A stretch of 64,000 nt of DNA, taken from Formosa algae. GTDB taxonomy: Bacteria; Bacteroidota; Bacteroidia; Flavobacteriales; Flavobacteriaceae. Below, in pieces: positions 1 through 64,000 of this stretch. Every line of letters begins with the position of its first letter. The first letter of the stretch is position 1. Location of the stretch: assembly GCF_001439665.1 (NCBI RefSeq), contig NZ_LMAK01000019.1, positions 1 to 64,000 of the forward strand, in the 5' to 3' direction. The translations under genes were made by a program, and so were the position numbers. The notes under the pieces were generated by a model, which was not told where the DNA came from, searched no databases, and saw nothing but the letters and a program-made list of their open reading frames with translations.

Positions 1-429
1 CCCGCCGTATTATATCCAGTAAATAAAGACATGCGAGTGTTTAAAGAAGAGCAGTTTGGTCCAGTAATACCAGTGTTACCATTTAAAGATATTCAAGAGC
101 CATTGCATGATATGGCCGAGTCTAATTACGGGCAACAAGTGAGTGTGTTTGGGCAAAATGTAAAAACTTTAGCACCTTTAATAGACACTTTAGTCAATTT
201 AGTATGTCGAGTTAATTTAAATAGTTCTTGTCAGCGTGGACCAGATGTATACCCTTTTACAGGTAGAAAAGATTCTGCTGTGGGTACGTTAAGTGTTCAT
301 GATGCGTTAAGATCCTTTTCGATTAGAACTTTTGTAGCCTCAAAGGATAATGATTATAACAATGCGATATTAAATGAATTGCTTGATACCAAGGCATCTA
401 ATTTTATAAGCACAGATTATATTTTATAA
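1..429 (+). CDS. gapN: Aldehyde dehydrogenase family, GapN-like, C-terminal part (gene starts before the window)
   Basis: The reading frame is open from base 1, so the true start is upstream; only about the last 142 residues are here. They carry the ALDH motif [10 protein letters not shown] and the C-terminal block [19 protein letters not shown], which resembles non-phosphorylating NADP-dependent glyceraldehyde-3-phosphate dehydrogenase (RGPDxFPFxGxKDS in plant and bacterial GapN). That enzyme oxidises glyceraldehyde 3-phosphate to 3-phosphoglycerate and yields NADPH in the cytoplasm. The catalytic Cys and the nucleotide-binding region lie outside the window, so the substrate is inferred from the tail alone; another ALDH is possible. 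I see no hairpin terminator after the stop, and the arginine-operon promoter follows within about 20 bases. Confidence 0.75.
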
Positions 430-447
430 AAATTTAATAAAAAGTTA

Positions 448-477
448 ATTGATATATTGAATTAATTTGTACATTTG
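448..477 (+). promoter_or_regulatory. Promoter of the arginine operon leader
   Basis: TACATTTG at 470-477 matches the Bacteroidota -7 element TAnnTTTG exactly. ATTG at 448-451 lies 18 bases upstream and fits the -33 element. Transcription would start at about 481-484, at or next to the ATG at 482, so the leader ORF would be translated from a nearly leaderless transcript. Start site inferred, not measured. Confidence 0.5.
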
Positions 478-481
478 ATTT

Positions 482-556
482 ATGATTCTAATTAAAAATA
501 ATATACGTCCATCTAGTCCCGCAATTGCATTGCGCCGACGCCGCAGTGCACACTAA
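482..556 (+). CDS. Arginine leader peptide, 24 codons
   Basis: A short ORF that starts at ATG 482 and stops with TAA at 554-556. Its end reads ALRRRRSAH, with four consecutive arginine codons (CGC CGA CGC CGC, 533-544) and a fifth arginine (CGT) at codon 9. All five are in the CGN box, while AGA is common in neighbouring genes. The ORF explains an otherwise puzzling GC-rich island in an AT-rich intergenic region. The same bases form a 9-bp hairpin (526-550) that a ribosome stalled on the Arg codons would open. Position ahead of the full arginine operon, immediately after a good promoter, supports a role in ribosome-mediated attenuation. Function is inferred; the ORF itself is seen directly. 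Confidence 0.7.
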   Translation: MILIKNNIRPSSPAIALRRRRSAH

Positions 557-574
557 TCTTCTAGAGTTGTTCAC
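526..574 (+). promoter_or_regulatory. Two mutually exclusive hairpins in the arginine leader
   Basis: TGCATTGCG (526-534) pairs with CGCAGTGCA (542-550) around a 7-base loop; one pair is T-G. A second, weaker hairpin joins 546-552 (GTGCACA) to 568-574 (TGTTCAC) with one mismatch. The two share 546-550, so only one can form. The first contains the four Arg codons. A T-rich stretch follows at 586-604. Which form stops transcription cannot be settled by eye. Confidence 0.5.
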
Positions 575-665
575 CTAAATTTCACGTATTTATTTTTTTA
601 TTTTGATTACATCACTTTATACATTTTACACACAACATATAGTTATTTTAAACAATAACCATACT

Positions 666-716
666 ATGTTACGCCCTATTTTATTGCGCCGCCCGTTAGG
701 GTGTTTTATATTTTAG
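666..716 (+). CDS. Second small arginine-containing ORF in the arg leader, 16 codons
   Basis: ATG at 666 opens MLRPILLRRPLGCFIF, stop TAG at 714-716. All three arginines are CGC, the same codon as in the first leader ORF, and both ORFs contain TTGCGCCG. CGCCC-GTTA-GGGTG (690-703) is a small hairpin followed by TTTTATATTTT and so looks like a weak terminator; ACGCCCTA (671-678) can instead pair with TAGGGTGT (697-704). Translating this ORF would open both. It ends 74 bases before the first structural gene. It may be a second sensor or a chance ORF over a terminator. Confidence 0.45.
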   Translation: MLRPILLRRPLGCFIF

Positions 717-790
717 GAACTTTTAGGTGTGTCCAGTTCTACTTCTAGAAATCAATACTTTTTAACTTTTTAATTTTTAAAATCAAAACA
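716..790 (+). promoter_or_regulatory. Distal part of the arg leader with weak alternative hairpins
   Basis: GGAAC (716-720) can pair with GTTCT (736-740), while TTCTA (737-741) can pair with TAGAA (746-750); the two overlap and exclude each other. A very T-rich run follows at 757-777. This has the arrangement of an antiterminator and terminator, but the stems are short and AT-rich. TTTAGGTG (722-729) is also the exact complement of CACCTAAA (572-579). Confidence 0.3.
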
Positions 791-1399
791 ATGGAAATTG
801 TTATTGCAGACAAGTCGCATACAGTTTATGCAGAAATTATTTGTGATACTATAGCAGATTCTGCTAGAGTAAGAGGTACCGGGATCGCTAAAAGAACACC
901 CGAGTATGTCATTGCAAGAATAGTAAATGGAAACGCAGTTATCGCTTTAGAAGACGGTAAATTTGCTGGCTTCTGCTATATAGAAGCTTGGGGGCACGGT
1001 AAATTTGTTGCTAACTCAGGCTTAATTGTACATCCAGATTTTAGAAATAGAGGGTTAGCAAAGCAAATCAAACATAAAATTTTCAATCATTCGATTACAA
1101 AGTATCCTAAAGCTAAGGTTTTTAGTATTACAACTGGGCTACCTGTAATGAAAATGAATTCAGATTTAGGATATAAACCTGTAACATTTTCAGAGTTAAC
1201 AGACGATCAAACGTTTTGGAAAGGCTGCCAAACCTGTAAGAATTATGACGTTTTACAACGTACAGAACAAAAAATGTGTTTATGTACTGGGATGTTATAC
1301 GATCCAGATAAGCAACCTCCAAAAGATCAAAAACCTGTAAAATCAAAAGTATTTAATCGATTAAAAAGCATCAAGGAACATTTGTTTCTAAAAAAATAA
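791..1399 (+). CDS. GNAT-family N-acyltransferase, probable first enzyme of arginine synthesis
   Basis: A 202-residue protein with a GNAT fold: the acyl-CoA binding segment is HPDFRNRGLAKQIKHKIF (about 94-111), typical of the R/QxxGxG/A motif. As first gene of a complete arginine operon that otherwise lacks argA or argJ, it is the natural candidate for N-acylation of glutamate (acetyl, or succinyl given the ArgF' downstream). The C-terminal part contains a cysteine cluster, GCQTCKNYD and CLCTG (about 145-168), not part of a standard GNAT domain; it may bind a metal. Followed by argG after 6 bases. The acyltransferase family is clear; the exact substrate is inferred from context. Confidence 0.8.
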   Translation: MEIVIADKSHTVYAEIICDTIADSARVRGTGIAKRTPEYVIARIVNGNAVIALEDGKFAGFCYIEAWGHGKFVANSGLIVHPDFRNRGLAKQIKHKIFNHSITKYPKAKVFSITTGLPVMKMNSDLGYKPVTFSELTDDQTFWKGCQTCKNYDVLQRTEQKMCLCTGMLYDPDKQPPKDQKPVKSKVFNRLKSIKEHLFLKK

Positions 1400-1405
1400 T
1401 TTAAA

Positions 1406-2587
1406 ATGAAAAAATTAGTCATAGCATATAGCGGTGGGTTGGACACGTCTTATTGTGCAGTAAGTTTATCAAAAGAATACGACGTTCATGCAGTAAGTGT
1501 AAACACTGGAGGATTTACAAAAGAAGAAATTAAAAATATAGAATCTAATGCCTATAAAATGGGCGTGTCTACATATGTAAATATAGATGCTGTAGCCACA
1601 TTTTATAATAAAGTGGTGAAATATTTAATTTTTGGTAACGTATTAAAAAATAACACATATCCGCTTTCTGTAAGTGCAGAGCGTATTATTCAGGCTATTG
1701 AAATTGTAGAATATGCAAAAAGTATAGGCGCAAAATATATTGCACACGGAAGTACAGGAGCAGGAAACGATCAAGTGCGTTTCGATATGATTTTTCAAAC
1801 CCTTGCTCCAGAAATTGAAATTATTACCCCTATTAGAGATCAAAAATTAGCAAGACAAACAGAAATCGATTACTTAAAAGAAAATGGTATCGATATGTCT
1901 TGGGAAAAATCAAGATATTCTGTGAATAAAGGATTATGGGGAACAAGTGTTGGCGGTGAAGAGACATTAACTTCAGAAAAACCATTACCTAGTGAAGCGT
2001 ATCCATCTCAGTTAGAAAAAACAGACGAGCAAAAAGTAACCTTAACATTTAATAAAGGTGAATTTGTTGCTCTTAATGGAACAGAAGCTGCCCCAGAAAA
2101 AAATATTGAAGCCTTAAATGAAATAGCTTCAAAATATGCCATTGGAAGAGATATTCATGTTGGAGATACTATTGTTGGAATTAAAGGGCGTGTTGGTTTT
2201 GAAGCTGCAGCGGCTTTAATCATCGTAAAAGCACACCATTTATTAGAAAAACATACGCTTACAAAATGGCAAATGCAACACAAAGATTACTTATCTAGTT
2301 TTTATGGTATGCATTTACACGAAGGTCAGTTTTTAGATCCTGTAATGCGCGACATGGAAGCCTTTTTATCAAGTAGTCAAGAAAACGTAACAGGAGATGT
2401 TGTGGTGAGTTTAAAACCATATCACTTCTCTCTAGATGGCATTGTGTCTAAACACGATTTAATGAGTTCTACGTTTGCTAGCTATGGTGAAGAGAATAAA
2501 GGATGGACTGCAGATGACGCCAAAGGATTCATAAAAATACTTGGGAATCAAAACAAGATTTACCAACTCGTAAATAACAAGTCATGA
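1406..2587 (+). CDS. argG: Argininosuccinate synthase
   Basis: 393 residues, close to the usual 400. It joins citrulline and aspartate using ATP to make argininosuccinate, the penultimate step of arginine synthesis. The N-terminal ATP PP-loop AYSGGLDTSYC is at residues 8-18, and HGSTGAGNDQVRF is the conserved citrulline/aspartate-binding block. The gene starts 6 bases after the GNAT gene and its stop overlaps the argC start by four bases (ATGA), which argues for translational coupling. In many bacteria argG sits with argH at the operon end; here it is second, as in other Flavobacteria. Confidence 0.96.
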   Translation: MKKLVIAYSGGLDTSYCAVSLSKEYDVHAVSVNTGGFTKEEIKNIESNAYKMGVSTYVNIDAVATFYNKVVKYLIFGNVLKNNTYPLSVSAERIIQAIEIVEYAKSIGAKYIAHGSTGAGNDQVRFDMIFQTLAPEIEIITPIRDQKLARQTEIDYLKENGIDMSWEKSRYSVNKGLWGTSVGGEETLTSEKPLPSEAYPSQLEKTDEQKVTLTFNKGEFVALNGTEAAPEKNIEALNEIASKYAIGRDIHVGDTIVGIKGRVGFEAAAALIIVKAHHLLEKHTLTKWQMQHKDYLSSFYGMHLHEGQFLDPVMRDMEAFLSSSQENVTGDVVVSLKPYHFSLDGIVSKHDLMSSTFASYGEENKGWTADDAKGFIKILGNQNKIYQLVNNKS

Positions 2588-3561
2588 TACAAGCAGGAAT
2601 TGTAGGAGGAGCAGGATATACTGCAGGAGAACTGATTAGAATACTAATGTATCATCCACAAGTACAAATCGATTTTATCTTTAGTACTTCTAATGCCGGA
2701 AATCCGGTGAGTAAAGTGCACCAAGATTTAATTGGATCTACAGATTTACAATTTACAGATACTATTAATTCAGATGTAGATGTTTTGTTTTTATGTTTAG
2801 GACATGGAAATTCTACAGCATTTTTAGAGAAAAATAGTTTTTCTGATACCACTAAAATCATCGACTTAAGTAATGATTTTAGATTAGAAGCCGATGCTAA
2901 TTTTAATGGTATGGAATTCATTTACGGACTTCCAGAACTTAATAAAGACGCTATTGTAAAAGCTAATTATTTAGCAAATCCTGGATGTTTTGCTACGGCC
3001 ATTCAATTAGCATTATTACCATTAGCTTCAGACGGAAAATTTAATAACGATATTCATATCAACGCGGTAACTGGAGCTACAGGAGCAGGAACCTCATTAT
3101 CTGCTACCACACATTTTACATGGAGAGATAATAATTTTTCATATTACAAGCCATTTACGCATCAGCATTTAGGAGAAATTAATCAATCGGTAAAGCAATT
3201 ACAAAACGATTTTAATTCAGAAATTATTTTTATGCCGAATCGCGGCGATTTTTCACGAGGTATATTTGCCACGGCTTATACTAAATATGAAGGCACTTTA
3301 GAAGACGCCAAAGCACTATATAAATCCTTTTACAAGGATGCTAAATTTACGGTGGTTTCAGATGAAGATATTCATTTAAAACAAGTGGTAAATACTAATA
3401 AATGCATACTTCATTTACATAAACACAACGATAAATTATTAGTCACTAGTGTTATCGATAATTTATTAAAAGGCGCTTCAGGTCAAGCGGTTCAAAACAT
3501 GAATTTAATGTTTGGATTTGAAGAAACTGAAGGTGTACAACTAAAAGCTACTTACTTTTAA
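2584..3561 (+). CDS. argC: N-acyl-gamma-glutamyl-phosphate reductase
   Basis: 325 residues. It reduces the acylglutamyl phosphate made by ArgB to the semialdehyde, using NADPH. The nucleotide-binding motif GGAGYTAGELIRIL is at residues 8-21, and the catalytic cysteine is C135 in NPGCFATA. The start ATG overlaps the argG stop (ATGA). Length and motifs match the family. Whether the substrate is the acetyl or succinyl form follows from the ArgF' discussion and cannot be read from this protein. Confidence 0.95.
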   Translation: MIQAGIVGGAGYTAGELIRILMYHPQVQIDFIFSTSNAGNPVSKVHQDLIGSTDLQFTDTINSDVDVLFLCLGHGNSTAFLEKNSFSDTTKIIDLSNDFRLEADANFNGMEFIYGLPELNKDAIVKANYLANPGCFATAIQLALLPLASDGKFNNDIHINAVTGATGAGTSLSATTHFTWRDNNFSYYKPFTHQHLGEINQSVKQLQNDFNSEIIFMPNRGDFSRGIFATAYTKYEGTLEDAKALYKSFYKDAKFTVVSDEDIHLKQVVNTNKCILHLHKHNDKLLVTSVIDNLLKGASGQAVQNMNLMFGFEETEGVQLKATYF

Positions 3562-3573
3562 TCCATTCGACTT

Positions 3574-4374
3574 ATGAAAATTGCTATCATTGGAACAGGA
3601 AATTTAGGATATTCTATCGCAAAAGGTTTAATTATCGATAATGCGTTTACTACTCTATATTTAACCAAAAGAAATTTAGAATCATTAGAAGAGTTTAATG
3701 GTTATAAAAATGTAACTATAACAAGTGATAATATTGAAGCGGTTCAGAAATCTGATATTTTAATTTTTGCAGTACAACCTGCTCATTTTGAAAAGGTATT
3801 GGAAGAAATTGCATCGCATTTAACAGAGAAACACGTTTTAATATCTACCATTACCGGATTTTTAATTCCTAGAATAGAAAGTCTTGTAGGTGATAATCAA
3901 TTCATTATTCGTGCAATGCCTAATACGGCTATAGCTGTGGGTAAATCAATGACTTGTATTTGTAGTAATACACAAGGTACTAAACGAGTAAAAATAGCAG
4001 AAGCCATATTTAATCGTTTGGGGCATACTTTAATTATTCCTGAAAGTCAGATGCAAGCCGCAACTGTAGTTTGTGCAAGTGGTGTTGCGTTCTGGATGCG
4101 ATTAATTCGTGCCACAACTCAAGCTGCTATTCAATTAGGTTTTGATGCCGAAGAAGCACAAGAATTATCTATGCATACCTGCGAAGGTGCAGCAAGTTTA
4201 CTAATACAGACAGGCAATCATCCCGAAGAAGAAATAGATAAAGTAACCACTCCAAAAGGATGTACTATAGAAGGATTAAACGAAATGGAACACAAAGGTT
4301 TGAGTTCGTCTTTAATACAAGGTATGGTCGCGTCTTACAATAAAATTAGCAACATTAAAAAAGAGCAAATATGA
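3574..4374 (+). CDS. proC: Pyrroline-5-carboxylate reductase
   Basis: 266 residues. The Rossmann motif GTGNLGYSIAKGL opens the protein, and the C-terminal dimer domain has the conserved TTPKGCTIEGL block (about 229-239), near the usual TxPGGxT signature. It reduces pyrroline-5-carboxylate to proline with NAD(P)H. Its place inside the arginine operon, between argC and argD, links proline to glutamate/ornithine metabolism. It overlaps argD by four bases (ATGA). No proA or proB is seen in this window. Confidence 0.93.
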   Translation: MKIAIIGTGNLGYSIAKGLIIDNAFTTLYLTKRNLESLEEFNGYKNVTITSDNIEAVQKSDILIFAVQPAHFEKVLEEIASHLTEKHVLISTITGFLIPRIESLVGDNQFIIRAMPNTAIAVGKSMTCICSNTQGTKRVKIAEAIFNRLGHTLIIPESQMQAATVVCASGVAFWMRLIRATTQAAIQLGFDAEEAQELSMHTCEGAASLLIQTGNHPEEEIDKVTTPKGCTIEGLNEMEHKGLSSSLIQGMVASYNKISNIKKEQI

Positions 4375-5498
4375 GTTTGTTTCCTGTATATCCGCTTTAC
4401 GATATTACTCCCGTAAAAGCGAAAGATGTTTTTGTTTACGATAACAAAGATGTAAAGTATTTAGATCTTTATGGTGGACATGCTGTAATTTCAATTGGAC
4501 ATGCGCATCCTACTTATGTAGATCGTATTACCAGTCAATTACATCAAATTGCTTTTTATAGTAACGCCATTCAGAATCCGTTACAAGAACAATTGGCGAC
4601 AGATTTAGCAGAATTTTCTGGTTGTAAAGACTACCAATTATTTTTATGTAATTCTGGGGCAGAAGCGAACGAAAACGCATTAAAATTAGCGTCTTTCCAT
4701 AACGGAAAATCTAAAATTATAGCCTTTAAAAATAGTTTTCACGGACGTACTTCTGCGGCTGTAGCAGCTACCGATAACCCTAAAATAGTGGCGCCTTTAA
4801 ACGCACAACAAGAGGTAGAATTTTTTGAACTTGGCGATTTAGAAGGGGTAGAACAAGCGTTAAAAAATAACGATGTTTGTGCTGTAATTATCGAGTTTAT
4901 ACAAGGTGTTGGCGGTTTAGATGAAAGTACAACCGAATTTTACCAAGGTCTTGAAAAATTATGTAAAGCAAACAATACCTGTTTCATTGCAGACGAGGTG
5001 CAGTCTGGTTTTGGAAGAACAGGAGATTTCTTTGCATTCCAAAAACATAATATTACACCAGATGTTATTTCTTTAGCAAAAGGAATGGGGAATGGTTTTC
5101 CAATTGGTGGAATTTTAATTCATCCAGATATTAAAGGATCGTTTGGATTATTAGGAACCACGTTTGGCGGAAACCATTTAGCTTGTGCAGCATCTTTAGC
5201 TGTTTTAGATGTCCTTAAAACAGAAAATTTATTAGCACACACTAAAGAAATTTCAGCTTATTTTATTGAAAAAGCAGAACAATTTCCACAAATTAAAACC
5301 ATTAAAGGTCGAGGTTTAATGCTAGGTTTAGAATTCGATTTTCCGATTTCAGACCTTAGAAAAAAACTTATTTTCGACCATCACATATTTACAGGAAGTG
5401 CCAAAAATCCAAATTTATTAAGAATACTTCCGCCATTAACGATTCAAAAAGCACATTTAGATATCTTTTTTGAAGCCTTAAAATCAGAATTAACATAG
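4371..5498 (+). CDS. argD: N-acylornithine aminotransferase
   Basis: 375 residues, class III PLP-dependent aminotransferase. The Schiff-base lysine is K237 in SLAKGMGNGFPIGG; FIADEVQSGFGRTG holds the cofactor-binding Asp and LCNSGAEANENALK is the phosphate-binding region. It converts N-acylglutamate semialdehyde to N-acylornithine. Slightly shorter than the E. coli enzyme (about 405). It overlaps proC by four bases and lies one base before argF'. It could also accept the succinyl substrate. Confidence 0.93.
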   Translation: MSLFPVYPLYDITPVKAKDVFVYDNKDVKYLDLYGGHAVISIGHAHPTYVDRITSQLHQIAFYSNAIQNPLQEQLATDLAEFSGCKDYQLFLCNSGAEANENALKLASFHNGKSKIIAFKNSFHGRTSAAVAATDNPKIVAPLNAQQEVEFFELGDLEGVEQALKNNDVCAVIIEFIQGVGGLDESTTEFYQGLEKLCKANNTCFIADEVQSGFGRTGDFFAFQKHNITPDVISLAKGMGNGFPIGGILIHPDIKGSFGLLGTTFGGNHLACAASLAVLDVLKTENLLAHTKEISAYFIEKAEQFPQIKTIKGRGLMLGLEFDFPISDLRKKLIFDHHIFTGSAKNPNLLRILPPLTIQKAHLDIFFEALKSELT

Positions 5499-5499
5499 C

Positions 5500-6435
5500 A
5501 TGAAAAAATACACGCAAATTTCAGATATTTCAAATCTTTCAGAAACCATTAAAGAAGCGATTCTTTTAAAAATGAATCCTTACGAACATCAACATTTAGG
5601 TAAAAATAAAACCTTAGTGATGTTGTTCTTTAATTCGAGTTTACGGACCCGGTTAAGCACAGAAAAGGCTGCGAAAAATTTAGGAATGGACGTTATGAGT
5701 TTAAACGTTAACGATGCGTGGAATTTAGAGTTTGAAGATGGTACCGTTATGGATGCTAGTACTTCAGAGCATGTAAAAGAAGCTGCTAAAGTAATTTCTC
5801 AATATGCAGATATTATTGCTGTACGTGCTTTTCCGAGTTTAAAAGACAGGGAAAAAGATGCTACAGAAATGGTAATTAAAAGTTTTGAAAAGTACGCAAC
5901 GGTGCCTATTGTAAATATGGAAAGTGCCACGGCACACCCTTTACAAGCCTTGGCAGATGCTATTACAATTTCAGAATTATCTGAGAAATCACGACCAAAG
6001 GTGGTAATGTCTTGGGCGCCACATCCTAGAGCTTTGCCTCAGGCTGTGCCTAATTCTTTTGTTGAGATGATGCAGAAAATGGATGTCGATTTAACCATTA
6101 CACACCCAGAAGGGTATGAGCTTAATCCGGAAATCACAAAAGATACTCCTATTAATTATAATCAGGACGAGGCCTTAAAAGATGCCGATTTTGTATATGC
6201 CAAAAACTGGAGTAGTTATACCGATTATGGAAATGTTATAAGTCGTGATAGAACGTGGATGATTACCAAAGAAAAACTTGGTCACGCTAAATTTATGCAC
6301 TGTTTACCTGTAAGACGAAATGTTATTGTAGAAGATGCCGTATTAGATAGCGATCAATCTATCGTGATGCAAGAAGCGAATAACAGAACGTATGCCGCAC
6401 AGATAGTTATGAAAGGAATACTAGAAAACTTGTAA
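5500..6435 (+). CDS. argF': N-succinylornithine carbamoyltransferase type (ArgF')
   Basis: 311 residues of the transcarbamylase fold: carbamoyl-phosphate motif SSLRTRLST (46-54), HPLQALAD, and MHCLPVRR near the C-terminus. The sequence is of the acetyl/succinyl-ornithine transcarbamylase group known from Xanthomonas and Bacteroides, not classical ornithine transcarbamylase. At the position that separates the two (Glu92 in the acetyl enzyme, Pro90 in the succinyl enzyme, from memory), this protein has Ser89 in DASTSEHVKEA. A non-glutamate residue there favours N-succinylornithine. It carbamoylates the acylated ornithine, so deacylation comes later (ArgE). Alignment was by eye. Confidence 0.88.
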   Translation: MKKYTQISDISNLSETIKEAILLKMNPYEHQHLGKNKTLVMLFFNSSLRTRLSTEKAAKNLGMDVMSLNVNDAWNLEFEDGTVMDASTSEHVKEAAKVISQYADIIAVRAFPSLKDREKDATEMVIKSFEKYATVPIVNMESATAHPLQALADAITISELSEKSRPKVVMSWAPHPRALPQAVPNSFVEMMQKMDVDLTITHPEGYELNPEITKDTPINYNQDEALKDADFVYAKNWSSYTDYGNVISRDRTWMITKEKLGHAKFMHCLPVRRNVIVEDAVLDSDQSIVMQEANNRTYAAQIVMKGILENL

Positions 6436-6436
6436 T

Positions 6437-7213
6437 ATGGAAACATTAAAAGTTATAAAAATTGGGGGAAATATTATTGATGATGATAGTGCGTTATCCC
6501 ATTTTCTAGAACAATTCGCAACCATTCAAGGTCCTAAATTATTAGTGCACGGCGGCGGGAAATTAGCTACTAAAATGGCTAAATCCATGAATATTGAAGT
6601 ACAAATGGTAGATGGAAGACGCATTACAGATGCCGATACTCTTGATATTATTACTATGGTTTATGGCGGAAAAATCAATAAAAATATAATTGCGCAATTA
6701 CAAGCTAATCATTGTAATAGTGTTGGATTTACCGGTGCAGATGGAAACGTAATTGTTTCAGAAAAACGTCCTGTAAAAACGATAGATTACGGATTTGTTG
6801 GCGATGTAAAACAAGTAAATACTAAAGTGCCTAAAGTACTATTAGAAAACGGTATTACGCCCGTGTTTTGCGCGATAACTCATGATGAAAATGGACAGTT
6901 ATTAAATACAAATGCAGATACGGTAACTTCTGAACTGGCTATAGGCTTTGCAGATTTGTATCAAGTCGAGTTGTATTACTGTTTCGAAAAAGACGGGGTA
7001 TTATTAGATGTGGACGATCCGAATTCTGTAATCGAAGATATCAATACCAAAAATTATGAGACTTTAAAAGCAGACGGCGTCATTACAGACGGCATGCTTC
7101 CCAAGTTAGATAACTGTTTTCATGCCATTTCTAATCATGTTTATAAAGTGTGTTTAGGGAAACCAGACATGCTATTTAATCAGAATTCAAAACATACAAC
7201 CATTCAAGCCTAA
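6437..7213 (+). CDS. argB: N-acylglutamate kinase
   Basis: 258 residues, amino-acid kinase family. The N-terminal KIGGNIIDD (8-16) and LVHGGGK are the phosphate-binding glycine loops. It phosphorylates N-acylglutamate, the step before ArgC. The length matches the arginine-insensitive class; the extra N-terminal helix of the arginine-inhibited enzymes is missing, so feedback control is more likely elsewhere (inference). It starts one base after argF' and its stop shares one base with the argE start. Confidence 0.93.
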   Translation: METLKVIKIGGNIIDDDSALSHFLEQFATIQGPKLLVHGGGKLATKMAKSMNIEVQMVDGRRITDADTLDIITMVYGGKINKNIIAQLQANHCNSVGFTGADGNVIVSEKRPVKTIDYGFVGDVKQVNTKVPKVLLENGITPVFCAITHDENGQLLNTNADTVTSELAIGFADLYQVELYYCFEKDGVLLDVDDPNSVIEDINTKNYETLKADGVITDGMLPKLDNCFHAISNHVYKVCLGKPDMLFNQNSKHTTIQA

Positions 7214-8277
7214 TGACAACACAACAATTAACTGAAGAGGCCATATTATTACTTAAGAATTTGATTGAAACCCAATCATTTTCTTCAGAAGAAGATAAAA
7301 CAGCACAGCTTATAGAAGCTTGGTTTATACAGAAAAATATTCCATATACTAGAACCAAAAATAACGTTTGGGCTACAAATGCCGATTTTACAGAAGGCAA
7401 ACCAACACTACTCCTAAACTCACATCACGATACTGTAAAACCCAATAATGGATATACAAAAGATCCGTTAAAAGCAATCGTAGAAGATGGTAAATTATAT
7501 GGTTTAGGAAGTAATGATGCTGGAGGTTGTTTGGTGTCTTTAATAGCAACGTTTACTTATTTTTATAATAAACCAAACTTAAAATACAACTTGGTTTTAG
7601 TTGCATCTGCAGAAGAAGAAAGCAGTGGACCAAATGGTTTAAACAGTATGTTGTCTATAATTCCAAAAATTGATGTCGCTATTGTTGGCGAACCTACATT
7701 AATGAATTTGGCCATTGCAGAAAAAGGATTGGTTGTGTTTGATGCTAAAGTAAAAGGAACACCGAGCCATGCGGCACATCCAAACAATGATAATGCGATT
7801 TATAATACCATTGAAGTTCTAAATTGGTTTAAAGATTATAAGTTTGACAGACCATCAGAATCTTTAGGAGATGTTAAAATGACGGTCTCTCAGATTTCTG
7901 CAGGAAAACAACATAATGCCATTCCAGCGGAAGTCGAATTAGTCATTGATGTACGTGTAAACGATAAATATACCAATGCAGAAATTAACGATATTTTAGT
8001 GAAGGAAGCGCCGTGTACAGAAATTGTGGCACGTAGTTTACGTTTAAATTCATCGTCTATTCCTAAAGACCACGAATTGGTTAAAGCTGGTATTGAAATT
8101 GGACGTACCACTTATGGGTCGCCAACCTTATCAGATCAATCTGTTTTAAGCTGCTCGTCTCTTAAATTAGGACCAGGAGATAGTACACGATCACATTCTG
8201 CAGATGAGTTTATTTATTTAAATGAAATAGAAGAAGGGATTAAAATTTACATCCAATTATTAGAAAAAATACTATAA
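7213..8277 (+). CDS. argE: M20-family deacylase, probable N-acylcitrulline/ornithine deacylase
   Basis: 354 residues of the M20 metallopeptidase family: zinc-binding NSHHDTVKP, GLGSNDAGGC and the EEESSGPNG general-base block are all present. In Bacteroidota with ArgF', this enzyme removes the acetyl or succinyl group after carbamoylation and releases citrulline for ArgG. The TAATG junction (stop TAA and start ATG share a base) couples it to argB. Acyl specificity cannot be read from the sequence. Confidence 0.87.
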   Translation: MTTQQLTEEAILLLKNLIETQSFSSEEDKTAQLIEAWFIQKNIPYTRTKNNVWATNADFTEGKPTLLLNSHHDTVKPNNGYTKDPLKAIVEDGKLYGLGSNDAGGCLVSLIATFTYFYNKPNLKYNLVLVASAEEESSGPNGLNSMLSIIPKIDVAIVGEPTLMNLAIAEKGLVVFDAKVKGTPSHAAHPNNDNAIYNTIEVLNWFKDYKFDRPSESLGDVKMTVSQISAGKQHNAIPAEVELVIDVRVNDKYTNAEINDILVKEAPCTEIVARSLRLNSSSIPKDHELVKAGIEIGRTTYGSPTLSDQSVLSCSSLKLGPGDSTRSHSADEFIYLNEIEEGIKIYIQLLEKIL

Positions 8278-8323
8278 TTATTTAAGCTGATAACTTTCAG
8301 TTTAAACTATAAAAATCTTACTT

Positions 8324-9601
8324 ATGAAACTTTGGGACAAAGGGCTTTCAATAGATAAAAAAATTGAGCAATTTACTGTGGGAAACGACAGAGAAATTGA
8401 TATTCATATTGCGAAGTATGATGTGATTGCTTCTAAAGCACACGCTAAAATGTTAGAGAGCATTAATATTATTACTGCTGAAGAATTGAAACAATTATTA
8501 GGTGGTTTAGATGTATTAGAATCTCAGATAGAAGAGGGTACGTTTGTTATTGAAGAAGATTTTGAAGATGTGCATTCAAAAATAGAATTCGAATTAACGA
8601 AAACTTTAGGCGATGTTGGAAAGAAAATACATACTGCACGTTCTAGAAATGATCAAGTTTTAGTGGCGCTTCAATTGTATTTTAAAGCAGAGTTAAAAAC
8701 AATTCAGGAAAAAACTAAAACGTTTTTCGATACACTAATTGGTTTAGCAGACACGCATAAAGATTCTTTATTACCTGGCTATACGCATTTACAAGTCGCT
8801 ATGCCGTCGTCTTTTGGGGTTTGGTTTTCTGCCTATGCAGAATTATTAATTGATGATGTGTATATGCTACAAGCGGCTCAAAAGGTAGCCGATCAAAATC
8901 CTTTAGGTTCTGCTGCAGGTTATGGAAGTTCATTTCCGATAGATCGTGAATTAACCACAAAAGAAATGGGGTTTTCAACCTTAAAATATAACGTGGTTGC
9001 TGCACAAATGAGTCGAGGTAAAAGTGAACGTACTATTGCTGCTTCACTAGGAAGCTTGGCAAATACACTATCGCGTTTTGCTATGGATATTTGCTTGTAT
9101 AACAGTCAGAATTTTGGTTTTATAGCCTTTCCAGATGAGTTAACTACAGGAAGTAGTATTATGCCACACAAGAAGAATCCGGATGTATTTGAATTGATTC
9201 GAGGAAAATGTAATAAAATCCAAGCGCTACAAACAGAGATGGTTTTAATTACGAATAATTTACCTAGCGGATACCATCGCGACTATCAACTATTAAAAGA
9301 GAATATGATTCAGGCTCTTGAAGACACGAAAGATATTCTAGATATTTTTAATTTTTCTATCGCGCAAGTAAAAGTGAAAGATATCGATTTACACGACGAT
9401 AAATATAAGTTCTTATTTACTGTAGATAATATAAATACTTTAGTGGTAGAAGGCATGTCGTTTAGAGATGCGTATAAAAAGATTGGTGGCGAAGTAGAAG
9501 CAGGTACATATGTACCAGACGATTCTAAAAAACATACCCATTTAGGAAGTATTCACAATTTAGGATTAGATAAAATAAGTGAAAAGTTTCCGAAAATTTA
9601 G
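8324..9601 (+). CDS. argH: Argininosuccinate lyase
   Basis: 425 residues, fumarase/aspartase superfamily. The signature GSSIMPHKKNPDVFELIRG is present, as are HTARSRNDQV and GYTHLQVAMP. It splits argininosuccinate to arginine and fumarate, the last step of the pathway. The C-terminus is shorter than in E. coli ArgH (457), as is common in this group. It is last in the operon, 46 bases after argE, and is followed by a strong hairpin terminator. Confidence 0.96.
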   Translation: MKLWDKGLSIDKKIEQFTVGNDREIDIHIAKYDVIASKAHAKMLESINIITAEELKQLLGGLDVLESQIEEGTFVIEEDFEDVHSKIEFELTKTLGDVGKKIHTARSRNDQVLVALQLYFKAELKTIQEKTKTFFDTLIGLADTHKDSLLPGYTHLQVAMPSSFGVWFSAYAELLIDDVYMLQAAQKVADQNPLGSAAGYGSSFPIDRELTTKEMGFSTLKYNVVAAQMSRGKSERTIAASLGSLANTLSRFAMDICLYNSQNFGFIAFPDELTTGSSIMPHKKNPDVFELIRGKCNKIQALQTEMVLITNNLPSGYHRDYQLLKENMIQALEDTKDILDIFNFSIAQVKVKDIDLHDDKYKFLFTVDNINTLVVEGMSFRDAYKKIGGEVEAGTYVPDDSKKHTHLGSIHNLGLDKISEKFPKI

Positions 9602-9617
9602 AGAAGCATATCGCAAC

Positions 9618-9656
9618 AAAAAAGCGTCTTAGTTTAATTACTAAGACGCTTTTTTA
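9618..9656. terminator. Bidirectional intrinsic terminator between argH and leuB
   Basis: AAAAAAGCGTCTTAG (9618-9632) pairs with CTAAGACGCTTTTTT (9641-9655) around an 8-base loop. A runs on one side and T runs on the other make it work on both strands. It separates the convergent argH and leuB. Confidence 0.92.
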
Positions 9657-9675
9657 TTTTATACTATATTGAAAT

Positions 9676-10794
9676 TTAGATAATAGTAGATTGGCCTAAG
9701 TGAATGTTCGAAAAGTTATGATTCGAATCTTTAGGATTACTAATAAAATCTGCAATAAAATCACCAACCTTAGTGGTCGTAATATTATCGTATTTCGTGT
9801 TTAAATCTGGTGTTGTAATATGAAGCGCTAAAGATTTGTCTACAGCTGTTCTAATTAAATCTGCTTCATCGTTTAAATCAAAATGTTCTAATAACATAGC
9901 TGCAGATAAAATGGAAGCAATTGGATTTGCAATACCTTTGTTTGTTGCTTGTGGATATGATCCGTGAATAGGTTCAAACATAGCATATTTGTCTCCTACA
10001 GAAGCCGAAGCTAATAAACCTATAGATCCTCCAATAACACTAGCTTCGTCGCTTATAATGTCTCCAAACATGTTTTCTGTTAAAATAACGTCAAACTGTT
10101 TTGGGTTTAAAATCATTTGCATTGCAGCGTTATCAATAAATAAGAAATCTAATTCTACATCTTTATAACTTTTAGAAATCTCGGTAACCACTTTACGCCA
10201 TAAACGCGATGTTTCTAAGACGTTTGCTTTATCAATTAAAGTCAGTTTTTTTCGTCTAGCTTGAGCAGCTTTAAAGGCCAAATGTGCTAAACGTTCAATC
10301 TCTACACGAGAATACTCACATAAATCTGAAGCAGAATTACCATCAGCACTTGTTTCTTTTTTTCCAAAGTAAATACCTCCAGTAAGCTCGCGGTAAATAC
10401 TAATATCTGTCCCTTTAATAATATCCTTTTTTAAAGGCGATTTACTTAAAAGTGCATCGTATGCTTTTACTGGTCTTATGTTAGCAAATAACCCTAGGGC
10501 TTTTCTTAGCGCAAGTAATCCTTGTTCAGGACGTACTTTTGCAGAAGGATCATTATCATATTTAGGGTCTCCGATAGCACCAAATAGTAAAGCATCACTA
10601 TTTTGACAAAGCTCTAGCGTAGCATCTGGTAAAGGGTTTCCTGTTTCATCTATGGCAATAGCACCAACAGGAGCGTATTTAAAATTAAATGAATGGTTAT
10701 ATTCTAAAGCTATCGCTTTAAGTACTTTTATGGATTGTGCAGTGACTTCTGGTCCGATTCCGTCTCCTGCTAATACTGCTATATTTAGTTTCAT
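9676..10794 (-). CDS. leuB: 3-isopropylmalate dehydrogenase
   Basis: 372 residues. It oxidises and decarboxylates 3-isopropylmalate to 2-ketoisocaproate with NAD. Family hallmarks: AVLAGDGIGPEVT at the N-terminus, LLFGAIGDPKYD, ELTGGIYFG, LTENMFGDIISDEAS and EPIHGSYPQATNKGIANP. Last gene of the leuA-leuC-leuD-leuB unit on this strand; it starts 59 bases after leuD. Length is normal. Confidence 0.95.
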   Translation of the reverse strand: MKLNIAVLAGDGIGPEVTAQSIKVLKAIALEYNHSFNFKYAPVGAIAIDETGNPLPDATLELCQNSDALLFGAIGDPKYDNDPSAKVRPEQGLLALRKALGLFANIRPVKAYDALLSKSPLKKDIIKGTDISIYRELTGGIYFGKKETSADGNSASDLCEYSRVEIERLAHLAFKAAQARRKKLTLIDKANVLETSRLWRKVVTEISKSYKDVELDFLFIDNAAMQMILNPKQFDVILTENMFGDIISDEASVIGGSIGLLASASVGDKYAMFEPIHGSYPQATNKGIANPIASILSAAMLLEHFDLNDEADLIRTAVDKSLALHITTPDLNTKYDNITTTKVGDFIADFISNPKDSNHNFSNIHLGQSTII

Positions 10795-10853
10795 AAGAAT
10801 TATGTTTTAGTAGCCCTTATAATTAGCGCCACTAATTTATAATGGTTATAGGG

Positions 10854-11447
10854 CTATATGTTTTCGTTCTTAGTTTCAAAAGCTAAGATCTCTTCTTTTT
10901 TGCTTAATAAATAATCAATGTCATCATAACCATTTATTAGACACGTTTTCTTGTACGGATCGATGTCGAATTGTTCAGAAAAATCAGTGCCTTGAATAGA
11001 AATGATTTGAGTCTCTAAATTTACACTAATTATTGTTTCTGGGTCACTTGTAATGTTATTAAATAATACTTTTAAGAATTCTGGTGACACCTGTATTGGT
11101 AAAATTCCATTATTAAGTGCATTTCCTTTAAAAATATCGGCAAAGAAACTAGAAACGACAACTTTAAAACCGTAATCGGCAATTGCCCATGCCGCATGCT
11201 CGCGACTAGAACCGCAACCAAAATTATCTCCAGCGACTAGAATACTTCCCATATAAGTAGTATCGTTTAAAGGGAACTCTTCGTTAATATCTCCGTTTTT
11301 ATTATATCTCCAATCTCTAAATACATTATCTCCAAAACCTTTTCTATCTGTTGCTTTTAAGAAACGAGCAGGAATGATTTGATCTGTATCTATATTTTCT
11401 ATGTCTAATGGAATGGCTCTAGACTGTAATGTTATAAACTTTTCCAT
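10854..11447 (-). CDS. leuD: 3-isopropylmalate dehydratase small subunit
   Basis: 197 residues. It forms the swivel domain of isopropylmalate isomerase together with LeuC. Seen motifs: [13 protein letters not shown] and [16 protein letters not shown], the substrate-binding loops of aconitase-type small subunits. It starts directly after the leuC stop with no gap, which suggests the two subunits are co-translated. Confidence 0.95.
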
Positions 11448-12830
11448 TTAGTTTAATTGTTTTGTAATGTCAATAATTTTTCCTTCTACCGCTGTTGCCG
11501 CTGCAACTAACGGACTTGCTAAAATGGTTCTAGCACCTTGGCCTTGTCTACCTTCAAAGTTTCTGTTAGATGTAGATACGCAATATTCGTTTTGCGGAAT
11601 CTTATCATCATTCATGGCTAAACAAGCAGAACATCCTGGTTGGCGCAGTTCGAAACCAGCAGCTGTAAAGATGTCTTTAAGGCCTTCTTCAATAATTTGT
11701 GTTTCCACCAATTTACTTCCAGGAACTAACCAAGCAGTAACGTTAGGTGCTTTTTGTTTGCCTTTGATGTATTGAGCAGCTACTCTAAAATCTTCAATTC
11801 TAGAGTTGGTACAGCTACCAATAAAGACAAAATTAATTGGTTTGTTTATAAGAGATTCACCTTTTTTGAAATCCATATATTTCAATGATTTTTCAAAAGA
11901 AGCATCATCAAGGGTAGGGATGTTTTCTGTTACTTTTATTCCCATACCAGGGTTAGTTCCGTAGGTAACCATAGGTTCTATATCTTCTGCATCGAAAAAA
12001 TATTCTTTATCGAACTTGGCACCATTATCTGTTGGTAATGTTTTCCAGTAGGCTACTTTTTGTTTGAAATCTTCTCCTTTCGGTGCGAATTCACGACCTT
12101 CAACATAATCGAAAGTGGTTTGATCTGGCGCTATCATTCCGCCACGGGCCCCCATTTCAATACTCATATTACAAACCGTCATACGGCCTTCCATACTCAT
12201 GTTTTCAAACACATCTCCGGCGTATTCACAGAAATAGCCTGTACCTGCATTGGTTCCTAATTTTGAGATGACATATAAAATAACATCTTTAGGAAGCACT
12301 CCATTTTTTAATTTACCATTTACAGAAACGCGTAAACTTTTAGGTTTAGTTAAAAGTAAACATTGACTAGCAAAAACTTGAGCAACCTGACTGGTTCCGA
12401 TTCCAAAAGCAATGGTTCCAAATGCACCATGCGTAGATGTATGACTGTCTCCACACACGATTGTCATTCCAGGTTGTGTGATACCTAATTCGGGTGACAT
12501 AACGTGCACTATACCATTGTATTTATGACCTAATTCAAAAAGTGTGATTCCGTTTTCGGTACAGTTCTTTGATAGTTGCTCAAGCTGATGTCTAGATAAC
12601 GTATCTTGTATTGGTAAATGTTGATTTGTTGTTGGCGTATTATGATCTGCCGTTGCCACAATCTGGTTGGGTCTAAATACAGGAATATCTCTGTCTTTTA
12701 ACTCGTTAAAAGCTTGCGGGCTTGTTACTTCGTGTATTAAATGCTTATCGATGTACAAAATCTGTGGTCCATTTTCTATGGCGTCCACAACGTGTGCATC
12801 CCAAACTTTATCAAATAATGTTTTTTTCAT
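11448..12830 (-). CDS. leuC: 3-isopropylmalate dehydratase large subunit
   Basis: 460 residues, aconitase family. The three cysteines of the 4Fe-4S cluster are in FIGSCTNSR and [21 protein letters not shown] is the substrate loop. It isomerises 2-isopropylmalate to 3-isopropylmalate. Adjacent to leuD and 55 bases after leuA in the same unit. Confidence 0.95.
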
Positions 12831-12885
12831 TTCATGTTATTTTTGCTATCTCAAAAGTAATTAAGACATAGACTTTACGCTTATT

Positions 12886-14061
12886 TTAAGCTGAAATAAT
12901 TTCTTTATGTATACTACTAGATTTAATAATTTTGTGAATGTCTGAATCATCAACTTCTTTCTTAATATCTGCAAAGTCTAAGAAGCTAGCATACACTACA
13001 TCTAATTGTAATTTTGTTAATTCGTAGCCTACGTTTTTGGCCCTGTATGCTAAAGCTGCTCTACCGCTTCTTGCTGTTAACACAATAGCAGATTCTGTAA
13101 CTCCAACATCTTTAGGGTCTATAATTTCGTAAGTTTCACGATTTTTAATTACACCATCTTGATGTATTCCAGAACTGTGAGCAAAAGCATTTGCACCAAC
13201 AATGGCTTTGTTTGGTTGCGTGTAAATACCCATGTGTTCTGAAACCATTTGGCTTGTACTATATAATAAAGATGTATTTATATTTGTATCTAAATTTAAT
13301 GTAGGGTGCTGCTTTAAAATCATAACAACTTCTTCTAAAGCTGTGTTTCCAGCACGTTCTCCAATACCATTAATAGTACACTCAATTTGTCTTGCACCGT
13401 TAATAACACCTTCAATAGAATTTGCAGTTGCTAATCCTAAATCGTTATGACAGTGACAAGATAAAATGGCTTTTTCAATACCTTTTACATTCTCTTTCAA
13501 GTACTTTATTTTAGCACCATATTCATTAGGTAAACAGTATCCTGTTGTATCTGGAATGTTTAAAACCGTTGCTCCGGCTGCAATAACAGCTTCGCAAACT
13601 CTTGCTAAATAATCGTTATCTGTACGTCCTGCATCTTCTGCATAAAACTCTACATCTTCAGTAAATGTTTTAGCATAACGAACCGCTCTTACAGCACGTT
13701 CGATGATGGCATCGCGATTGGAATTAAATTTAAATTTTATATGAGAATCTGATGTTCCAATCCCTGTATGAATTCTTGATTTTTTTGCAAAACGCAAAGC
13801 TTCACCAGCAACTTTAATATCATTTTCTACAGATCTTGTTAGACCACAAACAGTAGCATTCTTTACGATTTTTGAAATGGCTTCAACCGAAGCGAAATCT
13901 CCAGGACTTGACACAGGAAATCCTGCTTCGATAACGTCAACTCCTAGTAGATCAAGTCTTTCAGCAATAATTAGTTTTTGCTCTTTGTTTAACTTGCAAC
14001 CTGGGACTTGTTCGCCATCGCGTAACGTTGTGTCAAATATTTGAATGTTAGAATGTGACAT
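12886..14061 (-). CDS. leuA: 2-isopropylmalate synthase, short form
   Basis: 391 residues. The catalytic TIM barrel starts with [13 protein letters not shown] and contains the metal ligands of [16 protein letters not shown] and the NGIGERAGN block. It condenses 2-ketoisovalerate with acetyl-CoA, the first step of leucine synthesis. Typical LeuA is about 510-520 residues; here the C-terminal leucine-binding regulatory domain of about 120 residues is absent, so allosteric inhibition by leucine of the usual kind is not expected. Related short enzymes (citramalate or homocitrate synthase) are possible, but the leuCDB context supports LeuA. Confidence 0.9.
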
Positions 14062-14209
14062 TTATATGAATTTATTTTCTTATTGTTCTACGAATTTATA
14101 TTTTGCTTTTGTGAAAGCAATACCTCATTGTTGTACTTTTACGATGTTTAAAAGTATTTAAACATGATTAAATATCTGTAAATCAGAATTTTATAACACT
14201 TTTTATTTG
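14062..14209. promoter_or_regulatory. Divergent promoter region between leuA and the 516-residue gene
   Basis: 148 AT-rich bases serve both directions. TACTTTTA (14134-14141) on the plus strand differs from TAnnTTTG only in its last base. TGCTTTTGTGAAAGCA (14104-14119) is a 6-bp hairpin with a 4-base loop in the leuA leader. I searched the leuA leader for a leucine-rich ORF and found only a 10-codon ORF without leucine. Confidence 0.35.
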
Positions 14210-15760
14210 ATGATAAAAGACCAAAAAGATAATTTGTTTTTGTTAGTAAAGTCATTAACCAAGTCTGAAAAACGACAGTTTAAACTGTATGTGGGGAGAT
14301 TAGGGGTTAATAACGATTCTAAATTTTTAAATTTATTTAATATTTTAGACAAATTAGCTAGTTATGACGAAGAATTTATTTTAAAAAACGGAGACGTTAA
14401 GAAGCAGCAATTAGCAAATGTTAAGGCGCACTTGTATAAACAAATTTTAATTAGTTTAAAATTAAACCCTTCACATCAAAACATTAGGTCGCAAGTAAGA
14501 GAACAGTTAGATTTTGCTTCCATTTTATACCACAAAGGTTTGTACAAACAAAGCTTGAAGATTTTAGATAAATCTAAAGAATTGGCCATACAAAGCGAAG
14601 AAAAAAATTTAGCTTACGAAATTGTAGAGTTCGAAAAATTAATCGAATCGCAATATATTACCCGTAGTATTGGCGGTCGTGCAGACGAGCTTACAATTCA
14701 GGCCAAAGAATTAAGTGCTTTAAATGTTATAGCGAGTAAACTTTCTAATTTATCCTTACAGTTATATGGCATTTTTCTTAAAACGGGATACGTTAAAAAC
14801 GAAGAAGAAGGACAACAAGTTGCAGAGTATTTTAATAACAGATTGCCTAAATACAACATTAAAAAACTAGGCTTTAGGGAAAAATTATGGTTGTACAATG
14901 CCTATTTATGGTACAGTTTTTTAACACAAGATTTTAAGAATTGTTACCGTTATGCTTCTAAATGGGTGGACTTGTTTTATGAAAACCCAACCATGATTAA
15001 TTTAAATCCAGTGTTCTTTTTAAAAGGAAAAAACTACTTGCTAGAAGCACTATTTTTTGTGAGAAGCAAAAATAAATTTGAAGAAGCTTTATTGCGATTA
15101 GAAACCATTGTGAATGATAAAAAGTTCTTAAGAGATGAAAATGTAGAGTCTTTAGCATTTCTGTATTACAACCTTAATAAAGTGAATTTACATTTTATAG
15201 ATGGCTCTTTTGAGGACGGTTTGAGTTTAATTCCAAAAATAGAAAACGACCTTAAAAAATTCACAAATAGAATAGACGAACACCATACCATGATTTTCTA
15301 TTACAAATTCGCAAGTATGTATTTTGGTGCTGGAGATAATAAACAATGTATCGCGTATTTAGATAAAATTATTTCAAATAAAAGTTTGTCTATGCGCGAA
15401 GATTTATTGTGTTTCTCTAGAGTGTTAAATTTGGTTGCACATTATGAAGCAGGATTAGATTACCATATCGATACTTTATTGCGTAGTACCTATAAGTTTT
15501 TGATTAAAATGAATGATTTACACGAGGTACAAAAAGAAATGATAAAGTTTATAAAAGGCTTACAAGATGTATATCCGCAAGACATTAAGCAAGCTTTTAT
15601 AAGGTTAAGAGATACTTTAAAAACGTACGAAGATCATCCTTACGAAAAGCGTGCATTCTTGTATTTAGATATTATTTCGTGGTTGGAAAGTAAAATAGAG
15701 AATAAGCCTGTAGGACAGATTATTAAGGATAAATATATAGCGAGAAGTCAAGCTTTGTAA
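14210..15760 (+). CDS. Uncharacterised alpha-helical repeat protein
   Basis: 516 residues. ATG at 14210 is preferred to the TTG one codon upstream. The protein is rich in Leu, Lys and aromatic residues and has an amphipathic helical pattern with TPR-like pairs of helices (for example LDFASILYHKGLYKQSLKILDK at about 104-125 and YYKFASMYFGAGDNKQCIAYLDKI near 363-386, each described by its helix-turn-helix spacing). No signal peptide and no membrane segment, so it should be cytoplasmic. No enzyme motif was recognised. It stands alone between the leu unit (divergent) and the methionine unit. Function unknown; a scaffold or regulatory protein is possible. Confidence 0.85.
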   Translation: MIKDQKDNLFLLVKSLTKSEKRQFKLYVGRLGVNNDSKFLNLFNILDKLASYDEEFILKNGDVKKQQLANVKAHLYKQILISLKLNPSHQNIRSQVREQLDFASILYHKGLYKQSLKILDKSKELAIQSEEKNLAYEIVEFEKLIESQYITRSIGGRADELTIQAKELSALNVIASKLSNLSLQLYGIFLKTGYVKNEEEGQQVAEYFNNRLPKYNIKKLGFREKLWLYNAYLWYSFLTQDFKNCYRYASKWVDLFYENPTMINLNPVFFLKGKNYLLEALFFVRSKNKFEEALLRLETIVNDKKFLRDENVESLAFLYYNLNKVNLHFIDGSFEDGLSLIPKIENDLKKFTNRIDEHHTMIFYYKFASMYFGAGDNKQCIAYLDKIISNKSLSMREDLLCFSRVLNLVAHYEAGLDYHIDTLLRSTYKFLIKMNDLHEVQKEMIKFIKGLQDVYPQDIKQAFIRLRDTLKTYEDHPYEKRAFLYLDIISWLESKIENKPVGQIIKDKYIARSQAL

Positions 15761-15853
15761 AATGTTTTTTTATAAAAATGTCTTAAATAATTTGGAAAAT
15801 CGACTTTTCTAACTGAATATTTGTGCTCACAAAGTTCAATAACGTATTGAAAT

Positions 15854-15973
15854 GTTATCAAGAAAGGTGGAGGGATTAGACCCGCTGAAACCTTAGCAAC
15901 CCTTTAACTTATAAAGAAGGTGCTACATTCTACTTAAAAACCGATTCATTTATCGGCGATTTAGATAGATAAC
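15854..15973 (+). ncRNA. SAM-I (S-box) riboswitch before metY
   Basis: P1 is GTTATC (15854-15859) with GATAAC (15968-15973). Between them are the conserved SAM-I blocks: AAGGTGGAGGGA, then CCGCTGAAACCTTAGCAACC, then AAGAAGGTGCTACATTC. This order and wording match the S-box aptamer, which binds S-adenosylmethionine and lowers downstream expression. It precedes metY and the homoserine/methionine genes. Confidence 0.95.
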
Positions 15974-15979
15974 TAAAGG

Positions 15980-16017
15980 AAATTACTTTCAGGGTAATTT
16001 GTATTATTTTCTTTTTA
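15980..16017 (+). terminator. Putative riboswitch-controlled terminator
   Basis: AAATTAC (15980-15986) pairs with GTAATTT (15994-16000), loop TTTCAGG, followed by a T-rich run to 16017. It starts six bases after the riboswitch P1 stem, where an expression platform is expected. The stem is AT-rich, so strength is uncertain. Confidence 0.55.
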
Positions 16018-16097
16018 ACATTTTTCTATTAAGTACGCCTTATAAAAGGGTGCATTTGACTTTTAGTTTTAATTTATTAACTCAAAAAGAAAGAAAA

Positions 16098-17381
16098 ATG
16101 AGTACACAAAAATTCGCAACTCAAGCGTTGCATGCAGGACACGATGTTACAAAAAATGGAGGAACACGTGCCGTACCAATTTACCAAACATCATCTTACG
16201 TTTTTAACGATTCAGATCATGCTGCAAATTTATTCGCCTTAGCAGAACCAGGTTACATTTATACCCGTTTAAATAATCCAACTAACGATGTATTGGAACA
16301 ACGTTTAGCGGCTATAGAAGGTGGTATTGCCGCTGTAGTTACGGCTTCTGGAACAGCAGCTATTTCTACTACATTGTTAACACTTTTAAAAGCAGGAGAC
16401 CATATTGTAGCATCAAGTAGTTTGTATGGGGGGACCTATAATTTATTGGCCGTTACCTTACCAAGACACGGCATTACAACCACGTTTGTAGACCCTTCAG
16501 ATGCAGCAAATTTTCAGGCTGCAGTTCAAGATAATACACGAGCTGTGTTTATTGAATCTTTAGGAAATCCGAAGTTAGATGTTTTAGATATTGAAGCGAT
16601 TGCTAATGTATCTAAAGCCAACGATATTCCTTTAATTGTCGATAATACAGTAGCTTCTCCAGCCTTATTAAATCCTATTCAATACGGAGCTAATCTTGTG
16701 ATTCACTCGCTAACAAAATACATTAACGGAAACGGAACCAGTTTAGGTGGGGTTATTGTGGATGCTGGAACATTTAATTGGGCAAACGGAAAATTCCCTG
16801 AATTTACAGAACCATCCGCAGGATATCACGGTTTAATATATAGTGACGTTTTAAAAGAAGCGGCGTTTATTGCTAAAGTTAGAATTGAAGGTTTAAGAGA
16901 TTATGGTAGTGCGTTAAGTCCGTTTAATGCGTTTCAAATCATTCAAGGTTTAGAAACTTTAGAACTACGTATTAAAAAACACAGTGAAAATGCTTTAGCT
17001 CTAGCACAATGGTTAGAGACTCAAGACGAAATTGCTTGGGTAAATTATCCTGGTTTAGAAAGTAGTAAGTATAAAACTTTAGCAGATAAATACCTTCCTA
17101 AAGGACAAAGCGGAATGGTTACTTTTGGACATAAAGGTGGTTTTGATGCTGCAAAAATTATAGCCGATAAAACTCAAATATTTTCACTTTTAGCCAATAT
17201 TGGAGACACTAAATCTTTAATCATTCATCCATCAAGTACAACCCACCAACAGTTAGATGAAGCCGCGCAAGCCGCATCTGGTGTAACGACCGATTTGGTA
17301 CGTTTGTCTGTTGGAATTGAAGATCTTGAAGATTTGAAATCTGATTTAAAACAAGCCTTTGAAGCTGTTAAAAACGCCTAA
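16098..17381 (+). CDS. metY: O-acetylhomoserine sulfhydrylase
   Basis: 427 residues from ATG 16098; the frame is open further upstream but that part lies over the riboswitch terminator, and MSTQKFATQALHAGHD is the expected N-terminus. PLP-dependent Cys/Met metabolism family; the cofactor lysine is in HSLTKYINGNG. Length and the long insertion typical of the O-acetylhomoserine enzymes (about 425-430 residues) fit MetY/Met17. It makes homocysteine from O-acetylhomoserine and sulfide. First gene behind the SAM riboswitch, 52 bases before the fusion gene that supplies its substrate. Confidence 0.92.
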   Translation: MSTQKFATQALHAGHDVTKNGGTRAVPIYQTSSYVFNDSDHAANLFALAEPGYIYTRLNNPTNDVLEQRLAAIEGGIAAVVTASGTAAISTTLLTLLKAGDHIVASSSLYGGTYNLLAVTLPRHGITTTFVDPSDAANFQAAVQDNTRAVFIESLGNPKLDVLDIEAIANVSKANDIPLIVDNTVASPALLNPIQYGANLVIHSLTKYINGNGTSLGGVIVDAGTFNWANGKFPEFTEPSAGYHGLIYSDVLKEAAFIAKVRIEGLRDYGSALSPFNAFQIIQGLETLELRIKKHSENALALAQWLETQDEIAWVNYPGLESSKYKTLADKYLPKGQSGMVTFGHKGGFDAAKIIADKTQIFSLLANIGDTKSLIIHPSSTTHQQLDEAAQAASGVTTDLVRLSVGIEDLEDLKSDLKQAFEAVKNA

Positions 17382-17433
17382 CAGTTTATAGTAAATCAAG
17401 CCCTTTTAATTCGAAGCTTTTATATATTGCGAC

Positions 17434-20400
17434 ATGAAAAATTTACAAATTATCCATTTAGATGCTTACAAAACCATTAGTGGTGTAGAGTTACCTATAC
17501 AACTATCTTACGAAGTGTTCGGGCAACCTTTGCATCAAGCTCCAATTGTTTTAGTAAATCATGCTTTAACTGGTAACAGTAATGTTGCTGGAGAAGATGG
17601 TTGGTGGAGTGATCTTATTGGTGATAATAAAATTATAGATACTAAGAAATTTACTGTAATATCTTTTAATATTCCTGGAAATGGATATGATGGTTTTATT
17701 ATTGAAAATTATAAAGATTTTGTGTCTCGAGATATAGCAAATATCTTTTTAAAAGGGCTTGAACTATTAAAAATAGATTCTGTATTTGCCATGATTGGAG
17801 GCTCTTTAGGTGGAGGTATTGCTTGGGAAATGGCTGTAATGCATCCTACGCTTGCCGAAAATTTAATTGTAGTAGCCACAGACTGGAAATCGACAGATTG
17901 GTTAATAGCTAATTGTCAAATTCAGGAACAATTTTTAATGAATTCTAATAACCCAGTTCATGATGCGCGTATGCACGCGATGTTGTGTTATAGAACACCA
18001 AAATCGTTTAAAGAACGTTTTCATAGAAGTAAAAATGAGGATTTAGAAATATTTAATGTCGAAAGTTGGCTATTGCATCACGGCAATAAATTACAAGAAC
18101 GTTTCCAGCTTTCAGCCTATAAATTAATGAATCAATTGTTACGTACTATTGATGTCACTAAAGGCCGCCCAGAAGATGTAAATGTGTTAGATGTAATTAA
18201 GTCTAATATCGCCATTGTTGGCGTAGATTCTGATTTGTTTTTTACGGCAGAAGAAAATCGTGAAACTCAGAAAAAGTTAGCACTTACACATCCGAACGTA
18301 ACGTATAACGAAATTCATTCAGATCATGGTCACGATGCTTTTTTAATTGAGTTTGAGCAACTAGAAACTATAGTTGAAGGGATTTTTAAACCAGAACTAA
18401 AGAACAAACGCATGAAAGTGCTAAAGTTTGGAGGGAAATCTCTAGCTAATGGTGTAGGTTTAGAAACGGTACTCAATATCATAGAAAATAAGGTTAAAAA
18501 CGACGAAAAAATATCAGTTGTGCTTTCGGCTAGAGGACCGTCTACAGACGAGTTAGAACTGATGCTCCAAAAAGCTAAAAACGACGAGTCTTATAAAAAA
18601 GACTTAGAAGCGTTTAAGGCTTACCAGATTGAACCTTGTCCGGATATCGATTTTTCAGAAGAATTTTCAGTCATAGATAAAGTCTTAAGTGGTGTGAAAC
18701 TTTTAGGCGATTATAGTAATAAAATTAAAGATGAGGTTTTAGCGCAAGGCGAATTACTTTCAGTAAAATTAGTCGCACATTTACTTCAAGATCGTGGGAT
18801 AAAAGCACATGCAACCGATTCTAGATTACTCATAAAAACCGATGATACATTTGGTAACGCACAACCAAATACCAAAGTCTCAAAAGAAAATGTATTAAAA
18901 CATTTTAAAACATATAATGGAAATACGGTTAATATTGTAACCGGTTTTATCGCTTCAAATAAAGATAACAAAACAACAACTTTAGGTAGAAACGGGAGTA
19001 ATTATTCAGCAGCATTATTAGCGAATTTCCTAGATGCCGAAGAATTACAAAATTACACTCATGTAAACGGAATTTATACGGCGAATCCAGATTTGGTTCC
19101 AGATGCCAAAAAGATTGAAGAATTGTCGTTTGCAGAAGCGAATGAATTAGCCAATTTCGGAGCAACCGTTTTACATGCTAAAACCATAATTCCGTTACTA
19201 GAAAAAAATATTTCGCTTCGTATTTTAAATACGTTTAATAGCGGAGATCAAGGTACTTTAATCACCGCAAAAACGGCTTCTAAAGGCATTCGTTCATTAT
19301 CCGTTTTAGATAATGTGGCGTTAATTAACCTGGAAGGTCGTGGTTTGTTAGGAAAAGTGGGTGTCGATGCACGTGTGTTTAAAACCTTAAGTGCAAACGA
19401 TATTAGTGTGAGTATTATCTCGCAAGGCTCGTCTGAACGTGGTTTAGGTCTGGTTGTCGATGCCAATAAAGCATCGCAAGCTGTGATTGCTTTAGAGCGC
19501 GAGTTTGAAACCGATTTCTATATGCAAGATGTCAATAGAATTGGGATTATAGATGATGTTGCAGTCATTTCAATAGTAGGGCAAGATTTAAGCACCTTCC
19601 ACAAACCATTTAATGCATTAATCAAAAATCAGATTGTTCCGTTGCTTTTTAATAATACCATTACGGGTGAAAATGTGAGTTTGGTGGTTAGAAAATCACA
19701 ACTTCATAAAGCCTTAAATGTTATTCATGGAGAGATTTTTGGAATATCTAAAAAAATAAACTTGGCCATTTTTGGTCATGGTTTAGTTGGAGGTACTTTA
19801 ATCGATCAGATTATTGCCTCGGCTAGCGATATTGAAAAACGTAAGGGCATTAAATTAAATATTTTTGCTATTGCGAATTCTAAAAAAGTCCTTTTAAATA
19901 GAAAGGGGATCGATAAGAATTGGAAAGCGGCTTTACAAGAAAACGGTAAGGAATATACGTTTGATAGTTTAGTGGCTTACACTAAAAAGCATCATTTAGA
20001 AAATTTAATTGCAATTGATAATACAGCAAGTGCGGCTTTTGTATCTAATTACATTCCGTTAGTAGAACATGGTTTCGACTTGGTGTCTTCAAACAAAATA
20101 GCGAATACTATCGATTTTAAATTCTACAGTGAATTACGACGCGTATTGGCTAAAAATCAGAAAAACTATCTGTATGAAACTAATGTAGGTGCAGGTTTAC
20201 CGTTAATAGACACGATTAAGCTTTTACATTTATCTGGTGAAAATATCACCAAAATTAGAGGTGTGTTTTCAGGGTCTTTAAGTTATTTGTTTAATAATTA
20301 TTCGCTTAAAAACGAGCCGTTTTCTAAAGTGCTACAAGAAGCTGTAGATAAAGGATTTACGGAGCCTGATCCAAGAGAAGATTTATGTGGGAACGATGTT

Positions 20401-20835
20401 GCTAGAAAATTGTTAATTTTGGCAAGAGAACTCGATTTACATAATGAAATTACAGATGTTGATATTCAGAATTTAATTCCTGAAGATCTAAGAAGTATAG
20501 ATGCAGAACGCTTTTTGCAGTCTTTTGGAAGTATGGACGATTTATATCAAGGCATTAAAGACAAGCAAGAACAAGGGCATGTATTGCGCTATATTGGCGA
20601 TTTACATGGCGATTTAGCTCATGAAAATGGTGCTAAGTTAGAGGTGAAATTAGTATCGGTTCCAGAAAGTTCACCTTTAGGATCTTTAAAAGGGTCCGAT
20701 TCAATTTTCGAAATTTATACCGAATCTTACGGCGATCAACCCGTAGTGATTCAAGGTGCTGGAGCAGGAGCAGCAGTTACAGCCCGTGGTGTATTTGGAG
20801 ATATTTTAAGATTAACAGAGAAAAACACGTATTAA
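17434..20835 (+). CDS. Fusion: homoserine O-acetyltransferase, aspartokinase-like, homoserine dehydrogenase
   Basis: 1133 residues in one frame. Residues 1-326 are an alpha/beta hydrolase of the MetX type: nucleophile elbow GGSLGGG, acid GVDSDLFF, and catalytic His in SDHGHDAF. Residues 327-about 770 resemble aspartokinase plus ACT domains (KFGG, TTTLGRNGSNYSA, GIYTANP). Residues about 773-1133 are homoserine dehydrogenase, with FGHGLVGG, LVSSNKIAN, YETNVGAGLPLI and GFTEPDPREDLCGNDVARK all intact. The AK part looks degenerate: KFGGKS instead of KFGGTS, N523 where GRxGSDYS has Asp, and H543/N545 where TDVDG is usual. An ATG stands at the junction (18412), and the remainder has the length of ThrA. 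It supplies O-acetylhomoserine to MetY. Confidence 0.92.
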   Translation: MKNLQIIHLDAYKTISGVELPIQLSYEVFGQPLHQAPIVLVNHALTGNSNVAGEDGWWSDLIGDNKIIDTKKFTVISFNIPGNGYDGFIIENYKDFVSRDIANIFLKGLELLKIDSVFAMIGGSLGGGIAWEMAVMHPTLAENLIVVATDWKSTDWLIANCQIQEQFLMNSNNPVHDARMHAMLCYRTPKSFKERFHRSKNEDLEIFNVESWLLHHGNKLQERFQLSAYKLMNQLLRTIDVTKGRPEDVNVLDVIKSNIAIVGVDSDLFFTAEENRETQKKLALTHPNVTYNEIHSDHGHDAFLIEFEQLETIVEGIFKPELKNKRMKVLKFGGKSLANGVGLETVLNIIENKVKNDEKISVVLSARGPSTDELELMLQKAKNDESYKKDLEAFKAYQIEPCPDIDFSEEFSVIDKVLSGVKLLGDYSNKIKDEVLAQGELLSVKLVAHLLQDRGIKAHATDSRLLIKTDDTFGNAQPNTKVSKENVLKHFKTYNGNTVNIVTGFIASNKDNKTTTLGRNGSNYSAALLANFLDAEELQNYTHVNGIYTANPDLVPDAKKIEELSFAEANELANFGATVLHAKTIIPLLEKNISLRILNTFNSGDQGTLITAKTASKGIRSLSVLDNVALINLEGRGLLGKVGVDARVFKTLSANDISVSIISQGSSERGLGLVVDANKASQAVIALEREFETDFYMQDVNRIGIIDDVAVISIVGQDLSTFHKPFNALIKNQIVPLLFNNTITGENVSLVVRKSQLHKALNVIHGEIFGISKKINLAIFGHGLVGGTLIDQIIASASDIEKRKGIKLNIFAIANSKKVLLNRKGIDKNWKAALQENGKEYTFDSLVAYTKKHHLENLIAIDNTASAAFVSNYIPLVEHGFDLVSSNKIANTIDFKFYSELRRVLAKNQKNYLYETNVGAGLPLIDTIKLLHLSGENITKIRGVFSGSLSYLFNNYSLKNEPFSKVLQEAVDKGFTEPDPREDLCGNDVARKLLILARELDLHNEITDVDIQNLIPEDLRSIDAERFLQSFGSMDDLYQGIKDKQEQGHVLRYIGDLHGDLAHENGAKLEVKLVSVPESSPLGSLKGSDSIFEIYTESYGDQPVVIQGAGAGAAVTARGVFGDILRLTEKNTY

Positions 20836-20839
20836 AAAG

Positions 20840-22006
20840 ATGAAAGATAGTCACTTCGAAACAGAAGCCATTCGCACACAAACAGAACGTTCACAGTTTT
20901 TAGAGCATTCTACACCATTATATTTAAGTTCAAGTTTTGTTTTTGAAGATGCAGAAGATATGCGTGCCTCATTTACAGAAGAAAAGGAACGTAATATTTA
21001 TAGTCGTTTTACAAATCCAAACACGTCTGAGTTTATAGATAAAGTATGTAAAATGGAAGGTGCAGAGAGTGGTTATGCGTTTGCTACAGGAATGTCTGCG
21101 GTGTTTTCAACCTTTGCAGGGCTTTTAAGTAGTGGCGATCATATTGTGTCTGCAAGTTCTGTATTTGGATCTACACATGCGTTATTTACTAAATTTCTTC
21201 CGAAGTGGAATATTGAAACATCTTACTTTAATATTAATGATGTAGATAAAATAGAAAGCTTAATCCAGTCCAATACAAAAATTTTATATGCAGAGAGTCC
21301 TACAAATCCGGCTGTAGATATTATAGACTTGGAATTGTTAGGTGAAATTGCAAAGAAGCATAATATTTTATTGGTTATCGATAACTGTTTCGCAACACCT
21401 TATTTACAAAACCCTATTAAGTTTGGAGCAGATATCGTTATTCACTCGGCTACAAAACTTATGGATGGTCAAGGTCGTGTGTTAGGAGGCGTTGCTGTAG
21501 GTCGTGCCGATTTAATTCGTGAAATTTATTTGTTCTCTAGAAATACAGGTCCAGCGTTATCGCCGTTTAACGCTTGGGTGTTATCTAAAAGTTTAGAAAC
21601 ATTAGCTGTTCGTGTAGATAAGCATTGTGAAAATGCTGTAAAAGTAGCGACGTTTTTAGAAGGACATGATAATGTGTCGTTAGTAAAATATCCATTTTTA
21701 AAATCACATCCACAGTACGAGATCGCCAAAAAACAAATGAAACTTGGAGGTAATATTATTGCTTTTGAAGTGAAAGGTGGTGTAGAAGGCGGACGTGCGT
21801 TTTTAAATAAAATAAAAGTACTATCGTTATCAGCTAACCTTGGAGATACCCGAACTATTGTTACACATCCAGCCTCTACAACGCACAGTAAATTAAGTAG
21901 AGAAGATAGATTGGAAACAGGAATTACAGATGGGTTAGTCCGTATTTCTGTAGGTTTAGAACATACAGACGACATTATTAACGATTTAAATCAGGCTTTA
22001 AATTAA
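20840..22006 (+). CDS. metZ: O-succinylhomoserine sulfhydrylase-like (MetZ group) PLP enzyme
   Basis: 388 residues, Cys/Met metabolism PLP family. The cofactor lysine is in HSATKLMDGQGR and the phosphate loop is FATGMSAVF. It lacks the insertion that MetY has and is closest to the MetZ/cystathionine gamma-synthase branch. Likely a second way to make homocysteine (or cystathionine) from an activated homoserine. Only four bases after the fusion gene. As the neighbouring acyltransferase should make the acetyl ester, the exact substrate is open. Confidence 0.83.
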   Translation: MKDSHFETEAIRTQTERSQFLEHSTPLYLSSSFVFEDAEDMRASFTEEKERNIYSRFTNPNTSEFIDKVCKMEGAESGYAFATGMSAVFSTFAGLLSSGDHIVSASSVFGSTHALFTKFLPKWNIETSYFNINDVDKIESLIQSNTKILYAESPTNPAVDIIDLELLGEIAKKHNILLVIDNCFATPYLQNPIKFGADIVIHSATKLMDGQGRVLGGVAVGRADLIREIYLFSRNTGPALSPFNAWVLSKSLETLAVRVDKHCENAVKVATFLEGHDNVSLVKYPFLKSHPQYEIAKKQMKLGGNIIAFEVKGGVEGGRAFLNKIKVLSLSANLGDTRTIVTHPASTTHSKLSREDRLETGITDGLVRISVGLEHTDDIINDLNQALN

Positions 22007-22027
22007 TTCTTAAAAAGCGTATATTTG
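21997..22027 (+). promoter_or_regulatory. Promoter of the Rrf2 gene, apparently leaderless
   Basis: TTTA (21997-22000), 19-base spacer, then TATATTTG (22020-22027), an exact TAnnTTTG. The ATG at 22032 begins four bases after the element, so transcript start and start codon almost coincide. It overlaps the 3' end of the metZ-like gene. Confidence 0.6.
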
Positions 22028-22031
22028 CGGC

Positions 22032-22439
22032 ATGCTTTCAAAGAAAACCAAATACGGCTTAAAAGCGCTATTGTTCTTAGCGCGACAAGAAAATAATGCT
22101 CCTGTGCAGATTAGTGTAATCTCTAAGAGCGAAAATATTTCACAAAAATTTTTAGAAAGTATATTACTAACACTCCGTAAAATAGGAGTGTTAGGCTCTA
22201 AAAAGGGTAAGAATGGAGGGTATTATTTATTAAAAGCTCCAGAAGATATAAAAATGTCTTTAGTTATGAGAACCCTTGAAGGCCCCATTGCCATGGTGCC
22301 TTGTGTGAGTTTAAATTTTTACGAAAAATGTGATGATTGCCCAGACGAAGCACTTTGTGGTGTACATACATTAATGGCAGAAGTCCGCGATAAAACACTT
22401 GATATCTTCAATCACAAGTCGTTAGCAGATTTAGTTTAA
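22032..22439 (+). CDS. Rrf2-family transcriptional regulator
   Basis: 135 residues. An N-terminal winged helix (KKTKYGLKALLFLARQ, then KFLESILLTLRKIGVLGSKKG with the GGYYL wing) is followed by four cysteines, C91, C100, C103 and C109, as in Rrf2 proteins that sense a cofactor such as an Fe-S cluster, or in CymR/CysR-type sensors of cysteine synthesis. Its place directly before cysH and the sulfite reductase suggests control of sulfate assimilation, perhaps by sulfide, cysteine or Fe-S status. The ligand is not known from sequence. Confidence 0.9.
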   Translation: MLSKKTKYGLKALLFLARQENNAPVQISVISKSENISQKFLESILLTLRKIGVLGSKKGKNGGYYLLKAPEDIKMSLVMRTLEGPIAMVPCVSLNFYEKCDDCPDEALCGVHTLMAEVRDKTLDIFNHKSLADLV

Positions 22440-22459
22440 CTATATTTTTTGATTTAAAG

Positions 22460-22491
22460 TTTGCATATATTAAATACATCATATACATTTG
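22460..22491 (+). promoter_or_regulatory. Promoter of the cysteine/sulfite operon
   Basis: TTTG (22460-22463), 20-base spacer, TACATTTG (22484-22491): a near-perfect Bacteroidota promoter. Transcription should start at about 22495-22498. Confidence 0.7.
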
Positions 22492-22499
22492 TCAAATAA

Positions 22500-22529
22500 C
22501 CTACTAACCCGATAGGGGAATAGAAGTAG
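22500..22529 (+). promoter_or_regulatory. Dyad at the start of the cysH transcript, possible Rrf2 operator or leader hairpin
   Basis: CCTA (22500-22503) and TAGG (22513-22516) form an inverted repeat, CCC-GATA-GGG sits at its centre, and CTACT (22501-22505) can also pair with AGTAG (22525-22529). The position just after the promoter fits a repressor operator for the adjacent Rrf2 protein; as RNA it would fold into a nested hairpin. Confidence 0.45.
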
Positions 22530-22546
22530 AGGTAAAAAGAAGGCAT

Positions 22547-23173
22547 ATGTTGGATAGTACAATAGATATTTCATATTGGAATAAAGAATTAAGAAATAAA
22601 ACGCCTCAAGAAATTATTTCTTGGGCTTTGAGTTTAACAGATAAGAAAATAGTAACGACTAGTTTTGGAGTATATTCTGCAGTGCTTTTAAGTACCATTT
22701 CAAAACAAGCTCAAGATATTAAAGTTGTTTGGTGCGATACATTATACAATACGCCAGAAACCTACAGTCACGCTAATAATTTAATCAATACATTCAATTT
22801 AAACGTTGAAAAATATGAGCCTTTGTTGAGTAAGTCGGTAATTGATGCAACAATAGGAATCCCGGAAGTAACCAGTCCAAAACATGCCGAGTTTACAGAA
22901 GTTGTAAAGCTGGAGCCTTTTAGAAGGGCTCTAGCGGAGCAATCTCCAGAGCTTTGGTTTACTAATATTCGTGTTAGACAAACAGAGTACAGAAAATCTA
23001 AAGATATTTTAAGTTGGAGTAAGGACGATGTATTAAAAGTTAGTCCTTTTTATTATTGGTCAGACGAAGATTTAGATGCCTATATCGCAGAACAAAATCT
23101 TCCTAAGAATCAATTTTATTTCGACCCAACAAAAGCCTTACAAAATAGAGAGTGCGGAATTCACTTTCAATAA
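22547..23173 (+). CDS. cysH: Phosphoadenylylsulfate reductase family
   Basis: 208 residues. PP-loop fold with TSFGVYSAVLL in the phosphate-loop position, the substrate arginines of NIRVRQTEYR, and the C-terminal catalytic cysteine C203 in ECGIHFQ. The CC/CxxC cysteines of the 4Fe-4S APS reductases are absent, so the PAPS-reducing type is more likely. It would reduce PAPS to sulfite with thioredoxin. ATP sulfurylase and APS kinase genes are not in this cluster. ATG 22547 follows a purine-rich stretch (GTAAAAAGAAGG). Confidence 0.88.
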   Translation: MLDSTIDISYWNKELRNKTPQEIISWALSLTDKKIVTTSFGVYSAVLLSTISKQAQDIKVVWCDTLYNTPETYSHANNLINTFNLNVEKYEPLLSKSVIDATIGIPEVTSPKHAEFTEVVKLEPFRRALAEQSPELWFTNIRVRQTEYRKSKDILSWSKDDVLKVSPFYYWSDEDLDAYIAEQNLPKNQFYFDPTKALQNRECGIHFQ

Positions 23174-23187
23174 AACGAGAAACAATC

Positions 23188-25296
23188 ATGCAAAGTTTTA
23201 GATCAGAAATAGAAAATCCAGTTGTAGAGAAAGATATCATCGAATTAGAGAAGAAAATTCGATTATTTAATGAAGGAAGCTTAACAGACGAGAGTTTTAG
23301 AAGTCTACGTTTAGCTCGTGGTATTTATGGGCAGCGTCAACCAGGCGTGCAAATGATTCGTATTAAATTACCATATGGTAAAGTAACGTCTAATCAGTTA
23401 TTGAGAATTTCTGACGTTTCAGATCGTTTTTCTACAGGAAGATTACATATAACTACACGTCAGGATATTCAAATTCACTACGTTAGTATAGATGATACTC
23501 CAGAATTATGGTCGCAATTAGAGCAAGACGATATTACGTTGCGTGAAGCTTGTGGTAATACAGTAAGAAATGTTACGGGTAGTGAAACTGCGGGGATCGA
23601 TGTTAACGAACCTTTTGATGTGACACCTTATGCACATGCTGTATTTCAATTTTTCTTACGTAACCCAATCTGTCAAGAAATGGGACGTAAATTTAAAATG
23701 TCTTTTTCATCATCAGATGCCGATACAGCTTTAAGTTATATGCATGATTTAGGGTTTATTCCTAAAATTAAAGATGGTGAACGCGGATTTAGAGTTATGC
23801 TTGGAGGAGGTTTAGGATCTCAGCCAAGAAGTGCAGATTTAATTTACGAATTTTTGCCAACATATAAAATCATCCCTTTAATAGAGAGTGTATTACGAAT
23901 TTTTGATCGTCATGGCGAACGTGCTAGACGTATGAAAGCCCGTATGAAATTCTTAATAAAAGAATATGGTGTAGAGAAATTTTTAGAATTAGTAGAAGCT
24001 GAACAAAAGGCATTATCTAATCAGGAAGTGCATATTGAAGCCCATGATGAAACTATTAAAATTGCAGATGTTGCAGTACCTCAAGTTGTAATTGAAAACG
24101 AGAATGCATACAACGGTTGGAGAGCTTTAAATGTAATTCCTCAGAAACAAGAGGGCTTATTTGCAATTGGAATTAAAATTAAATTAGGTGATTTTTATAC
24201 TGATAAAGCAAGAAAATTAGCGGACTTAATAAAAAATTATGCGGCTGATGAATTGCGTTTTTCTTTAAGACAAAACATTTTAATTCGTCACGTAAAAGCA
24301 GAATTATTGCCGTTTTTCTATCAAGAATTAAAAGCATTAGATTTTGTAGAAGCAGGTTACAATGCGACTACAGATATTACGGCTTGTCCAGGTACAGATA
24401 CATGTAATTTAGGTATTGCAAGTAGTACAGGAATGGCAGACGAGTTGGAGCGCGTGTTGTATTCGGAATATCCACAATACATCAATAATCAAGATATCAC
24501 GATTAAAATTAGTGGGTGTATGAATGCGTGCGGACAACACAATATGGCACAAATTGGTTTTCAAGGGATGTCTATTCGTACAAAAGATAAGCTGGTAGCT
24601 CCTGCAGTACAAGTGCTGTTAGGAGGAGGTGTATTAGGAAATGGGGAAGGGCGTTTTTCAGATAAAGTTATCAAATTACCATCTAAAAGAGGACCTCAAG
24701 CTCTGCGTTTAATTTTAGACGATTTTGAAGCTAACGGAAATCCAGGTGAATCATTTTTAGATTATTATGATCGTCGAGACGGTCAAAAATATTTTTATAA
24801 TTTCTTAGTGACTTTATCAGATACAGAAAACTTAGAACCAAGCGATTTTATAGATTGGGGAACAAGTGAAGAATATAAGCAAGAAGTAGGTGTTGGAGAA
24901 TGTGCCGGTGTTATTATCGATTTAGTGGCTACTTTATTATTAGAGGCTAAAGAGAAATTAGAAAAAGCCGAAGAGGTTTTTGAGTCTACAGACAAATGGG
25001 CAGATGCTATCTATTTAGCATATACTGCCAATGTCAATGCAGCGAAGGCTTTATTACTATCTGAAGATGTAAAAACCAACTCTCAAGCAACTATTATTAG
25101 TTTATTCGATGATACGTTTATAGAAACCAATAAACTTACGTTAGATACTAAAACTAGTTTTTCAGATTTCGTTTACGAGATAAATAAAAACGAACCTACA
25201 AAAACATTTGCAACCACATATATTAACCAAACCAAAGCTTTCTTTAACACCATAGACGTTTTTAGAGCACAAGAATTAGTCAATGCAAACAACTAA
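23188..25296 (+). CDS. Siroheme sulfite reductase with C-terminal HEPN-like extension
   Basis: 702 residues from ATG 23188; the upstream extension of the frame overlaps cysH and is not needed. Two ferredoxin-like/siroheme half domains: LHITTRQDIQIH early on, and the 4Fe-4S/siroheme cysteines C400, C406 (CPGTDTC) and C444, C448 (CMNAC). It reduces sulfite to sulfide with six electrons, probably from the reductase encoded three genes on via ferredoxin. Residues from about 585 to the end are a helical region with YLAYTANVNAAKALLL, resembling a HEPN domain, which ordinary CysI or NirA lacks. Nitrite reductase is an alternative but the cysH context favours sulfite. Overlaps cobA by 14 bases. Confidence 0.88.
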   Translation: MQSFRSEIENPVVEKDIIELEKKIRLFNEGSLTDESFRSLRLARGIYGQRQPGVQMIRIKLPYGKVTSNQLLRISDVSDRFSTGRLHITTRQDIQIHYVSIDDTPELWSQLEQDDITLREACGNTVRNVTGSETAGIDVNEPFDVTPYAHAVFQFFLRNPICQEMGRKFKMSFSSSDADTALSYMHDLGFIPKIKDGERGFRVMLGGGLGSQPRSADLIYEFLPTYKIIPLIESVLRIFDRHGERARRMKARMKFLIKEYGVEKFLELVEAEQKALSNQEVHIEAHDETIKIADVAVPQVVIENENAYNGWRALNVIPQKQEGLFAIGIKIKLGDFYTDKARKLADLIKNYAADELRFSLRQNILIRHVKAELLPFFYQELKALDFVEAGYNATTDITACPGTDTCNLGIASSTGMADELERVLYSEYPQYINNQDITIKISGCMNACGQHNMAQIGFQGMSIRTKDKLVAPAVQVLLGGGVLGNGEGRFSDKVIKLPSKRGPQALRLILDDFEANGNPGESFLDYYDRRDGQKYFYNFLVTLSDTENLEPSDFIDWGTSEEYKQEVGVGECAGVIIDLVATLLLEAKEKLEKAEEVFESTDKWADAIYLAYTANVNAAKALLLSEDVKTNSQATIISLFDDTFIETNKLTLDTKTSFSDFVYEINKNEPTKTFATTYINQTKAFFNTIDVFRAQELVNANN

Positions 25297-26062
25297 CAAC
25301 ATACCAAAATTAACGGTAGTAGGTGCCGGTCCAGGAGATCCAGATTTAATATCGCTTAAAGCAATTAAAGCCATACAATCTGCAGATGTTGTCCTGTACG
25401 ACGCACTTATAAATGTTGACTTACTTAAATACGCTTCATCCGCACAAGAAGTGATTTTCGTTGGGAAACGCAAAGGGTGTTATGCATATCAACAAGAACA
25501 AATTAATGAGCTTATTGTACAACGTGCAAAAAGCTTTGGTCATGTGGTTCGTCTTAAAGGCGGAGACCCTTTTGTTTTTGGAAGAGGTGCAGAAGAAATC
25601 GATTATGCAAAATCAAAAAATTTAAGAGTAGATGTTGTCCCTGGCATGTCGTCTGCATTATCTGTACCAACACACCAAGGTATTCCGTTAACCAAACGGG
25701 GTATTTCCGAAAGTTTTTGGGTTATTACAGGAACAACAAAAAATCATGACATTTCTAGCGATATCGAGTTAGCAGCAAAATCTACTGCAACTATCGTAAT
25801 TTTAATGGGAATGAGTAAACTGTCGGAAATTGTACAATTATTTTCAGCCGAAAATAAACAAGATTTACCTATAGCCATCATTCAAAATGGCACATATGCT
25901 AACGAAAATATAGGTGTTGGAACCATAGCTTCAATACAAGATATAGTTGAAGAAAAAGAATTAAGTTCACCGGCAATTATTGTCATAGGAGAAGTTGTAA
26001 GTCAACGCGCAACCTTAGATAGAATACAAACAGAAGTACGCGAGTTAGAAACCTCGTTTTAG
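25283..26062 (+). CDS. cobA: Uroporphyrinogen-III C-methyltransferase
   Basis: 259 residues. SUMT signature at the N-terminus (VVGAGPGDPDLISLKA) and RLKGGDPFVFGRGAEE, plus VVPGMSSALSVP. It methylates uroporphyrinogen III twice with SAM to give precorrin-2, the siroheme precursor used by the sulfite reductase before it. The 14-base overlap shows tight coupling. It is the single-domain form: no fused dehydrogenase/ferrochelatase as in CysG. Confidence 0.94.
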   Translation: MQTTNNIPKLTVVGAGPGDPDLISLKAIKAIQSADVVLYDALINVDLLKYASSAQEVIFVGKRKGCYAYQQEQINELIVQRAKSFGHVVRLKGGDPFVFGRGAEEIDYAKSKNLRVDVVPGMSSALSVPTHQGIPLTKRGISESFWVITGTTKNHDISSDIELAAKSTATIVILMGMSKLSEIVQLFSAENKQDLPIAIIQNGTYANENIGVGTIASIQDIVEEKELSSPAIIVIGEVVSQRATLDRIQTEVRELETSF

Positions 26063-26102
26063 AAATATAATCAAAACACGCATTTCAGTAAAATTATTTA
26101 AA

Positions 26103-27155
26103 ATGATACAAACAGATATACTAATAATAGGAGCAGGGCCAACAGGATTATTTACTGTGTTTGAAGCAGGGTTATTAAAATTAAAATGTCATTTAATTGA
26201 TGCTTTGCCGCAACCAGGTGGGCAATGTTCAGAGCTTTATCCTAAAAAACCAATTTACGATATTCCAGGATTTCCAGAGGTTTTAGCAGGAGATTTAACG
26301 AGTAACTTATTAGAGCAAGGGAAGCAGTTCGAGCCTGGATTTACTTTAGGAGAGCGTGCAGAAACTATTGAGAAACAAGAAGACGGATCATTTATTGTAA
26401 CTACAAATAAAGGAACTCAACACCAAGCACCAGTTGTGGCTATCGCAGGTGGATTGGGATCTTTTGAGCCTAGAAAACCATTGATTGAAAATATAGCAAA
26501 TTACGAAGATCACGGTGTAGATTACTTTATTAAAGACCCAGAAAAATATAGAGGGAAGCGTGTCGTAATTTCTGGAGGAGGGGATTCTGCTTTAGACTGG
26601 AGTATCTTTCTAGCAGACATAGCTTCAGAAGTAACGCTTATTCATAGACGTAACGAGTTTCGTGGTGCATTAGATTCAGTAGAAAAAGTTCAAGAATTAA
26701 AACTTTTAGGAAAAATTAATTTAGTTACACCTGCAGAAGTTGTTGGCGTTTCAGGACAAAACCATATTGAAGGTGTTACTGTTAAAAAAGGCGATGAAGA
26801 ATTCCAACTTGATACAGATTTCTTTATTCCGTTATTTGGATTATCTCCAAAATTAGGACCAATCGGAAACTGGGGATTAGAGATCGAAAAGAATGCCATT
26901 AAGGTAGATAATGCGTTAGATTACCAAACTAATATTCCTGGAATTTACGCTATTGGAGATGTAAATACCTATCCAGGTAAATTAAAATTAATTCTTTGTG
27001 GATTCCACGAAGCAACATTAATGTGTCAATCGGCTTATAAAATCATAAATCCAGGGAAAAAGTATGTGCTTAAGTACACCACTGTAAGTGGTATAGATGG
27101 TTTTGATGGTACACGTAAAGAAGCGCCTAAAGCGGTAGTACAAGCGATTGTATAA
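26103..27155 (+). CDS. Ferredoxin-NADP reductase, thioredoxin-reductase-like type
   Basis: 350 residues. FAD motif IIGAGPTGLFTVFEAG at 7-22, NADPH motif VISGGGDSALDWS, and the C-terminal FAD block IPGIYAIGDVNTYPGK. No CxxC redox pair, which separates this group from thioredoxin reductase. Likely supplies electrons from NADPH to ferredoxin and so to the sulfite reductase. 40 bases after cobA. Confidence 0.88.
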   Translation: MIQTDILIIGAGPTGLFTVFEAGLLKLKCHLIDALPQPGGQCSELYPKKPIYDIPGFPEVLAGDLTSNLLEQGKQFEPGFTLGERAETIEKQEDGSFIVTTNKGTQHQAPVVAIAGGLGSFEPRKPLIENIANYEDHGVDYFIKDPEKYRGKRVVISGGGDSALDWSIFLADIASEVTLIHRRNEFRGALDSVEKVQELKLLGKINLVTPAEVVGVSGQNHIEGVTVKKGDEEFQLDTDFFIPLFGLSPKLGPIGNWGLEIEKNAIKVDNALDYQTNIPGIYAIGDVNTYPGKLKLILCGFHEATLMCQSAYKIINPGKKYVLKYTTVSGIDGFDGTRKEAPKAVVQAIV

Positions 27156-27246
27156 ATATCTTATTTTAAAATTAGTCGTTTTGTAAAATAGACTGTAAAT
27201 TAGTTGAAATTATTCCGACTCTTATTTAAATCTTAAGACGTTTTTT

Positions 27247-28014
27247 ATGGTTGAAGACACAAAATTACAGAACAAATTAGTTTCAAAAATATATAATGTC
27301 AGACTAAAAGAATCGATAGCAACATTTACTAAAAATTTATTTTATGTAATGTTCGACGACGAGCCTGCAACAGAATTACAGCATCTAGAAAACCTATTCA
27401 TTGAAATGAGTAGTAAGCTAGAGATTGAAGATGCTTTTAAAATTTGGGAAACCTTCAAATTTAATTTACCGAGTATAAGACGTCGTCTAGATCTAGATGC
27501 CATTGCTATAGAGCAACATGATCCTGCAGCCAAAAGCTTAGAAGAGGTTTACCTAGCTTATCCTGGATTTTACGCCATTGCTATTTATAGATTAAGTCAT
27601 GCCTTAGTGGAATTAAATGTGCCTATTATTCCAAGAATGATGAGTGAATATGCGCATGGTATTACCGGTACAGACATTCATCCAGGGGCAGAGATTGGAG
27701 ATTCTTTTTTTATAGATCATGCTACAGGAATTGTAATAGGAGAAACGTCTGTAATTAAAGATAATGTGAAGATTTATCAAGGGGTTACTTTGGGAGGTGT
27801 TCAGGTTAAAAAGAGTTTATCTGCAACTAAGCGTCACCCAACTATAGAAAATAATGTTATTATTTATGCCAATGCAACCATTTTAGGTGGCGATGTGGTA
27901 ATAGGAGCAAATAGTATTATAGGAGCGAATGTGTGTGTTACGGTTTCCGTTCCAGAACATTCAATCTTAACATATCAAAAAGAGTTTAAAATAAGATCTC
28001 GAAATAATGATTAA
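27247..28014 (+). CDS. cysE: Serine O-acetyltransferase
   Basis: 255 residues. A helical N-terminal half is followed by left-handed beta-helix hexapeptide repeats with GTDIHPGAEIGDSFFIDHATGIVIG-type spacing (about 145-169), where the catalytic His and Asp lie. It makes O-acetylserine from serine and acetyl-CoA, the acceptor for sulfide. It overlaps the cysteine synthase start by eight bases. The short C-terminus ends in SRNND; the usual C-terminal isoleucine that docks into CysK is missing. Confidence 0.9.
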   Translation: MVEDTKLQNKLVSKIYNVRLKESIATFTKNLFYVMFDDEPATELQHLENLFIEMSSKLEIEDAFKIWETFKFNLPSIRRRLDLDAIAIEQHDPAAKSLEEVYLAYPGFYAIAIYRLSHALVELNVPIIPRMMSEYAHGITGTDIHPGAEIGDSFFIDHATGIVIGETSVIKDNVKIYQGVTLGGVQVKKSLSATKRHPTIENNVIIYANATILGGDVVIGANSIIGANVCVTVSVPEHSILTYQKEFKIRSRNND

Positions 28015-28900
28015 ATCAGAAAGTATTTTAGATCAGATAGGGCATACACCTTTGGTCGAAGTCACACATTTACACAACAATGAAAACGTTAAGTTGTTTC
28101 TGAAGTTAGAAGGAAATAATCCTGGCGGAAGTGTTAAAGATCGCGCTGCATTTAATATGATTAATGAAGCTTTAAAACGTGGCGACATTAAGAAAGGAGA
28201 TACTTTGGTTGAAGCAACTAGTGGTAATACCGGAATTGCTTTAGCCTTTATTGCGCCTTTATTAGGGGTGAATATGGTAATTATTATGCCAGAAAACTCT
28301 ACAGAAGAACGTATTAAAACTATGCGTGCTTATGGCGCCGAATTAATATTAACGTCTAAAGATGTGGGTATTGAAGGGGCTCGTGATTATGCAATAAAAT
28401 TACGAGATGAAAAGGGTTACTTTATGTTAAATCAATTCTCGAACGCAGATAATTGGAAAGCACATTATAAAACCACAGGTCCAGAAATTTGGGAGGCTAC
28501 AGAAGGTGAAATAACTCATTTTGTATCTGCTATGGGAACTACAGGCACCATAATGGGCGTATCGACCTATTTAAAAGAAAAAAATAAAGACATTACTATT
28601 GTTGGCGCTCAACCTAAAGATGGAGCGAAAATACCAGGTATTCGTAAATGGCCAGAAGCGTATTTGCCTGAAATTTTTGATAAAACTAAAGTCGACCAAG
28701 TGGTTGATGTTAGCGAAGAAGATGCCAAAAGAATAACGCAACGCTTAGCTAAAGAGGAAGGTGTGTTTGCAGGTATGAGCAGTGGAGGTTCTGTAGCAAG
28801 TGCCTTAAAAATTATAGAAAACTTAGAATCTGGCGTTGTCGTAGCTATAATTTGCGACCGCGGAGATCGTTATTTATCGTCTCCATTATTCGATAATTAG
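28007..28900 (+). CDS. cysM: Cysteine synthase (CysM/CysK family)
   Basis: 297 residues, PLP fold type II. The cofactor lysine is in NPGGSVKDRAA, the substrate loop is EATSGNTGIALA, and GTTGTIMG is the phosphate-binding loop. It converts O-acetylserine and sulfide to cysteine. The length and the loops resemble CysM, though CysK and CysM are hard to separate by eye. Ends the sulfur unit; no clear terminator after it. Confidence 0.9.
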   Translation: MIKSESILDQIGHTPLVEVTHLHNNENVKLFLKLEGNNPGGSVKDRAAFNMINEALKRGDIKKGDTLVEATSGNTGIALAFIAPLLGVNMVIIMPENSTEERIKTMRAYGAELILTSKDVGIEGARDYAIKLRDEKGYFMLNQFSNADNWKAHYKTTGPEIWEATEGEITHFVSAMGTTGTIMGVSTYLKEKNKDITIVGAQPKDGAKIPGIRKWPEAYLPEIFDKTKVDQVVDVSEEDAKRITQRLAKEEGVFAGMSSGGSVASALKIIENLESGVVVAIICDRGDRYLSSPLFDN

Positions 28901-28979
28901 CATAATAATTGCTGTAAATATGAGGGAATTATAAAATTATTACCTTTATTTGCAGCATAGTTCATAAACATAATAATTC

Positions 28980-29093
28980 GTTATCACGAAAGGCAGAGGG
29001 GATAGACCCGGTGAAGCCTTAGCAACCCTTTACCACACTTAAAGAAGGTGCTACATTCTACTCAATGAAACCATTTTCAAAGGGGCAGATAAC
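28980..29093 (+). ncRNA. SAM-I (S-box) riboswitch before metH
   Basis: P1 GTTATC (28980-28985) pairs with GATAAC (29088-29093). Core blocks: GAAAGGCAGAGGGGATAGAC, GGTGAAGCCTTAGCAACCC and AAAGAAGGTGCTACATTC, nearly the same as the metY riboswitch. No T-tract hairpin follows in the 52 bases before the start codon; AAAGGGG at the 3' side of the aptamer can pair with CCCTTT at 29112-29117, so control of translation is possible. Confidence 0.95.
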
Positions 29094-29145
29094 CCAAGAG
29101 AAATCCCTTTCTTTCCTGATGACATACTGATATAAAACATCAAAA

Positions 29146-30147
29146 ATGTCAAATATTTATCAAGCCATACAACAACGTATTTTAGTGCTAGACGGCGCTA
29201 TGGGTACCATGTTGCAACGTTATAATTTTTCTGAAGACGATTTTAGAGGCGAACGCTTCAAAGATTACCCGTCTTCTTTAAAAGGAAATAATGATTTATT
29301 GTCGTTAACCCAGCCTCAAGCTATTGCAGATGTTCATCGTAAATATTTTGAAGCTGGAGCAGATATTGTAGAAACCAATACCTTCTCTGGGACAACCATT
29401 GCTATGGCTGATTATGATATGGAAGATTTGGTTTACGAACTTAATTTTGAATCGGCTAGAATTGCAAAGCAAGTGGCTGAAGAGATGACGAAAGAAAATC
29501 CTGATAAACCAAGATTTGTAGCAGGTAGTATTGGTCCGACTAACCGTACGGCGAGTTTGTCTCCAGATGTAGAACGTCCAGAATATCGCGCGGTAACTTT
29601 TGAAGAATTAAGAAAGGCTTACCATCAGCAAACTGAAGCATTATTGGATGGTGGTGTAGATATGCTTTTAGTTGAAACTATTTTCGATACATTAAACGCT
29701 AAAGCGGCGTTGTTTGCTATAGATCAAGTTCAGGAAGAACGTGGTATTAAAATTCCGATCATGGTGTCTGGAACGATTACCGATGCATCGGGACGAACAT
29801 TGTCGGGACAAACAGTAGAGGCTTTTTTATTGTCAATTTCTCATATTCCGTTATTAAGTGTCGGATTTAATTGTGCTCTTGGAGCCGATCAATTACAGCC
29901 TTACTTGAGCCGTTTATCTAACGAAACAGAATTTTACACGTCGGCGCACCCTAATGCTGGATTGCCAAATGCTTTTGGTGAATACGACCAAACGGCAGAA
30001 CAAATGCAGGTGTTAATCGAGAGTTATTTAAAAGAAAACATTGTTAATATTATTGGTGGCTGCTGTGGAACAACGCCTGAGCATATTAAATTAATTGCAG
30101 AAGTTGCTGCAAAATATAAACCAAGACAAGTCGTTGTTAGCGCTTAA
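29146..30147 (+). CDS. metH: Methionine synthase, homocysteine-binding part (split MetH, N-terminal)
   Basis: 333 residues, homocysteine S-methyltransferase domain. VLDGAMGTML at the N-terminus and the zinc cysteines in GFNCALG and GGCCGTTPEH are present. In E. coli this is the first quarter of the single 1227-residue MetH; here the protein stops and the rest is the next gene. It transfers the methyl group from methylcobalamin to homocysteine. First gene after the riboswitch. Confidence 0.93.
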   Translation: MSNIYQAIQQRILVLDGAMGTMLQRYNFSEDDFRGERFKDYPSSLKGNNDLLSLTQPQAIADVHRKYFEAGADIVETNTFSGTTIAMADYDMEDLVYELNFESARIAKQVAEEMTKENPDKPRFVAGSIGPTNRTASLSPDVERPEYRAVTFEELRKAYHQQTEALLDGGVDMLLVETIFDTLNAKAALFAIDQVQEERGIKIPIMVSGTITDASGRTLSGQTVEAFLLSISHIPLLSVGFNCALGADQLQPYLSRLSNETEFYTSAHPNAGLPNAFGEYDQTAEQMQVLIESYLKENIVNIIGGCCGTTPEHIKLIAEVAAKYKPRQVVVSA

Positions 30148-30172
30148 TTGAGGATTGAAAAGAAAAAACAGC

Positions 30173-32854
30173 ATGTCAAAAAATATCAAACCTAAATATT
30201 TAAGTCTTTCTGGATTAGAGCCTTTAATTGTGACTCCGGAAAGTAATTTTATAAATGTAGGAGAACGAACCAATGTTACCGGTTCTAGAAAGTTTTTACG
30301 ATTAATTAAAGAAGAAAAATTCGATGAAGCATTAGACGTTGCCCGCGATCAAGTAGAAGGTGGCGCGCAAATCATCGATGTGAATATGGACGAAGGGATG
30401 TTAGATGGTGCAGAAGCCATGGTAAAGTTCCTGAATTTAATTGCTTCAGAGCCAGATATCGCACGTGTACCTATCATGATTGATAGTTCTAAATGGGATA
30501 TTATAGAAGCTGGTCTTCAAGTGGTGCAAGGAAAATCAGTAGTAAATTCTATCAGTTTAAAAGAAGGAGAAGAGGCGTTTATTCATCATGCAAAATTGGT
30601 GAAACGTTATGGAGCTGCTATGGTTGTTATGGCATTCGATGAAGATGGACAAGCCGATAATTACCAGCGTAGAATAGATATTTGTAAGCGTTCTTACGAT
30701 ATTTTAGTCGATAAAGTAGGATTTCCACCTCAAGATATTATTTTCGATCCAAACATTTTTCCAGTCGCAACCGGAATGGAAGAGCATCGCTTAAATGCCC
30801 TAGATTTCTTTAATGCAACAAAGTGGATTCGTGAGAATTTGCCTTATGCAAATGTGTCTGGAGGCGTAAGTAATGTGTCGTTTTCATTTAGAGGAAACAC
30901 CGTTGTTCGAGAAGCAATAAACTCAGCATTCTTATATCACGCCATTAAACACGGATTAAATATTGGGATTGTTAATCCAACGATGTTGGAAGTTTACGAC
31001 GAAATTCCGAAAGACCTTTTACAACATGTAGAAGATGTATTATTCAATCGTAGTGACGATGCTACAGAGCGTTTATTAGACTTTGCTGAAACCGTAAAAG
31101 GAGATAAAAAAGTTGATGAAGCCAAAGTTTTAGAATGGCGTAGTCATGAGTTACAAGATAGAATTACCCATGCGTTAGTAAAAGGAATTGATGCTTTTAT
31201 TATTGAAGATGTAGAACAAGCGAGACAAGAATCTGCTAAACCTATTCAAGTAATCGAAGGGCATTTAATGATTGGCATGAATGTGGTTGGAGATTTATTT
31301 GGAAGCGGAAAAATGTTTTTACCACAAGTAGTGAAGTCTGCTCGTGTCATGAAAAAAGCCGTAGCTTATCTACAGCCATATATTGAAGCTGAAAAAGACG
31401 GAAAACAAGAGTTCGCAGGTAAAATTTTAATGGCTACCGTAAAAGGTGATGTTCACGATATTGGTAAAAATATTGTAAGTGTAGTACTAGGTTGTAATAA
31501 CTACGAGATTGTAGATCTTGGTGTTATGGTACCGCCAGAAAAAATTATTGAAGCTGCTAAAACTCAAAATGTAGATGCTATTGGATTAAGCGGATTAATA
31601 ACACCATCACTAGATGAAATGGTATATCTGTCTAAGGAAATGGAACGTCAGAAGTTTACCATTCCTTTACTTATTGGAGGCGCAACAACATCTAGAGCAC
31701 ATTCTGCAGTGAAAATTGCACCAAATTATACGCACGCTGTAGTCCATGTAAATGATGCTTCGAGAGCGGTTACTGTAGTTGGTAATTTATTGAATGCAGA
31801 TAATAAAGTGTATAAAGAACAGATTCGTGAGGAGTATGAAAAATTCCGCGAGCAGTTCTTAAAACGAGGTAAGAAAAAGAATTTTGTTACCATTGAAGAT
31901 GCTAGAAGACGCAAATTTAAAATCGATTGGAATACGTCTGAGATCGTAAAACCAAATCAATTGGGGATTCAAGTCATTCAAGATTTTGATCTTAAAAAGT
32001 TAGAAGAGTTTATCGATTGGAGTCCGTTTTTTAGAAGCTGGGATTTACATGGAAAATATCCAGATATTTTAACCGATGAGGTTGTAGGAGAACAAGCAAC
32101 AGAATTATTTGCAGATGCTAAAGAGTTATTAAAACGTGTTTTAGATGAGAAATTATTAGGCGCCAAAGCGATTTTTGGATTGTTTCCAGCAAATACGGTT
32201 AACGACGATGATATTGAGATCTATGATGAAAACGGAAAAGCTAAAGTAACTTTTTTAACCTTACGTCAGCAACTAGATAAACGTGCTGGTGTACCTAACT
32301 TTGCCTTGTCAGATTTTATCGCCCCTAAAGATACTGGTGTTCAGGATTACATGGGATGTTTTTGTGTAAGTACAGGTTTCGGAACTGCTGAATTGGCAAA
32401 ACAATTTGAAGCGAATCATGACGATTATAATTCAATCATGATTAAAGCCATAGCCGATCGTTTAGCAGAAGCCTTTGCAGAATACCTTCATAAAGAAATC
32501 AGAATCAATTATTGGGGTTACGATTCTAATGAAACGCTTTCAAACGAAGATTTAATAAAAGAAACTTATAAAGGAATACGTCCAGCTCCAGGTTATCCTG
32601 CATGTCCAGATCACCTTGAAAAGAAAACCATTTGGAAACTTTTAAAAGTGAAGGAAGAGATTGGAGTAGAAATCACCGACAGTTTAGCCATGTGGCCAGC
32701 TGCAAGTGTAAGCGGATATTACTTTGCAAATAAAGAAGCTAAGTATTTTGGTTTAGGAAAAATCACCAACGATCAGTTAGTAGATTATGCGAAGCGTCGT
32801 GGTATTAGTAACGAAGAAGCAGAGAAGTGGTTAAGTCCAACTTTAGCCGATTAA
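30173..32854 (+). CDS. metH: Methionine synthase, folate-, cobalamin- and SAM-binding parts (split MetH, C-terminal)
   Basis: 893 residues from ATG 30173; a TTG six codons upstream is an alternative start but the ATG is better placed. Order: pterin-binding domain ([13 protein letters not shown], near the N-terminus), B12 cap, B12-binding domain with His428 in GDVHDIGKN, and the activation domain ([12 protein letters not shown] and the SAM-binding [14 protein letters not shown]). It methylates homocysteine via cobalamin from methyl-tetrahydrofolate and can be reactivated by SAM. The stop of the first half lies 25 bases upstream. The organism thus needs B12, or has a MetE elsewhere. Confidence 0.95.
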
Positions 32855-32865
32855 ATACTATATAT

Positions 32866-33108
32866 ATGAGTAAGAAATTTATAGAATTGGAATTAGGAAG
32901 TCATATAATAGTTCATGGTTTCGATGCTCAAAATAAAGAAATAAGTGAACGTGTAGAAGCAGAAGGTTTTACTAAAAAAATAGTTGCTATGTCACGAATT
33001 AAATCGATTAGTGAAAACTATATACTCACAGATTATACAGCAGGTCGCATTGTATATTGGGAATATAAAGCAGATTATGAATCGATTAAAAAGGAATTAA
33101 TTAAATAA
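32866..33108 (+). CDS. Small uncharacterised protein between metH and metF
   Basis: 80 residues from ATG 32866 (the open frame upstream overlaps metH). Charged, no signal peptide, no membrane segment; a mix of beta strands (KFIELELGSHIIVHGFD, YILTDYTAGRIVYWEY) and helices. It sits 11 bases after metH and its stop overlaps the metF ATG by one base, so it is co-transcribed with the methionine/folate genes and likely translated together with metF. I do not recognise the family. Function unknown; a regulator or adaptor of the one-carbon enzymes is possible from position only. Confidence 0.75.
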   Translation: MSKKFIELELGSHIIVHGFDAQNKEISERVEAEGFTKKIVAMSRIKSISENYILTDYTAGRIVYWEYKADYESIKKELIK

Positions 33109-34064
33109 TGAAAGTTACAGATCACATAAAGCAAGCCAACGGAAAAACATTATTCTCTTTTGAAGTTATTCCGCCTCAGAAAGGTAAAAATATTCAAGAT
33201 TTATATAATAATATAGATCCGCTAATGGAGTTTAAACCTCCGTTTATAGATGTTACCACATCTCGCGAAGAATATATTTATGTAGATAAAGGCAACGGAC
33301 TTCTAGATAAACGCATAACACGTATGCGTCCAGGAACTGTTGGTATTTGCGCGTCGATCATGCATAAATATCAGGTAGATGCTATTCCGCATTTACTTTG
33401 TGGAGGGTTCACTAAAGAGGAAACCGAATATGTTTTAGTAGACTGTCATTATTTAGGTATTGATAACGTGGTGGCCTTAAGAGGAGATGCACGAAAAGAC
33501 GAATCGTATTTTAAAGCCACTGAAGGCGGAAATCGTTTTGCCAGCGAATTGGTAAAACAAATATCAAATCTAAATCAAGGAAAATATCTTCACGACGATA
33601 TTCAAGTAGAACATAACTATGATTTTTGTGTAGGTGTTGCTGGCTATCCAGAAAAACATATGGAAGCTCCGTCTTTAAACACAGATTTAAAACGTTTAAA
33701 AGAAAAGGTTGATGCTGGCGCAGATTATGTAGTGACGCAAATGTTTTTCGATAATAAAAAGTATTTCGACTTTGTAGATAAAGCTCGAGCTATTGGTATT
33801 AATGTACCCATTATTCCAGGGATAAAACCTTTAGCGGTTAAAAGACATTTACAAATTCTACCTCAGGTCTTTAAAATAGATCTTCCAGAAGACCTAATTG
33901 ATGCTGTAGAGGCTTGTAAAGACAACAAGGCGGTAAGAGAAGTCGGAATTGAATTCGCTATTCAGCAATCTAAAGAATTAAAAGCTGCAGGTGTACCATT
34001 TTTACACTATTACTCTATGGGTAAAAGTGATAATATAAAAGCCATTGCATCGGCTATATTTTAA
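33108..34064 (+). CDS. metF: 5,10-Methylenetetrahydrofolate reductase
   Basis: 318 residues, TIM barrel flavoprotein. LFSFEVIPPQKGKN near the N-terminus, VVALRGDARKDE, and VTQMFFDNKKYFDFVD plus PIIPGIKPL are conserved MetF blocks. It makes the 5-methyltetrahydrofolate used by MetH. One-base overlap (TAATG) with the 80-residue gene. Confidence 0.95.
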   Translation: MKVTDHIKQANGKTLFSFEVIPPQKGKNIQDLYNNIDPLMEFKPPFIDVTTSREEYIYVDKGNGLLDKRITRMRPGTVGICASIMHKYQVDAIPHLLCGGFTKEETEYVLVDCHYLGIDNVVALRGDARKDESYFKATEGGNRFASELVKQISNLNQGKYLHDDIQVEHNYDFCVGVAGYPEKHMEAPSLNTDLKRLKEKVDAGADYVVTQMFFDNKKYFDFVDKARAIGINVPIIPGIKPLAVKRHLQILPQVFKIDLPEDLIDAVEACKDNKAVREVGIEFAIQQSKELKAAGVPFLHYYSMGKSDNIKAIASAIF

Positions 34065-34097
34065 GAATTCTGTTACTTTTGCGGCTTACCTTACGTC

Positions 34098-35189
34098 ATG
34101 AAGCAACTATTCCTTTTATTATGTTTTGCAGTATCTTCTTTAGTGTATGCACAAGACATGCTAAATTTATCTTATGTAGATGTTAATTATTTTCGGGGCA
34201 ATATAGCGCTTCATAATAATTACATTTTACATCTTATTAAAGGACATCCAGAGGGTGCAATTATAAGTTGGAACAAGAAGACATTTGGTACAAAAGATTG
34301 GCAAGAACGTTACAATTACCCAGATTATGGGGTGTCTTTTTCTTATCAGAATTTAAAAAATGAAACTCTAGGGAACAATTATGCACTGTACGCACACTAT
34401 AATTTTTACTTCTTAAAACGAAATTTAATGTTGCGTATTGGTCAAGGTTTAGCTTACAATACTAATCCGTACGATAAATACGATAATTATAAAAATACAG
34501 CCTTCGGTTCAACCATCTTAAGTGGAACCTATTTAATGCTAAATTATAAACGGGAACGCATTTTTAATCGTTTTGGTGTGCAAGCGGGCCTTTCGTTACT
34601 TCATTATTCTAATGCCAATGTAAAAGCACCTAATTCAAGTATAAATACAGTAGCGTTGAATGTTGGAGTCACTTATAATTTAGATGCAGAAGATCCAGAA
34701 TATATTCATACAGACCAAAAAGAAAGATTTACGCAACCCATAAAATATAATATTGCGTTTCGTAGTGGTGTTAATGAAAGTGATGTTATCGGGATGGGGC
34801 AATCTGCCTTTTATGTGCTTTCTGCTTATGCAGATAAGCGGTTATCTAGAAAAAGTGCCATACAGCTTGGTACAGATGTGTTCTTTTCAAATTTCTTAAA
34901 AGATTTAATTGCTTATAATGCTGTTGCTTTTCCAGAAGAAAATATAGATGCAGACACAGATTATAAACGTGTTGGTGTTTTTGCTGGGCACGAGTTGTTT
35001 ATAAATAAATTATCTGTAGAAACTCAGGTGGGATACTACGTGTATTATCCATATGATTTTGAAGGACGTACATATTTACGTATTGGTTTAAAACGCTATT
35101 TTGGAGAGAAATGGTTTGGAGCAGTTACCTTAAAGTCTCATGGAGCAAAAGCAGAATGTGTAGAATTTGGAGTAGGAATACGATTGTAA
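34098..35189 (+). CDS. PagL-like lipid A deacylase / acyloxyacyl hydrolase family
   Basis: 363 residues with a signal peptide (cleavage after VYAQ, about residue 19) and an alternating beta-strand pattern of an outer-membrane barrel. LLHYSNANV holds H169 and S171; HxSNA is the catalytic His-Ser motif of PagL lipid A 3-O-deacylases. PagL itself is much smaller (about 170 residues), so the N-terminal half and the extra C-terminal strands are additional. The family call rests on the motif; substrate and activity are unproven. TACTTTTG (34074-34081), 16 bases before the start, looks like its own -7 element. Confidence 0.7.
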   Translation: MKQLFLLLCFAVSSLVYAQDMLNLSYVDVNYFRGNIALHNNYILHLIKGHPEGAIISWNKKTFGTKDWQERYNYPDYGVSFSYQNLKNETLGNNYALYAHYNFYFLKRNLMLRIGQGLAYNTNPYDKYDNYKNTAFGSTILSGTYLMLNYKRERIFNRFGVQAGLSLLHYSNANVKAPNSSINTVALNVGVTYNLDAEDPEYIHTDQKERFTQPIKYNIAFRSGVNESDVIGMGQSAFYVLSAYADKRLSRKSAIQLGTDVFFSNFLKDLIAYNAVAFPEENIDADTDYKRVGVFAGHELFINKLSVETQVGYYVYYPYDFEGRTYLRIGLKRYFGEKWFGAVTLKSHGAKAECVEFGVGIRL

Positions 35190-35192
35190 GAC

Positions 35193-35942
35193 ATGAAAAA
35201 AATAATAATCATATTAGTAGTGTGTGTGTTGAGTGCTTGCAACAGCGAAAATGCTAGCGACTGTTTTCAAACTTCAGGTAGCACGGTGTCTAAAACTATT
35301 GCTGTTGATGCTTTTGAAGATATTTTGGTGAATAGAAACATCGAGTTAACCATTAAACAAGGCGATGATTACGAAGTATATATTGAAACCGGAGAGAACT
35401 TAATTAATGATGTAGAGGTTGAGGTTACAGACGGTGTTTTGGAACTCACAGACAATAATACTTGTAATTTGTTTAGAGATTACGATCCTACAAAAATTAC
35501 AATTACTACCCCTACTTTAGCGCAAATAAGAAGCTCTACACAATTTGATATTACATCTGATGGCGTATTAACTTTTGATAGCATTGAATTACTCTCTGAA
35601 GATTTTAATGATTCGGAAAGTTTTAATGTGGGCGATTTTAAATTAGAATTAGACGTAACAGTATTAAATGTAGTATCTAATAATATTTCAGTGTTTTATC
35701 TGTCTGGAACAACAGAATCTTTAAATGTTGGTTTTTATGCTGGTGCAGGTCGTTTTGAAGGTGCCGATTTAATAGCAAATACAGTAGATATTTACCATAG
35801 AGGAAGCAACGATATTATTGTTAATCCGCAAGAATCACTAACAGGCGAGTTGGTAAGTACTGGCGATTTAATATCTAAAAATACACCCGAAATTATCGAG
35901 ATAGAAGAAAAGTTTACTGGAAAACTGTATTTCGAAGATTAA
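35193..35942 (+). CDS. GIN-domain (DUF2807) lipoprotein
   Basis: 249 residues. Lipobox LSAC16 after a hydrophobic stretch marks a lipoprotein. After that comes a beta-helical GIN domain, starting with AVDAFEDILVNRNIELTIKQ and repeating short strands. These proteins are common in Bacteroidota and their role is not known; a binding or adhesion role is only suggested. Three bases after the PagL-like gene. Its stop abuts the stop of gldA on the other strand, with no base between. Confidence 0.85.
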   Translation: MKKIIIILVVCVLSACNSENASDCFQTSGSTVSKTIAVDAFEDILVNRNIELTIKQGDDYEVYIETGENLINDVEVEVTDGVLELTDNNTCNLFRDYDPTKITITTPTLAQIRSSTQFDITSDGVLTFDSIELLSEDFNDSESFNVGDFKLELDVTVLNVVSNNISVFYLSGTTESLNVGFYAGAGRFEGADLIANTVDIYHRGSNDIIVNPQESLTGELVSTGDLISKNTPEIIEIEEKFTGKLYFED

Positions 35943-36839
35943 TTAATCTCGAGTTAACGTTCTAAACAATTCTTCTAAACTTTCGTTTTTCTGATTCAAT
36001 TGAAGAATTTTTAATTCATTATCATGGGCGAAATCAAAGACTTTTGGTCGCATATCTTCAGAGGTAGAAAAGGTAATCTCGTATACAAAATCGTAAGTGT
36101 TCTTAACTTCAGAAACATGTGGCAAACGTAAAAGAAAAGCATCTTCTACGCGGTAATCAAATTCTACAACTACAATTTGTGCTTTACCAGCCTGTAATTC
36201 TTTTAATTTTTTATCGGCAACAATTTGTCCTTTATTAATAATAATAACACGATCACACATGGCTTCTACTTCTTGCATAATGTGAGTAGACAAGAACACC
36301 GTTTTAATTTTTCCGATGGTTCTAATTAATTCGCGAATAGATACCAATTGATTCGGGTCAAGTCCTGTTGTAGGCTCGTCTAAAATTAAAACCTCAGGAT
36401 CGTGAAGTAAGGCATTCGCTAAACCAACACGCTGACGATATCCTTTAGATAACTGTCCAATTTTTTTATGAGCTTCGGGTGTTAAGCCCGTAAGTTCAAT
36501 AACTTCTGCAATACGTTGCTTGGAAACCTTATAAATATCAGCATTAAAGCTTAAATATTCTTTTATATACATGTCTAAATACAACGGATTGTGCTCAGGA
36601 AGATACCCTACACTCTGTTGTACTTGATTAGATTCTCCGTGAACATTAAACCCATTCACTTCAGCTTCACCAGAAGAGGCATCAATAAAAGTGGTTAAAA
36701 TTTTCATCATTGTAGATTTTCCTGCACCGTTAGGCCCTAGAAAACCAACTATTTCCGGTTTTCCTACAGAAAAAGAGACACCATCCAGTGCTTTCTGTGT
36801 ACCATACACTTTACTTAGCTGTTCTACCTTTATAGACAT
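35943..36839 (-). CDS. gldA: Gliding-motility ABC transporter ATPase GldA
   Basis: 298 residues. Walker A GPNGAGKST (about 35-43), signature LSKGYRQRVGLA, and Walker B EVLILDEPTTGLDP. The subfamily and the C-terminal half (IVVVEFDYRVEDAFLLRLP onward) match GldA, the ATPase that works with GldF and GldG membrane proteins needed for gliding in Flavobacterium. No gldF or gldG nearby; they must lie elsewhere. TACTTTTG on this strand (36863-36856) is a fitting -7 element. Confidence 0.88.
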   Translation of the reverse strand: MSIKVEQLSKVYGTQKALDGVSFSVGKPEIVGFLGPNGAGKSTMMKILTTFIDASSGEAEVNGFNVHGESNQVQQSVGYLPEHNPLYLDMYIKEYLSFNADIYKVSKQRIAEVIELTGLTPEAHKKIGQLSKGYRQRVGLANALLHDPEVLILDEPTTGLDPNQLVSIRELIRTIGKIKTVFLSTHIMQEVEAMCDRVIIINKGQIVADKKLKELQAGKAQIVVVEFDYRVEDAFLLRLPHVSEVKNTYDFVYEITFSTSEDMRPKVFDFAHDNELKILQLNQKNESLEELFRTLTRD

Positions 36840-36855
36840 TTTATAATAGTTTGTT

Positions 36856-36863
36856 CAAAAGTA
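36856..36863 (-). promoter_or_regulatory. -7 element of the gldA promoter
   Basis: Read on the minus strand this is TACTTTTG, an exact TAnnTTTG, 17-24 bases before the gldA start. The upstream -33 element is not clear (TTTC is the best candidate). Confidence 0.4.
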
Positions 36864-36910
36864 AACATTATATAATTTATTTTGCGAAATACGTTAATAT
36901 CTTTAAAACT

Positions 36911-36973
36911 ATTGGGCGAAAATAAAAAAAATATATTTTTAGTTTTGTAATGTAAAATTATTAATTACTTTAG
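36911..36973 (+). promoter_or_regulatory. Promoter region of the aromatic amino-acid operon
   Basis: Two overlapping options. TAGTTTTG (36940-36947) is an exact TAnnTTTG with ATTG at 36911-36914 (25-base spacer, long). Alternatively TTTG (36944-36947), 18-base spacer, TACTTTAG (36966-36973) with one mismatch. Either start would include the leader ORF at 36993. Confidence 0.5.
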
Positions 36974-36992
36974 TCCCAACGAAAAGCAATAC

Positions 36993-37070
36993 ATGCAAAA
37001 TACAAATTTCACATATTTTAACTTTTTCTATTTCTTTTTCAGCAGAAGAAACGAGGCATTGTATGTGTAA
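36993..37070 (+). CDS. Phe/Tyr leader peptide of the aromatic operon, 25 codons
   Basis: ATG 36993 to TAA 37068-37070. The peptide includes NFTYFNFFYFFFS: seven Phe and three Tyr codons among 25, with both TTT and TTC used. It is followed by a hairpin terminator just before pheA. This is the layout of classical PheL-type leader peptides in enteric bacteria, in which ribosome stalling for lack of charged tRNA-Phe prevents termination. Not related in sequence to known PheL. Seen directly; mechanism inferred. Confidence 0.82.
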   Translation: MQNTNFTYFNFFYFFFSRRNEALYV

Positions 37071-37101
37071 TTTATAAACATAAATTTAATATAAAGTCTC
37101 G
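37052..37101 (+). promoter_or_regulatory. Candidate antiterminator pairing in the phe leader
   Basis: CGAGGC (37052-37057, codons 20-22 of the leader ORF) is complementary to GTCTCG (37096-37101), with one G-T pair. GTCTCG is the 5' arm of the terminator. A ribosome waiting at the Phe codons leaves CGAGGC free; one at the stop codon covers it. That predicts read-through in Phe starvation and termination in Phe excess. Confidence 0.6.
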
Positions 37102-37124
37102 ATGTAAATCGGGACTTTTTTTTT
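37093..37124 (+). terminator. Attenuator terminator directly before pheA
   Basis: AAAGTCTCGAT (37093-37103) pairs over 11 bases (one T-G) with ATCGGGACTTT (37108-37118), loop GTAA, and the T tract 37116-37124 has nine Ts. It ends two bases before the pheA ATG. A terminator here, inside the operon leader, makes sense only as an attenuator. Confidence 0.85.
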
Positions 37125-37126
37125 AT

Positions 37127-37954
37127 ATGATAAAAACAGTTTCAATCCAAGGGATAAAGGGGTCATTCCATCACATTGTTGCCAAAACATATTTTGATGA
37201 CAGTGTTGAAATTGATGAGTGCATGTCTTTCGATAAGTTAGTAGATAACCTTATTAGTAAAAAGAGTGATGTAGCGGTTATGGCATTAGAGAATTCTATA
37301 GCGGGTTCAATTTTACCTAATTATGCTTTAATAGATAAATTTAATCTGCATATAATTGGAGAACACTATTTAGATATTCAGCATAATTTAATGGCTTATC
37401 CAGGTCAGACTATTGCAGATATTAAAGAAGTTTATTCTCATCCTATGGCATTATTACAATGTAAGGAGTTCTTTAAAAAACACCCGCATATTAAACTTAT
37501 AGAAGATAAAGATACTGCCGAAACTGCAGAGCGTATCAATATAAATAAGTTAAAAGGTGTTGCTGCTGTTGCAAGTAAAATTGCTGCTGAGATTTTTGAT
37601 TTAGATATTTTAGCTGCAAGTATACAGACGATTAAAGACAATGAAACCCGTTTTGTAATTGTAAAAACACAAAATTCTGTAATAGATGAAAGTGAGATTA
37701 CAAAAGCATCTTTAAGGTTTGAATTAGAACACAAGCGCGGAAGTTTAGCAAGCGTGCTAAATGTATTAAGCGATTGCAGAATGAGTTTAACAAAAATTCA
37801 ATCTTTACCAAAAATTGAAACACCTTGGAAATATGCTTTTTTTGTAGATGTTACCTTTGTAAAGTATACAAATTTTAAAAAAGCAAAAGCCATTTTAGAT
37901 ATCATGGCCAAAGAATTTAAAGTACTTGGCGAATATAAAAACGCAAAATTATGA
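37127..37954 (+). CDS. pheA: Prephenate dehydratase
   Basis: 275 residues. The dehydratase domain contains ALENSIAGSI and the catalytic Thr-Arg-Phe in DNETRFVIV (about 183-191). A C-terminal ACT domain starts near SLRFELEHKRGSLASVL, as in the phenylalanine-inhibited enzymes. It converts prephenate to phenylpyruvate. Not fused to chorismate mutase (which is on the last gene of the operon). Start ATG follows the T tract of the attenuator, so there is no purine-rich ribosome site. Confidence 0.93.
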   Translation: MIKTVSIQGIKGSFHHIVAKTYFDDSVEIDECMSFDKLVDNLISKKSDVAVMALENSIAGSILPNYALIDKFNLHIIGEHYLDIQHNLMAYPGQTIADIKEVYSHPMALLQCKEFFKKHPHIKLIEDKDTAETAERININKLKGVAAVASKIAAEIFDLDILAASIQTIKDNETRFVIVKTQNSVIDESEITKASLRFELEHKRGSLASVLNVLSDCRMSLTKIQSLPKIETPWKYAFFVDVTFVKYTNFKKAKAILDIMAKEFKVLGEYKNAKL

Positions 37955-39099
37955 TTACTGTAGCAAACAGGTTACAAACGGTTGAAGAATATTACTTTTC
38001 TAAAAAATTAAGAGAGGTAAATGCTTTAAAAGTTAGTGGTAAACCTATAATTAATCTAGGCATAGGAAGTCCAGATTTAATGCCACCACAAACGGTAGTA
38101 GATGCTATTACCGAAAGCTTTAAATACCCTAATGTACACCAATATCAGAGCTATCAAGGTTTGCCAGAATTGCGTGAAGCGATGTGTAGTTTTTATAAAA
38201 CACAATTTCATGTAGATGCAAATCCTGCTTCAGAAATTTTGCCTTTAATGGGAAGTAAAGAAGGTATTCTTCATATTTCTATGGCATTTTTAAATCCAGG
38301 AGATGAGGTGTTAATTCCAAATCCGGGTTACCCAACATATGCTTCTGTAACCAAGTTAGTTGAAGCGAAAGCGGTGACTTACGATTTAGATGAGGCTAAT
38401 GGATGGTTACCAGATTTAAAAGCTTTAGAACAAACAGATCTAAGTAAAGTAAAAGTAATGTGGGTAAATTATCCACATATGCCAACGGGTGCAAATGCTA
38501 CAGAAACCTTGTATGAGGAGTTGGTTGCTTTTGCAAAACGCAATCATATATTAATTGTAAACGACAATCCGTATAGCTTTGTATTAAACGATAACCCGAG
38601 AAGTATTTTAAGTGTTCCTGGGGCTAAAGATGTGTGTGTAGAACTTAATTCGTTAAGTAAAACGTTTAACATGGCAGGTTGGCGTGTAGGCATGGTTTTA
38701 GGAAATGCCACGCATATTAGTGCGATTTTAAAAGTTAAAAGTAACATGGATTCTGGAATGTTTTACGGCATTCAGAAAGGAGCTATTGAAGCTTTAAAAA
38801 GTACAGATCAATGGTTTAAGAACTTAAATGCAGCTTACCAAAAGCGTCGCGATTTGGTTTGGAAACTCGCAGATTTATTAGGATGTACTTACGATAAGAC
38901 CACTTCTGGATTATTTGTTTGGTCTAAGTTACCCGAAGGTGTAGATGCAGAAGCTTTTATAGATAAAATATTATACGATAACTCAATATTTATCACACCA
39001 GGAATTATTTTTGGAACACAAGGGAAAGGGTATATTCGTTTTTCACTGTGTGCTTCAGAAGCAGAGTTACAAGAATCAATTAACCGTATTAAAAACTAA
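37951..39099 (+). CDS. Class I PLP aminotransferase of aromatic amino-acid synthesis
   Basis: 382 residues, aspartate-aminotransferase fold type I. The cofactor lysine lies in SLSKTFNMAGWRVG, and NYPHMPTGA and IRFSLC (arginine that binds the carboxylate) are conserved. In this operon it probably transfers the amino group to phenylpyruvate and 4-hydroxyphenylpyruvate. Related enzymes use succinyldiaminopimelate or aspartate, so specificity is inferred from position. Overlaps pheA by four bases (ATGA). Confidence 0.85.
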   Translation: MITVANRLQTVEEYYFSKKLREVNALKVSGKPIINLGIGSPDLMPPQTVVDAITESFKYPNVHQYQSYQGLPELREAMCSFYKTQFHVDANPASEILPLMGSKEGILHISMAFLNPGDEVLIPNPGYPTYASVTKLVEAKAVTYDLDEANGWLPDLKALEQTDLSKVKVMWVNYPHMPTGANATETLYEELVAFAKRNHILIVNDNPYSFVLNDNPRSILSVPGAKDVCVELNSLSKTFNMAGWRVGMVLGNATHISAILKVKSNMDSGMFYGIQKGAIEALKSTDQWFKNLNAAYQKRRDLVWKLADLLGCTYDKTTSGLFVWSKLPEGVDAEAFIDKILYDNSIFITPGIIFGTQGKGYIRFSLCASEAELQESINRIKN

Positions 39100-39105
39100 A
39101 TACTT

Positions 39106-39957
39106 ATGAATAATATAGTAGTTATAGGTATTGGTTTAATTGGCGGAAGTATGGTGAAGGACCTTAAAAAGGCTCATCCAGACACAAAAATTATTGGGGT
39201 CGATAAAAATGTAGATCATCTTAATCAGGCTTTAGTTAGTGGGTTAATAGATGAAAAATCAGATCTAAATGCTGTTAAAACTGCAGATTTAGTTATTTTA
39301 TCTATACCTGTAGATGCCTCGGTGTCTTTGCTTCCAGAGATCTTAGATTTAGTATCTGAAGATACGCTGGTAATAGATGTTGGCTCTACGAAATTAGATG
39401 CTTGCCAAAAGGTTGAACACCATGTAAACAGAAGAAATTATTTGGCTTGTCACCCTATTGCAGGAACAGAATTTTCTGGCCCACAAGCAGCAATTTATGA
39501 TTTGTTTAAAAACAAAACAAACATTATTTGCGAGGTAGAAAAAACGGCTTTTAAATTGCAAGAACGTGCTTTGCAAGTGTTTTCAGATTTAGGAATGCGT
39601 ATTCGATATATGAATCCGGAATCTCATGATAAACATATTGCTTATGTGTCACATTTATCGCATATTAGCTCCTTTATGTTAGGGAAAACCGTAATAGATA
39701 AAGAACGTAACGAACGCGATATTTTTGATATGGCTGGCAGTGGATTTGCATCGACAGTGCGTTTGGCAAAAAGTTCGCCAAATATGTGGACACCTATTTT
39801 TAAACAAAACAAAACTAACGTCATAGAGACATTAGATGAATATATAAATAACCTCAATCAATTTAAAATTTTATTAGAACGAGATGACTTTGAAGCTATT
39901 TTTGATGAGATGAAAAACACAAATCGTATTAAAGATATTTTAAAAGGAATTGCTTAA
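39106..39957 (+). CDS. tyrA: Prephenate dehydrogenase
   Basis: 283 residues. NAD-binding GIGLIGGSMVKDL at the N-terminus, HPIAGTEFSGP in the active site, and SHLSHISSFMLG with a conserved His. It oxidises prephenate to 4-hydroxyphenylpyruvate for tyrosine. No ACT domain and no fused chorismate mutase, so the usual tyrosine inhibition domain is missing. Six bases after the aminotransferase. Confidence 0.92.
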   Translation: MNNIVVIGIGLIGGSMVKDLKKAHPDTKIIGVDKNVDHLNQALVSGLIDEKSDLNAVKTADLVILSIPVDASVSLLPEILDLVSEDTLVIDVGSTKLDACQKVEHHVNRRNYLACHPIAGTEFSGPQAAIYDLFKNKTNIICEVEKTAFKLQERALQVFSDLGMRIRYMNPESHDKHIAYVSHLSHISSFMLGKTVIDKERNERDIFDMAGSGFASTVRLAKSSPNMWTPIFKQNKTNVIETLDEYINNLNQFKILLERDDFEAIFDEMKNTNRIKDILKGIA

Positions 39958-39972
39958 ACAGTTAGTAACATT

Positions 39973-41055
39973 ATGGAAAACAAGAAAGAATTAAGAACCT
40001 GGTTAGATGATTTAGCATTAAATCACCCTTTAGTAATTGCAGGTCCTTGTAGTGCAGAAACGGAAGAACAAGTATTAAAAATAGCACACGAGTTAAAAGA
40101 TACAGATGTAAGTTATTTTAGAGCAGGAATCTGGAAACCAAGAACTAGACCTGGAATGTTTGAAGGTGTTGGCGCATTAGGTTTAAAATGGTTACAACGT
40201 GTTAAAGCTGAAACTGGTATGAAAACGGCTACTGAGGTTGCCAATGCAGCTCACGTAAAATTAGCTTTAGAACACGATGTAGATTTATTATGGATTGGAG
40301 CACGTTCTACAGTAAGCCCTTTTATTGTACAAGAAATTGCAGATGCTTTAGAAGGTACAGATAAAATTGTATTGGTTAAAAACCCAGTAAACCCAGATTT
40401 AGCGCTTTGGTTAGGTGCTATCGAGCGTTTAGCTACAGCTAACATTAAAAACTTAGGAGTTATTCATAGAGGATTTTCAACGTACGAAAAAACAAAATAT
40501 AGAAATACTCCAGAATGGCAATTAGCGATTGAATTACAATCTAAATTCCCTGATTTGCCAATAATTAACGATCCTTCGCATATTACTGGTAAGCGTGATA
40601 TGATTTTTGATGTATCTCAAACAGCTTTAGATTTAAACTTTGACGGATTAATGATTGAAACACATTACGATCCTGAAAATGCATGGAGTGATGCTGCACA
40701 GCAAGTAACACCTTCTACTTTGGTTCAAATCATGAAAGATCTTAAAATAAGAAAAGAGACAGATCCAGAAGCAGATTATAACGATGCATTAAACAACCTA
40801 AGAGCTAAAATAGATGTTATCGATAATCAAATTATCGAACTTTTAGGAAAGCGTATGGTTGTTGCCGATGGTATTGGAACTTTAAAACGTCAGAAAAACG
40901 TATCTGTATTACAGAGTAAACGTTGGAACGAAATTTTAGGAAAAATGGTTCTAGAAGGTCAAGAGCATGGTTTAAGTGAAGAGTTTATCTTAAAAATGTT
41001 TAAAGCTATTCACCAAGAATCAATTAATCATCAAGAAAAAATTATTAAAAAATAA
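39973..41055 (+). CDS. Fused DAHP synthase and chorismate mutase
   Basis: 360 residues. Residues 1-about 265 are a type I-beta DAHP synthase: AGPCSAETEEQ, GIWKPRTRPGMFEG, IGARSTVSPF, NDPSHITGKR. Residues about 275-355 are an AroQ chorismate mutase helix bundle (LRAKIDVIDNQIIELLGKRM, 20 residues). DAHP synthase starts the shikimate pathway and chorismate mutase feeds prephenate to pheA and tyrA in the same operon. In such fusions the mutase part can serve as an allosteric sensor for prephenate. 15 bases after tyrA and followed by a strong terminator. Confidence 0.92.
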   Translation: MENKKELRTWLDDLALNHPLVIAGPCSAETEEQVLKIAHELKDTDVSYFRAGIWKPRTRPGMFEGVGALGLKWLQRVKAETGMKTATEVANAAHVKLALEHDVDLLWIGARSTVSPFIVQEIADALEGTDKIVLVKNPVNPDLALWLGAIERLATANIKNLGVIHRGFSTYEKTKYRNTPEWQLAIELQSKFPDLPIINDPSHITGKRDMIFDVSQTALDLNFDGLMIETHYDPENAWSDAAQQVTPSTLVQIMKDLKIRKETDPEADYNDALNNLRAKIDVIDNQIIELLGKRMVVADGIGTLKRQKNVSVLQSKRWNEILGKMVLEGQEHGLSEEFILKMFKAIHQESINHQEKIIKK

Positions 41056-41070
41056 TTCTAGTATAGATAT

Positions 41071-41100
41071 AAAAAGGCTCATAATATATGAGCCTTTTTT
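41071..41100. terminator. Bidirectional terminator after the aromatic operon
   Basis: AAAAAGGCTCATA pairs with TATGAGCCTTTTTT around a short loop; A and T runs on both sides. It lies between the DAHP synthase gene and the convergent small secreted protein. Confidence 0.92.
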
Positions 41101-41107
41101 ATGCTAT

Positions 41108-41557
41108 TTATTTTGTGCGTTTAAAGATATATCGGGTTATAAATATGCCTTGTCCGTCTTCCGTTCCAGAGTCACTTTCTACAGCGCTGGTAACAAAAGC
41201 TAATTCCCAGCCGGCTTCGGTCATGGTATTTATTTTAGAACTCACTAAAACATCGTTTGATGCGATGTTCTGAAAACGAATACCTCCAATATTATAAAAA
41301 TTTAAAAGTTTGGTTTCTTCATAGTTCTTAACACGTAAATCACTTCTTTTAGATTTGTTTCTATTGTTATCTTCTTCTGTTTGGGCTGTAGTATAATTTT
41401 CAAAGTCTCTTTCTTCATCAGAAGAAATTAATCTTGATCGCCCTAAACCATTGGGAACAATAGATTCTATAGAGGTAATTATTTTGTATTCTACTTGTGC
41501 ATTAATAGCATTCAAGCCAATGAAAAATAGTAAGATAAAAAGTAGTTTTTTAATCAT
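41108..41557 (-). CDS. Small secreted protein of unknown function
   Basis: 149 residues with a signal peptide (cleaved about after NAINAQ, residue 20). The rest is hydrophilic, with a Lys/Arg/Glu-rich central part and a C-terminal MTEAGWELAFVTSA block that resembles DUF4177-like domains (xxGWELxxV). Monocistronic on the minus strand between the aromatic operon and rsgA. No function can be assigned. Confidence 0.75.
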   Translation of the reverse strand: MIKKLLFILLFFIGLNAINAQVEYKIITSIESIVPNGLGRSRLISSDEERDFENYTTAQTEEDNNRNKSKRSDLRVKNYEETKLLNFYNIGGIRFQNIASNDVLVSSKINTMTEAGWELAFVTSAVESDSGTEDGQGIFITRYIFKRTK

Positions 41558-41644
41558 TTTTTATGGGTTTTAATATGAAAAAGATAAGATAACTATTTTG
41601 GTTTGAGCTAAATTTATTTTTTTTACTTTACTTTTGACAATAAT

Positions 41645-42607
41645 ATGACAGGAATAGTATACAAATCAACAGGAAGCTGGTACACCGTAAAAACACCATC
41701 AGGTGAAACTTACGATTGCAGAATAAAAGGTAAATTTAGACTTAAAGGGATTAAAAGTACCAATCCAATTGCTGTTGGAGATGAGGTTGATTTTGAGGTA
41801 GAAACTTTAGATAATGTCACTACAGGTGTCATTCATCATATTCACTACAGAAAAAATTATATTGTTCGTAAATCGGTAAATCTTTCTAAGCAAACACATA
41901 TTATTGCGTCTAATATAGACCAAGTGTTTTTGTTAATTACCATTAATAATCCGCCTACACTAACAAGTTTTATAGATCGGTTTTTAGTCACTGCCGAGGC
42001 GTATGCCATTAAAACGGTTTTATTGTTTAATAAAATTGATGTGTACGATGAAGAGACCATTTTAGAAGTGCGCTATTTGGCTTCTATTTACAGGGCCATT
42101 GGTTATGAATGTATTGGAATTTCTGCAGAAACTGGTAAGAATGTAGATAAAGTTAAAGCATTAATGCTTGGTAAAGTGAGTATGTTTGCCGGACATTCGG
42201 GTGTGGGAAAATCAACTTTAGTAAATGCCATAGAACCAACCTTAGATTTAAAAACTAAGGCTATTTCTAGTCAGCATATGCAAGGGCAGCACACTACGAC
42301 TTTTGCAGAAATGTTCGACTTAAGTTTCGATGCCAGAATTATAGATACGCCAGGGATAAAAGGTTTTGGAGTAGTCGATATGGAGAAGGTAGAAATAGGC
42401 GATTATTTTCCGGAATTTTTTGCTTTAAAACAAGATTGCAAGTTTAATAATTGTCTGCATGTAGAGGAGCCTAAATGCGCTGTAAAAGCGGCATTAGATC
42501 GCGATGAAATTGCGTTCTCACGTTACAGAAGTTACCTGCAGATTTTAGAAGGTGAAGACGAACATTACCGTACAGATATTTGGGATAAAGAACAAGACGG
42601 ATTCTAA
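41645..42607 (+). CDS. rsgA: Small ribosomal subunit biogenesis GTPase RsgA
   Basis: 320 residues, circularly permuted GTPase: an OB-fold N-terminus, then NKID (G4), GHSGVGKST (G1), DTPGIKGFG (G3), and a C-terminal zinc cluster CKFNNCLHVEEPKCA. It assists late 30S maturation and releases after GTP hydrolysis. Its stop and the dtd start share a base. Length is a little below E. coli RsgA (350). Confidence 0.94.
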   Translation: MTGIVYKSTGSWYTVKTPSGETYDCRIKGKFRLKGIKSTNPIAVGDEVDFEVETLDNVTTGVIHHIHYRKNYIVRKSVNLSKQTHIIASNIDQVFLLITINNPPTLTSFIDRFLVTAEAYAIKTVLLFNKIDVYDEETILEVRYLASIYRAIGYECIGISAETGKNVDKVKALMLGKVSMFAGHSGVGKSTLVNAIEPTLDLKTKAISSQHMQGQHTTTFAEMFDLSFDARIIDTPGIKGFGVVDMEKVEIGDYFPEFFALKQDCKFNNCLHVEEPKCAVKAALDRDEIAFSRYRSYLQILEGEDEHYRTDIWDKEQDGF

Positions 42608-43059
42608 TGAAAGCAGTAATTCAACGTGTATCAAAAGCCAGTGTAACTATTGAAAATGAAACGGTTGCTAGTATATCTCAAGGGCTTTTAGTTTTACTTG
42701 GTATAGTAACAGACGATACCCAAGAGGATATTTTATGGTTGTCTAAAAAGATAGCGAATCTTCGCATTTTTGAAGATGAATATGGCGTAATGAACACCTC
42801 TTTAATTAATATAAAAGGCGATGCTATTGTGGTTAGTCAATTTACACTTCATGCGGCTACAAAAAAAGGAAATAGACCAAGTTACATTAAGGCGGCTAAA
42901 CCGGATATTTCTATCCCTTTATACGAAGCTTTTGTGAGTCAATTAGAAGCAGATTTAGAACGAAAAGTCCAAACTGGCAAGTTCGGTGCAGACATGAAAG
43001 TTGAGCTCTTAAACGACGGCCCTGTAACTATAATCATCGATACCAAGAATAAGGAGTAA
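42607..43059 (+). CDS. dtd: D-aminoacyl-tRNA deacylase
   Basis: 150 residues, full length for DTD. SQFTLHAATKKGNRPSY (catalytic Ser-Gln and Thr region) and FGADMKVELLNDGPVTII near the end, which includes the cross-subunit GP motif. It hydrolyses D-amino acids from tRNA. One-base overlap with rsgA. Confidence 0.95.
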   Translation: MKAVIQRVSKASVTIENETVASISQGLLVLLGIVTDDTQEDILWLSKKIANLRIFEDEYGVMNTSLINIKGDAIVVSQFTLHAATKKGNRPSYIKAAKPDISIPLYEAFVSQLEADLERKVQTGKFGADMKVELLNDGPVTIIIDTKNKE

Positions 43060-43126
43060 AAGTTTCGTTTTTAGTTTTGTTTAACATAAAATAATGTTAA
43101 ATTTATAAAACAAACTTAACCTATTT

Positions 43127-45034
43127 ATGTGTTTAAAATCTTTTTTAGGCATCTTCATGCTATGCCTAACTTTGAACGTTTCTGCCCAAACAGATTTTAG
43201 TTCAAATATTCTCGAAAAAGCTACTATTGGTAAGAATGCTAATGCGTTAGTGAAGATTAACGATGTGCAGATTCACATTCAAGCTTACAATAAAATGCTT
43301 GTAAAATCCCATCGGACGGTAACCATTTATAATGAGTCGGGCGACTATAAAGGTCAGGCTTACGAGTTTTATGATGAGACTACCAAAATCAAAACTTTAG
43401 AAGCTACAGTCTACAATGCTAATGGCGAAAAAATTAAACGTTTTAAAGAAAAAGACTTCACCGATATTGCTGCCGCAGATGGAATTTCTATATATAACGA
43501 CAATCGTGTTAAGTATTTAAAATACGCAGCGGTAAGTTATCCTTACACTATAGATTATATTTCAGAAGTAGAGCATAAAATGACTGCTTTTATTCCTAGT
43601 TGGTCGCCTTTAGAGGAGCATTACACTGGTGTAGTGAAATCGTCTTACCAAATTTTTAATGAAACAGATGTGCCGCTGGCTATTAAAGAAGAACATTTAG
43701 AAGATTTTGGTATTACTAAAGTTGGAGATTACCATTATGTAGCAGAAAATCTACTAGCCATTAAACCGGAAAGTGTAAGTCCAGAATTTCACACCTATGC
43801 ACCACGTGTAAAAGTAGCCATGCAAACTTTCGATATGAAAGGTGTAAAAGGAATTAATACCAACTGGCAAGATTTCGGGAAATGGATGTACGATAGTTTA
43901 CTTATGGATACGAGATCCCTTCCAGAATCTGTAAAAAATGAAGTTAGAGCGCTCACCAAAGATGCTACTACAGATATAGAAAAGGCTAAGATTGTTTACG
44001 AATATCTTCAACAAAAAACACGATACATTAGTGTGCAAGTAGGTATAGGTGGTTGGAAACCCATGCTGGCAGAAGATGTAGATAAACTGAGTTATGGCGA
44101 TTGTAAAGGGCTTTCTAATTATACAAAAGCTTTGCTAGATGCTGTTGGTGTACCCTCTTATTATGCGGTAATATACGGTGGGAAAAATATTAGAAACTTC
44201 GATAGTGAATTTTCAGCTACAGAAGGAAATCATGCGGTGCTTACCATACCCAATGGCGACGATTACATTTGGTTAGAGTGTACTAGTCAGAAAACGCCAT
44301 TCGGTCACGTGGCAAACTTTACAGACGATAGAGATGCTTTAATAATTACCCCAGAAGGCGGAAAGATTGTGCATACTCGTGTGTACGATGCTAAAGAAAG
44401 TGTATTGCATACCACTGCTGAAGTCAATTTAAATCTTAATGGAGGTTTTAATAGTCAAGTGCAAATTAAATCTTATGGATCTCAATATCGAGGCGATGAA
44501 GGTTTAGAAGACGAATTGGAAAAAGATCAGAAATTACGGTATAAAGATCTTTGGGATAATGTAAACGACTTAAATATTGAGTCGTTTCAATTTACAAATA
44601 ATAAAGAAGAAGTTGTCTTTACTGAAGACGTTAAAGTATCTGCAAAAACCTATGCTTCTAAAACTGGAAATCGATTAATAGTGGTGCCCAATGTATTTAA
44701 TAAACTGTCTCATATCCCGCCGCGATATTCTAAGCGTACTATGCCTGTAGAAATTGATAGAGGGTTTTTAGATAAAGATGAATATCTAATACATTTAGAA
44801 GAAGGCTTGGAAGTAGAAGCATTACAAGCTCCTGTAACTATAGAAAATAAATTTGGTACATATACTATGTCTATTGAAGATTTAGGAGATGGAACATTAA
44901 AATATAAACGTAAACTACAAATAGATAAAGGGCTCTATCCTAAAGAAGACTATAATACCTACAGAGACTTCTGGAGTTCTATTTCTAAGTATGATAATTC
45001 TAAAATAGTACTATTAATCAAAAACCCAAATTAA
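43127..45034 (+). CDS. Secreted DUF3857/transglutaminase-like protein, active-site Cys present
   Basis: 635 residues with a signal peptide (VSAQ, about 21). An N-terminal DUF3857 beta domain is followed by a transglutaminase-like domain: C326 in YGDCKGLSNYTKALL and H369 in EGNHAVLTI fit the Cys-His(-Asp) triad. Proteins of this kind are common in Bacteroidota periplasm; function not established, possibly a peptidase or cross-linking enzyme. Its stop overlaps the ATG of the next gene (TAATG), so the two are a pair. Confidence 0.85.
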   Translation: MCLKSFLGIFMLCLTLNVSAQTDFSSNILEKATIGKNANALVKINDVQIHIQAYNKMLVKSHRTVTIYNESGDYKGQAYEFYDETTKIKTLEATVYNANGEKIKRFKEKDFTDIAAADGISIYNDNRVKYLKYAAVSYPYTIDYISEVEHKMTAFIPSWSPLEEHYTGVVKSSYQIFNETDVPLAIKEEHLEDFGITKVGDYHYVAENLLAIKPESVSPEFHTYAPRVKVAMQTFDMKGVKGINTNWQDFGKWMYDSLLMDTRSLPESVKNEVRALTKDATTDIEKAKIVYEYLQQKTRYISVQVGIGGWKPMLAEDVDKLSYGDCKGLSNYTKALLDAVGVPSYYAVIYGGKNIRNFDSEFSATEGNHAVLTIPNGDDYIWLECTSQKTPFGHVANFTDDRDALIITPEGGKIVHTRVYDAKESVLHTTAEVNLNLNGGFNSQVQIKSYGSQYRGDEGLEDELEKDQKLRYKDLWDNVNDLNIESFQFTNNKEEVVFTEDVKVSAKTYASKTGNRLIVVPNVFNKLSHIPPRYSKRTMPVEIDRGFLDKDEYLIHLEEGLEVEALQAPVTIENKFGTYTMSIEDLGDGTLKYKRKLQIDKGLYPKEDYNTYRDFWSSISKYDNSKIVLLIKNPN

Positions 45035-47073
45035 TGAAAAATGTATTCAGCCTACTATGTCTACTAATAGTCTCCTACATCCATGCACAAGACTATAGAT
45101 TCGGTAAAATTTCAAAAGAAGAACTCTCAGAAACCTCAAATGCTAAAGCTCCAGAAGCACATGCCACCATTTTGTATGTAAACGAAGAGGTGTTTTTTCA
45201 ATACACAGAAAATGAAGGTTTTACTGTGGTTAAAGAAGTGCAGAAACGAATAAAAATTTACGATAAAGAAGGCGTAGATTGGGCAACAGAACATGTTCCT
45301 TTTTATGATAATGGTAGTTCTAATGTAGAAAATTTATCAGAATTAAAAGGCTATACCTATTACTTAAAAGATGGTAAAGTTGAAAAAGATAAACTAGATA
45401 AAGACAATGTATTTAGAGAGCAAACCAACCAATATTGGGGACAACTTAAATTCACAATGCCTAATATTACAGATGGCTGTATTGTAGAGTTTAAATACAG
45501 AAAAGAATCTCCTTTTATAGCGTTAGACGACGTAGATTTTCAGTACGATATCCCTGTGAAAAAACTAGAGTTTAATGCACGTATTCCTGAGTATTTTTAC
45601 TTTAATAAGTATTTAAATCCTAAAGCAAAATATGTTGCTAAAATAACAGAAAGTCAGAGAAATAGAGTCGAAAATGTGAATTCAAAACAACGCTCTGGAG
45701 GTGCCGGTTTCTCGAATACACAAACAAGCTTTGATAGTTCTAAATGGGAATTTAAAGAAACCGAGTATATGGCAGACTTAGAAGATATTCCTGCACTTGT
45801 AGAAGAGCCATTTGTAGATAATATGGATATGTATCGTGCCACTGCAAAATGGGAATATGCCATGTATAAAGGTCCAGATAATTCTATTAAAAACTATTCT
45901 ACAGATTGGGAAAGTGTGATTAAAACCATTTACGATCATAGTAGTTTTGGCGGACAATTATCTAAATCTAATTATTTTGAAAAAGATCTAGATGCTCTAC
46001 TAGCTAACGTTACCAGTAATACAGAACGTATTTCTTTAATTTACAATTTTGTAAAATCTAAAGTTGCCTGGAACGAGTTTTATGGAGATTATGCAGAGAA
46101 CGGTGTTAAAAAAGCTTATAAGGATGGTACCGGAAATGTGGGCGATATTAATTTAATGCTAACGGCTATGTTGCGGTATGCTGGTTTAAATGCAAATCCA
46201 GTACTAATAAGTACAAAAAGTAATGGAATTCCATTGTATCCAACCCGAAACGGATTCAACTATATTATTTCAGCAATAGAAGTTCCTAACGATGTCATAC
46301 TTTTAGATGCTACAGATCGCTATGCCTTACCAAATGTATTGCCTTCTAGAGCCATAAACTGGCAAGGTCGTATTGTTCGTGAACAAGGGAGTTCTGCTTG
46401 GGTAGATTTATTACACCCTGTTTCTGAAGATGAAAAAACGACTTTACAGTATAAAATAAATCCCGATTTAAGTGCAGAAGGTCGTGTGTATGTAAAATTA
46501 TCCAATTCAGCAGCCATGAAATTTCGATCTAAATACGATAATATGGGCGACGATGAACGCTTACGCGATTTAGAAGAAGATAAAGGTGAAATAGAAATTT
46601 CTAATTATAAGATAAAAAATGAAGACGATCTTAATAGTCCAACTGTTGACTATTCTTATACGTATGTTTTAAAAAATGCAGTAGAATCTATAGGCGATAA
46701 ATTGTATGTCTCTCCGATGTTGTTTTATGCCACAACAGAGAATATTTTTAAACAAGAAAAACGTAATTATTCTTTAGAATTTACATATCCGAAGGACTAT
46801 CATTATACAGTCTCAATCATGTTGCCAGAAGGTTATACTGTAGAGTCTATGCCTGAAAGTACAAAAGTACAGTTTAATGGAAATGAAGGCACGTTTTCCT
46901 TTTTAGTATCTCAATCTGCTAATATGGTGCTTATAAAATCGAGTTTTCAAATTAATAGCACCTTTGTTTTACCTAGCGATTACGACCAATTCAAGCAATT
47001 TTTTGGTATGCTAGTAGAAAAAGAAACAGAGAAAATGGTCTTAGTGAAGAGCGAATTAAAGGGAACCGAATAA
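45034..47073 (+). CDS. Secreted DUF3857/transglutaminase-like protein, active-site Cys missing
   Basis: 679 residues with a signal peptide (IHAQ, about 19). Same architecture as the gene before it: DUF3857 then a transglutaminase-like fold. At the nucleophile position it reads GNVGDINLMLTAMLRYAG, with V369 where a Cys would stand. It is thus probably catalytically inactive, and may act as a binding partner of its neighbour (inference). It shares a base with the previous gene (TAATG). Confidence 0.83.
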   Translation: MKNVFSLLCLLIVSYIHAQDYRFGKISKEELSETSNAKAPEAHATILYVNEEVFFQYTENEGFTVVKEVQKRIKIYDKEGVDWATEHVPFYDNGSSNVENLSELKGYTYYLKDGKVEKDKLDKDNVFREQTNQYWGQLKFTMPNITDGCIVEFKYRKESPFIALDDVDFQYDIPVKKLEFNARIPEYFYFNKYLNPKAKYVAKITESQRNRVENVNSKQRSGGAGFSNTQTSFDSSKWEFKETEYMADLEDIPALVEEPFVDNMDMYRATAKWEYAMYKGPDNSIKNYSTDWESVIKTIYDHSSFGGQLSKSNYFEKDLDALLANVTSNTERISLIYNFVKSKVAWNEFYGDYAENGVKKAYKDGTGNVGDINLMLTAMLRYAGLNANPVLISTKSNGIPLYPTRNGFNYIISAIEVPNDVILLDATDRYALPNVLPSRAINWQGRIVREQGSSAWVDLLHPVSEDEKTTLQYKINPDLSAEGRVYVKLSNSAAMKFRSKYDNMGDDERLRDLEEDKGEIEISNYKIKNEDDLNSPTVDYSYTYVLKNAVESIGDKLYVSPMLFYATTENIFKQEKRNYSLEFTYPKDYHYTVSIMLPEGYTVESMPESTKVQFNGNEGTFSFLVSQSANMVLIKSSFQINSTFVLPSDYDQFKQFFGMLVEKETEKMVLVKSELKGTE

Positions 47074-47136
47074 GTTTTTGTTTTTTTAAGTTTAAAAAAA
47101 ATAAAATAGTAATTTTACAATATCAAGTTAATAAGT

Positions 47137-47177
47137 CGTCAAGTCTTTATGCTTAGTTAAAGCCTAAAAACTTGACG
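47137..47177 (+). terminator. Hairpin after the DUF3857 pair
   Basis: CGTCAAGT (47137-47144) pairs with ACTTGACG (47170-47177); CTTTA and TAAAG inside the loop add five pairs. ATTTTAT follows. A reasonable intrinsic terminator for the DUF3857 unit, 23 bases before the next start. Confidence 0.6.
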
Positions 47178-47199
47178 ATTTTATATAAAGTAGTTACAC

Positions 47200-47526
47200 A
47201 TGAATATTGAAGATGCACAATTAGCCGTAGATTCTTGGATTAAAGAACATGGCGTTCGCTATTTTAACGAGCTTACCAATATGGCACAACTTACAGAAGA
47301 AGTAGGCGAAGTGGCTAGAATTATTGCTAGACGTTATGGTGAGCAAAGTGAAAAAGAAAGTGATAAAAATAAAGATTTAGGAGAAGAATTAGCCGATGTT
47401 GTTTTTGTTGTTTTATGTTTGGCAAACCAAACCGGAATAAACCTGCAAGAAGCGTTCGATAAGAAAATGGATATTAAAACCAAACGCGATCACGACAGAC
47501 ATCACAATAATAAAAAATTAAAATAA
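47200..47526 (+). CDS. MazG-like nucleotide pyrophosphohydrolase
   Basis: 108 residues, single all-alpha NTP-PPase domain. LTEEVGEVARIIARRYGE has the EExxE metal site and LGEELADVVFVVLCLANQ has ExxD. It hydrolyses nucleoside triphosphates to monophosphate and diphosphate; substrate not clear. Six bases before aroA, with which it is probably co-transcribed. Confidence 0.88.
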   Translation: MNIEDAQLAVDSWIKEHGVRYFNELTNMAQLTEEVGEVARIIARRYGEQSEKESDKNKDLGEELADVVFVVLCLANQTGINLQEAFDKKMDIKTKRDHDRHHNNKKLK

Positions 47527-47532
47527 TACACA

Positions 47533-48768
47533 ATGAATATCACTTTAGAACAATCTGAAATTATTCAAAAACCCTTACATGTTACCATTACAGGGTCTAA
47601 AAGCGAATCGAATCGGTTATTAGTCTTACAAGCGTTATTTCCAAATATCGCTTTAGAAAATGTGTCGAATTCTGATGATTCTGATGTGATGCAAATGGCT
47701 TTAAAATCTGAAGAAACACTTATCGATATTCATCATGCAGGCACAACCATGCGTTTTCTTACGGCTTATTTTTCTAGCCGCGAGGGGAAATCTGTAACCT
47801 TAACAGGTTCTAAACGTATGAAAGAACGTCCGATAAAAATTTTAGTCGATGCGTTGCGCGATTTGGGAGCAGATATTTCATATGTAGAAAACGAAGGGTT
47901 TCCTCCAATAAAAATTTCAGGTAAAGCAATTACTAAAAACGAAGTCACACTTAAAGCTAATGTAAGTAGTCAGTATATTTCAGCATTGCTTTTAATAGGT
48001 TCGTCTTTAAAACATGGTTTAAAACTGACACTAGATGGAGAAATTACGTCTGTGCCTTATATAAAAATGACATTAAATTTATTACATCAATTGCATATTG
48101 ATGCCGAATTTAAAGGTCAAACCATTACTGTACAACCAAAAACAGAAGCTGTTGCACAACAGACCTTAACCGTAGAGAGCGATTGGTCTTCTGCATCGTA
48201 TTTTTATAGTATTGTGGCTTTAAGTCCAGTTGGCACTGTAATAACATTGTCTTCATATAAAGAAACATCGTTACAAGGCGATTCAGTTTTAGCCAAAATT
48301 TACAAACAATTTGGTGTAGAAACTACGTTTAAAGACAACGCTATTACACTTCAAAAAGTAAGTGATGTTTCAAAAGACACGCTTATTATTCTAGATTTAA
48401 TACACGCGCCAGATATTGCTCAAACCATAGCGGTTAGTTGTTTTGGTTTAGGATTAGGTTGTGATTTATCTGGTTTGCATACATTAAAAATTAAAGAAAC
48501 CGATAGACTAGAAGCACTTAAAACAGAGCTTGGTAAGTTAGGAGGTGAGGTTATTGTGACCGATAAAACTTTAAAATTATTACCTTCTACTCAAATTCAT
48601 GAAAATGTAGCTATCGATACATATAACGATCATAGAATGGCTATGGCATTTGCGCCTTTAGCTTTATGTACTAAATTACGTGTAAATGATGCAGAAGTCG
48701 TATCTAAATCTTATCCAGAATTTTGGAGTGATTTGGAACAAATAGGATTCAAAGTTAAGAAAGTCTAA
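47533..48768 (+). CDS. aroA: 3-Phosphoshikimate 1-carboxyvinyltransferase (EPSP synthase)
   Basis: 411 residues, somewhat shorter than E. coli AroA (427). The substrate-binding segments are recognisable: SKSESNRLLVLQALF, HAGTTMRFLTAYFSS, SSQYISALLLIG, KETDRLEALKTEL and NDHRMAMAFAPLAL. The GNAGTAMR motif of most AroA is HHAGTTMR here. It adds enolpyruvate from PEP to shikimate 3-phosphate. Linked with the MazG-like gene, away from the other aromatic genes. Confidence 0.92.
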   Translation: MNITLEQSEIIQKPLHVTITGSKSESNRLLVLQALFPNIALENVSNSDDSDVMQMALKSEETLIDIHHAGTTMRFLTAYFSSREGKSVTLTGSKRMKERPIKILVDALRDLGADISYVENEGFPPIKISGKAITKNEVTLKANVSSQYISALLLIGSSLKHGLKLTLDGEITSVPYIKMTLNLLHQLHIDAEFKGQTITVQPKTEAVAQQTLTVESDWSSASYFYSIVALSPVGTVITLSSYKETSLQGDSVLAKIYKQFGVETTFKDNAITLQKVSDVSKDTLIILDLIHAPDIAQTIAVSCFGLGLGCDLSGLHTLKIKETDRLEALKTELGKLGGEVIVTDKTLKLLPSTQIHENVAIDTYNDHRMAMAFAPLALCTKLRVNDAEVVSKSYPEFWSDLEQIGFKVKKV

Positions 48769-48836
48769 ATTTTAAGGTAAAAAAAGCGTTATTTCAGGGG
48801 TAATTATCAATTAAGTCAATAATAAATAGCGATTTA

Positions 48837-48869
48837 CTTGACAAGGCCTATGTTCAGATTGTATATTTG
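48837..48869 (+). promoter_or_regulatory. Promoter of queA
   Basis: CTTG (48837-48840), 21-base spacer, TATATTTG (48862-48869), an exact TAnnTTTG. Transcript start near 48874-48877 would give a leader of about 70 bases. Confidence 0.6.
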
Positions 48870-48944
48870 CGGTTCCTTTTAATAATATTGAGGCATAGAG
48901 CATTCTATTTTTTCTCAATATTTCAAAAATAAAAATATCAGAAC

Positions 48945-49994
48945 ATGAAATTATCACATTTTAATTTTAAACTACCAGACGAATTATTAGCAGAAGACCC
49001 TTGTGAAAACAGAGACGAGTCACGCCTAATGGTTTTGGATAGAAAAAATCAAACTATAGAGCATAAACAGTTTAAAGACATCATTAATTATTTTGATGAG
49101 GATGATGTGATGATTCTTAATGATACTAAAGTATTTCCTGCACGTTTATTTGGAAACAAAGAAAAAACTGGAGCGCGTATTGAAGTATTCTTATTAAGAG
49201 AATTAAATGAAGAACAACGCCTTTGGGATGTGTTGGTAGATCCGGCTCGTAAAATTAGAATTGGAAACAAATTATATTTTGGAGACGACGATACCTTAGT
49301 GGCAGAAGTTATAGATAATACAACATCTAGAGGGAGAACGTTACGTTTCTTATATGATGGATCTTATACAGAATTTAGAAACAAACTTAAAATATTAGGA
49401 GAAACACCACTTCCAAAATATATTAAGCGTGAAGTAAAACCAGAAGACGAAGAGCGTTACCAAACCATTTATGCAAAGCATGAAGGTGCAGTTGCTGCTC
49501 CAACAGCAGGTTTACACTTCTCCAAACATTTACTAAAACGTTTAGAAATTAAAGGTGTTAAATTTGCAGATGTTACTTTACATGTTGGTTTAGGTACTTT
49601 TAATCCTGTAGAAGTTGAAGATTTGTCTAAACATAAAATGGATAGTGAAGAGGTAATTATCGAAGAAAAAGCGGTTAATACTATCAATACAGGAATTAAA
49701 GAAAAGCGTCGTGTATGTGCTGTAGGTACAACATCTATGCGTGCTATAGAAAGTTCAGTATCATCTCACGGAACATTAAATGAATTTGACGGTTGGACAA
49801 ATAAATTTATTTTTCCTCCTTACGATTTTAGTATTGCGAATTGTATGATTACAAATTTCCATACACCAAAATCTACACTTTTAATGATGGTTTCTGCTTT
49901 TGCTGGTCACGATTTTATTAAACGTGCTTATGAAGAAGCCGTAAAAGAAGAATACAAGTTTTACAGCTATGGCGATGCCATGTTAATTATATAA
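48945..49994 (+). CDS. queA: S-adenosylmethionine:tRNA ribosyltransferase-isomerase
   Basis: 349 residues. Conserved blocks include [21 protein letters not shown] (about 10-30), [30 protein letters not shown] (the SAM/tRNA site), [10 protein letters not shown] and [16 protein letters not shown]. It makes epoxyqueuosine in tRNA from 7-aminomethyl-7-deazaguanine. Monocistronic, with its own promoter and terminator. Confidence 0.96.
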
Positions 49995-50018
49995 GTTTAA
50001 AACTTACTAGATACATTA

Positions 50019-50046
50019 AAAAGCCTTGTTCGTCAAGGCTTTTTTT
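50019..50046 (+). terminator. Terminator after queA
   Basis: AAAAGCCTTG (50019-50028) pairs with CAAGGCTTTT (50034-50043), loop TTCGT, followed by T run. Confidence 0.92.
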
Positions 50047-50095
50047 ATAGCTTTAAAAAGCTTAGAGAAGCAGAATTCGCTAATCACAAATTAAT

Positions 50096-50103
50096 TACTT
50101 TTG
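50096..50103 (+). promoter_or_regulatory. -7 element before rlmN
   Basis: TACTTTTG, an exact TAnnTTTG, seven bases before the rlmN ATG; implies a very short or absent 5' leader. A -33 element is not obvious. Confidence 0.45.
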
Positions 50104-50110
50104 CAGTATT

Positions 50111-51151
50111 ATGGCAAACAAGAAAAAGGACGTACGGGCATTAACTAAAGAACAACTTCGAGATTTTTTTGAAACTCAAGGCGATAAAGCATTTCGCGGA
50201 AATCAGGTTTACGAATGGTTATGGAGCAAAGGTGCACATCATTTTGAAGACATGACTAATCTCTCTAAAGAGACGCGACACATGTTGGAAGAGCACTTTG
50301 TAATTAACCATATAAAAGTCGATACCATGCAACGTAGTAGTGACGGTACGGTAAAAAATGCTGTGCAATTACATGATGGTTTGGTTGTCGAGTCTGTTTT
50401 AATTCCTACAAAAACAAGAACCACAGCCTGTGTATCTAGTCAAGTAGGCTGTAGCTTAGATTGTCGTTTTTGTGCTACGTCTCGTTTAAAACGCATGCGT
50501 AATTTAAACCCTGACGAAATTTACGATCAGGTTGTTGCTATAGATAACCAAAGTCGTTTGTACCAAGATAGACCATTAAGTAATATTGTGTTTATGGGTA
50601 TGGGAGAACCACTTATGAACTATAATAATGTGGTTAAAGCCATCGATAAAATTACAGATGTAGAAGGTTTAGCGATGTCTCCAAGACGTATTACCGTATC
50701 TACTTCTGGTGTGCCAAAAATGATACGAAAAATGGCAGACGATGAGGTTAAATTTAAACTCGCGGTTTCATTGCATTCTGCAATCGATGAGGTTAGAACG
50801 TCTATTATGCCATTCAACGAAACTTTCCCTTTAGCCGATTTAAGAAGTGCTTTAGAATATTGGTTTGCTAAGACAAAAAGTAGAATTACTTACGAATATG
50901 TTATTTGGAAAGGTATTAATGATAAACGTAAAGATGTAGACGCTTTGGTGCAGTTCTGTAAATTTGCGCCTAGTAAAGTAAATCTAATTGAATACAATCC
51001 TATTGATGATGGCGAATTTCAACAGGCGCAAGACGAAGCTATAAATATGTATGTAAAAATTTTAGAGGCTAATAATATAACGGTTACTATTAGACGCTCA
51101 AGAGGTAAAGATATCGATGCAGCTTGTGGTCAGCTTGCCAATAAAGGGTAG
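50111..51151 (+). CDS. rlmN: 23S rRNA (adenine2503-C2)-methyltransferase
   Basis: 346 residues, radical SAM. The 4Fe-4S motif is CSLDCRFC; upstream SSQVG and downstream GMGEPLMNY are typical, and the C-terminal GKDIDAACGQL holds the catalytic Cys that forms the methylated intermediate. It also methylates some tRNAs at A37. Its start lies just after a Bacteroidota -7 element. Confidence 0.96.
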   Translation: MANKKKDVRALTKEQLRDFFETQGDKAFRGNQVYEWLWSKGAHHFEDMTNLSKETRHMLEEHFVINHIKVDTMQRSSDGTVKNAVQLHDGLVVESVLIPTKTRTTACVSSQVGCSLDCRFCATSRLKRMRNLNPDEIYDQVVAIDNQSRLYQDRPLSNIVFMGMGEPLMNYNNVVKAIDKITDVEGLAMSPRRITVSTSGVPKMIRKMADDEVKFKLAVSLHSAIDEVRTSIMPFNETFPLADLRSALEYWFAKTKSRITYEYVIWKGINDKRKDVDALVQFCKFAPSKVNLIEYNPIDDGEFQQAQDEAINMYVKILEANNITVTIRRSRGKDIDAACGQLANKG

Positions 51152-51199
51152 TGCATCTTGTGTAATAAAAATAAAATTTGGCTTTAAAATCAAATCATC

Positions 51200-52138
51200 A
51201 TGATATATGCTTGGGGACACGAAAAACGGTATAACGATTACAGTTCGTATATCAAACACACCTTTAAAGAGCGTGTTCAAAAAGTATCTGTAGATGCTGG
51301 GTTTTCTTGTCCTAATAGAGACGGAAGCAAAGGCTATGGTGGCTGTACATTTTGTAATAACTCTACCTTTAATCCTTCATATTGTAGTGAAGATAATTCT
51401 ATAAGCAGTCAGATTAATACTGGAATTGGTTTTTTTGCAGAGAAGTATAAAACACAGAAGTACTTAGCTTATTTTCAAGCTTACAGTAATACGTACGACA
51501 GTTTAGATAGTCTTAAAAAACGCTACGAAGAAGCATTATCTCTCCCTAAAATAATAGGTTTAGTTATTGGTACGCGTCCAGATTGTATTAGTGATGAACT
51601 TTTAGAGTATTTGGCGACTTTAAGTCAGCAATATTATGTCACTATAGAGTACGGAATTGAATCTACAAACAATACAACATTGAAAGAGATTAATCGCGGA
51701 CACGATTATCAGACAAGTATAGAGACTATCAAAAAAACGCATGAGGCTGGCATTCATGTGGGGGCGCATTTAATTTTGGGGCTACCTGGAGAAACAAGAA
51801 AAGATATTTTACAACATGCGCAAGAAATGTCTAAATTACCATTAGATTTTCTAAAACTACACCAATTGCAATTGGTAAAAGGCTCTATTATGGGCGAACG
51901 CTATTTAAAAGGTTTAGATGAAATAGATTTATACACAGCAGAGGCGTATATAGATTTAGTTATAGATTTTATAGAACTACTTCATCCTAAAATTGTTTTA
52001 GAGCGATTTGTGAGTCAATCTCCTAAAGAGTTTTTAATTGCACCCAAATGGAACTTAAAGAATTTTGAATTTGTAGATAAAGTGAACAAACGATTACAAG
52101 AACGAAATACATGGCAAGGCAAATTACATACTGTATAA
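51200..52138 (+). CDS. TIGR01212-family radical SAM protein (YhcC-like)
   Basis: 312 residues. FSCPNRDGSKGYGGCTFCNN carries the three cysteines (CxnCxxC spacing typical of TIGR01212 and Elp3-like radical SAM proteins), followed by GTRPDCIS and EYGIEST. Function unknown in general. 48 bases after rlmN and maybe co-transcribed. Confidence 0.88.
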   Translation: MIYAWGHEKRYNDYSSYIKHTFKERVQKVSVDAGFSCPNRDGSKGYGGCTFCNNSTFNPSYCSEDNSISSQINTGIGFFAEKYKTQKYLAYFQAYSNTYDSLDSLKKRYEEALSLPKIIGLVIGTRPDCISDELLEYLATLSQQYYVTIEYGIESTNNTTLKEINRGHDYQTSIETIKKTHEAGIHVGAHLILGLPGETRKDILQHAQEMSKLPLDFLKLHQLQLVKGSIMGERYLKGLDEIDLYTAEAYIDLVIDFIELLHPKIVLERFVSQSPKEFLIAPKWNLKNFEFVDKVNKRLQERNTWQGKLHTV

Positions 52139-52242
52139 TAACAGCTTCAAGTTATAGTTTTTTATTTCAGACCACTTTAAAAATAGTTTATAACGCACTT
52201 TTTTATTAGGTTTGTATAGCTAATAATCCCTAAAAATTCTAG

Positions 52243-53220
52243 TTGAAAATAGTAGAGCAAATAAAGCAACCCATTGCTTACGAAATGGAACTTTTCGAAC
52301 AAAAGTTCTTACTTTCCATGTCTTCTAAAGTGGCTTTACTTAATAGAATTACCCACTATATTGTAAATAGAAAAGGAAAACAGATGCGACCTATGTTTGT
52401 GTTTTTGGTTTCTAAAATGGTCTCTAATGGTGAGGTTAGCGAGCGTACTTATAGAGGAGCTTCTGTTATAGAATTAATACATACGGCCACCTTAGTACAC
52501 GACGATGTGGTAGATGATAGTAATAGACGTCGCGGTTTTTTCTCTATTAATGCCCTTTGGAAAAATAAAATTGCTGTGCTTGTTGGCGATTATTTACTGT
52601 CTAAAGGTTTGTTGTTATCAATAGATAATAATGACTTCGATTTACTTAAAATAATTTCAATTGCTGTACGCGAAATGAGTGAAGGTGAGTTGCTTCAAAT
52701 TGAAAAAGCACGTCAGTTAGATATTACCGAAGCGGTATATTATGAAATTATTCGTCAGAAAACAGCAACTTTAATTGCGGCCTGTTGTAGTTTAGGTGCA
52801 GCGTCTGTAAAACCAGAATCTACCCATGTAGAAACTATGCGTAAATTTGGTGAGCTTATAGGTATGGCGTTTCAAATTAAAGATGATTTATTCGATTACG
52901 GCCAAGAAAAAATTGGTAAACCTACCGGAATCGATATTAAAGAACAGAAAATGACACTTCCACTCATATATGTTCTTAATACCGTATCTAAAAAAGATAA
53001 TAAGTGGTTAATAAATTCTATTAAAAACCATAACAAAGATGCCAAGCGCGTTAAAGAGGTTATTGCTTTTGTAAAAGTACATGGCGGATTAGATTATGCC
53101 GTGACAAAAATGAAAGCATTTCAAGAAGAAGCTTTAAAAATGTTGGAGCCTTACCCAGAATCTGCATACAAATCATCGTTAATTTTAATGGTGAATTATG
53201 TTATCGACAGAAAAAAATAA
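52243..53220 (+). CDS. Polyprenyl diphosphate synthase
   Basis: 325 residues. First aspartate-rich motif in HDDVVDDSNRRRG, second in KDDLFDYG. Long-chain trans-prenyl synthase (IspB/octaprenyl type), which makes the side chain of quinones; chain length cannot be read. The start is TTG at 52243: MKIVEQIKQPIA is the N-terminus usual in this family, while the first ATG (52285) would lose 14 residues. TAGGTTTG (52207-52214) is a likely -7 element. Confidence 0.9.
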   Translation: MKIVEQIKQPIAYEMELFEQKFLLSMSSKVALLNRITHYIVNRKGKQMRPMFVFLVSKMVSNGEVSERTYRGASVIELIHTATLVHDDVVDDSNRRRGFFSINALWKNKIAVLVGDYLLSKGLLLSIDNNDFDLLKIISIAVREMSEGELLQIEKARQLDITEAVYYEIIRQKTATLIAACCSLGAASVKPESTHVETMRKFGELIGMAFQIKDDLFDYGQEKIGKPTGIDIKEQKMTLPLIYVLNTVSKKDNKWLINSIKNHNKDAKRVKEVIAFVKVHGGLDYAVTKMKAFQEEALKMLEPYPESAYKSSLILMVNYVIDRKK

Positions 53221-53274
53221 AATCTTCAGGCAACCTTTCATATCGTTTTTGCGTCTTTATAAATAGAAGACCAA

Positions 53275-53850
53275 ATGAAACCGTTTTTGAAAGTTATACA
53301 ATTACATAAAAACCAAGATCTGCTTATAAAAAAAGCGTGTCAAAACAATCGCGAAGCACAGCAAGCCTTGTTCGATACGCATGCACCTAAAATGCTAAGT
53401 GTTTGCAGATACTATATTAAAGACATGCAGCATGCAGAAGAAGCGATGCTAAATGGGTTTTTAAAAGTATTTACACAATTAAAATCTTTCGAAAACAAAG
53501 GGGCGTTTGAAGGCTGGATTCGTAGAATCATGGTCCGCGAGTCTATTTCATTTTTAAGACAGAAAAAGCAAATTATTTTTGTTGAAGTTGAAGACGATAC
53601 AACAGAAGCTTCTCCACTTTGTAGTGAAGGGCATTTAGCGGTAGACGATATTCAAAATCTAATCGATAATTTGCCCGAAGGTTATAGAATGGTATTTGTA
53701 ATGTATGCTATAGAAGGATACAAACATCATGAAATAGCCACCTTACTTAAAATTTCTGAAGGGACTTCTAAATCGCAATTGTATAAAGCAAAACAATTGC
53801 TACAACAGCAGTTACATGCACTTAATTCTAATGGTTATGGCACAAAATAA
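53275..53850 (+). CDS. ECF-type RNA polymerase sigma factor
   Basis: 191 residues. Region 2 (NREAQQALFDTHAPKMLSVC and the HAEEAMLNGFLKVFTQL helix) and region 4 with a helix-turn-helix (EGYKHHEIATLLKISEGTSK). The stop lies inside the next gene, a small protein with one membrane helix and the look of an anti-sigma factor. Likely an envelope or stress response; the target genes are not known. Confidence 0.9.
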   Translation: MKPFLKVIQLHKNQDLLIKKACQNNREAQQALFDTHAPKMLSVCRYYIKDMQHAEEAMLNGFLKVFTQLKSFENKGAFEGWIRRIMVRESISFLRQKKQIIFVEVEDDTTEASPLCSEGHLAVDDIQNLIDNLPEGYRMVFVMYAIEGYKHHEIATLLKISEGTSKSQLYKAKQLLQQQLHALNSNGYGTK

Positions 53851-54535
53851 TATTGAAACCGATATAAAAAAAAGTCTAGAGCAGCGAAGATTGCAGCCAT
53901 CTGCCCAAGCTTGGACTAAATTACAATCTCAATTAGATGGTCAAGACCAAAAACGATCTACGAATCGCTATTGGTATATAGGGATTGCAGCGGGTTTTAT
54001 CGGAATTTTATTAATAGGAACATGGATGTTTAAAACGAATTCTTCAACACATATTAATGTTGTAGATGTTGAATCTCCTGTTGAAAATATTGAAAAAGTA
54101 ACCGAATCTTTTAATACCAATTCAGAAGAAGTTGTGGCATCTTCATCTAACAAAGCAGATAGTGTAGAACCATTAAAAAAAGATGTTAGTCCTAAAACTA
54201 AAATTACTCCAACAAGTACAGCAAAGCAATCAACCGTTATAGCTGAGGTTTTAGAAGAAGAACATCTAATTCCTAAAGATACATTGTCTAATACCTTAAT
54301 AGCACAAGAAAGTATAGCTGTTAACGACGATTATATTGAAGCTTTATTGCAACAAGCCGAACAACAAATTAGTACAGAAAAAACTTTAATAAATGCACAA
54401 CACACCGTAGATGCAGATGCACTCTTGGAAAGTGTAGAAAATGATATAGAACACAGTTTTAGAGAAAAAGTTTTCGATGCCGTAAAATCAGGTTTCGTAA
54501 AAGTTAAAACTGCAGTTGTAGATCGCAACGATTAA
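53837..54535 (+). CDS. Probable anti-sigma or membrane-anchored partner of the sigma factor
   Basis: 232 residues from ATG 53837; the open frame reaches back to 53816 but MAQNNIETDIKKSLEQR is the better N-terminus, giving a 14-base overlap with the sigma gene. One membrane helix at about 45-63 (YIGIAAGFIGILLIGTWMF). The N-terminal part is charged (cytoplasmic side), the rest low-complexity Ser/Thr/Glu and periplasmic. No zinc anti-sigma motif, so the partner role is inferred from position. Confidence 0.75.
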   Translation: MAQNNIETDIKKSLEQRRLQPSAQAWTKLQSQLDGQDQKRSTNRYWYIGIAAGFIGILLIGTWMFKTNSSTHINVVDVESPVENIEKVTESFNTNSEEVVASSSNKADSVEPLKKDVSPKTKITPTSTAKQSTVIAEVLEEEHLIPKDTLSNTLIAQESIAVNDDYIEALLQQAEQQISTEKTLINAQHTVDADALLESVENDIEHSFREKVFDAVKSGFVKVKTAVVDRND

Positions 54536-54584
54536 CACATTTCATCATTATAAATCAATCATCATCAATCAAAAAACGAACATT

Positions 54585-55685
54585 ATGAACACGATTACTA
54601 AATTAACTATTGCGCTCACTTTAGCATTAGCATCTCAAATTAGCGTTGCTCAAGACACAGAAGTCATAGTAAAAAACGATTCTTTAAACGTTAAAGAAAT
54701 TGAAGTTTTAAAAACACAGAAGGAAACGGTACGTGCCGAAGAAAAAGAATTATTAAGACAAGAAGTAGAAGCTATAAACGATAAAGTTGATGCTGGTTAT
54801 ATTACCGCTGAAGAAGGCGAAATTCTTAAACAAGAAATTGCTAAAAAGCGGGCTTTAAATATTGAAAACCGGATTGCTATTCTAGACAATAAAATAGATT
54901 TATTGGGACGTAATACAGAGTCTTATACGTTTGGAGAAGACGGACAAATTGTAATACGTATTGGAAAGGATTACGATAGCGACAGATCTAGCGAGCAAAC
55001 ATCTATTTATATAGGTCCTAAAAAACAACACATACCAACTTACGATAAACGTACCACTAGCGATTTAGTATTTGCCATCGGATTTAATAATGCGCTAATT
55101 GAAGGTGAAAGTTTAAACGATTCACCTTATAAACTCGGTGGTTCTGGATTTGTAGAATTGGGTTGGGCTTGGAAAACACGAGTTTTTGAAAACTCTAATG
55201 CATTACGATTAAAGTATGGATTCTCATTTCAATGGAATAAATTAGATATTAAAGACAATATGTATTTTAGAGAAGAAGGCGATCAAGTGGTGTTTGAAGA
55301 ATATCCATACGACGTGAGAAAATCAAAATTTAGAACTACTAATTTAGTGTTTCCGGTTCATTTTGAATTCGGGCCTTCTAAAAAAACTGTAAACGATGAT
55401 TATTTCAGATATTCAACACACAAAAAATTTAAATTCGGAATTGGAGGATACGGAGGATTCAATATCTCATCACTTCAGAAAGTCAAGTATAAAGAGGATG
55501 GAAACAATCAGAAAAAGAAATACAAAGATTATGATGCTGTAAATAGCTTTGTATACGGCGTTAGTAGTTATGTGTCTTTAGGCAGTGTTGGTCTGTATTT
55601 TAAATATGATTTATCTCCGATATTTAAAAATCAAACCTTCGATCAAAATAACATTTCACTAGGCTTGCGCTTCGATATGGATTAG
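54585..55685 (+). CDS. Outer-membrane beta-barrel protein with N-terminal coiled coil
   Basis: 366 residues. Signal peptide (cleaved after ISVAQ, about 23). Residues about 35-110 are charged and helical (KEIEVLKTQKETVRAEEKE and on), probably a coiled coil in the periplasm; the rest alternates beta strands as in porin-like barrels and ends in LGLRFDMD. Third gene of the sigma set, 49 bases on, so it may be a target or sensor of the system. Family not recognised. Confidence 0.78.
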   Translation: MNTITKLTIALTLALASQISVAQDTEVIVKNDSLNVKEIEVLKTQKETVRAEEKELLRQEVEAINDKVDAGYITAEEGEILKQEIAKKRALNIENRIAILDNKIDLLGRNTESYTFGEDGQIVIRIGKDYDSDRSSEQTSIYIGPKKQHIPTYDKRTTSDLVFAIGFNNALIEGESLNDSPYKLGGSGFVELGWAWKTRVFENSNALRLKYGFSFQWNKLDIKDNMYFREEGDQVVFEEYPYDVRKSKFRTTNLVFPVHFEFGPSKKTVNDDYFRYSTHKKFKFGIGGYGGFNISSLQKVKYKEDGNNQKKKYKDYDAVNSFVYGVSSYVSLGSVGLYFKYDLSPIFKNQTFDQNNISLGLRFDMD

Positions 55686-55690
55686 ATATA

Positions 55691-55724
55691 AAAAAAGGCT
55701 TCAATTTATTTTGAAGCCTTTTTT
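55691..55724. terminator. Bidirectional terminator between the barrel gene and the S15 peptidase
   Basis: AAAAAAGGCTTCAA pairs with TTGAAGCCTTTTTT around a short AT loop; works on both strands. Confidence 0.92.
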
Positions 55725-55728
55725 GTTA

Positions 55729-57561
55729 TTAGTGTATTGCTGCTTTAAATTGATTTTCGCCACCTACTATAGGTAACTCTAACAATGTGCCATTTAAATC
55801 TATGGTTAATTCGGTTCCTGCTTTAGGTAGTAAGGTGAAATTGTTATCGCTAGAAAAAATCATAAGTCCAATCTGTTGTCCTTTTTTTATGATTTGATCG
55901 TCTGGTTGTAAATCGAATGTTAGATTATAGAATTGTCCAGGTTTTAAAGCCTCACTAGTCTCTATAGATTTATAGTTCTGAGGATCTGCCCAACCGCGCG
56001 TAATAATATTATCTGTGATTGGTGCATTGATATCTGCATTCCATGGTAAAGCCACGAGCCAAACCGATAGGTTTGCTGCCGGTTTATTACTTGCCAATTT
56101 AATATGTAGTGTCGCTAATCCAGAAACATGTAAGTCTTTAGTTAAAGTAGGCGTCACATATAATAAACGGTGGTTAGATTCTGCTAAATTAGCTAGAGAG
56201 TCACCCGAAAAAGAAGCATCATCTACAAGTGTTTCTTGTGTAGTTGTGGTCGGTTTAGACAGGGTTAGTTCTCCTGCTTTTTGCCCGCCCGCTGTTATAT
56301 GTAAGCTAACTGGTTTGGCATCAGGATTCGGGTAATCTGCGTAAGAAGTAGGTTCGTTCGGACTATCATTTTCTCTAACAATCCACGCTTTTGCATCCTG
56401 CTCTACGCCATTATCTACCCCGTGTAAGTAATGTGTAAACCAACGATTCATCATTGTCATTGGTGGTGGACCACCGTGTCCGTTTTGGTGATAATACATT
56501 TGAACAGGAAGTCCTTTATCTTTTGCTGCCTTGTAAATGCGGTAACTGTGTTCAGGCATAACATTCCAATCGTTAAACCCATGAGACATTAAAAGGGCTG
56601 CTTTCATAGGCTTCATATCGTTTAAATAATCACGACCTGCCCAAAATGCATTATAATCTCCAGTTTCTCGATCCATACCGTTTTTCATTTCTGTATCGCG
56701 AATAGTCTTATTACTATATGCCCGTTTAGATTCGTCTCCGCTATGAATAAAATCATATAACACATCAATATCTTCACCTAAATAACCACTAGGAGAACGT
56801 ACTAAACCGTTAGATCTGTAATAGTGATAATAAGAGGTGTTTGGCGCAACAGGTATTATCGCTTCCAAACCATCTACTCCGGTTGTTGCGGCTGCTAAAG
56901 GAATGGTTCCGTTATATGAGGTTCCTGTCATTCCTACTTTTCCTGTAGACCAGAAAGCGCTTACCGTTTCAGTCCCATCAGGAGTTGTATATCCTTTTGC
57001 ACGGCCGTTTAACCAATCGATAACGGCTTTAGGAGCCAAAGATTCATTATCGCCTCCAACCGTTGGAGAGCCTTGAGATAATCCTGTTCCTGGTGAAGAA
57101 GAATGCACGACAATATAACCACGTGGTACCCATTTTTTTACTTGAGAATTAGAAATCACAGGACGTTTTCCCACACGAATAACTTCGGGATGTACACGTT
57201 CTGCGGCAGGCTCACCCAATTCATGATTAACATTCCAAAATAAACCAGGGACATCACTAGCAACTCCAGCATAATACGGGCTAGATTCGTAAACAATAGG
57301 AAGTTTTAACCCTTCAGTTTCTGTCTGATCCGGTCTGGTAACATCTACATGCATACGATCTAATTTTCCATCGCCATCGGTATCAAATTCAGTTTCTACC
57401 CATAAATCGTGTCTAATCCAATGTTCAGGATCATTAAATGCTTTTACAATTTGAGCTTCACCATCTTTAAAAACAGGAACGGCTTTTTGTTGTGCAAAAC
57501 TAAGATTTATTGAGATACAGAGACATAGAATACAGAAGTAGCGTGCGGTGTTGTTTTTCAT
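55729..57561 (-). CDS. Secreted Xaa-Pro dipeptidyl-peptidase (S15 family)
   Basis: 610 residues with a signal peptide (SFAQ, about 24). The S15 catalytic Ser is S215 in GMTGTSYNG, the His is in NGHGGPPP, and the C-terminal jelly-roll domain follows. It removes X-Pro dipeptides from peptides; some S15 proteins are cocaine esterase or glutaryl-7-ACA acylase-like. The proline preference is inferred. Monocistronic. Confidence 0.88.
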   Translation of the reverse strand: MKNNTARYFCILCLCISINLSFAQQKAVPVFKDGEAQIVKAFNDPEHWIRHDLWVETEFDTDGDGKLDRMHVDVTRPDQTETEGLKLPIVYESSPYYAGVASDVPGLFWNVNHELGEPAAERVHPEVIRVGKRPVISNSQVKKWVPRGYIVVHSSSPGTGLSQGSPTVGGDNESLAPKAVIDWLNGRAKGYTTPDGTETVSAFWSTGKVGMTGTSYNGTIPLAAATTGVDGLEAIIPVAPNTSYYHYYRSNGLVRSPSGYLGEDIDVLYDFIHSGDESKRAYSNKTIRDTEMKNGMDRETGDYNAFWAGRDYLNDMKPMKAALLMSHGFNDWNVMPEHSYRIYKAAKDKGLPVQMYYHQNGHGGPPPMTMMNRWFTHYLHGVDNGVEQDAKAWIVRENDSPNEPTSYADYPNPDAKPVSLHITAGGQKAGELTLSKPTTTTQETLVDDASFSGDSLANLAESNHRLLYVTPTLTKDLHVSGLATLHIKLASNKPAANLSVWLVALPWNADINAPITDNIITRGWADPQNYKSIETSEALKPGQFYNLTFDLQPDDQIIKKGQQIGLMIFSSDNNFTLLPKAGTELTIDLNGTLLELPIVGGENQFKAAIH

Positions 57562-57702
57562 ACTTTAAGTTTAAAAATAATGTTTGATAAGAAGCTAAGT
57601 TAAGCATTTGGTATTTACTATGATGAGAAAATATTAGTGCCAACTCAGAGATTATGTGAATAAATGCCGTTGTTTTTGGTAATTTAGCGTTAATCTTTAA
57701 AG

Positions 57703-57710
57703 TATATTTG
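57703..57710 (+). promoter_or_regulatory. -7 element before dnaG
   Basis: TATATTTG, exact TAnnTTTG, 34 bases before the TTG start of dnaG. TTTG at 57675-57678 is a possible -33 element with a long spacer of 24. Confidence 0.45.
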
Positions 57711-57744
57711 CAATCTAAATTACATCACTTAAAACGTTATTTCA

Positions 57745-59763
57745 TTGATTTCAAAATCTTCCATAGACACTGTATTTGAAGCTTCACGATTAGAAGAAGT
57801 TATTGGCGATTTTGTTCAGCTTAAAAAAGCAGGGAGCAATTATAAAGGACTTAGTCCGTTTAGTGACGAGCGTTCTCCTAGTTTTGTAGTTTCTCCAGTA
57901 AAGCAAATTTGGAAAGATTTTTCTAGTGGAAAAGGCGGAAATGTTGTGGCCTTTTTAATGGAGCACGAACATTTTACCTATCCAGAAGCCATTAAATATT
58001 TGGCAAAAAAATACGGGATAGAAATTGAAGAAACGGAACAAACTAACGAAGAAAAAGAAAAGCAAGATACGCGTGAGAGTTTGTATTTAGTAAGTGAATT
58101 TGCTAATACACATTTTCAGAAAATTATGCATAAAACCGATGCCGGTCAAGCCATTGGTTTAAGCTATTTTAAAGAGCGTGGATTTACTCCTGAAACCATT
58201 AAAACATTTGGTTTAGGGTATGCTTTAGATGAGTGGCAAGGCTTTTCAGACGAAGCATTAAAGAAAGGTTATAAGTTAGAATTTCTAGAAAAAACAGGAC
58301 TTACTATTGTAAAAGGAGAAAAGTATTTCGACCGTTTTAAGGGGCGTGTTATGTTTCCTATACAAAGTATGAGTGGTCGTGTGTTAGGATTTGGTGGTCG
58401 TATTTTAACTAATGATAAGAAGGCTGCAAAATACATGAATTCTCCGGAAAGTGAGATTTACTATAAAAGTAAAGTACTGTACGGAATTTACCATGCTAAG
58501 CAAAGTATTGCCAAAGAAGATAATTGTTTTTTGGTTGAAGGCTATACAGATGTAATTCAGTTTCATCAAACAGGAATTACCAATGTAGTTTCTTCTTCAG
58601 GAACGGCTTTAACTCCAGAGCAAATACGTTTAATAAATAGGCTTACAAAAAACATTACGGTATTATTTGATGGTGATGCCGCTGGAATGCGAGCTTCTGT
58701 TCGTGGAGTTGATTTAATTCTAGAACAAGGTATGAATGTACGTGTATGTACATTTCCGCAAGGAGAAGATCCCGATAGTTTTGCCAAGCAAAATACAGAG
58801 GAAGAATTGCGAGCTTATTTAGAATCTAATTCTAAAGATTTTATTCAGTTTAAGGCCGGTTTATTGGTTGAAGATGCTAAAAACGATCCCATAAAAAAAG
58901 CAGAGACCATTCGTGATATTATTCAGAGTATCTCTAAAATTCCAGATCGTATTAAACAAGAGGTGTATTTGCAAGAATGTGCCAGAATTATGGATATTAG
59001 CGAATCTGTATTGTTTAGCTCTTTAGCCCAAATAAGTAATAAGGAGACTAATAAACCTTCTGGAGGTAATAACAATAATAATAAAAGTAGTAGTGGTAGT
59101 AGTTATGGAGGTGGGTATGGTAGTAGTCAGGAACCACCACCAGATTTCTTTGAAGTTATTAGAAACGAAGATCAGCCTAAAAAGGTGGACGTACAATACC
59201 TTTTAGAACGAAAAATTATTGAAATCTTATTGCTTTATGGGAATAGAACTGAAGATTTTGAAGATTTAATTTTAAAAGAAAATGATAAAGGCGATCTTGA
59301 ATTAGAACCCGTTGTACAGCAAGCCAAAGTTTTTGAAAAAATATTTTTAGACTTGCAAGAAGATGAAATGCAGTTTGGAAATGAAACGTTTAAAACCTTA
59401 TATTATACTATAATTGAAAAATTAAATCTAAACCCAGATTTTGTTTTAGAGCAATTTGTAAATACGGTAGATCAGCAACTGTCACAAGAAATAACAAGTA
59501 TTTTAATGGAAGACGAACGCCATACGTTACACGATTGGGAACGCAATAATATTTTTCCGAAAGCGAAAACAGAAGGTGTTGCGCAATTGGTAAGTGAAAC
59601 TATTTTAAGTTTGCGTTGTTTTTTAATCGATCAAAAAGTACTTGAATTTCAACAATCAACTTTAGAACACAGAAACGAAACCAATAGAAATGTTCTAGAA
59701 GAGGTTAAAGATTACTATGGTCTAAAGATGTTGTTGTCTAGAAAATTAACACGTGTGTTATGA
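57745..59763 (+). CDS. dnaG: DNA primase
   Basis: 672 residues, starting at TTG 57745 (MISKSSIDTVFEASRLEEV, the N-terminus expected for Flavobacterial DnaG; no ATG fits). Toprim motifs EGYTDVIQ and FDGDAAGMRA are intact. The N-terminal CHC2 zinc region is recognisable but without ligands: GLSPFSDERSPSF (S37 and S40 for Cys and His) and QIWKDFSSGKGG (D58 and S61 for Cys, Cys). A low-complexity Gly/Ser/Asn linker at about 432-468 separates the primase core from the helicase-binding part. It lays RNA primers at the replication fork. The stop overlaps the convergent response-regulator stop. Confidence 0.93.
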   Translation: MISKSSIDTVFEASRLEEVIGDFVQLKKAGSNYKGLSPFSDERSPSFVVSPVKQIWKDFSSGKGGNVVAFLMEHEHFTYPEAIKYLAKKYGIEIEETEQTNEEKEKQDTRESLYLVSEFANTHFQKIMHKTDAGQAIGLSYFKERGFTPETIKTFGLGYALDEWQGFSDEALKKGYKLEFLEKTGLTIVKGEKYFDRFKGRVMFPIQSMSGRVLGFGGRILTNDKKAAKYMNSPESEIYYKSKVLYGIYHAKQSIAKEDNCFLVEGYTDVIQFHQTGITNVVSSSGTALTPEQIRLINRLTKNITVLFDGDAAGMRASVRGVDLILEQGMNVRVCTFPQGEDPDSFAKQNTEEELRAYLESNSKDFIQFKAGLLVEDAKNDPIKKAETIRDIIQSISKIPDRIKQEVYLQECARIMDISESVLFSSLAQISNKETNKPSGGNNNNNKSSSGSSYGGGYGSSQEPPPDFFEVIRNEDQPKKVDVQYLLERKIIEILLLYGNRTEDFEDLILKENDKGDLELEPVVQQAKVFEKIFLDLQEDEMQFGNETFKTLYYTIIEKLNLNPDFVLEQFVNTVDQQLSQEITSILMEDERHTLHDWERNNIFPKAKTEGVAQLVSETILSLRCFLIDQKVLEFQQSTLEHRNETNRNVLEEVKDYYGLKMLLSRKLTRVL

Positions 59764-60384
59764 TTCTAATAATTTTGCTTGATTTAGTAACTCGACTAAG
59801 TTAGACGCTTGTAATTTTTTCATTAAACGCGCTTTGTAAGTGCTAACCGTTTTTTCATTAATATCTAATTCCTTAGCGATTTCCTTATTTTTCTTTCCAA
59901 TAGAAAGCAATTTAAGTACTTCGACTTCTCGTGTAGATAGTTTCTTGTAAAAAGAACCTGTTCTATGTACGCGTTCTCCAAAAGCTAAACGATGGGTTAA
60001 GTCGTTACTTAAGTAAATACCGCCTTGGTCTATTTTTAAAATAGCTTCTCTAAGGGTTAAAATATTAGCTGTTTTAGAAATGTATCCAGAAGCGCCAGCT
60101 TTAATAGAACTCATAGCATAAACCTCTTCTGGGTGTGTGCTAAACATTAAAACTTTAAGATTTGGATATTCTTTTTTTAAACGTCTTAAGGCTGTAATGC
60201 CGTTTAGTTTAGGTAAATCAATTTCTGATATTAATATATCTACAGTGTTCGATTTTAAAAAATCGAATATAGATTCTCCGTCATCTACACCGCCTTCCAC
60301 TTTAATCACAGGCGATGTTAAGAACAATAACTCAAGTCCTTTCCGAATAATAGGGTGGTGATCCGCTACCAACAGTTTTATCAT
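59758..60384 (-). CDS. NarL/FixJ-type response regulator with altered receiver
   Basis: 208 residues: receiver domain 1-about 120 and LuxR-type helix-turn-helix (LSTREVEVLKLLSIGKKNKE onward). In the receiver, the phospho-acceptor position is E54 in ISEIDLPKLNG (usually Asp) and the acidic pair is D8-H9 in ADHHP (usually DD). Thr and Lys of the switch (FSTHP, ISKTA) are kept. It may be permanently active or phosphorylation-independent. No sensor kinase gene nearby. The 3' end overlaps dnaG by six bases. Confidence 0.9.
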   Translation of the reverse strand: MIKLLVADHHPIIRKGLELLFLTSPVIKVEGGVDDGESIFDFLKSNTVDILISEIDLPKLNGITALRRLKKEYPNLKVLMFSTHPEEVYAMSSIKAGASGYISKTANILTLREAILKIDQGGIYLSNDLTHRLAFGERVHRTGSFYKKLSTREVEVLKLLSIGKKNKEIAKELDINEKTVSTYKARLMKKLQASNLVELLNQAKLLES

Positions 60385-60500
60385 AATTTATATAGTTTGG
60401 TTTGTTTGCTTACTTGTAATAAAAACGACTGTAGGGGCGTAGTTCAATAAAGAAACCAGTCTATGTAAATATAGAAAAAAACTATTTTATAAGCTAGTGT

Positions 60501-61289
60501 TTACATTAAATTGTCAGGTATGTTGCACACGGGTATCGGATCCATTTTATGTTTGTTAGACGTATTGTATCTTTTATATATGGTAAAAACCTCTTTTTCT
60601 CTACCAGAGAAATCATCAACGGTTTTACCTGAGTCTGCCATTTTCATAGCCCATTCTAGTTCTGGATAAGATGCACCTATTTGATCTTCGTCACTTCTAG
60701 CATCTCCAAATAAACCATCGCTAGGAGTTGCTTCAATAATAGATTGTGGTACATTTAATACCTTTGCTAATGCATAGACTTCAGATTTCATTAAGTCTGC
60801 TATCGGACTCAAATCTACACCACCGTCTCCGTATTTTGTGTAAAATCCTACTCCAAAATCTTCAACTTTATTTCCAGTTCCTGCAACCAAAAGACCTTGT
60901 AATCCTGCATAATAGTATAACGTAGACATGCGTAAACGGGCTCTGGTATTGGCTAATGCCATGGCTACTGTGGCTTCTTTCCCTTCTAAAGAGACTTCTG
61001 TTTTAAACTCTTCAAACACAGGTGTTAAATCTACGCGTGTGTCTCTAACATTAGAAAATCTATCACGAAGTTGGTTAATATGTTCTACGGCTCTAGACAC
61101 GTGGCTTGGTGCTTGGTGAATAGGCATTTCTACACATAATACATCTAAGCCGGTTAAGGCACAAAGTGTAGAGGTTACAGCAGAGTCTATTCCGCCAGAA
61201 ATACCAATAACAAAACCATTTACGTTAGCATTTGTCGCATAATCTTTTAACCAATTTACAATGTGATCAACAATTTTTTCTGTTTGCAT
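60501..61289 (-). CDS. nadE: NAD synthase, ammonia-dependent
   Basis: 262 residues. PP-loop GISGGIDSAV and VAGTGNKVEDFGVG plus the FTKYGDGGVDLSPIADLMK-type block (about 160-177) are conserved. It amidates deamido-NAD with ATP; the length shows no glutaminase domain. The response-regulator gene follows on the same strand after 116 bases. Confidence 0.95.
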   Translation of the reverse strand: MQTEKIVDHIVNWLKDYATNANVNGFVIGISGGIDSAVTSTLCALTGLDVLCVEMPIHQAPSHVSRAVEHINQLRDRFSNVRDTRVDLTPVFEEFKTEVSLEGKEATVAMALANTRARLRMSTLYYYAGLQGLLVAGTGNKVEDFGVGFYTKYGDGGVDLSPIADLMKSEVYALAKVLNVPQSIIEATPSDGLFGDARSDEDQIGASYPELEWAMKMADSGKTVDDFSGREKEVFTIYKRYNTSNKHKMDPIPVCNIPDNLM

Positions 61290-61291
61290 TT

Positions 61292-61325
61292 TTTGAAGGT
61301 TTTAATGCAAAGAATCTTACCTTTG
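61292..61325 (+). promoter_or_regulatory. Promoter of gldBC
   Basis: TTTG (61292-61295), 22-base spacer, TACCTTTG (61318-61325), an exact TAnnTTTG. Start near 61330, about 50 bases before gldB. Confidence 0.55.
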
Positions 61326-61382
61326 CCTAACAAAAATAACAGAATCGTTTAAGTAATAAAAATTAACGGCATTTAGTTTTCT

Positions 61383-62348
61383 ATGAAATATCTAAGTTTT
61401 TTCCTTTTAATAATAATCACTATAGTTTCTTGTAAAAATGATAGTAAAGTCACTGATGAAATTTCAAAAATTGAAATGCCAGTACATATTGAACGTTTCG
61501 ATAAGGAATTTGCAACAGCAACGGCAGCAGATTTAAAAGGATTACAAGCTAATTATCCGTTTATGTTTTCAAAATCGTATCCAGATGCATTTTGGCTTGA
61601 TAAGATTCAAGATACTATACAGCAAGAATTATCTGCAGCAGTATTAAAAACCTTTTCAGACACTGAGACTATCGAAAATGAGATTTCGTATTTATTTCAG
61701 CATATAAAATATTATTATCCAGAATTTAAAGCACCACGTGTGGTGAGTACAACCTCTTATGTAGATTATCGCAATAAAGTTATTGTAACAGATTCTATAG
61801 ATATAATTGCACTAGATACGTATTTAGGTCCAGAACATGAGTTTTATCTTGGTGTTCAAGAATACATTAGATCTGGATTTACTAAAGAACAAATAGTGGT
61901 CGATTTGGCCAATGCGTATGCAAACTATTATATTTTACCCACAAAAAATAAAACCCTATTAGACGAAATGATTTCTGCAGGGAAGCGTCTATATTTTAAA
62001 GATGTGATGATTCCGTTTAAAACAGATGCAGAAAAAATAGAATATACTACGGCACAATTACAATGGGCAGAAACTAACGAGGCTTACATTTGGCAATATT
62101 TTGTAGAGCGCGAATTGTTGTTTAGTACAGATTCTAAATTACCATCACGGTTTATAAATGCCGCACCATTCTCTAAATTTTATTTAGCAGAAATAGATAA
62201 CGAGTCTCCAGGTAGAATAGGAGAGTACATAGGCTGGCAAATTGTAAAAGCGTATATGGAACACAATACAGAAGTATCTTTTAAAGACATGTTTAACATG
62301 AGTGCTGAAGATATTTTTAATCATTCAAAATTTAAACCTAAGAAATAA
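61383..62348 (+). CDS. gldB: Gliding-motility lipoprotein GldB
   Basis: 321 residues. Lipobox VSC17 after a hydrophobic stretch. The protein shows the GldB pattern (IERFDKEFATA, ANYPFMFSKSYPDAFW, PSRFINAAPFSKFYLAEI). GldB is required for gliding in Flavobacterium johnsoniae and is thought to help the type IX secretion/motility apparatus. It shares one base with gldC. Confidence 0.92.
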   Translation: MKYLSFFLLIIITIVSCKNDSKVTDEISKIEMPVHIERFDKEFATATAADLKGLQANYPFMFSKSYPDAFWLDKIQDTIQQELSAAVLKTFSDTETIENEISYLFQHIKYYYPEFKAPRVVSTTSYVDYRNKVIVTDSIDIIALDTYLGPEHEFYLGVQEYIRSGFTKEQIVVDLANAYANYYILPTKNKTLLDEMISAGKRLYFKDVMIPFKTDAEKIEYTTAQLQWAETNEAYIWQYFVERELLFSTDSKLPSRFINAAPFSKFYLAEIDNESPGRIGEYIGWQIVKAYMEHNTEVSFKDMFNMSAEDIFNHSKFKPKK

Positions 62349-62683
62349 TGGCAAATCTTAAATCAACGATACAATTAACAGTAGAATTAGACGAAAACCG
62401 TGTTCCTGAAAAATTAAATTGGACAGCAGAAGACGGCGGTATTACAAACGAAGAGGCTAAAGCAATGATGCTTTCTGTATGGGATAGCAAAGCACAGGAA
62501 TCTCTTAGAATAGATTTGTGGACCAAAGATATGCCGGTAGACGAAATGAAAGTGTTTTTCCACCAAACTTTAGTCGCAATGAGTGATACGTTTAATCGTG
62601 CGACTCAAGATGAAAAAATGACGGCAACAATGAAAGATTTCTGTGATTATTTCGCCGAAAAATTAGAATTGAATAAAGACTAA
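62348..62683 (+). CDS. gldC: Gliding-motility protein GldC
   Basis: 111 residues, usual length for GldC. STIQLTVELDENRVPEKLNW and WTAEDGGITNEEAKAMMLSV are the family blocks. Soluble, no signal peptide. In F. johnsoniae gldC mutants glide poorly. Overlaps gldB by one base. Confidence 0.93.
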   Translation: MANLKSTIQLTVELDENRVPEKLNWTAEDGGITNEEAKAMMLSVWDSKAQESLRIDLWTKDMPVDEMKVFFHQTLVAMSDTFNRATQDEKMTATMKDFCDYFAEKLELNKD

Positions 62684-62705
62684 AAAAGAAAATAGTATTT
62701 AAAAT

Positions 62706-62747
62706 GCCCTTTATGTTGAAGTGTAATTTCAATATAAAGGGCGTTTT
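62706..62747. terminator. Bidirectional terminator after gldC
   Basis: GCCCTTTATGTTGAA (62706-62720) pairs with TTCAATATAAAGGGC (62728-62742), one G-T pair, 7-base loop. Followed by GTTTT on this strand and preceded by AAAAT for the other. It separates gldC from the convergent barrel gene. Confidence 0.8.
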
Positions 62748-62773
62748 ACTATCTAGTGTGTGCTATACAGTGT

Positions 62774-64000
62774 TTAAAACGTCTCGTTTAAACGTAAATA
62801 AAATCCTGAAGTTCCGTAACTCCCCCAAGCATAATCTAACCCTAAATTAGTTCTTGCTTTCTGATTTATATTCAACCTTAATCCTACGCCATAACCCGGA
62901 TTTATATATTTAAATAAACTAATATCGTTGTCTGAGGCATTTGCAGTTGTTAGATTTAAATAGGCTACAGCCCCTAAAAGACTTGGATTCTTTTTAGAAG
63001 CATATAAATGTTTCCTGTATTCTGTTTCTGCGTATAGCATGTTTTCTCCTCTAAAACGCCCTTGTGCATAAGGTCTACCGGATTTAGCAAATTGGTCGTA
63101 ACCAATAGCAGGCAAACTCATATAGGGTAAATCTCCAGAAGTTGTAAAATTACCCCAAGCCCAAAAGCCTAAGATATTATGATTGTCTTGTGGGGTGAAA
63201 TTTAAGTAGTCGCGATATTCTAACCAAAGAGAGGTAGAGGATTTGTCGCTACCTATAAACTCAGGGTTAATTTTAAAAGAAGCATATGCATAGCGGCCCG
63301 TATAAGGATTATTTTGATTGTCTCTAGTATCATAAATACCATTTAAAGATATGCCGACTAGGGTATTGTCTTTGTTATCGAAACCATATTTTTGGTTGTA
63401 GGCATAAAAACTAGTGATTAATGGGTCTTCGCTGTCAAGATCCAACAATTGGTCGTTCATATTATAAAATTTATCAAAATGAACACCAACTCCTGCATAA
63501 ACACCGGTTTTTATCTTTTTTAAAGCAGTCTGATAAAAGCGAATAAAGTTGAATTCCATCATTTGAGCTTCATCAATGCCGTCTGAAAAACTACCGTCAT
63601 CAAATTCAAATCCGTTACCCACTAATTTAGCAGATTGTGGTCCTGTTCCCAATCCCCAAGTTGGTTGAGAGGAGTCTAAATAGCGCCAATCACTAATTAA
63701 AAACCAGTTGTTATTTTCGGTAAAAACAACATTCTTTATGGTGAAAATAGTTTGACTTTTAGTTGTAAATGCTAAACCAGCTAATGAAGATGATAATCTA
63801 GTGGTTTCTGGATCTCCTAAATAACCACTAGTTGCAGCGCCTACACCATAGATAAATCCGAATGCTGGGTTAGATCCAATAATAGGGAGCGGTGAAAAGT
63901 AAATATCTCCTTTTTCTGGGGGTTTATTTTTCTTAGCTTCTTTGGCCTCTTTTTTAGCAGCCTTTTTTTCTACTTTGGTTAATTCCTGTCCAAAAGATTG
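62774..64000 (-). CDS. Omp85/BamA-TamA-like outer-membrane protein, N-terminus outside the window
   Basis: The frame is open to the last base of the window; 408 residues are here. The first visible residues are QSFGQELTKVEKKAAKKEAK, likely just after a signal peptide, so perhaps only about 20 residues are missing. The TTG at 63652 is not the start. The C-terminal barrel with YSFASF-like strands and terminal Phe (YLRLNETF) fits the BamA/TamA surface-antigen superfamily, here without POTRA repeats. Role unknown; not the essential BamA. Confidence 0.82.
   Translation of the reverse strand, partial: QSFGQELTKVEKKAAKKEAKEAKKNKPPEKGDIYFSPLPIIGSNPAFGFIYGVGAATSGYLGDPETTRLSSSLAGLAFTTKSQTIFTIKNVVFTENNNWFLISDWRYLDSSQPTWGLGTGPQSAKLVGNGFEFDDGSFSDGIDEAQMMEFNFIRFYQTALKKIKTGVYAGVGVHFDKFYNMNDQLLDLDSEDPLITSFYAYNQKYGFDNKDNTLVGISLNGIYDTRDNQNNPYTGRYAYASFKINPEFIGSDKSSTSLWLEYRDYLNFTPQDNHNILGFWAWGNFTTSGDLPYMSLPAIGYDQFAKSGRPYAQGRFRGENMLYAETEYRKHLYASKKNPSLLGAVAYLNLTTANASDNDISLFKYINPGYGVGLRLNINQKARTNLGLDYAWGSYGTSGFYLRLNETF

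Follow-up and report, generated by a model that had tools for sequence, protein, structure and literature searches.

A candidate arginine-sensing leader with arginine-codon ORFs and a conserved pair of hairpins upstream of the arginine operon of many Flavobacteriaceae

The arginine operon and its leader

The forward strand of the window (the whole stretch of 64,000 nucleotides of Formosa algae DNA that was analysed) carries an arginine operon of nine genes, headed by a GNAT acetyltransferase gene (791–1399; Pfam PF00583) that presumably fills the role of argA; a search of this gene against NCBIfam at 1e-10 returned no match. The operon continues with argG, argC, proC, argD, the N-acetylornithine carbamoyltransferase gene, argB, an ArgE/DapE-type deacylase gene, and argH (1406–9601, forward strand), each named after its best NCBIfam match, of which those of argG, argD, and the deacylase score under the NCBIfam curated cut-off. 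A leader of 361 nt with two short open reading frames, ORF1 and ORF2, precedes the operon. The C-terminal part of an aldehyde dehydrogenase (31–429; Pfam Aldedh) ends 52 nt upstream of ORF1. The GNAT protein of the first gene is 95% identical to that of Formosa sp. L2A11, the closest named relative among the matches listed. The named-locus set used for comparison comprises the best 80 of at least 568 matches of this protein, close relatives included, and the genus-level set consists of the upstream stretches of all 98 genomes that carry the GNAT gene at 1e-40 in a family draw of 149 Flavobacteriaceae genomes from 148 genera; one of these stretches is short (L178).

ORF1 (482–556, forward strand) would encode the leader peptide MILIKNNIRPSSPAIALRRRRSAH and contains, at 533–544, the four consecutive Arg codons CGC CGA CGC CGC, located where an earlier note on this DNA had claimed them; relatives retain Arg at this place with altered codons. 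The box TACATTTG (470–477, forward strand), which has the form of the TAnnTTTG sigma-A -7 box, lies 4 nt from ATG482. Of 81 sequences, the 80 named loci and the window, 70 yielded ORF1. With the longest ATG start taken and no preference given to a box, 48 of 68 loci have a TAnnTTT that starts 12 nt upstream of the ORF1 ATG, and every other offset from 8 to 33 is found in at most four; by the same rule, the offset at the genus level is 12 in 23 of 39 ORF1 leaders and 13 in 8 of 39. An earlier count of 53 of 70 named loci at offset 12 favoured starts with a promoter-like box. Since the box-to-ATG spacing is the same in most of these loci, ORF1 is probably leaderless, with the promoter box placing the predicted transcription start at or beside ATG482. 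The accessible part of a study on F. psychrophilum gives TAnnTTTG as the promoter consensus and puts leaderless mRNAs at only 5.5% of the mapped mRNAs (PMC9723704).

A tentative pairing, P0, joins early ORF1 codons (AAAAATAATATACGT, 494–508, forward strand; swap test) to a U-rich stretch directly before the ORF2 start (ACGTATTTATTTTTTT, 584–599, forward strand; fold and swap test). Among 70 named loci, the cognate arms pair at a mean of -12.4 kcal/mol versus -8.8 kcal/mol for non-cognate arms, and 41 of 70 beat 95% of the swaps. The signal is weaker at the genus level, with -12.6 versus -10.5 kcal/mol and 9 of 39 leaders beating 95%, where control segments give 4 of 39 and 7 of 39. P0 pairing, for which this is modest support, could let the translation of ORF1 control ORF2.

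ORF2 (603–716, forward strand) would encode a second leader peptide of 37 codons, MITSLYTFYTQHIVILNNNHTMLRPILLRRPLGCFIF, whose start is probably TTG603, because many relatives have ATG, GTG, or TTG thereabouts in alignment rows judged by eye. The earlier note had this ORF begin at 666; the inner frame 666–716, which reads MLRPILLRRPLGCFIF, is present with its Arg codons, and the start at that position gives way to TTG603 as the probable true one. The control codons CGC CGC followed by CCG (687–695, forward strand), which read Arg-Arg-Pro (RRP), lie near the ORF2 end, and the CGC CC at 690–694 is the 5′ arm of the hairpin P2. ORF2 ends in RP or RRP in 75 leaders, with Arg at codon -2 in all 75 (CGC in 74) and at codon -3 in 70 (CGT in 55, CGC in 14, and CGA in one), and the positions farther upstream vary widely. 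An exact TAnnTTTG box occurs 9–21 nt before the ORF2 ATG in 16 of the 49 leaders that contain ORF2 only, 15 of the 16 at offset 15, and these leaders are probably nearly leaderless as well. A further hairpin inside ORF2, P1 (GTTATT-TTAAAC-AATAAC, 642–659, forward strand), was seen by eye in the alignment in many relatives.

Conservation and codon use of the arginine-codon ORFs

In 93 of the 98 genus-level leaders, three or more of the last 14 codons of a short ORF are Arg codons; the same scan is positive for 5 of 98 reverse-complemented and 21 of 294 shuffled sequences. The ORF that it reports is sometimes ORF1 and sometimes ORF2, depending on the genome, and the five leaders that fail it are G254, G230, G002, G245, and G262. 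The Arg codons vary synonymously and the remaining codons of the ORFs drift. Loss of the Arg run in relatives had been named beforehand as an outcome that would overturn the idea; the opposite was observed, the run being retained amid drifting neighbours in these 93 leaders. The Arg-codon leader ORFs are thus confirmed as a real observation, far above chance. By position, in counts that depend on how ORF lengths and positions were delimited and on a motif close to where ORF2 ends, both ORFs occur in 44 of the 98 leaders, ORF2 alone in 49, ORF1 alone in three, and neither in two (G002 and G262), which places ORF2 in 93 and ORF1 in 47, or in 39 if an ATG start is required. Most of the 80 named loci carry both ORFs, one with a terminal Arg run and the other with a terminal RRP. 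As in attenuators, the leader ORFs of the 98 leaders are enriched in codons for the product of the pathway, and they sit between a promoter box, recognised by sequence only, and an operon of the matching pathway.

All eight Arg codons in the two ORFs of the window are CGN, as the earlier note had stated when it suggested that a single tRNA-Arg could be sensed. That suggestion holds as a strong bias across the leaders, in which 377 of 397 Arg codons are CGN, versus 384 of 608 in a background that is drawn from the genes of the window only and set against leaders from 98 genera. It does not hold as a strict rule: AGA and AGG are also present, e.g., in ORF1 of Lacinutrix/Olleya (CGC AGA CGA CGT CGC), and AGA is found in the ORF1 runs of several genera. 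Part of the CGN and CGC bias, moreover, is not a matter of tRNA sensing, since P2 pairing itself favours CGC. The comparison strongly supports the reading that the leader ORFs would report the level of charged tRNA-Arg to the arginine operon.

The P2/P3 module and its association with the operon

The end of ORF2 leads into an RNA module on the forward strand, which consists of the hairpin P2 (CGCCC-GUUA-GGGUG, 690–703), a U-rich spacer recognised by its length and base composition (704–715), and the hairpin P3 (716–740), in which a stem, an unpaired A (more bases in the window), and GG:CC pairs carry the pentaloop UGNGU; both hairpins are predicted from covariation and folding. The last Arg codon and the Pro codon of ORF2 form the 5′ arm of P2, and control codons overlap a hairpin here in the manner of an attenuator; a ribosome at this place would prevent P2 from forming.

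Covariation was assessed in A4, a model-fitted alignment of 94 of the 98 leaders (without L148, L217, L228, and L231), whose counts lean towards the fitted structure. In P2, 93.3% of the cells are paired and changes on both sides are seen at two of five pairs, with CGCAC/GUGCG in G293 and G201 as compensatory changes. In the basal stem of P3, 98.0% of the cells are paired and both-side changes occur at all six stem pairs; at the apex, they occur at one of two pairs, where GC is replaced by AU in four of the 94 leaders and by UA in one. The P3 loop reads TGAGT in 62 of the 94, TGTGT in 19, and TGCGT in six, and the spacer, 59.5% T and 6.2% G, measures 12 or 13 nt in 78. For the module as a whole, 96.4% of the cells of A4 pair versus 87.4% in shuffles, both-side changes amount to 99 cells versus 23.3, and the covariation exceeds all 500 shuffles on all five measures. 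A3, in which 29 chosen rows were aligned without structure and given a structure by hand, rows with a shifted P3 arm being omitted, contains 15 both-side-change cells, a number reached by none of 500 shuffles, and a number of pair types that was reached by 36 of 500. These alignments replaced the use of RNAalifold on MAFFT alignments, in which the stems were misaligned and little structure and no covariation term were obtained. A pairing offered by RNAalifold between GGUG of the P3 loop and CGCC of P2 is invariant and hence no evidence in either direction.

The predicted best fold of the segment contains P2 in 78 of the 94 leaders, being without it in 16, and contains P3 in 78 of the 94. Since four P2/P3 segments fold hardly better than their own shuffles (z -0.3 to -1.7), the evidence for P2 and P3 is their covariation rather than their folding energy; the entire leader of the window folds somewhat better than its shuffles (z -2.7). 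The P3 core GGTGNGTCC is present in 79 of 81 sequences (the named loci and the window) and absent from L047 and L067. L047, from a Flaviramulus MAG and on the same contig as G329, represents a natural deletion, in which ORF1 and its Arg run are kept and P2 and P3 are lost. The possibility that the P3 loop serves as a complement of the 16S rRNA tail, given that AGGUGNGUCC resembles AGGUGAUCC, was rejected: compensatory GA:UC in G289, G240, and L092, and GU:AC in G323, break the match and keep the stem. When compared with Rfam, the leader of the window had no match at the gathering score and two chance-level matches below it (E 1.4 and 4.9), and eight related loci showed no leader family.

By comparison among relatives, P3 is the best conserved part of the leader, and P2 together with P3 the best supported structure, rather than hairpins of ORF1. 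The earlier proposal of an Arg-codon attenuator therefore divides in two: its sensor half is strongly supported by the comparison, and its output half has to be moved from the ORF1 hairpins to P2 and P3. Its account of the leader architecture placed the ORFs where they lie here, apart from the ORF2 start, and overlooked both P2 and P3 as well as how precisely the promoter is spaced.

The module is closely tied to the arginine operon. The R1 model finds one clear match in the genome of the window (E 3.5e-13), the next best standing at E 0.07, and at 1e-3 it matches 91 of the 149 family genomes, with one match each. The match lies on the same strand as the GNAT gene and 36–241 nt (median 45) upstream of it in 90 of these 91 genomes; in the remaining one, G277, the GNAT gene was not found. 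Eight genomes have the GNAT gene and no R1 match at 1e-3, four of which (L146, L153, L223, and L230) match at E 0.01 in a smaller leader search. Weak R1 matches elsewhere, at 20 loci taken with their next ORF (L083–L085 and L098–L114), were rejected as candidates, and none of them is such an element before another operon. In the window's own genome, GGTGNGTCC occurs at 17 sites, the other 16 of which are all inside long open frames. Additionally, the ArgR domain was detected in none of the 149 Flavobacteriaceae genomes by a search that was positive in 8 of 14 controls, a Bacteroides among them.

Beyond the family, a sample of the order Flavobacteriales contained argG in 72 of 148 genomes, and 30 loci were scanned for Arg-rich short ORFs. 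Such ORFs were found upstream of argG in the families f2 (L268, L269, and L271), f3 (L273), f7 (L275), f9 (L270, L272, and L274), and f15 (L276), by a scan that had no shuffle control, gave obvious strays (e.g., L253), and missed the leader of L253, which belongs to Flavobacteriaceae and has a strong R1 match. The scan found no Arg-rich leader ORF in eight loci of genus g2 (L260–L267), probably Flavobacterium, nor in L277 and L278. The g2 loci have argG with a gene of roughly GNAT size upstream, and arginine control in this genus may differ or be lost. A P3-like hairpin with the loop UACGU rather than UGNGU is part of the predicted fold of the f2 loci L268 and L271 and of the f7 locus L275; it can be drawn by eye in L269, whose best fold is without it. 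These few loci suggest that the Arg sensor may predate P3 in its UGNGU form.

Proposed control of the operon and comparison with known systems

We consider it likely that the leader is a ribosome-mediated arginine sensor, in which stalling on the Arg codons would block P2 and switch the operon on. Transcription would start at or next to ATG482, with ribosomes loading directly on ORF1 and others on ORF2. When Arg-tRNA is plentiful, ribosomes would complete ORF2 and depart, the Arg-Arg-Pro codons would fold into P2, and P2, together with the U-rich spacer and P3 behind it, would lower operon expression. Under a shortage of charged tRNA-Arg, ribosomes would halt at the Arg run near the end of ORF2; a halted ribosome would cover both arms of P2, P2 would not form, and the operon would be read. 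P2 would thus be the mark of arginine plenty, and a missing P2 that of arginine shortage. ORF1, which about half of the leaders contain, could act as a second, upstream Arg-codon sensor and may control access to ORF2 via P0. Comparison across genomes supplies the conserved Arg-codon ORFs, the promoter spacing, P2 and P3, the tie to the operon, and the lack of a detected ArgR on which this proposal builds; translation, stalling, and the direction of control we infer.

As for the output, a terminator-like site at P2 was counted in 29 of the 98 leaders, including that of the window, whereas the other 69 showed none there, the count being made by eye at an energy threshold of -7 kcal/mol with each leader shuffled once; a site anywhere in the leader was found in 43 of 98, versus 19 of 98 when shuffled. 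P2 resembles a weak terminator in the window and in some relatives, e.g., G328. Masking of the start codon was rejected as an output, the predicted accessibility being unchanged at 0.491 versus 0.495 with P2 cut off (88 leaders), and pairing of P3 with the gene start was considered by eye in a few species. The earlier note had further proposed that the hairpins at the Arg codons would exclude one another; an upstream alternative partner for the 3′ arm of P2, hinted at by the fold of L189, was sought in vain, the pairing reaching -4.7 kcal/mol versus -4.9 kcal/mol in shuffled sequences, with 8 of 94 leaders beating 95%. At chances that we put a little below even, the leader is an undescribed RNA in which Arg-codon ORFs, in about half of the leaders a series of two with the first leaderless, drive a novel type of output through P2, spacer, and P3 without a consensus terminator or start masking; P2, spacer, and P3 may then act via RNA polymerase, Rho, or a bound factor. 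If this is true, an undescribed P2/P3 leader would stand in for ArgR in controlling arginine in Flavobacteriaceae.

It is also quite possible, although clearly short of an even chance, that the same sensor has Rho-dependent termination or RNA decay as its output, and not intrinsic termination at P2. Such an output would be in keeping with the G-poor stretch from P3 to the ATG (6.5% G and 14.9% C in 88 leaders, compared with 11.5% and 13.1% in 31 control upstream stretches from one genome), with the lack, by eye, of a strong U-run directly after P3 in 79 leaders, and with the Salmonella speF leader orf34, whose two Arg codons act via Rho and RNase G in the accessible part of PMC6386406. However, the G-poverty is modest and would suit Rho weakly, and the 29 leaders that are terminator-like at P2, G328 among them, point the other way.

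An arrest peptide is unlikely; in this case, free arginine or ornithine would be bound by a nascent chain with RRP before its stop, and the ribosome would be held up as it terminates. Sensors of this kind exist, since TnaC stalls with tryptophan and SpeFL with ornithine, and the Pro-stop end that slows termination in TnaC has its likeness in the RP or RRP that stands right before the stop in 75 leaders. Nevertheless, the peptides diverge except for their Arg codons, the stop is not conserved (Tenacibaculum, Polaribacter, and Formosa continue as RPLG...), ORF1 ends are of the RRRR or RRRF type and not RRP, and the conserved feature is the number of Arg residues rather than a peptide motif. Even less probable is that arginine is sensed by P2/P3 itself, as a riboswitch or a protein-binding RNA, and that ORF2 has its Arg codons because CGUCGCCC is conserved for other reasons. 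The UGNGU loop and the GG:CC of P3, both nearly invariant, and the almost constant length of the spacer would suit such an RNA; the Arg run of ORF1 more than 100 nt upstream of P2/P3, the synonymous change in the Arg codons upstream of P2, the presence in other families of Arg-rich short ORFs alongside a P3-like hairpin whose stem and loop differ, and the persistence of ORF1 in L047 although P2/P3 is lost all argue against it. Finally, a chance GC-rich patch that reads as Arg, as GC-rich codons do in many frames, has a negligible probability and is refuted by conservation, given 93 of 98 leaders versus 5 of 98 and 21 of 294 controls, and the covariation.

The favoured reading, a ribosome-mediated arginine sensor, is best compared with the ribosome-mediated attenuators of the trp, his, phe, leu, and thr leaders of Proteobacteria. 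The likeness lies in a promoter-proximal short ORF whose consecutive control codons specify the end product, a biosynthesis operon behind it, and hairpins beside the control codons. Unlike these attenuators, the arg leader senses arginine, has two ORFs in series in 44 of 98 cases, starts in a near-leaderless manner, adds the conserved hairpin P3, and in most cases has no detected terminator-like site. An attenuator of the textbook form is present in the same window, where a Phe-run leader peptide, MQNTNFTYFNFFYFFFSRRNEALYV, and a strong intrinsic terminator (36993–37126) are followed by a prephenate dehydratase gene (37127–37954; Pfam PDT): a Phe-codon attenuator before pheA. Both leaders encode amino-acid-run peptides, a point in favour of the arginine sensor; however, the pheA leader has a textbook intrinsic terminator, an example of a genuine one in this window, which most arg leaders seemingly do without. 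The window also contains two SAM riboswitches (RF00162), at 15852–15975 and 28978–29095, upstream of the genes at 16098 and 29146.

The meaning of such a leader would extend beyond this operon. The lack of a detected ArgR in 149 Flavobacteriaceae genomes raises the question of how arginine synthesis is controlled there, to which the leader offers a testable answer, and arginine would join the amino acids that are made under the control of codon-reading leaders. Furthermore, a covarying RNA without an Rfam match is gained from Bacteroidota, a phylum in which ribosomes make little use of Shine-Dalgarno sequences. An RNA already described from this phylum, Bacteroid-trp, carries Trp codons.

Among the matches listed from the open-access literature, which is short of most subscription papers, there was no codon-reading leader of bacterial arginine biosynthesis, Bacteroidota included; the accessible parts of PMC4833913 and PMC8632094 do not show the arg leader element. 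Bacteroid-trp (RF01692) and the GUCCY-hairpin, the latter without an Rfam number, are tabulated in the accessible part of PMC2864571, the only open-access paper in which the GUCCY-hairpin was found. Bacteroid-trp is, like the arg leader, a structured leader element of Bacteroidetes, but it is concerned with tryptophan, and the arg leader has no Rfam match; P3 mostly has G or A after GUCC, and not the Y of the GUCCY-hairpin. Within the same family, the available text on the F. psychrophilum transcriptome reports clues for leader-peptide attenuation at amino-acid biosynthesis operons (PMC9723704), with the operons not named there, and the eight g2 loci of the present study are without an Arg leader. 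Leader-peptide-like sORFs are also mentioned for B. thetaiotaomicron in the accessible part of PMC7366714.

Further parallels in sensing come from other phyla. In the Salmonella speF leader, as far as the accessible text of PMC6386406 goes, two consecutive Arg codons of orf34 likewise sense the arginine supply and change the mRNA structure, but orf34 belongs to polyamine synthesis and to gamma-proteobacteria, has a HIRRT core, and acts with RNase G and Rho. By eye, the conserved HIRRT core of SpeFL/orf34, which precedes an ornithine decarboxylase gene, is absent from the arg leader peptides, whose operon serves arginine synthesis. The S. aureus leader peptide rbfL also reports arginine shortage through Arg codons according to the accessible part of PMC13009471; it differs in its rare AGA/AGG codons, in that pausing blocks a downstream start, and in its target, a biofilm regulator. 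The sensing principle is thus known, and what is new is the amino acid and its pathway, the frequent double near-leaderless ORFs, the P2/P3 output, and an RNA that is new to Rfam.
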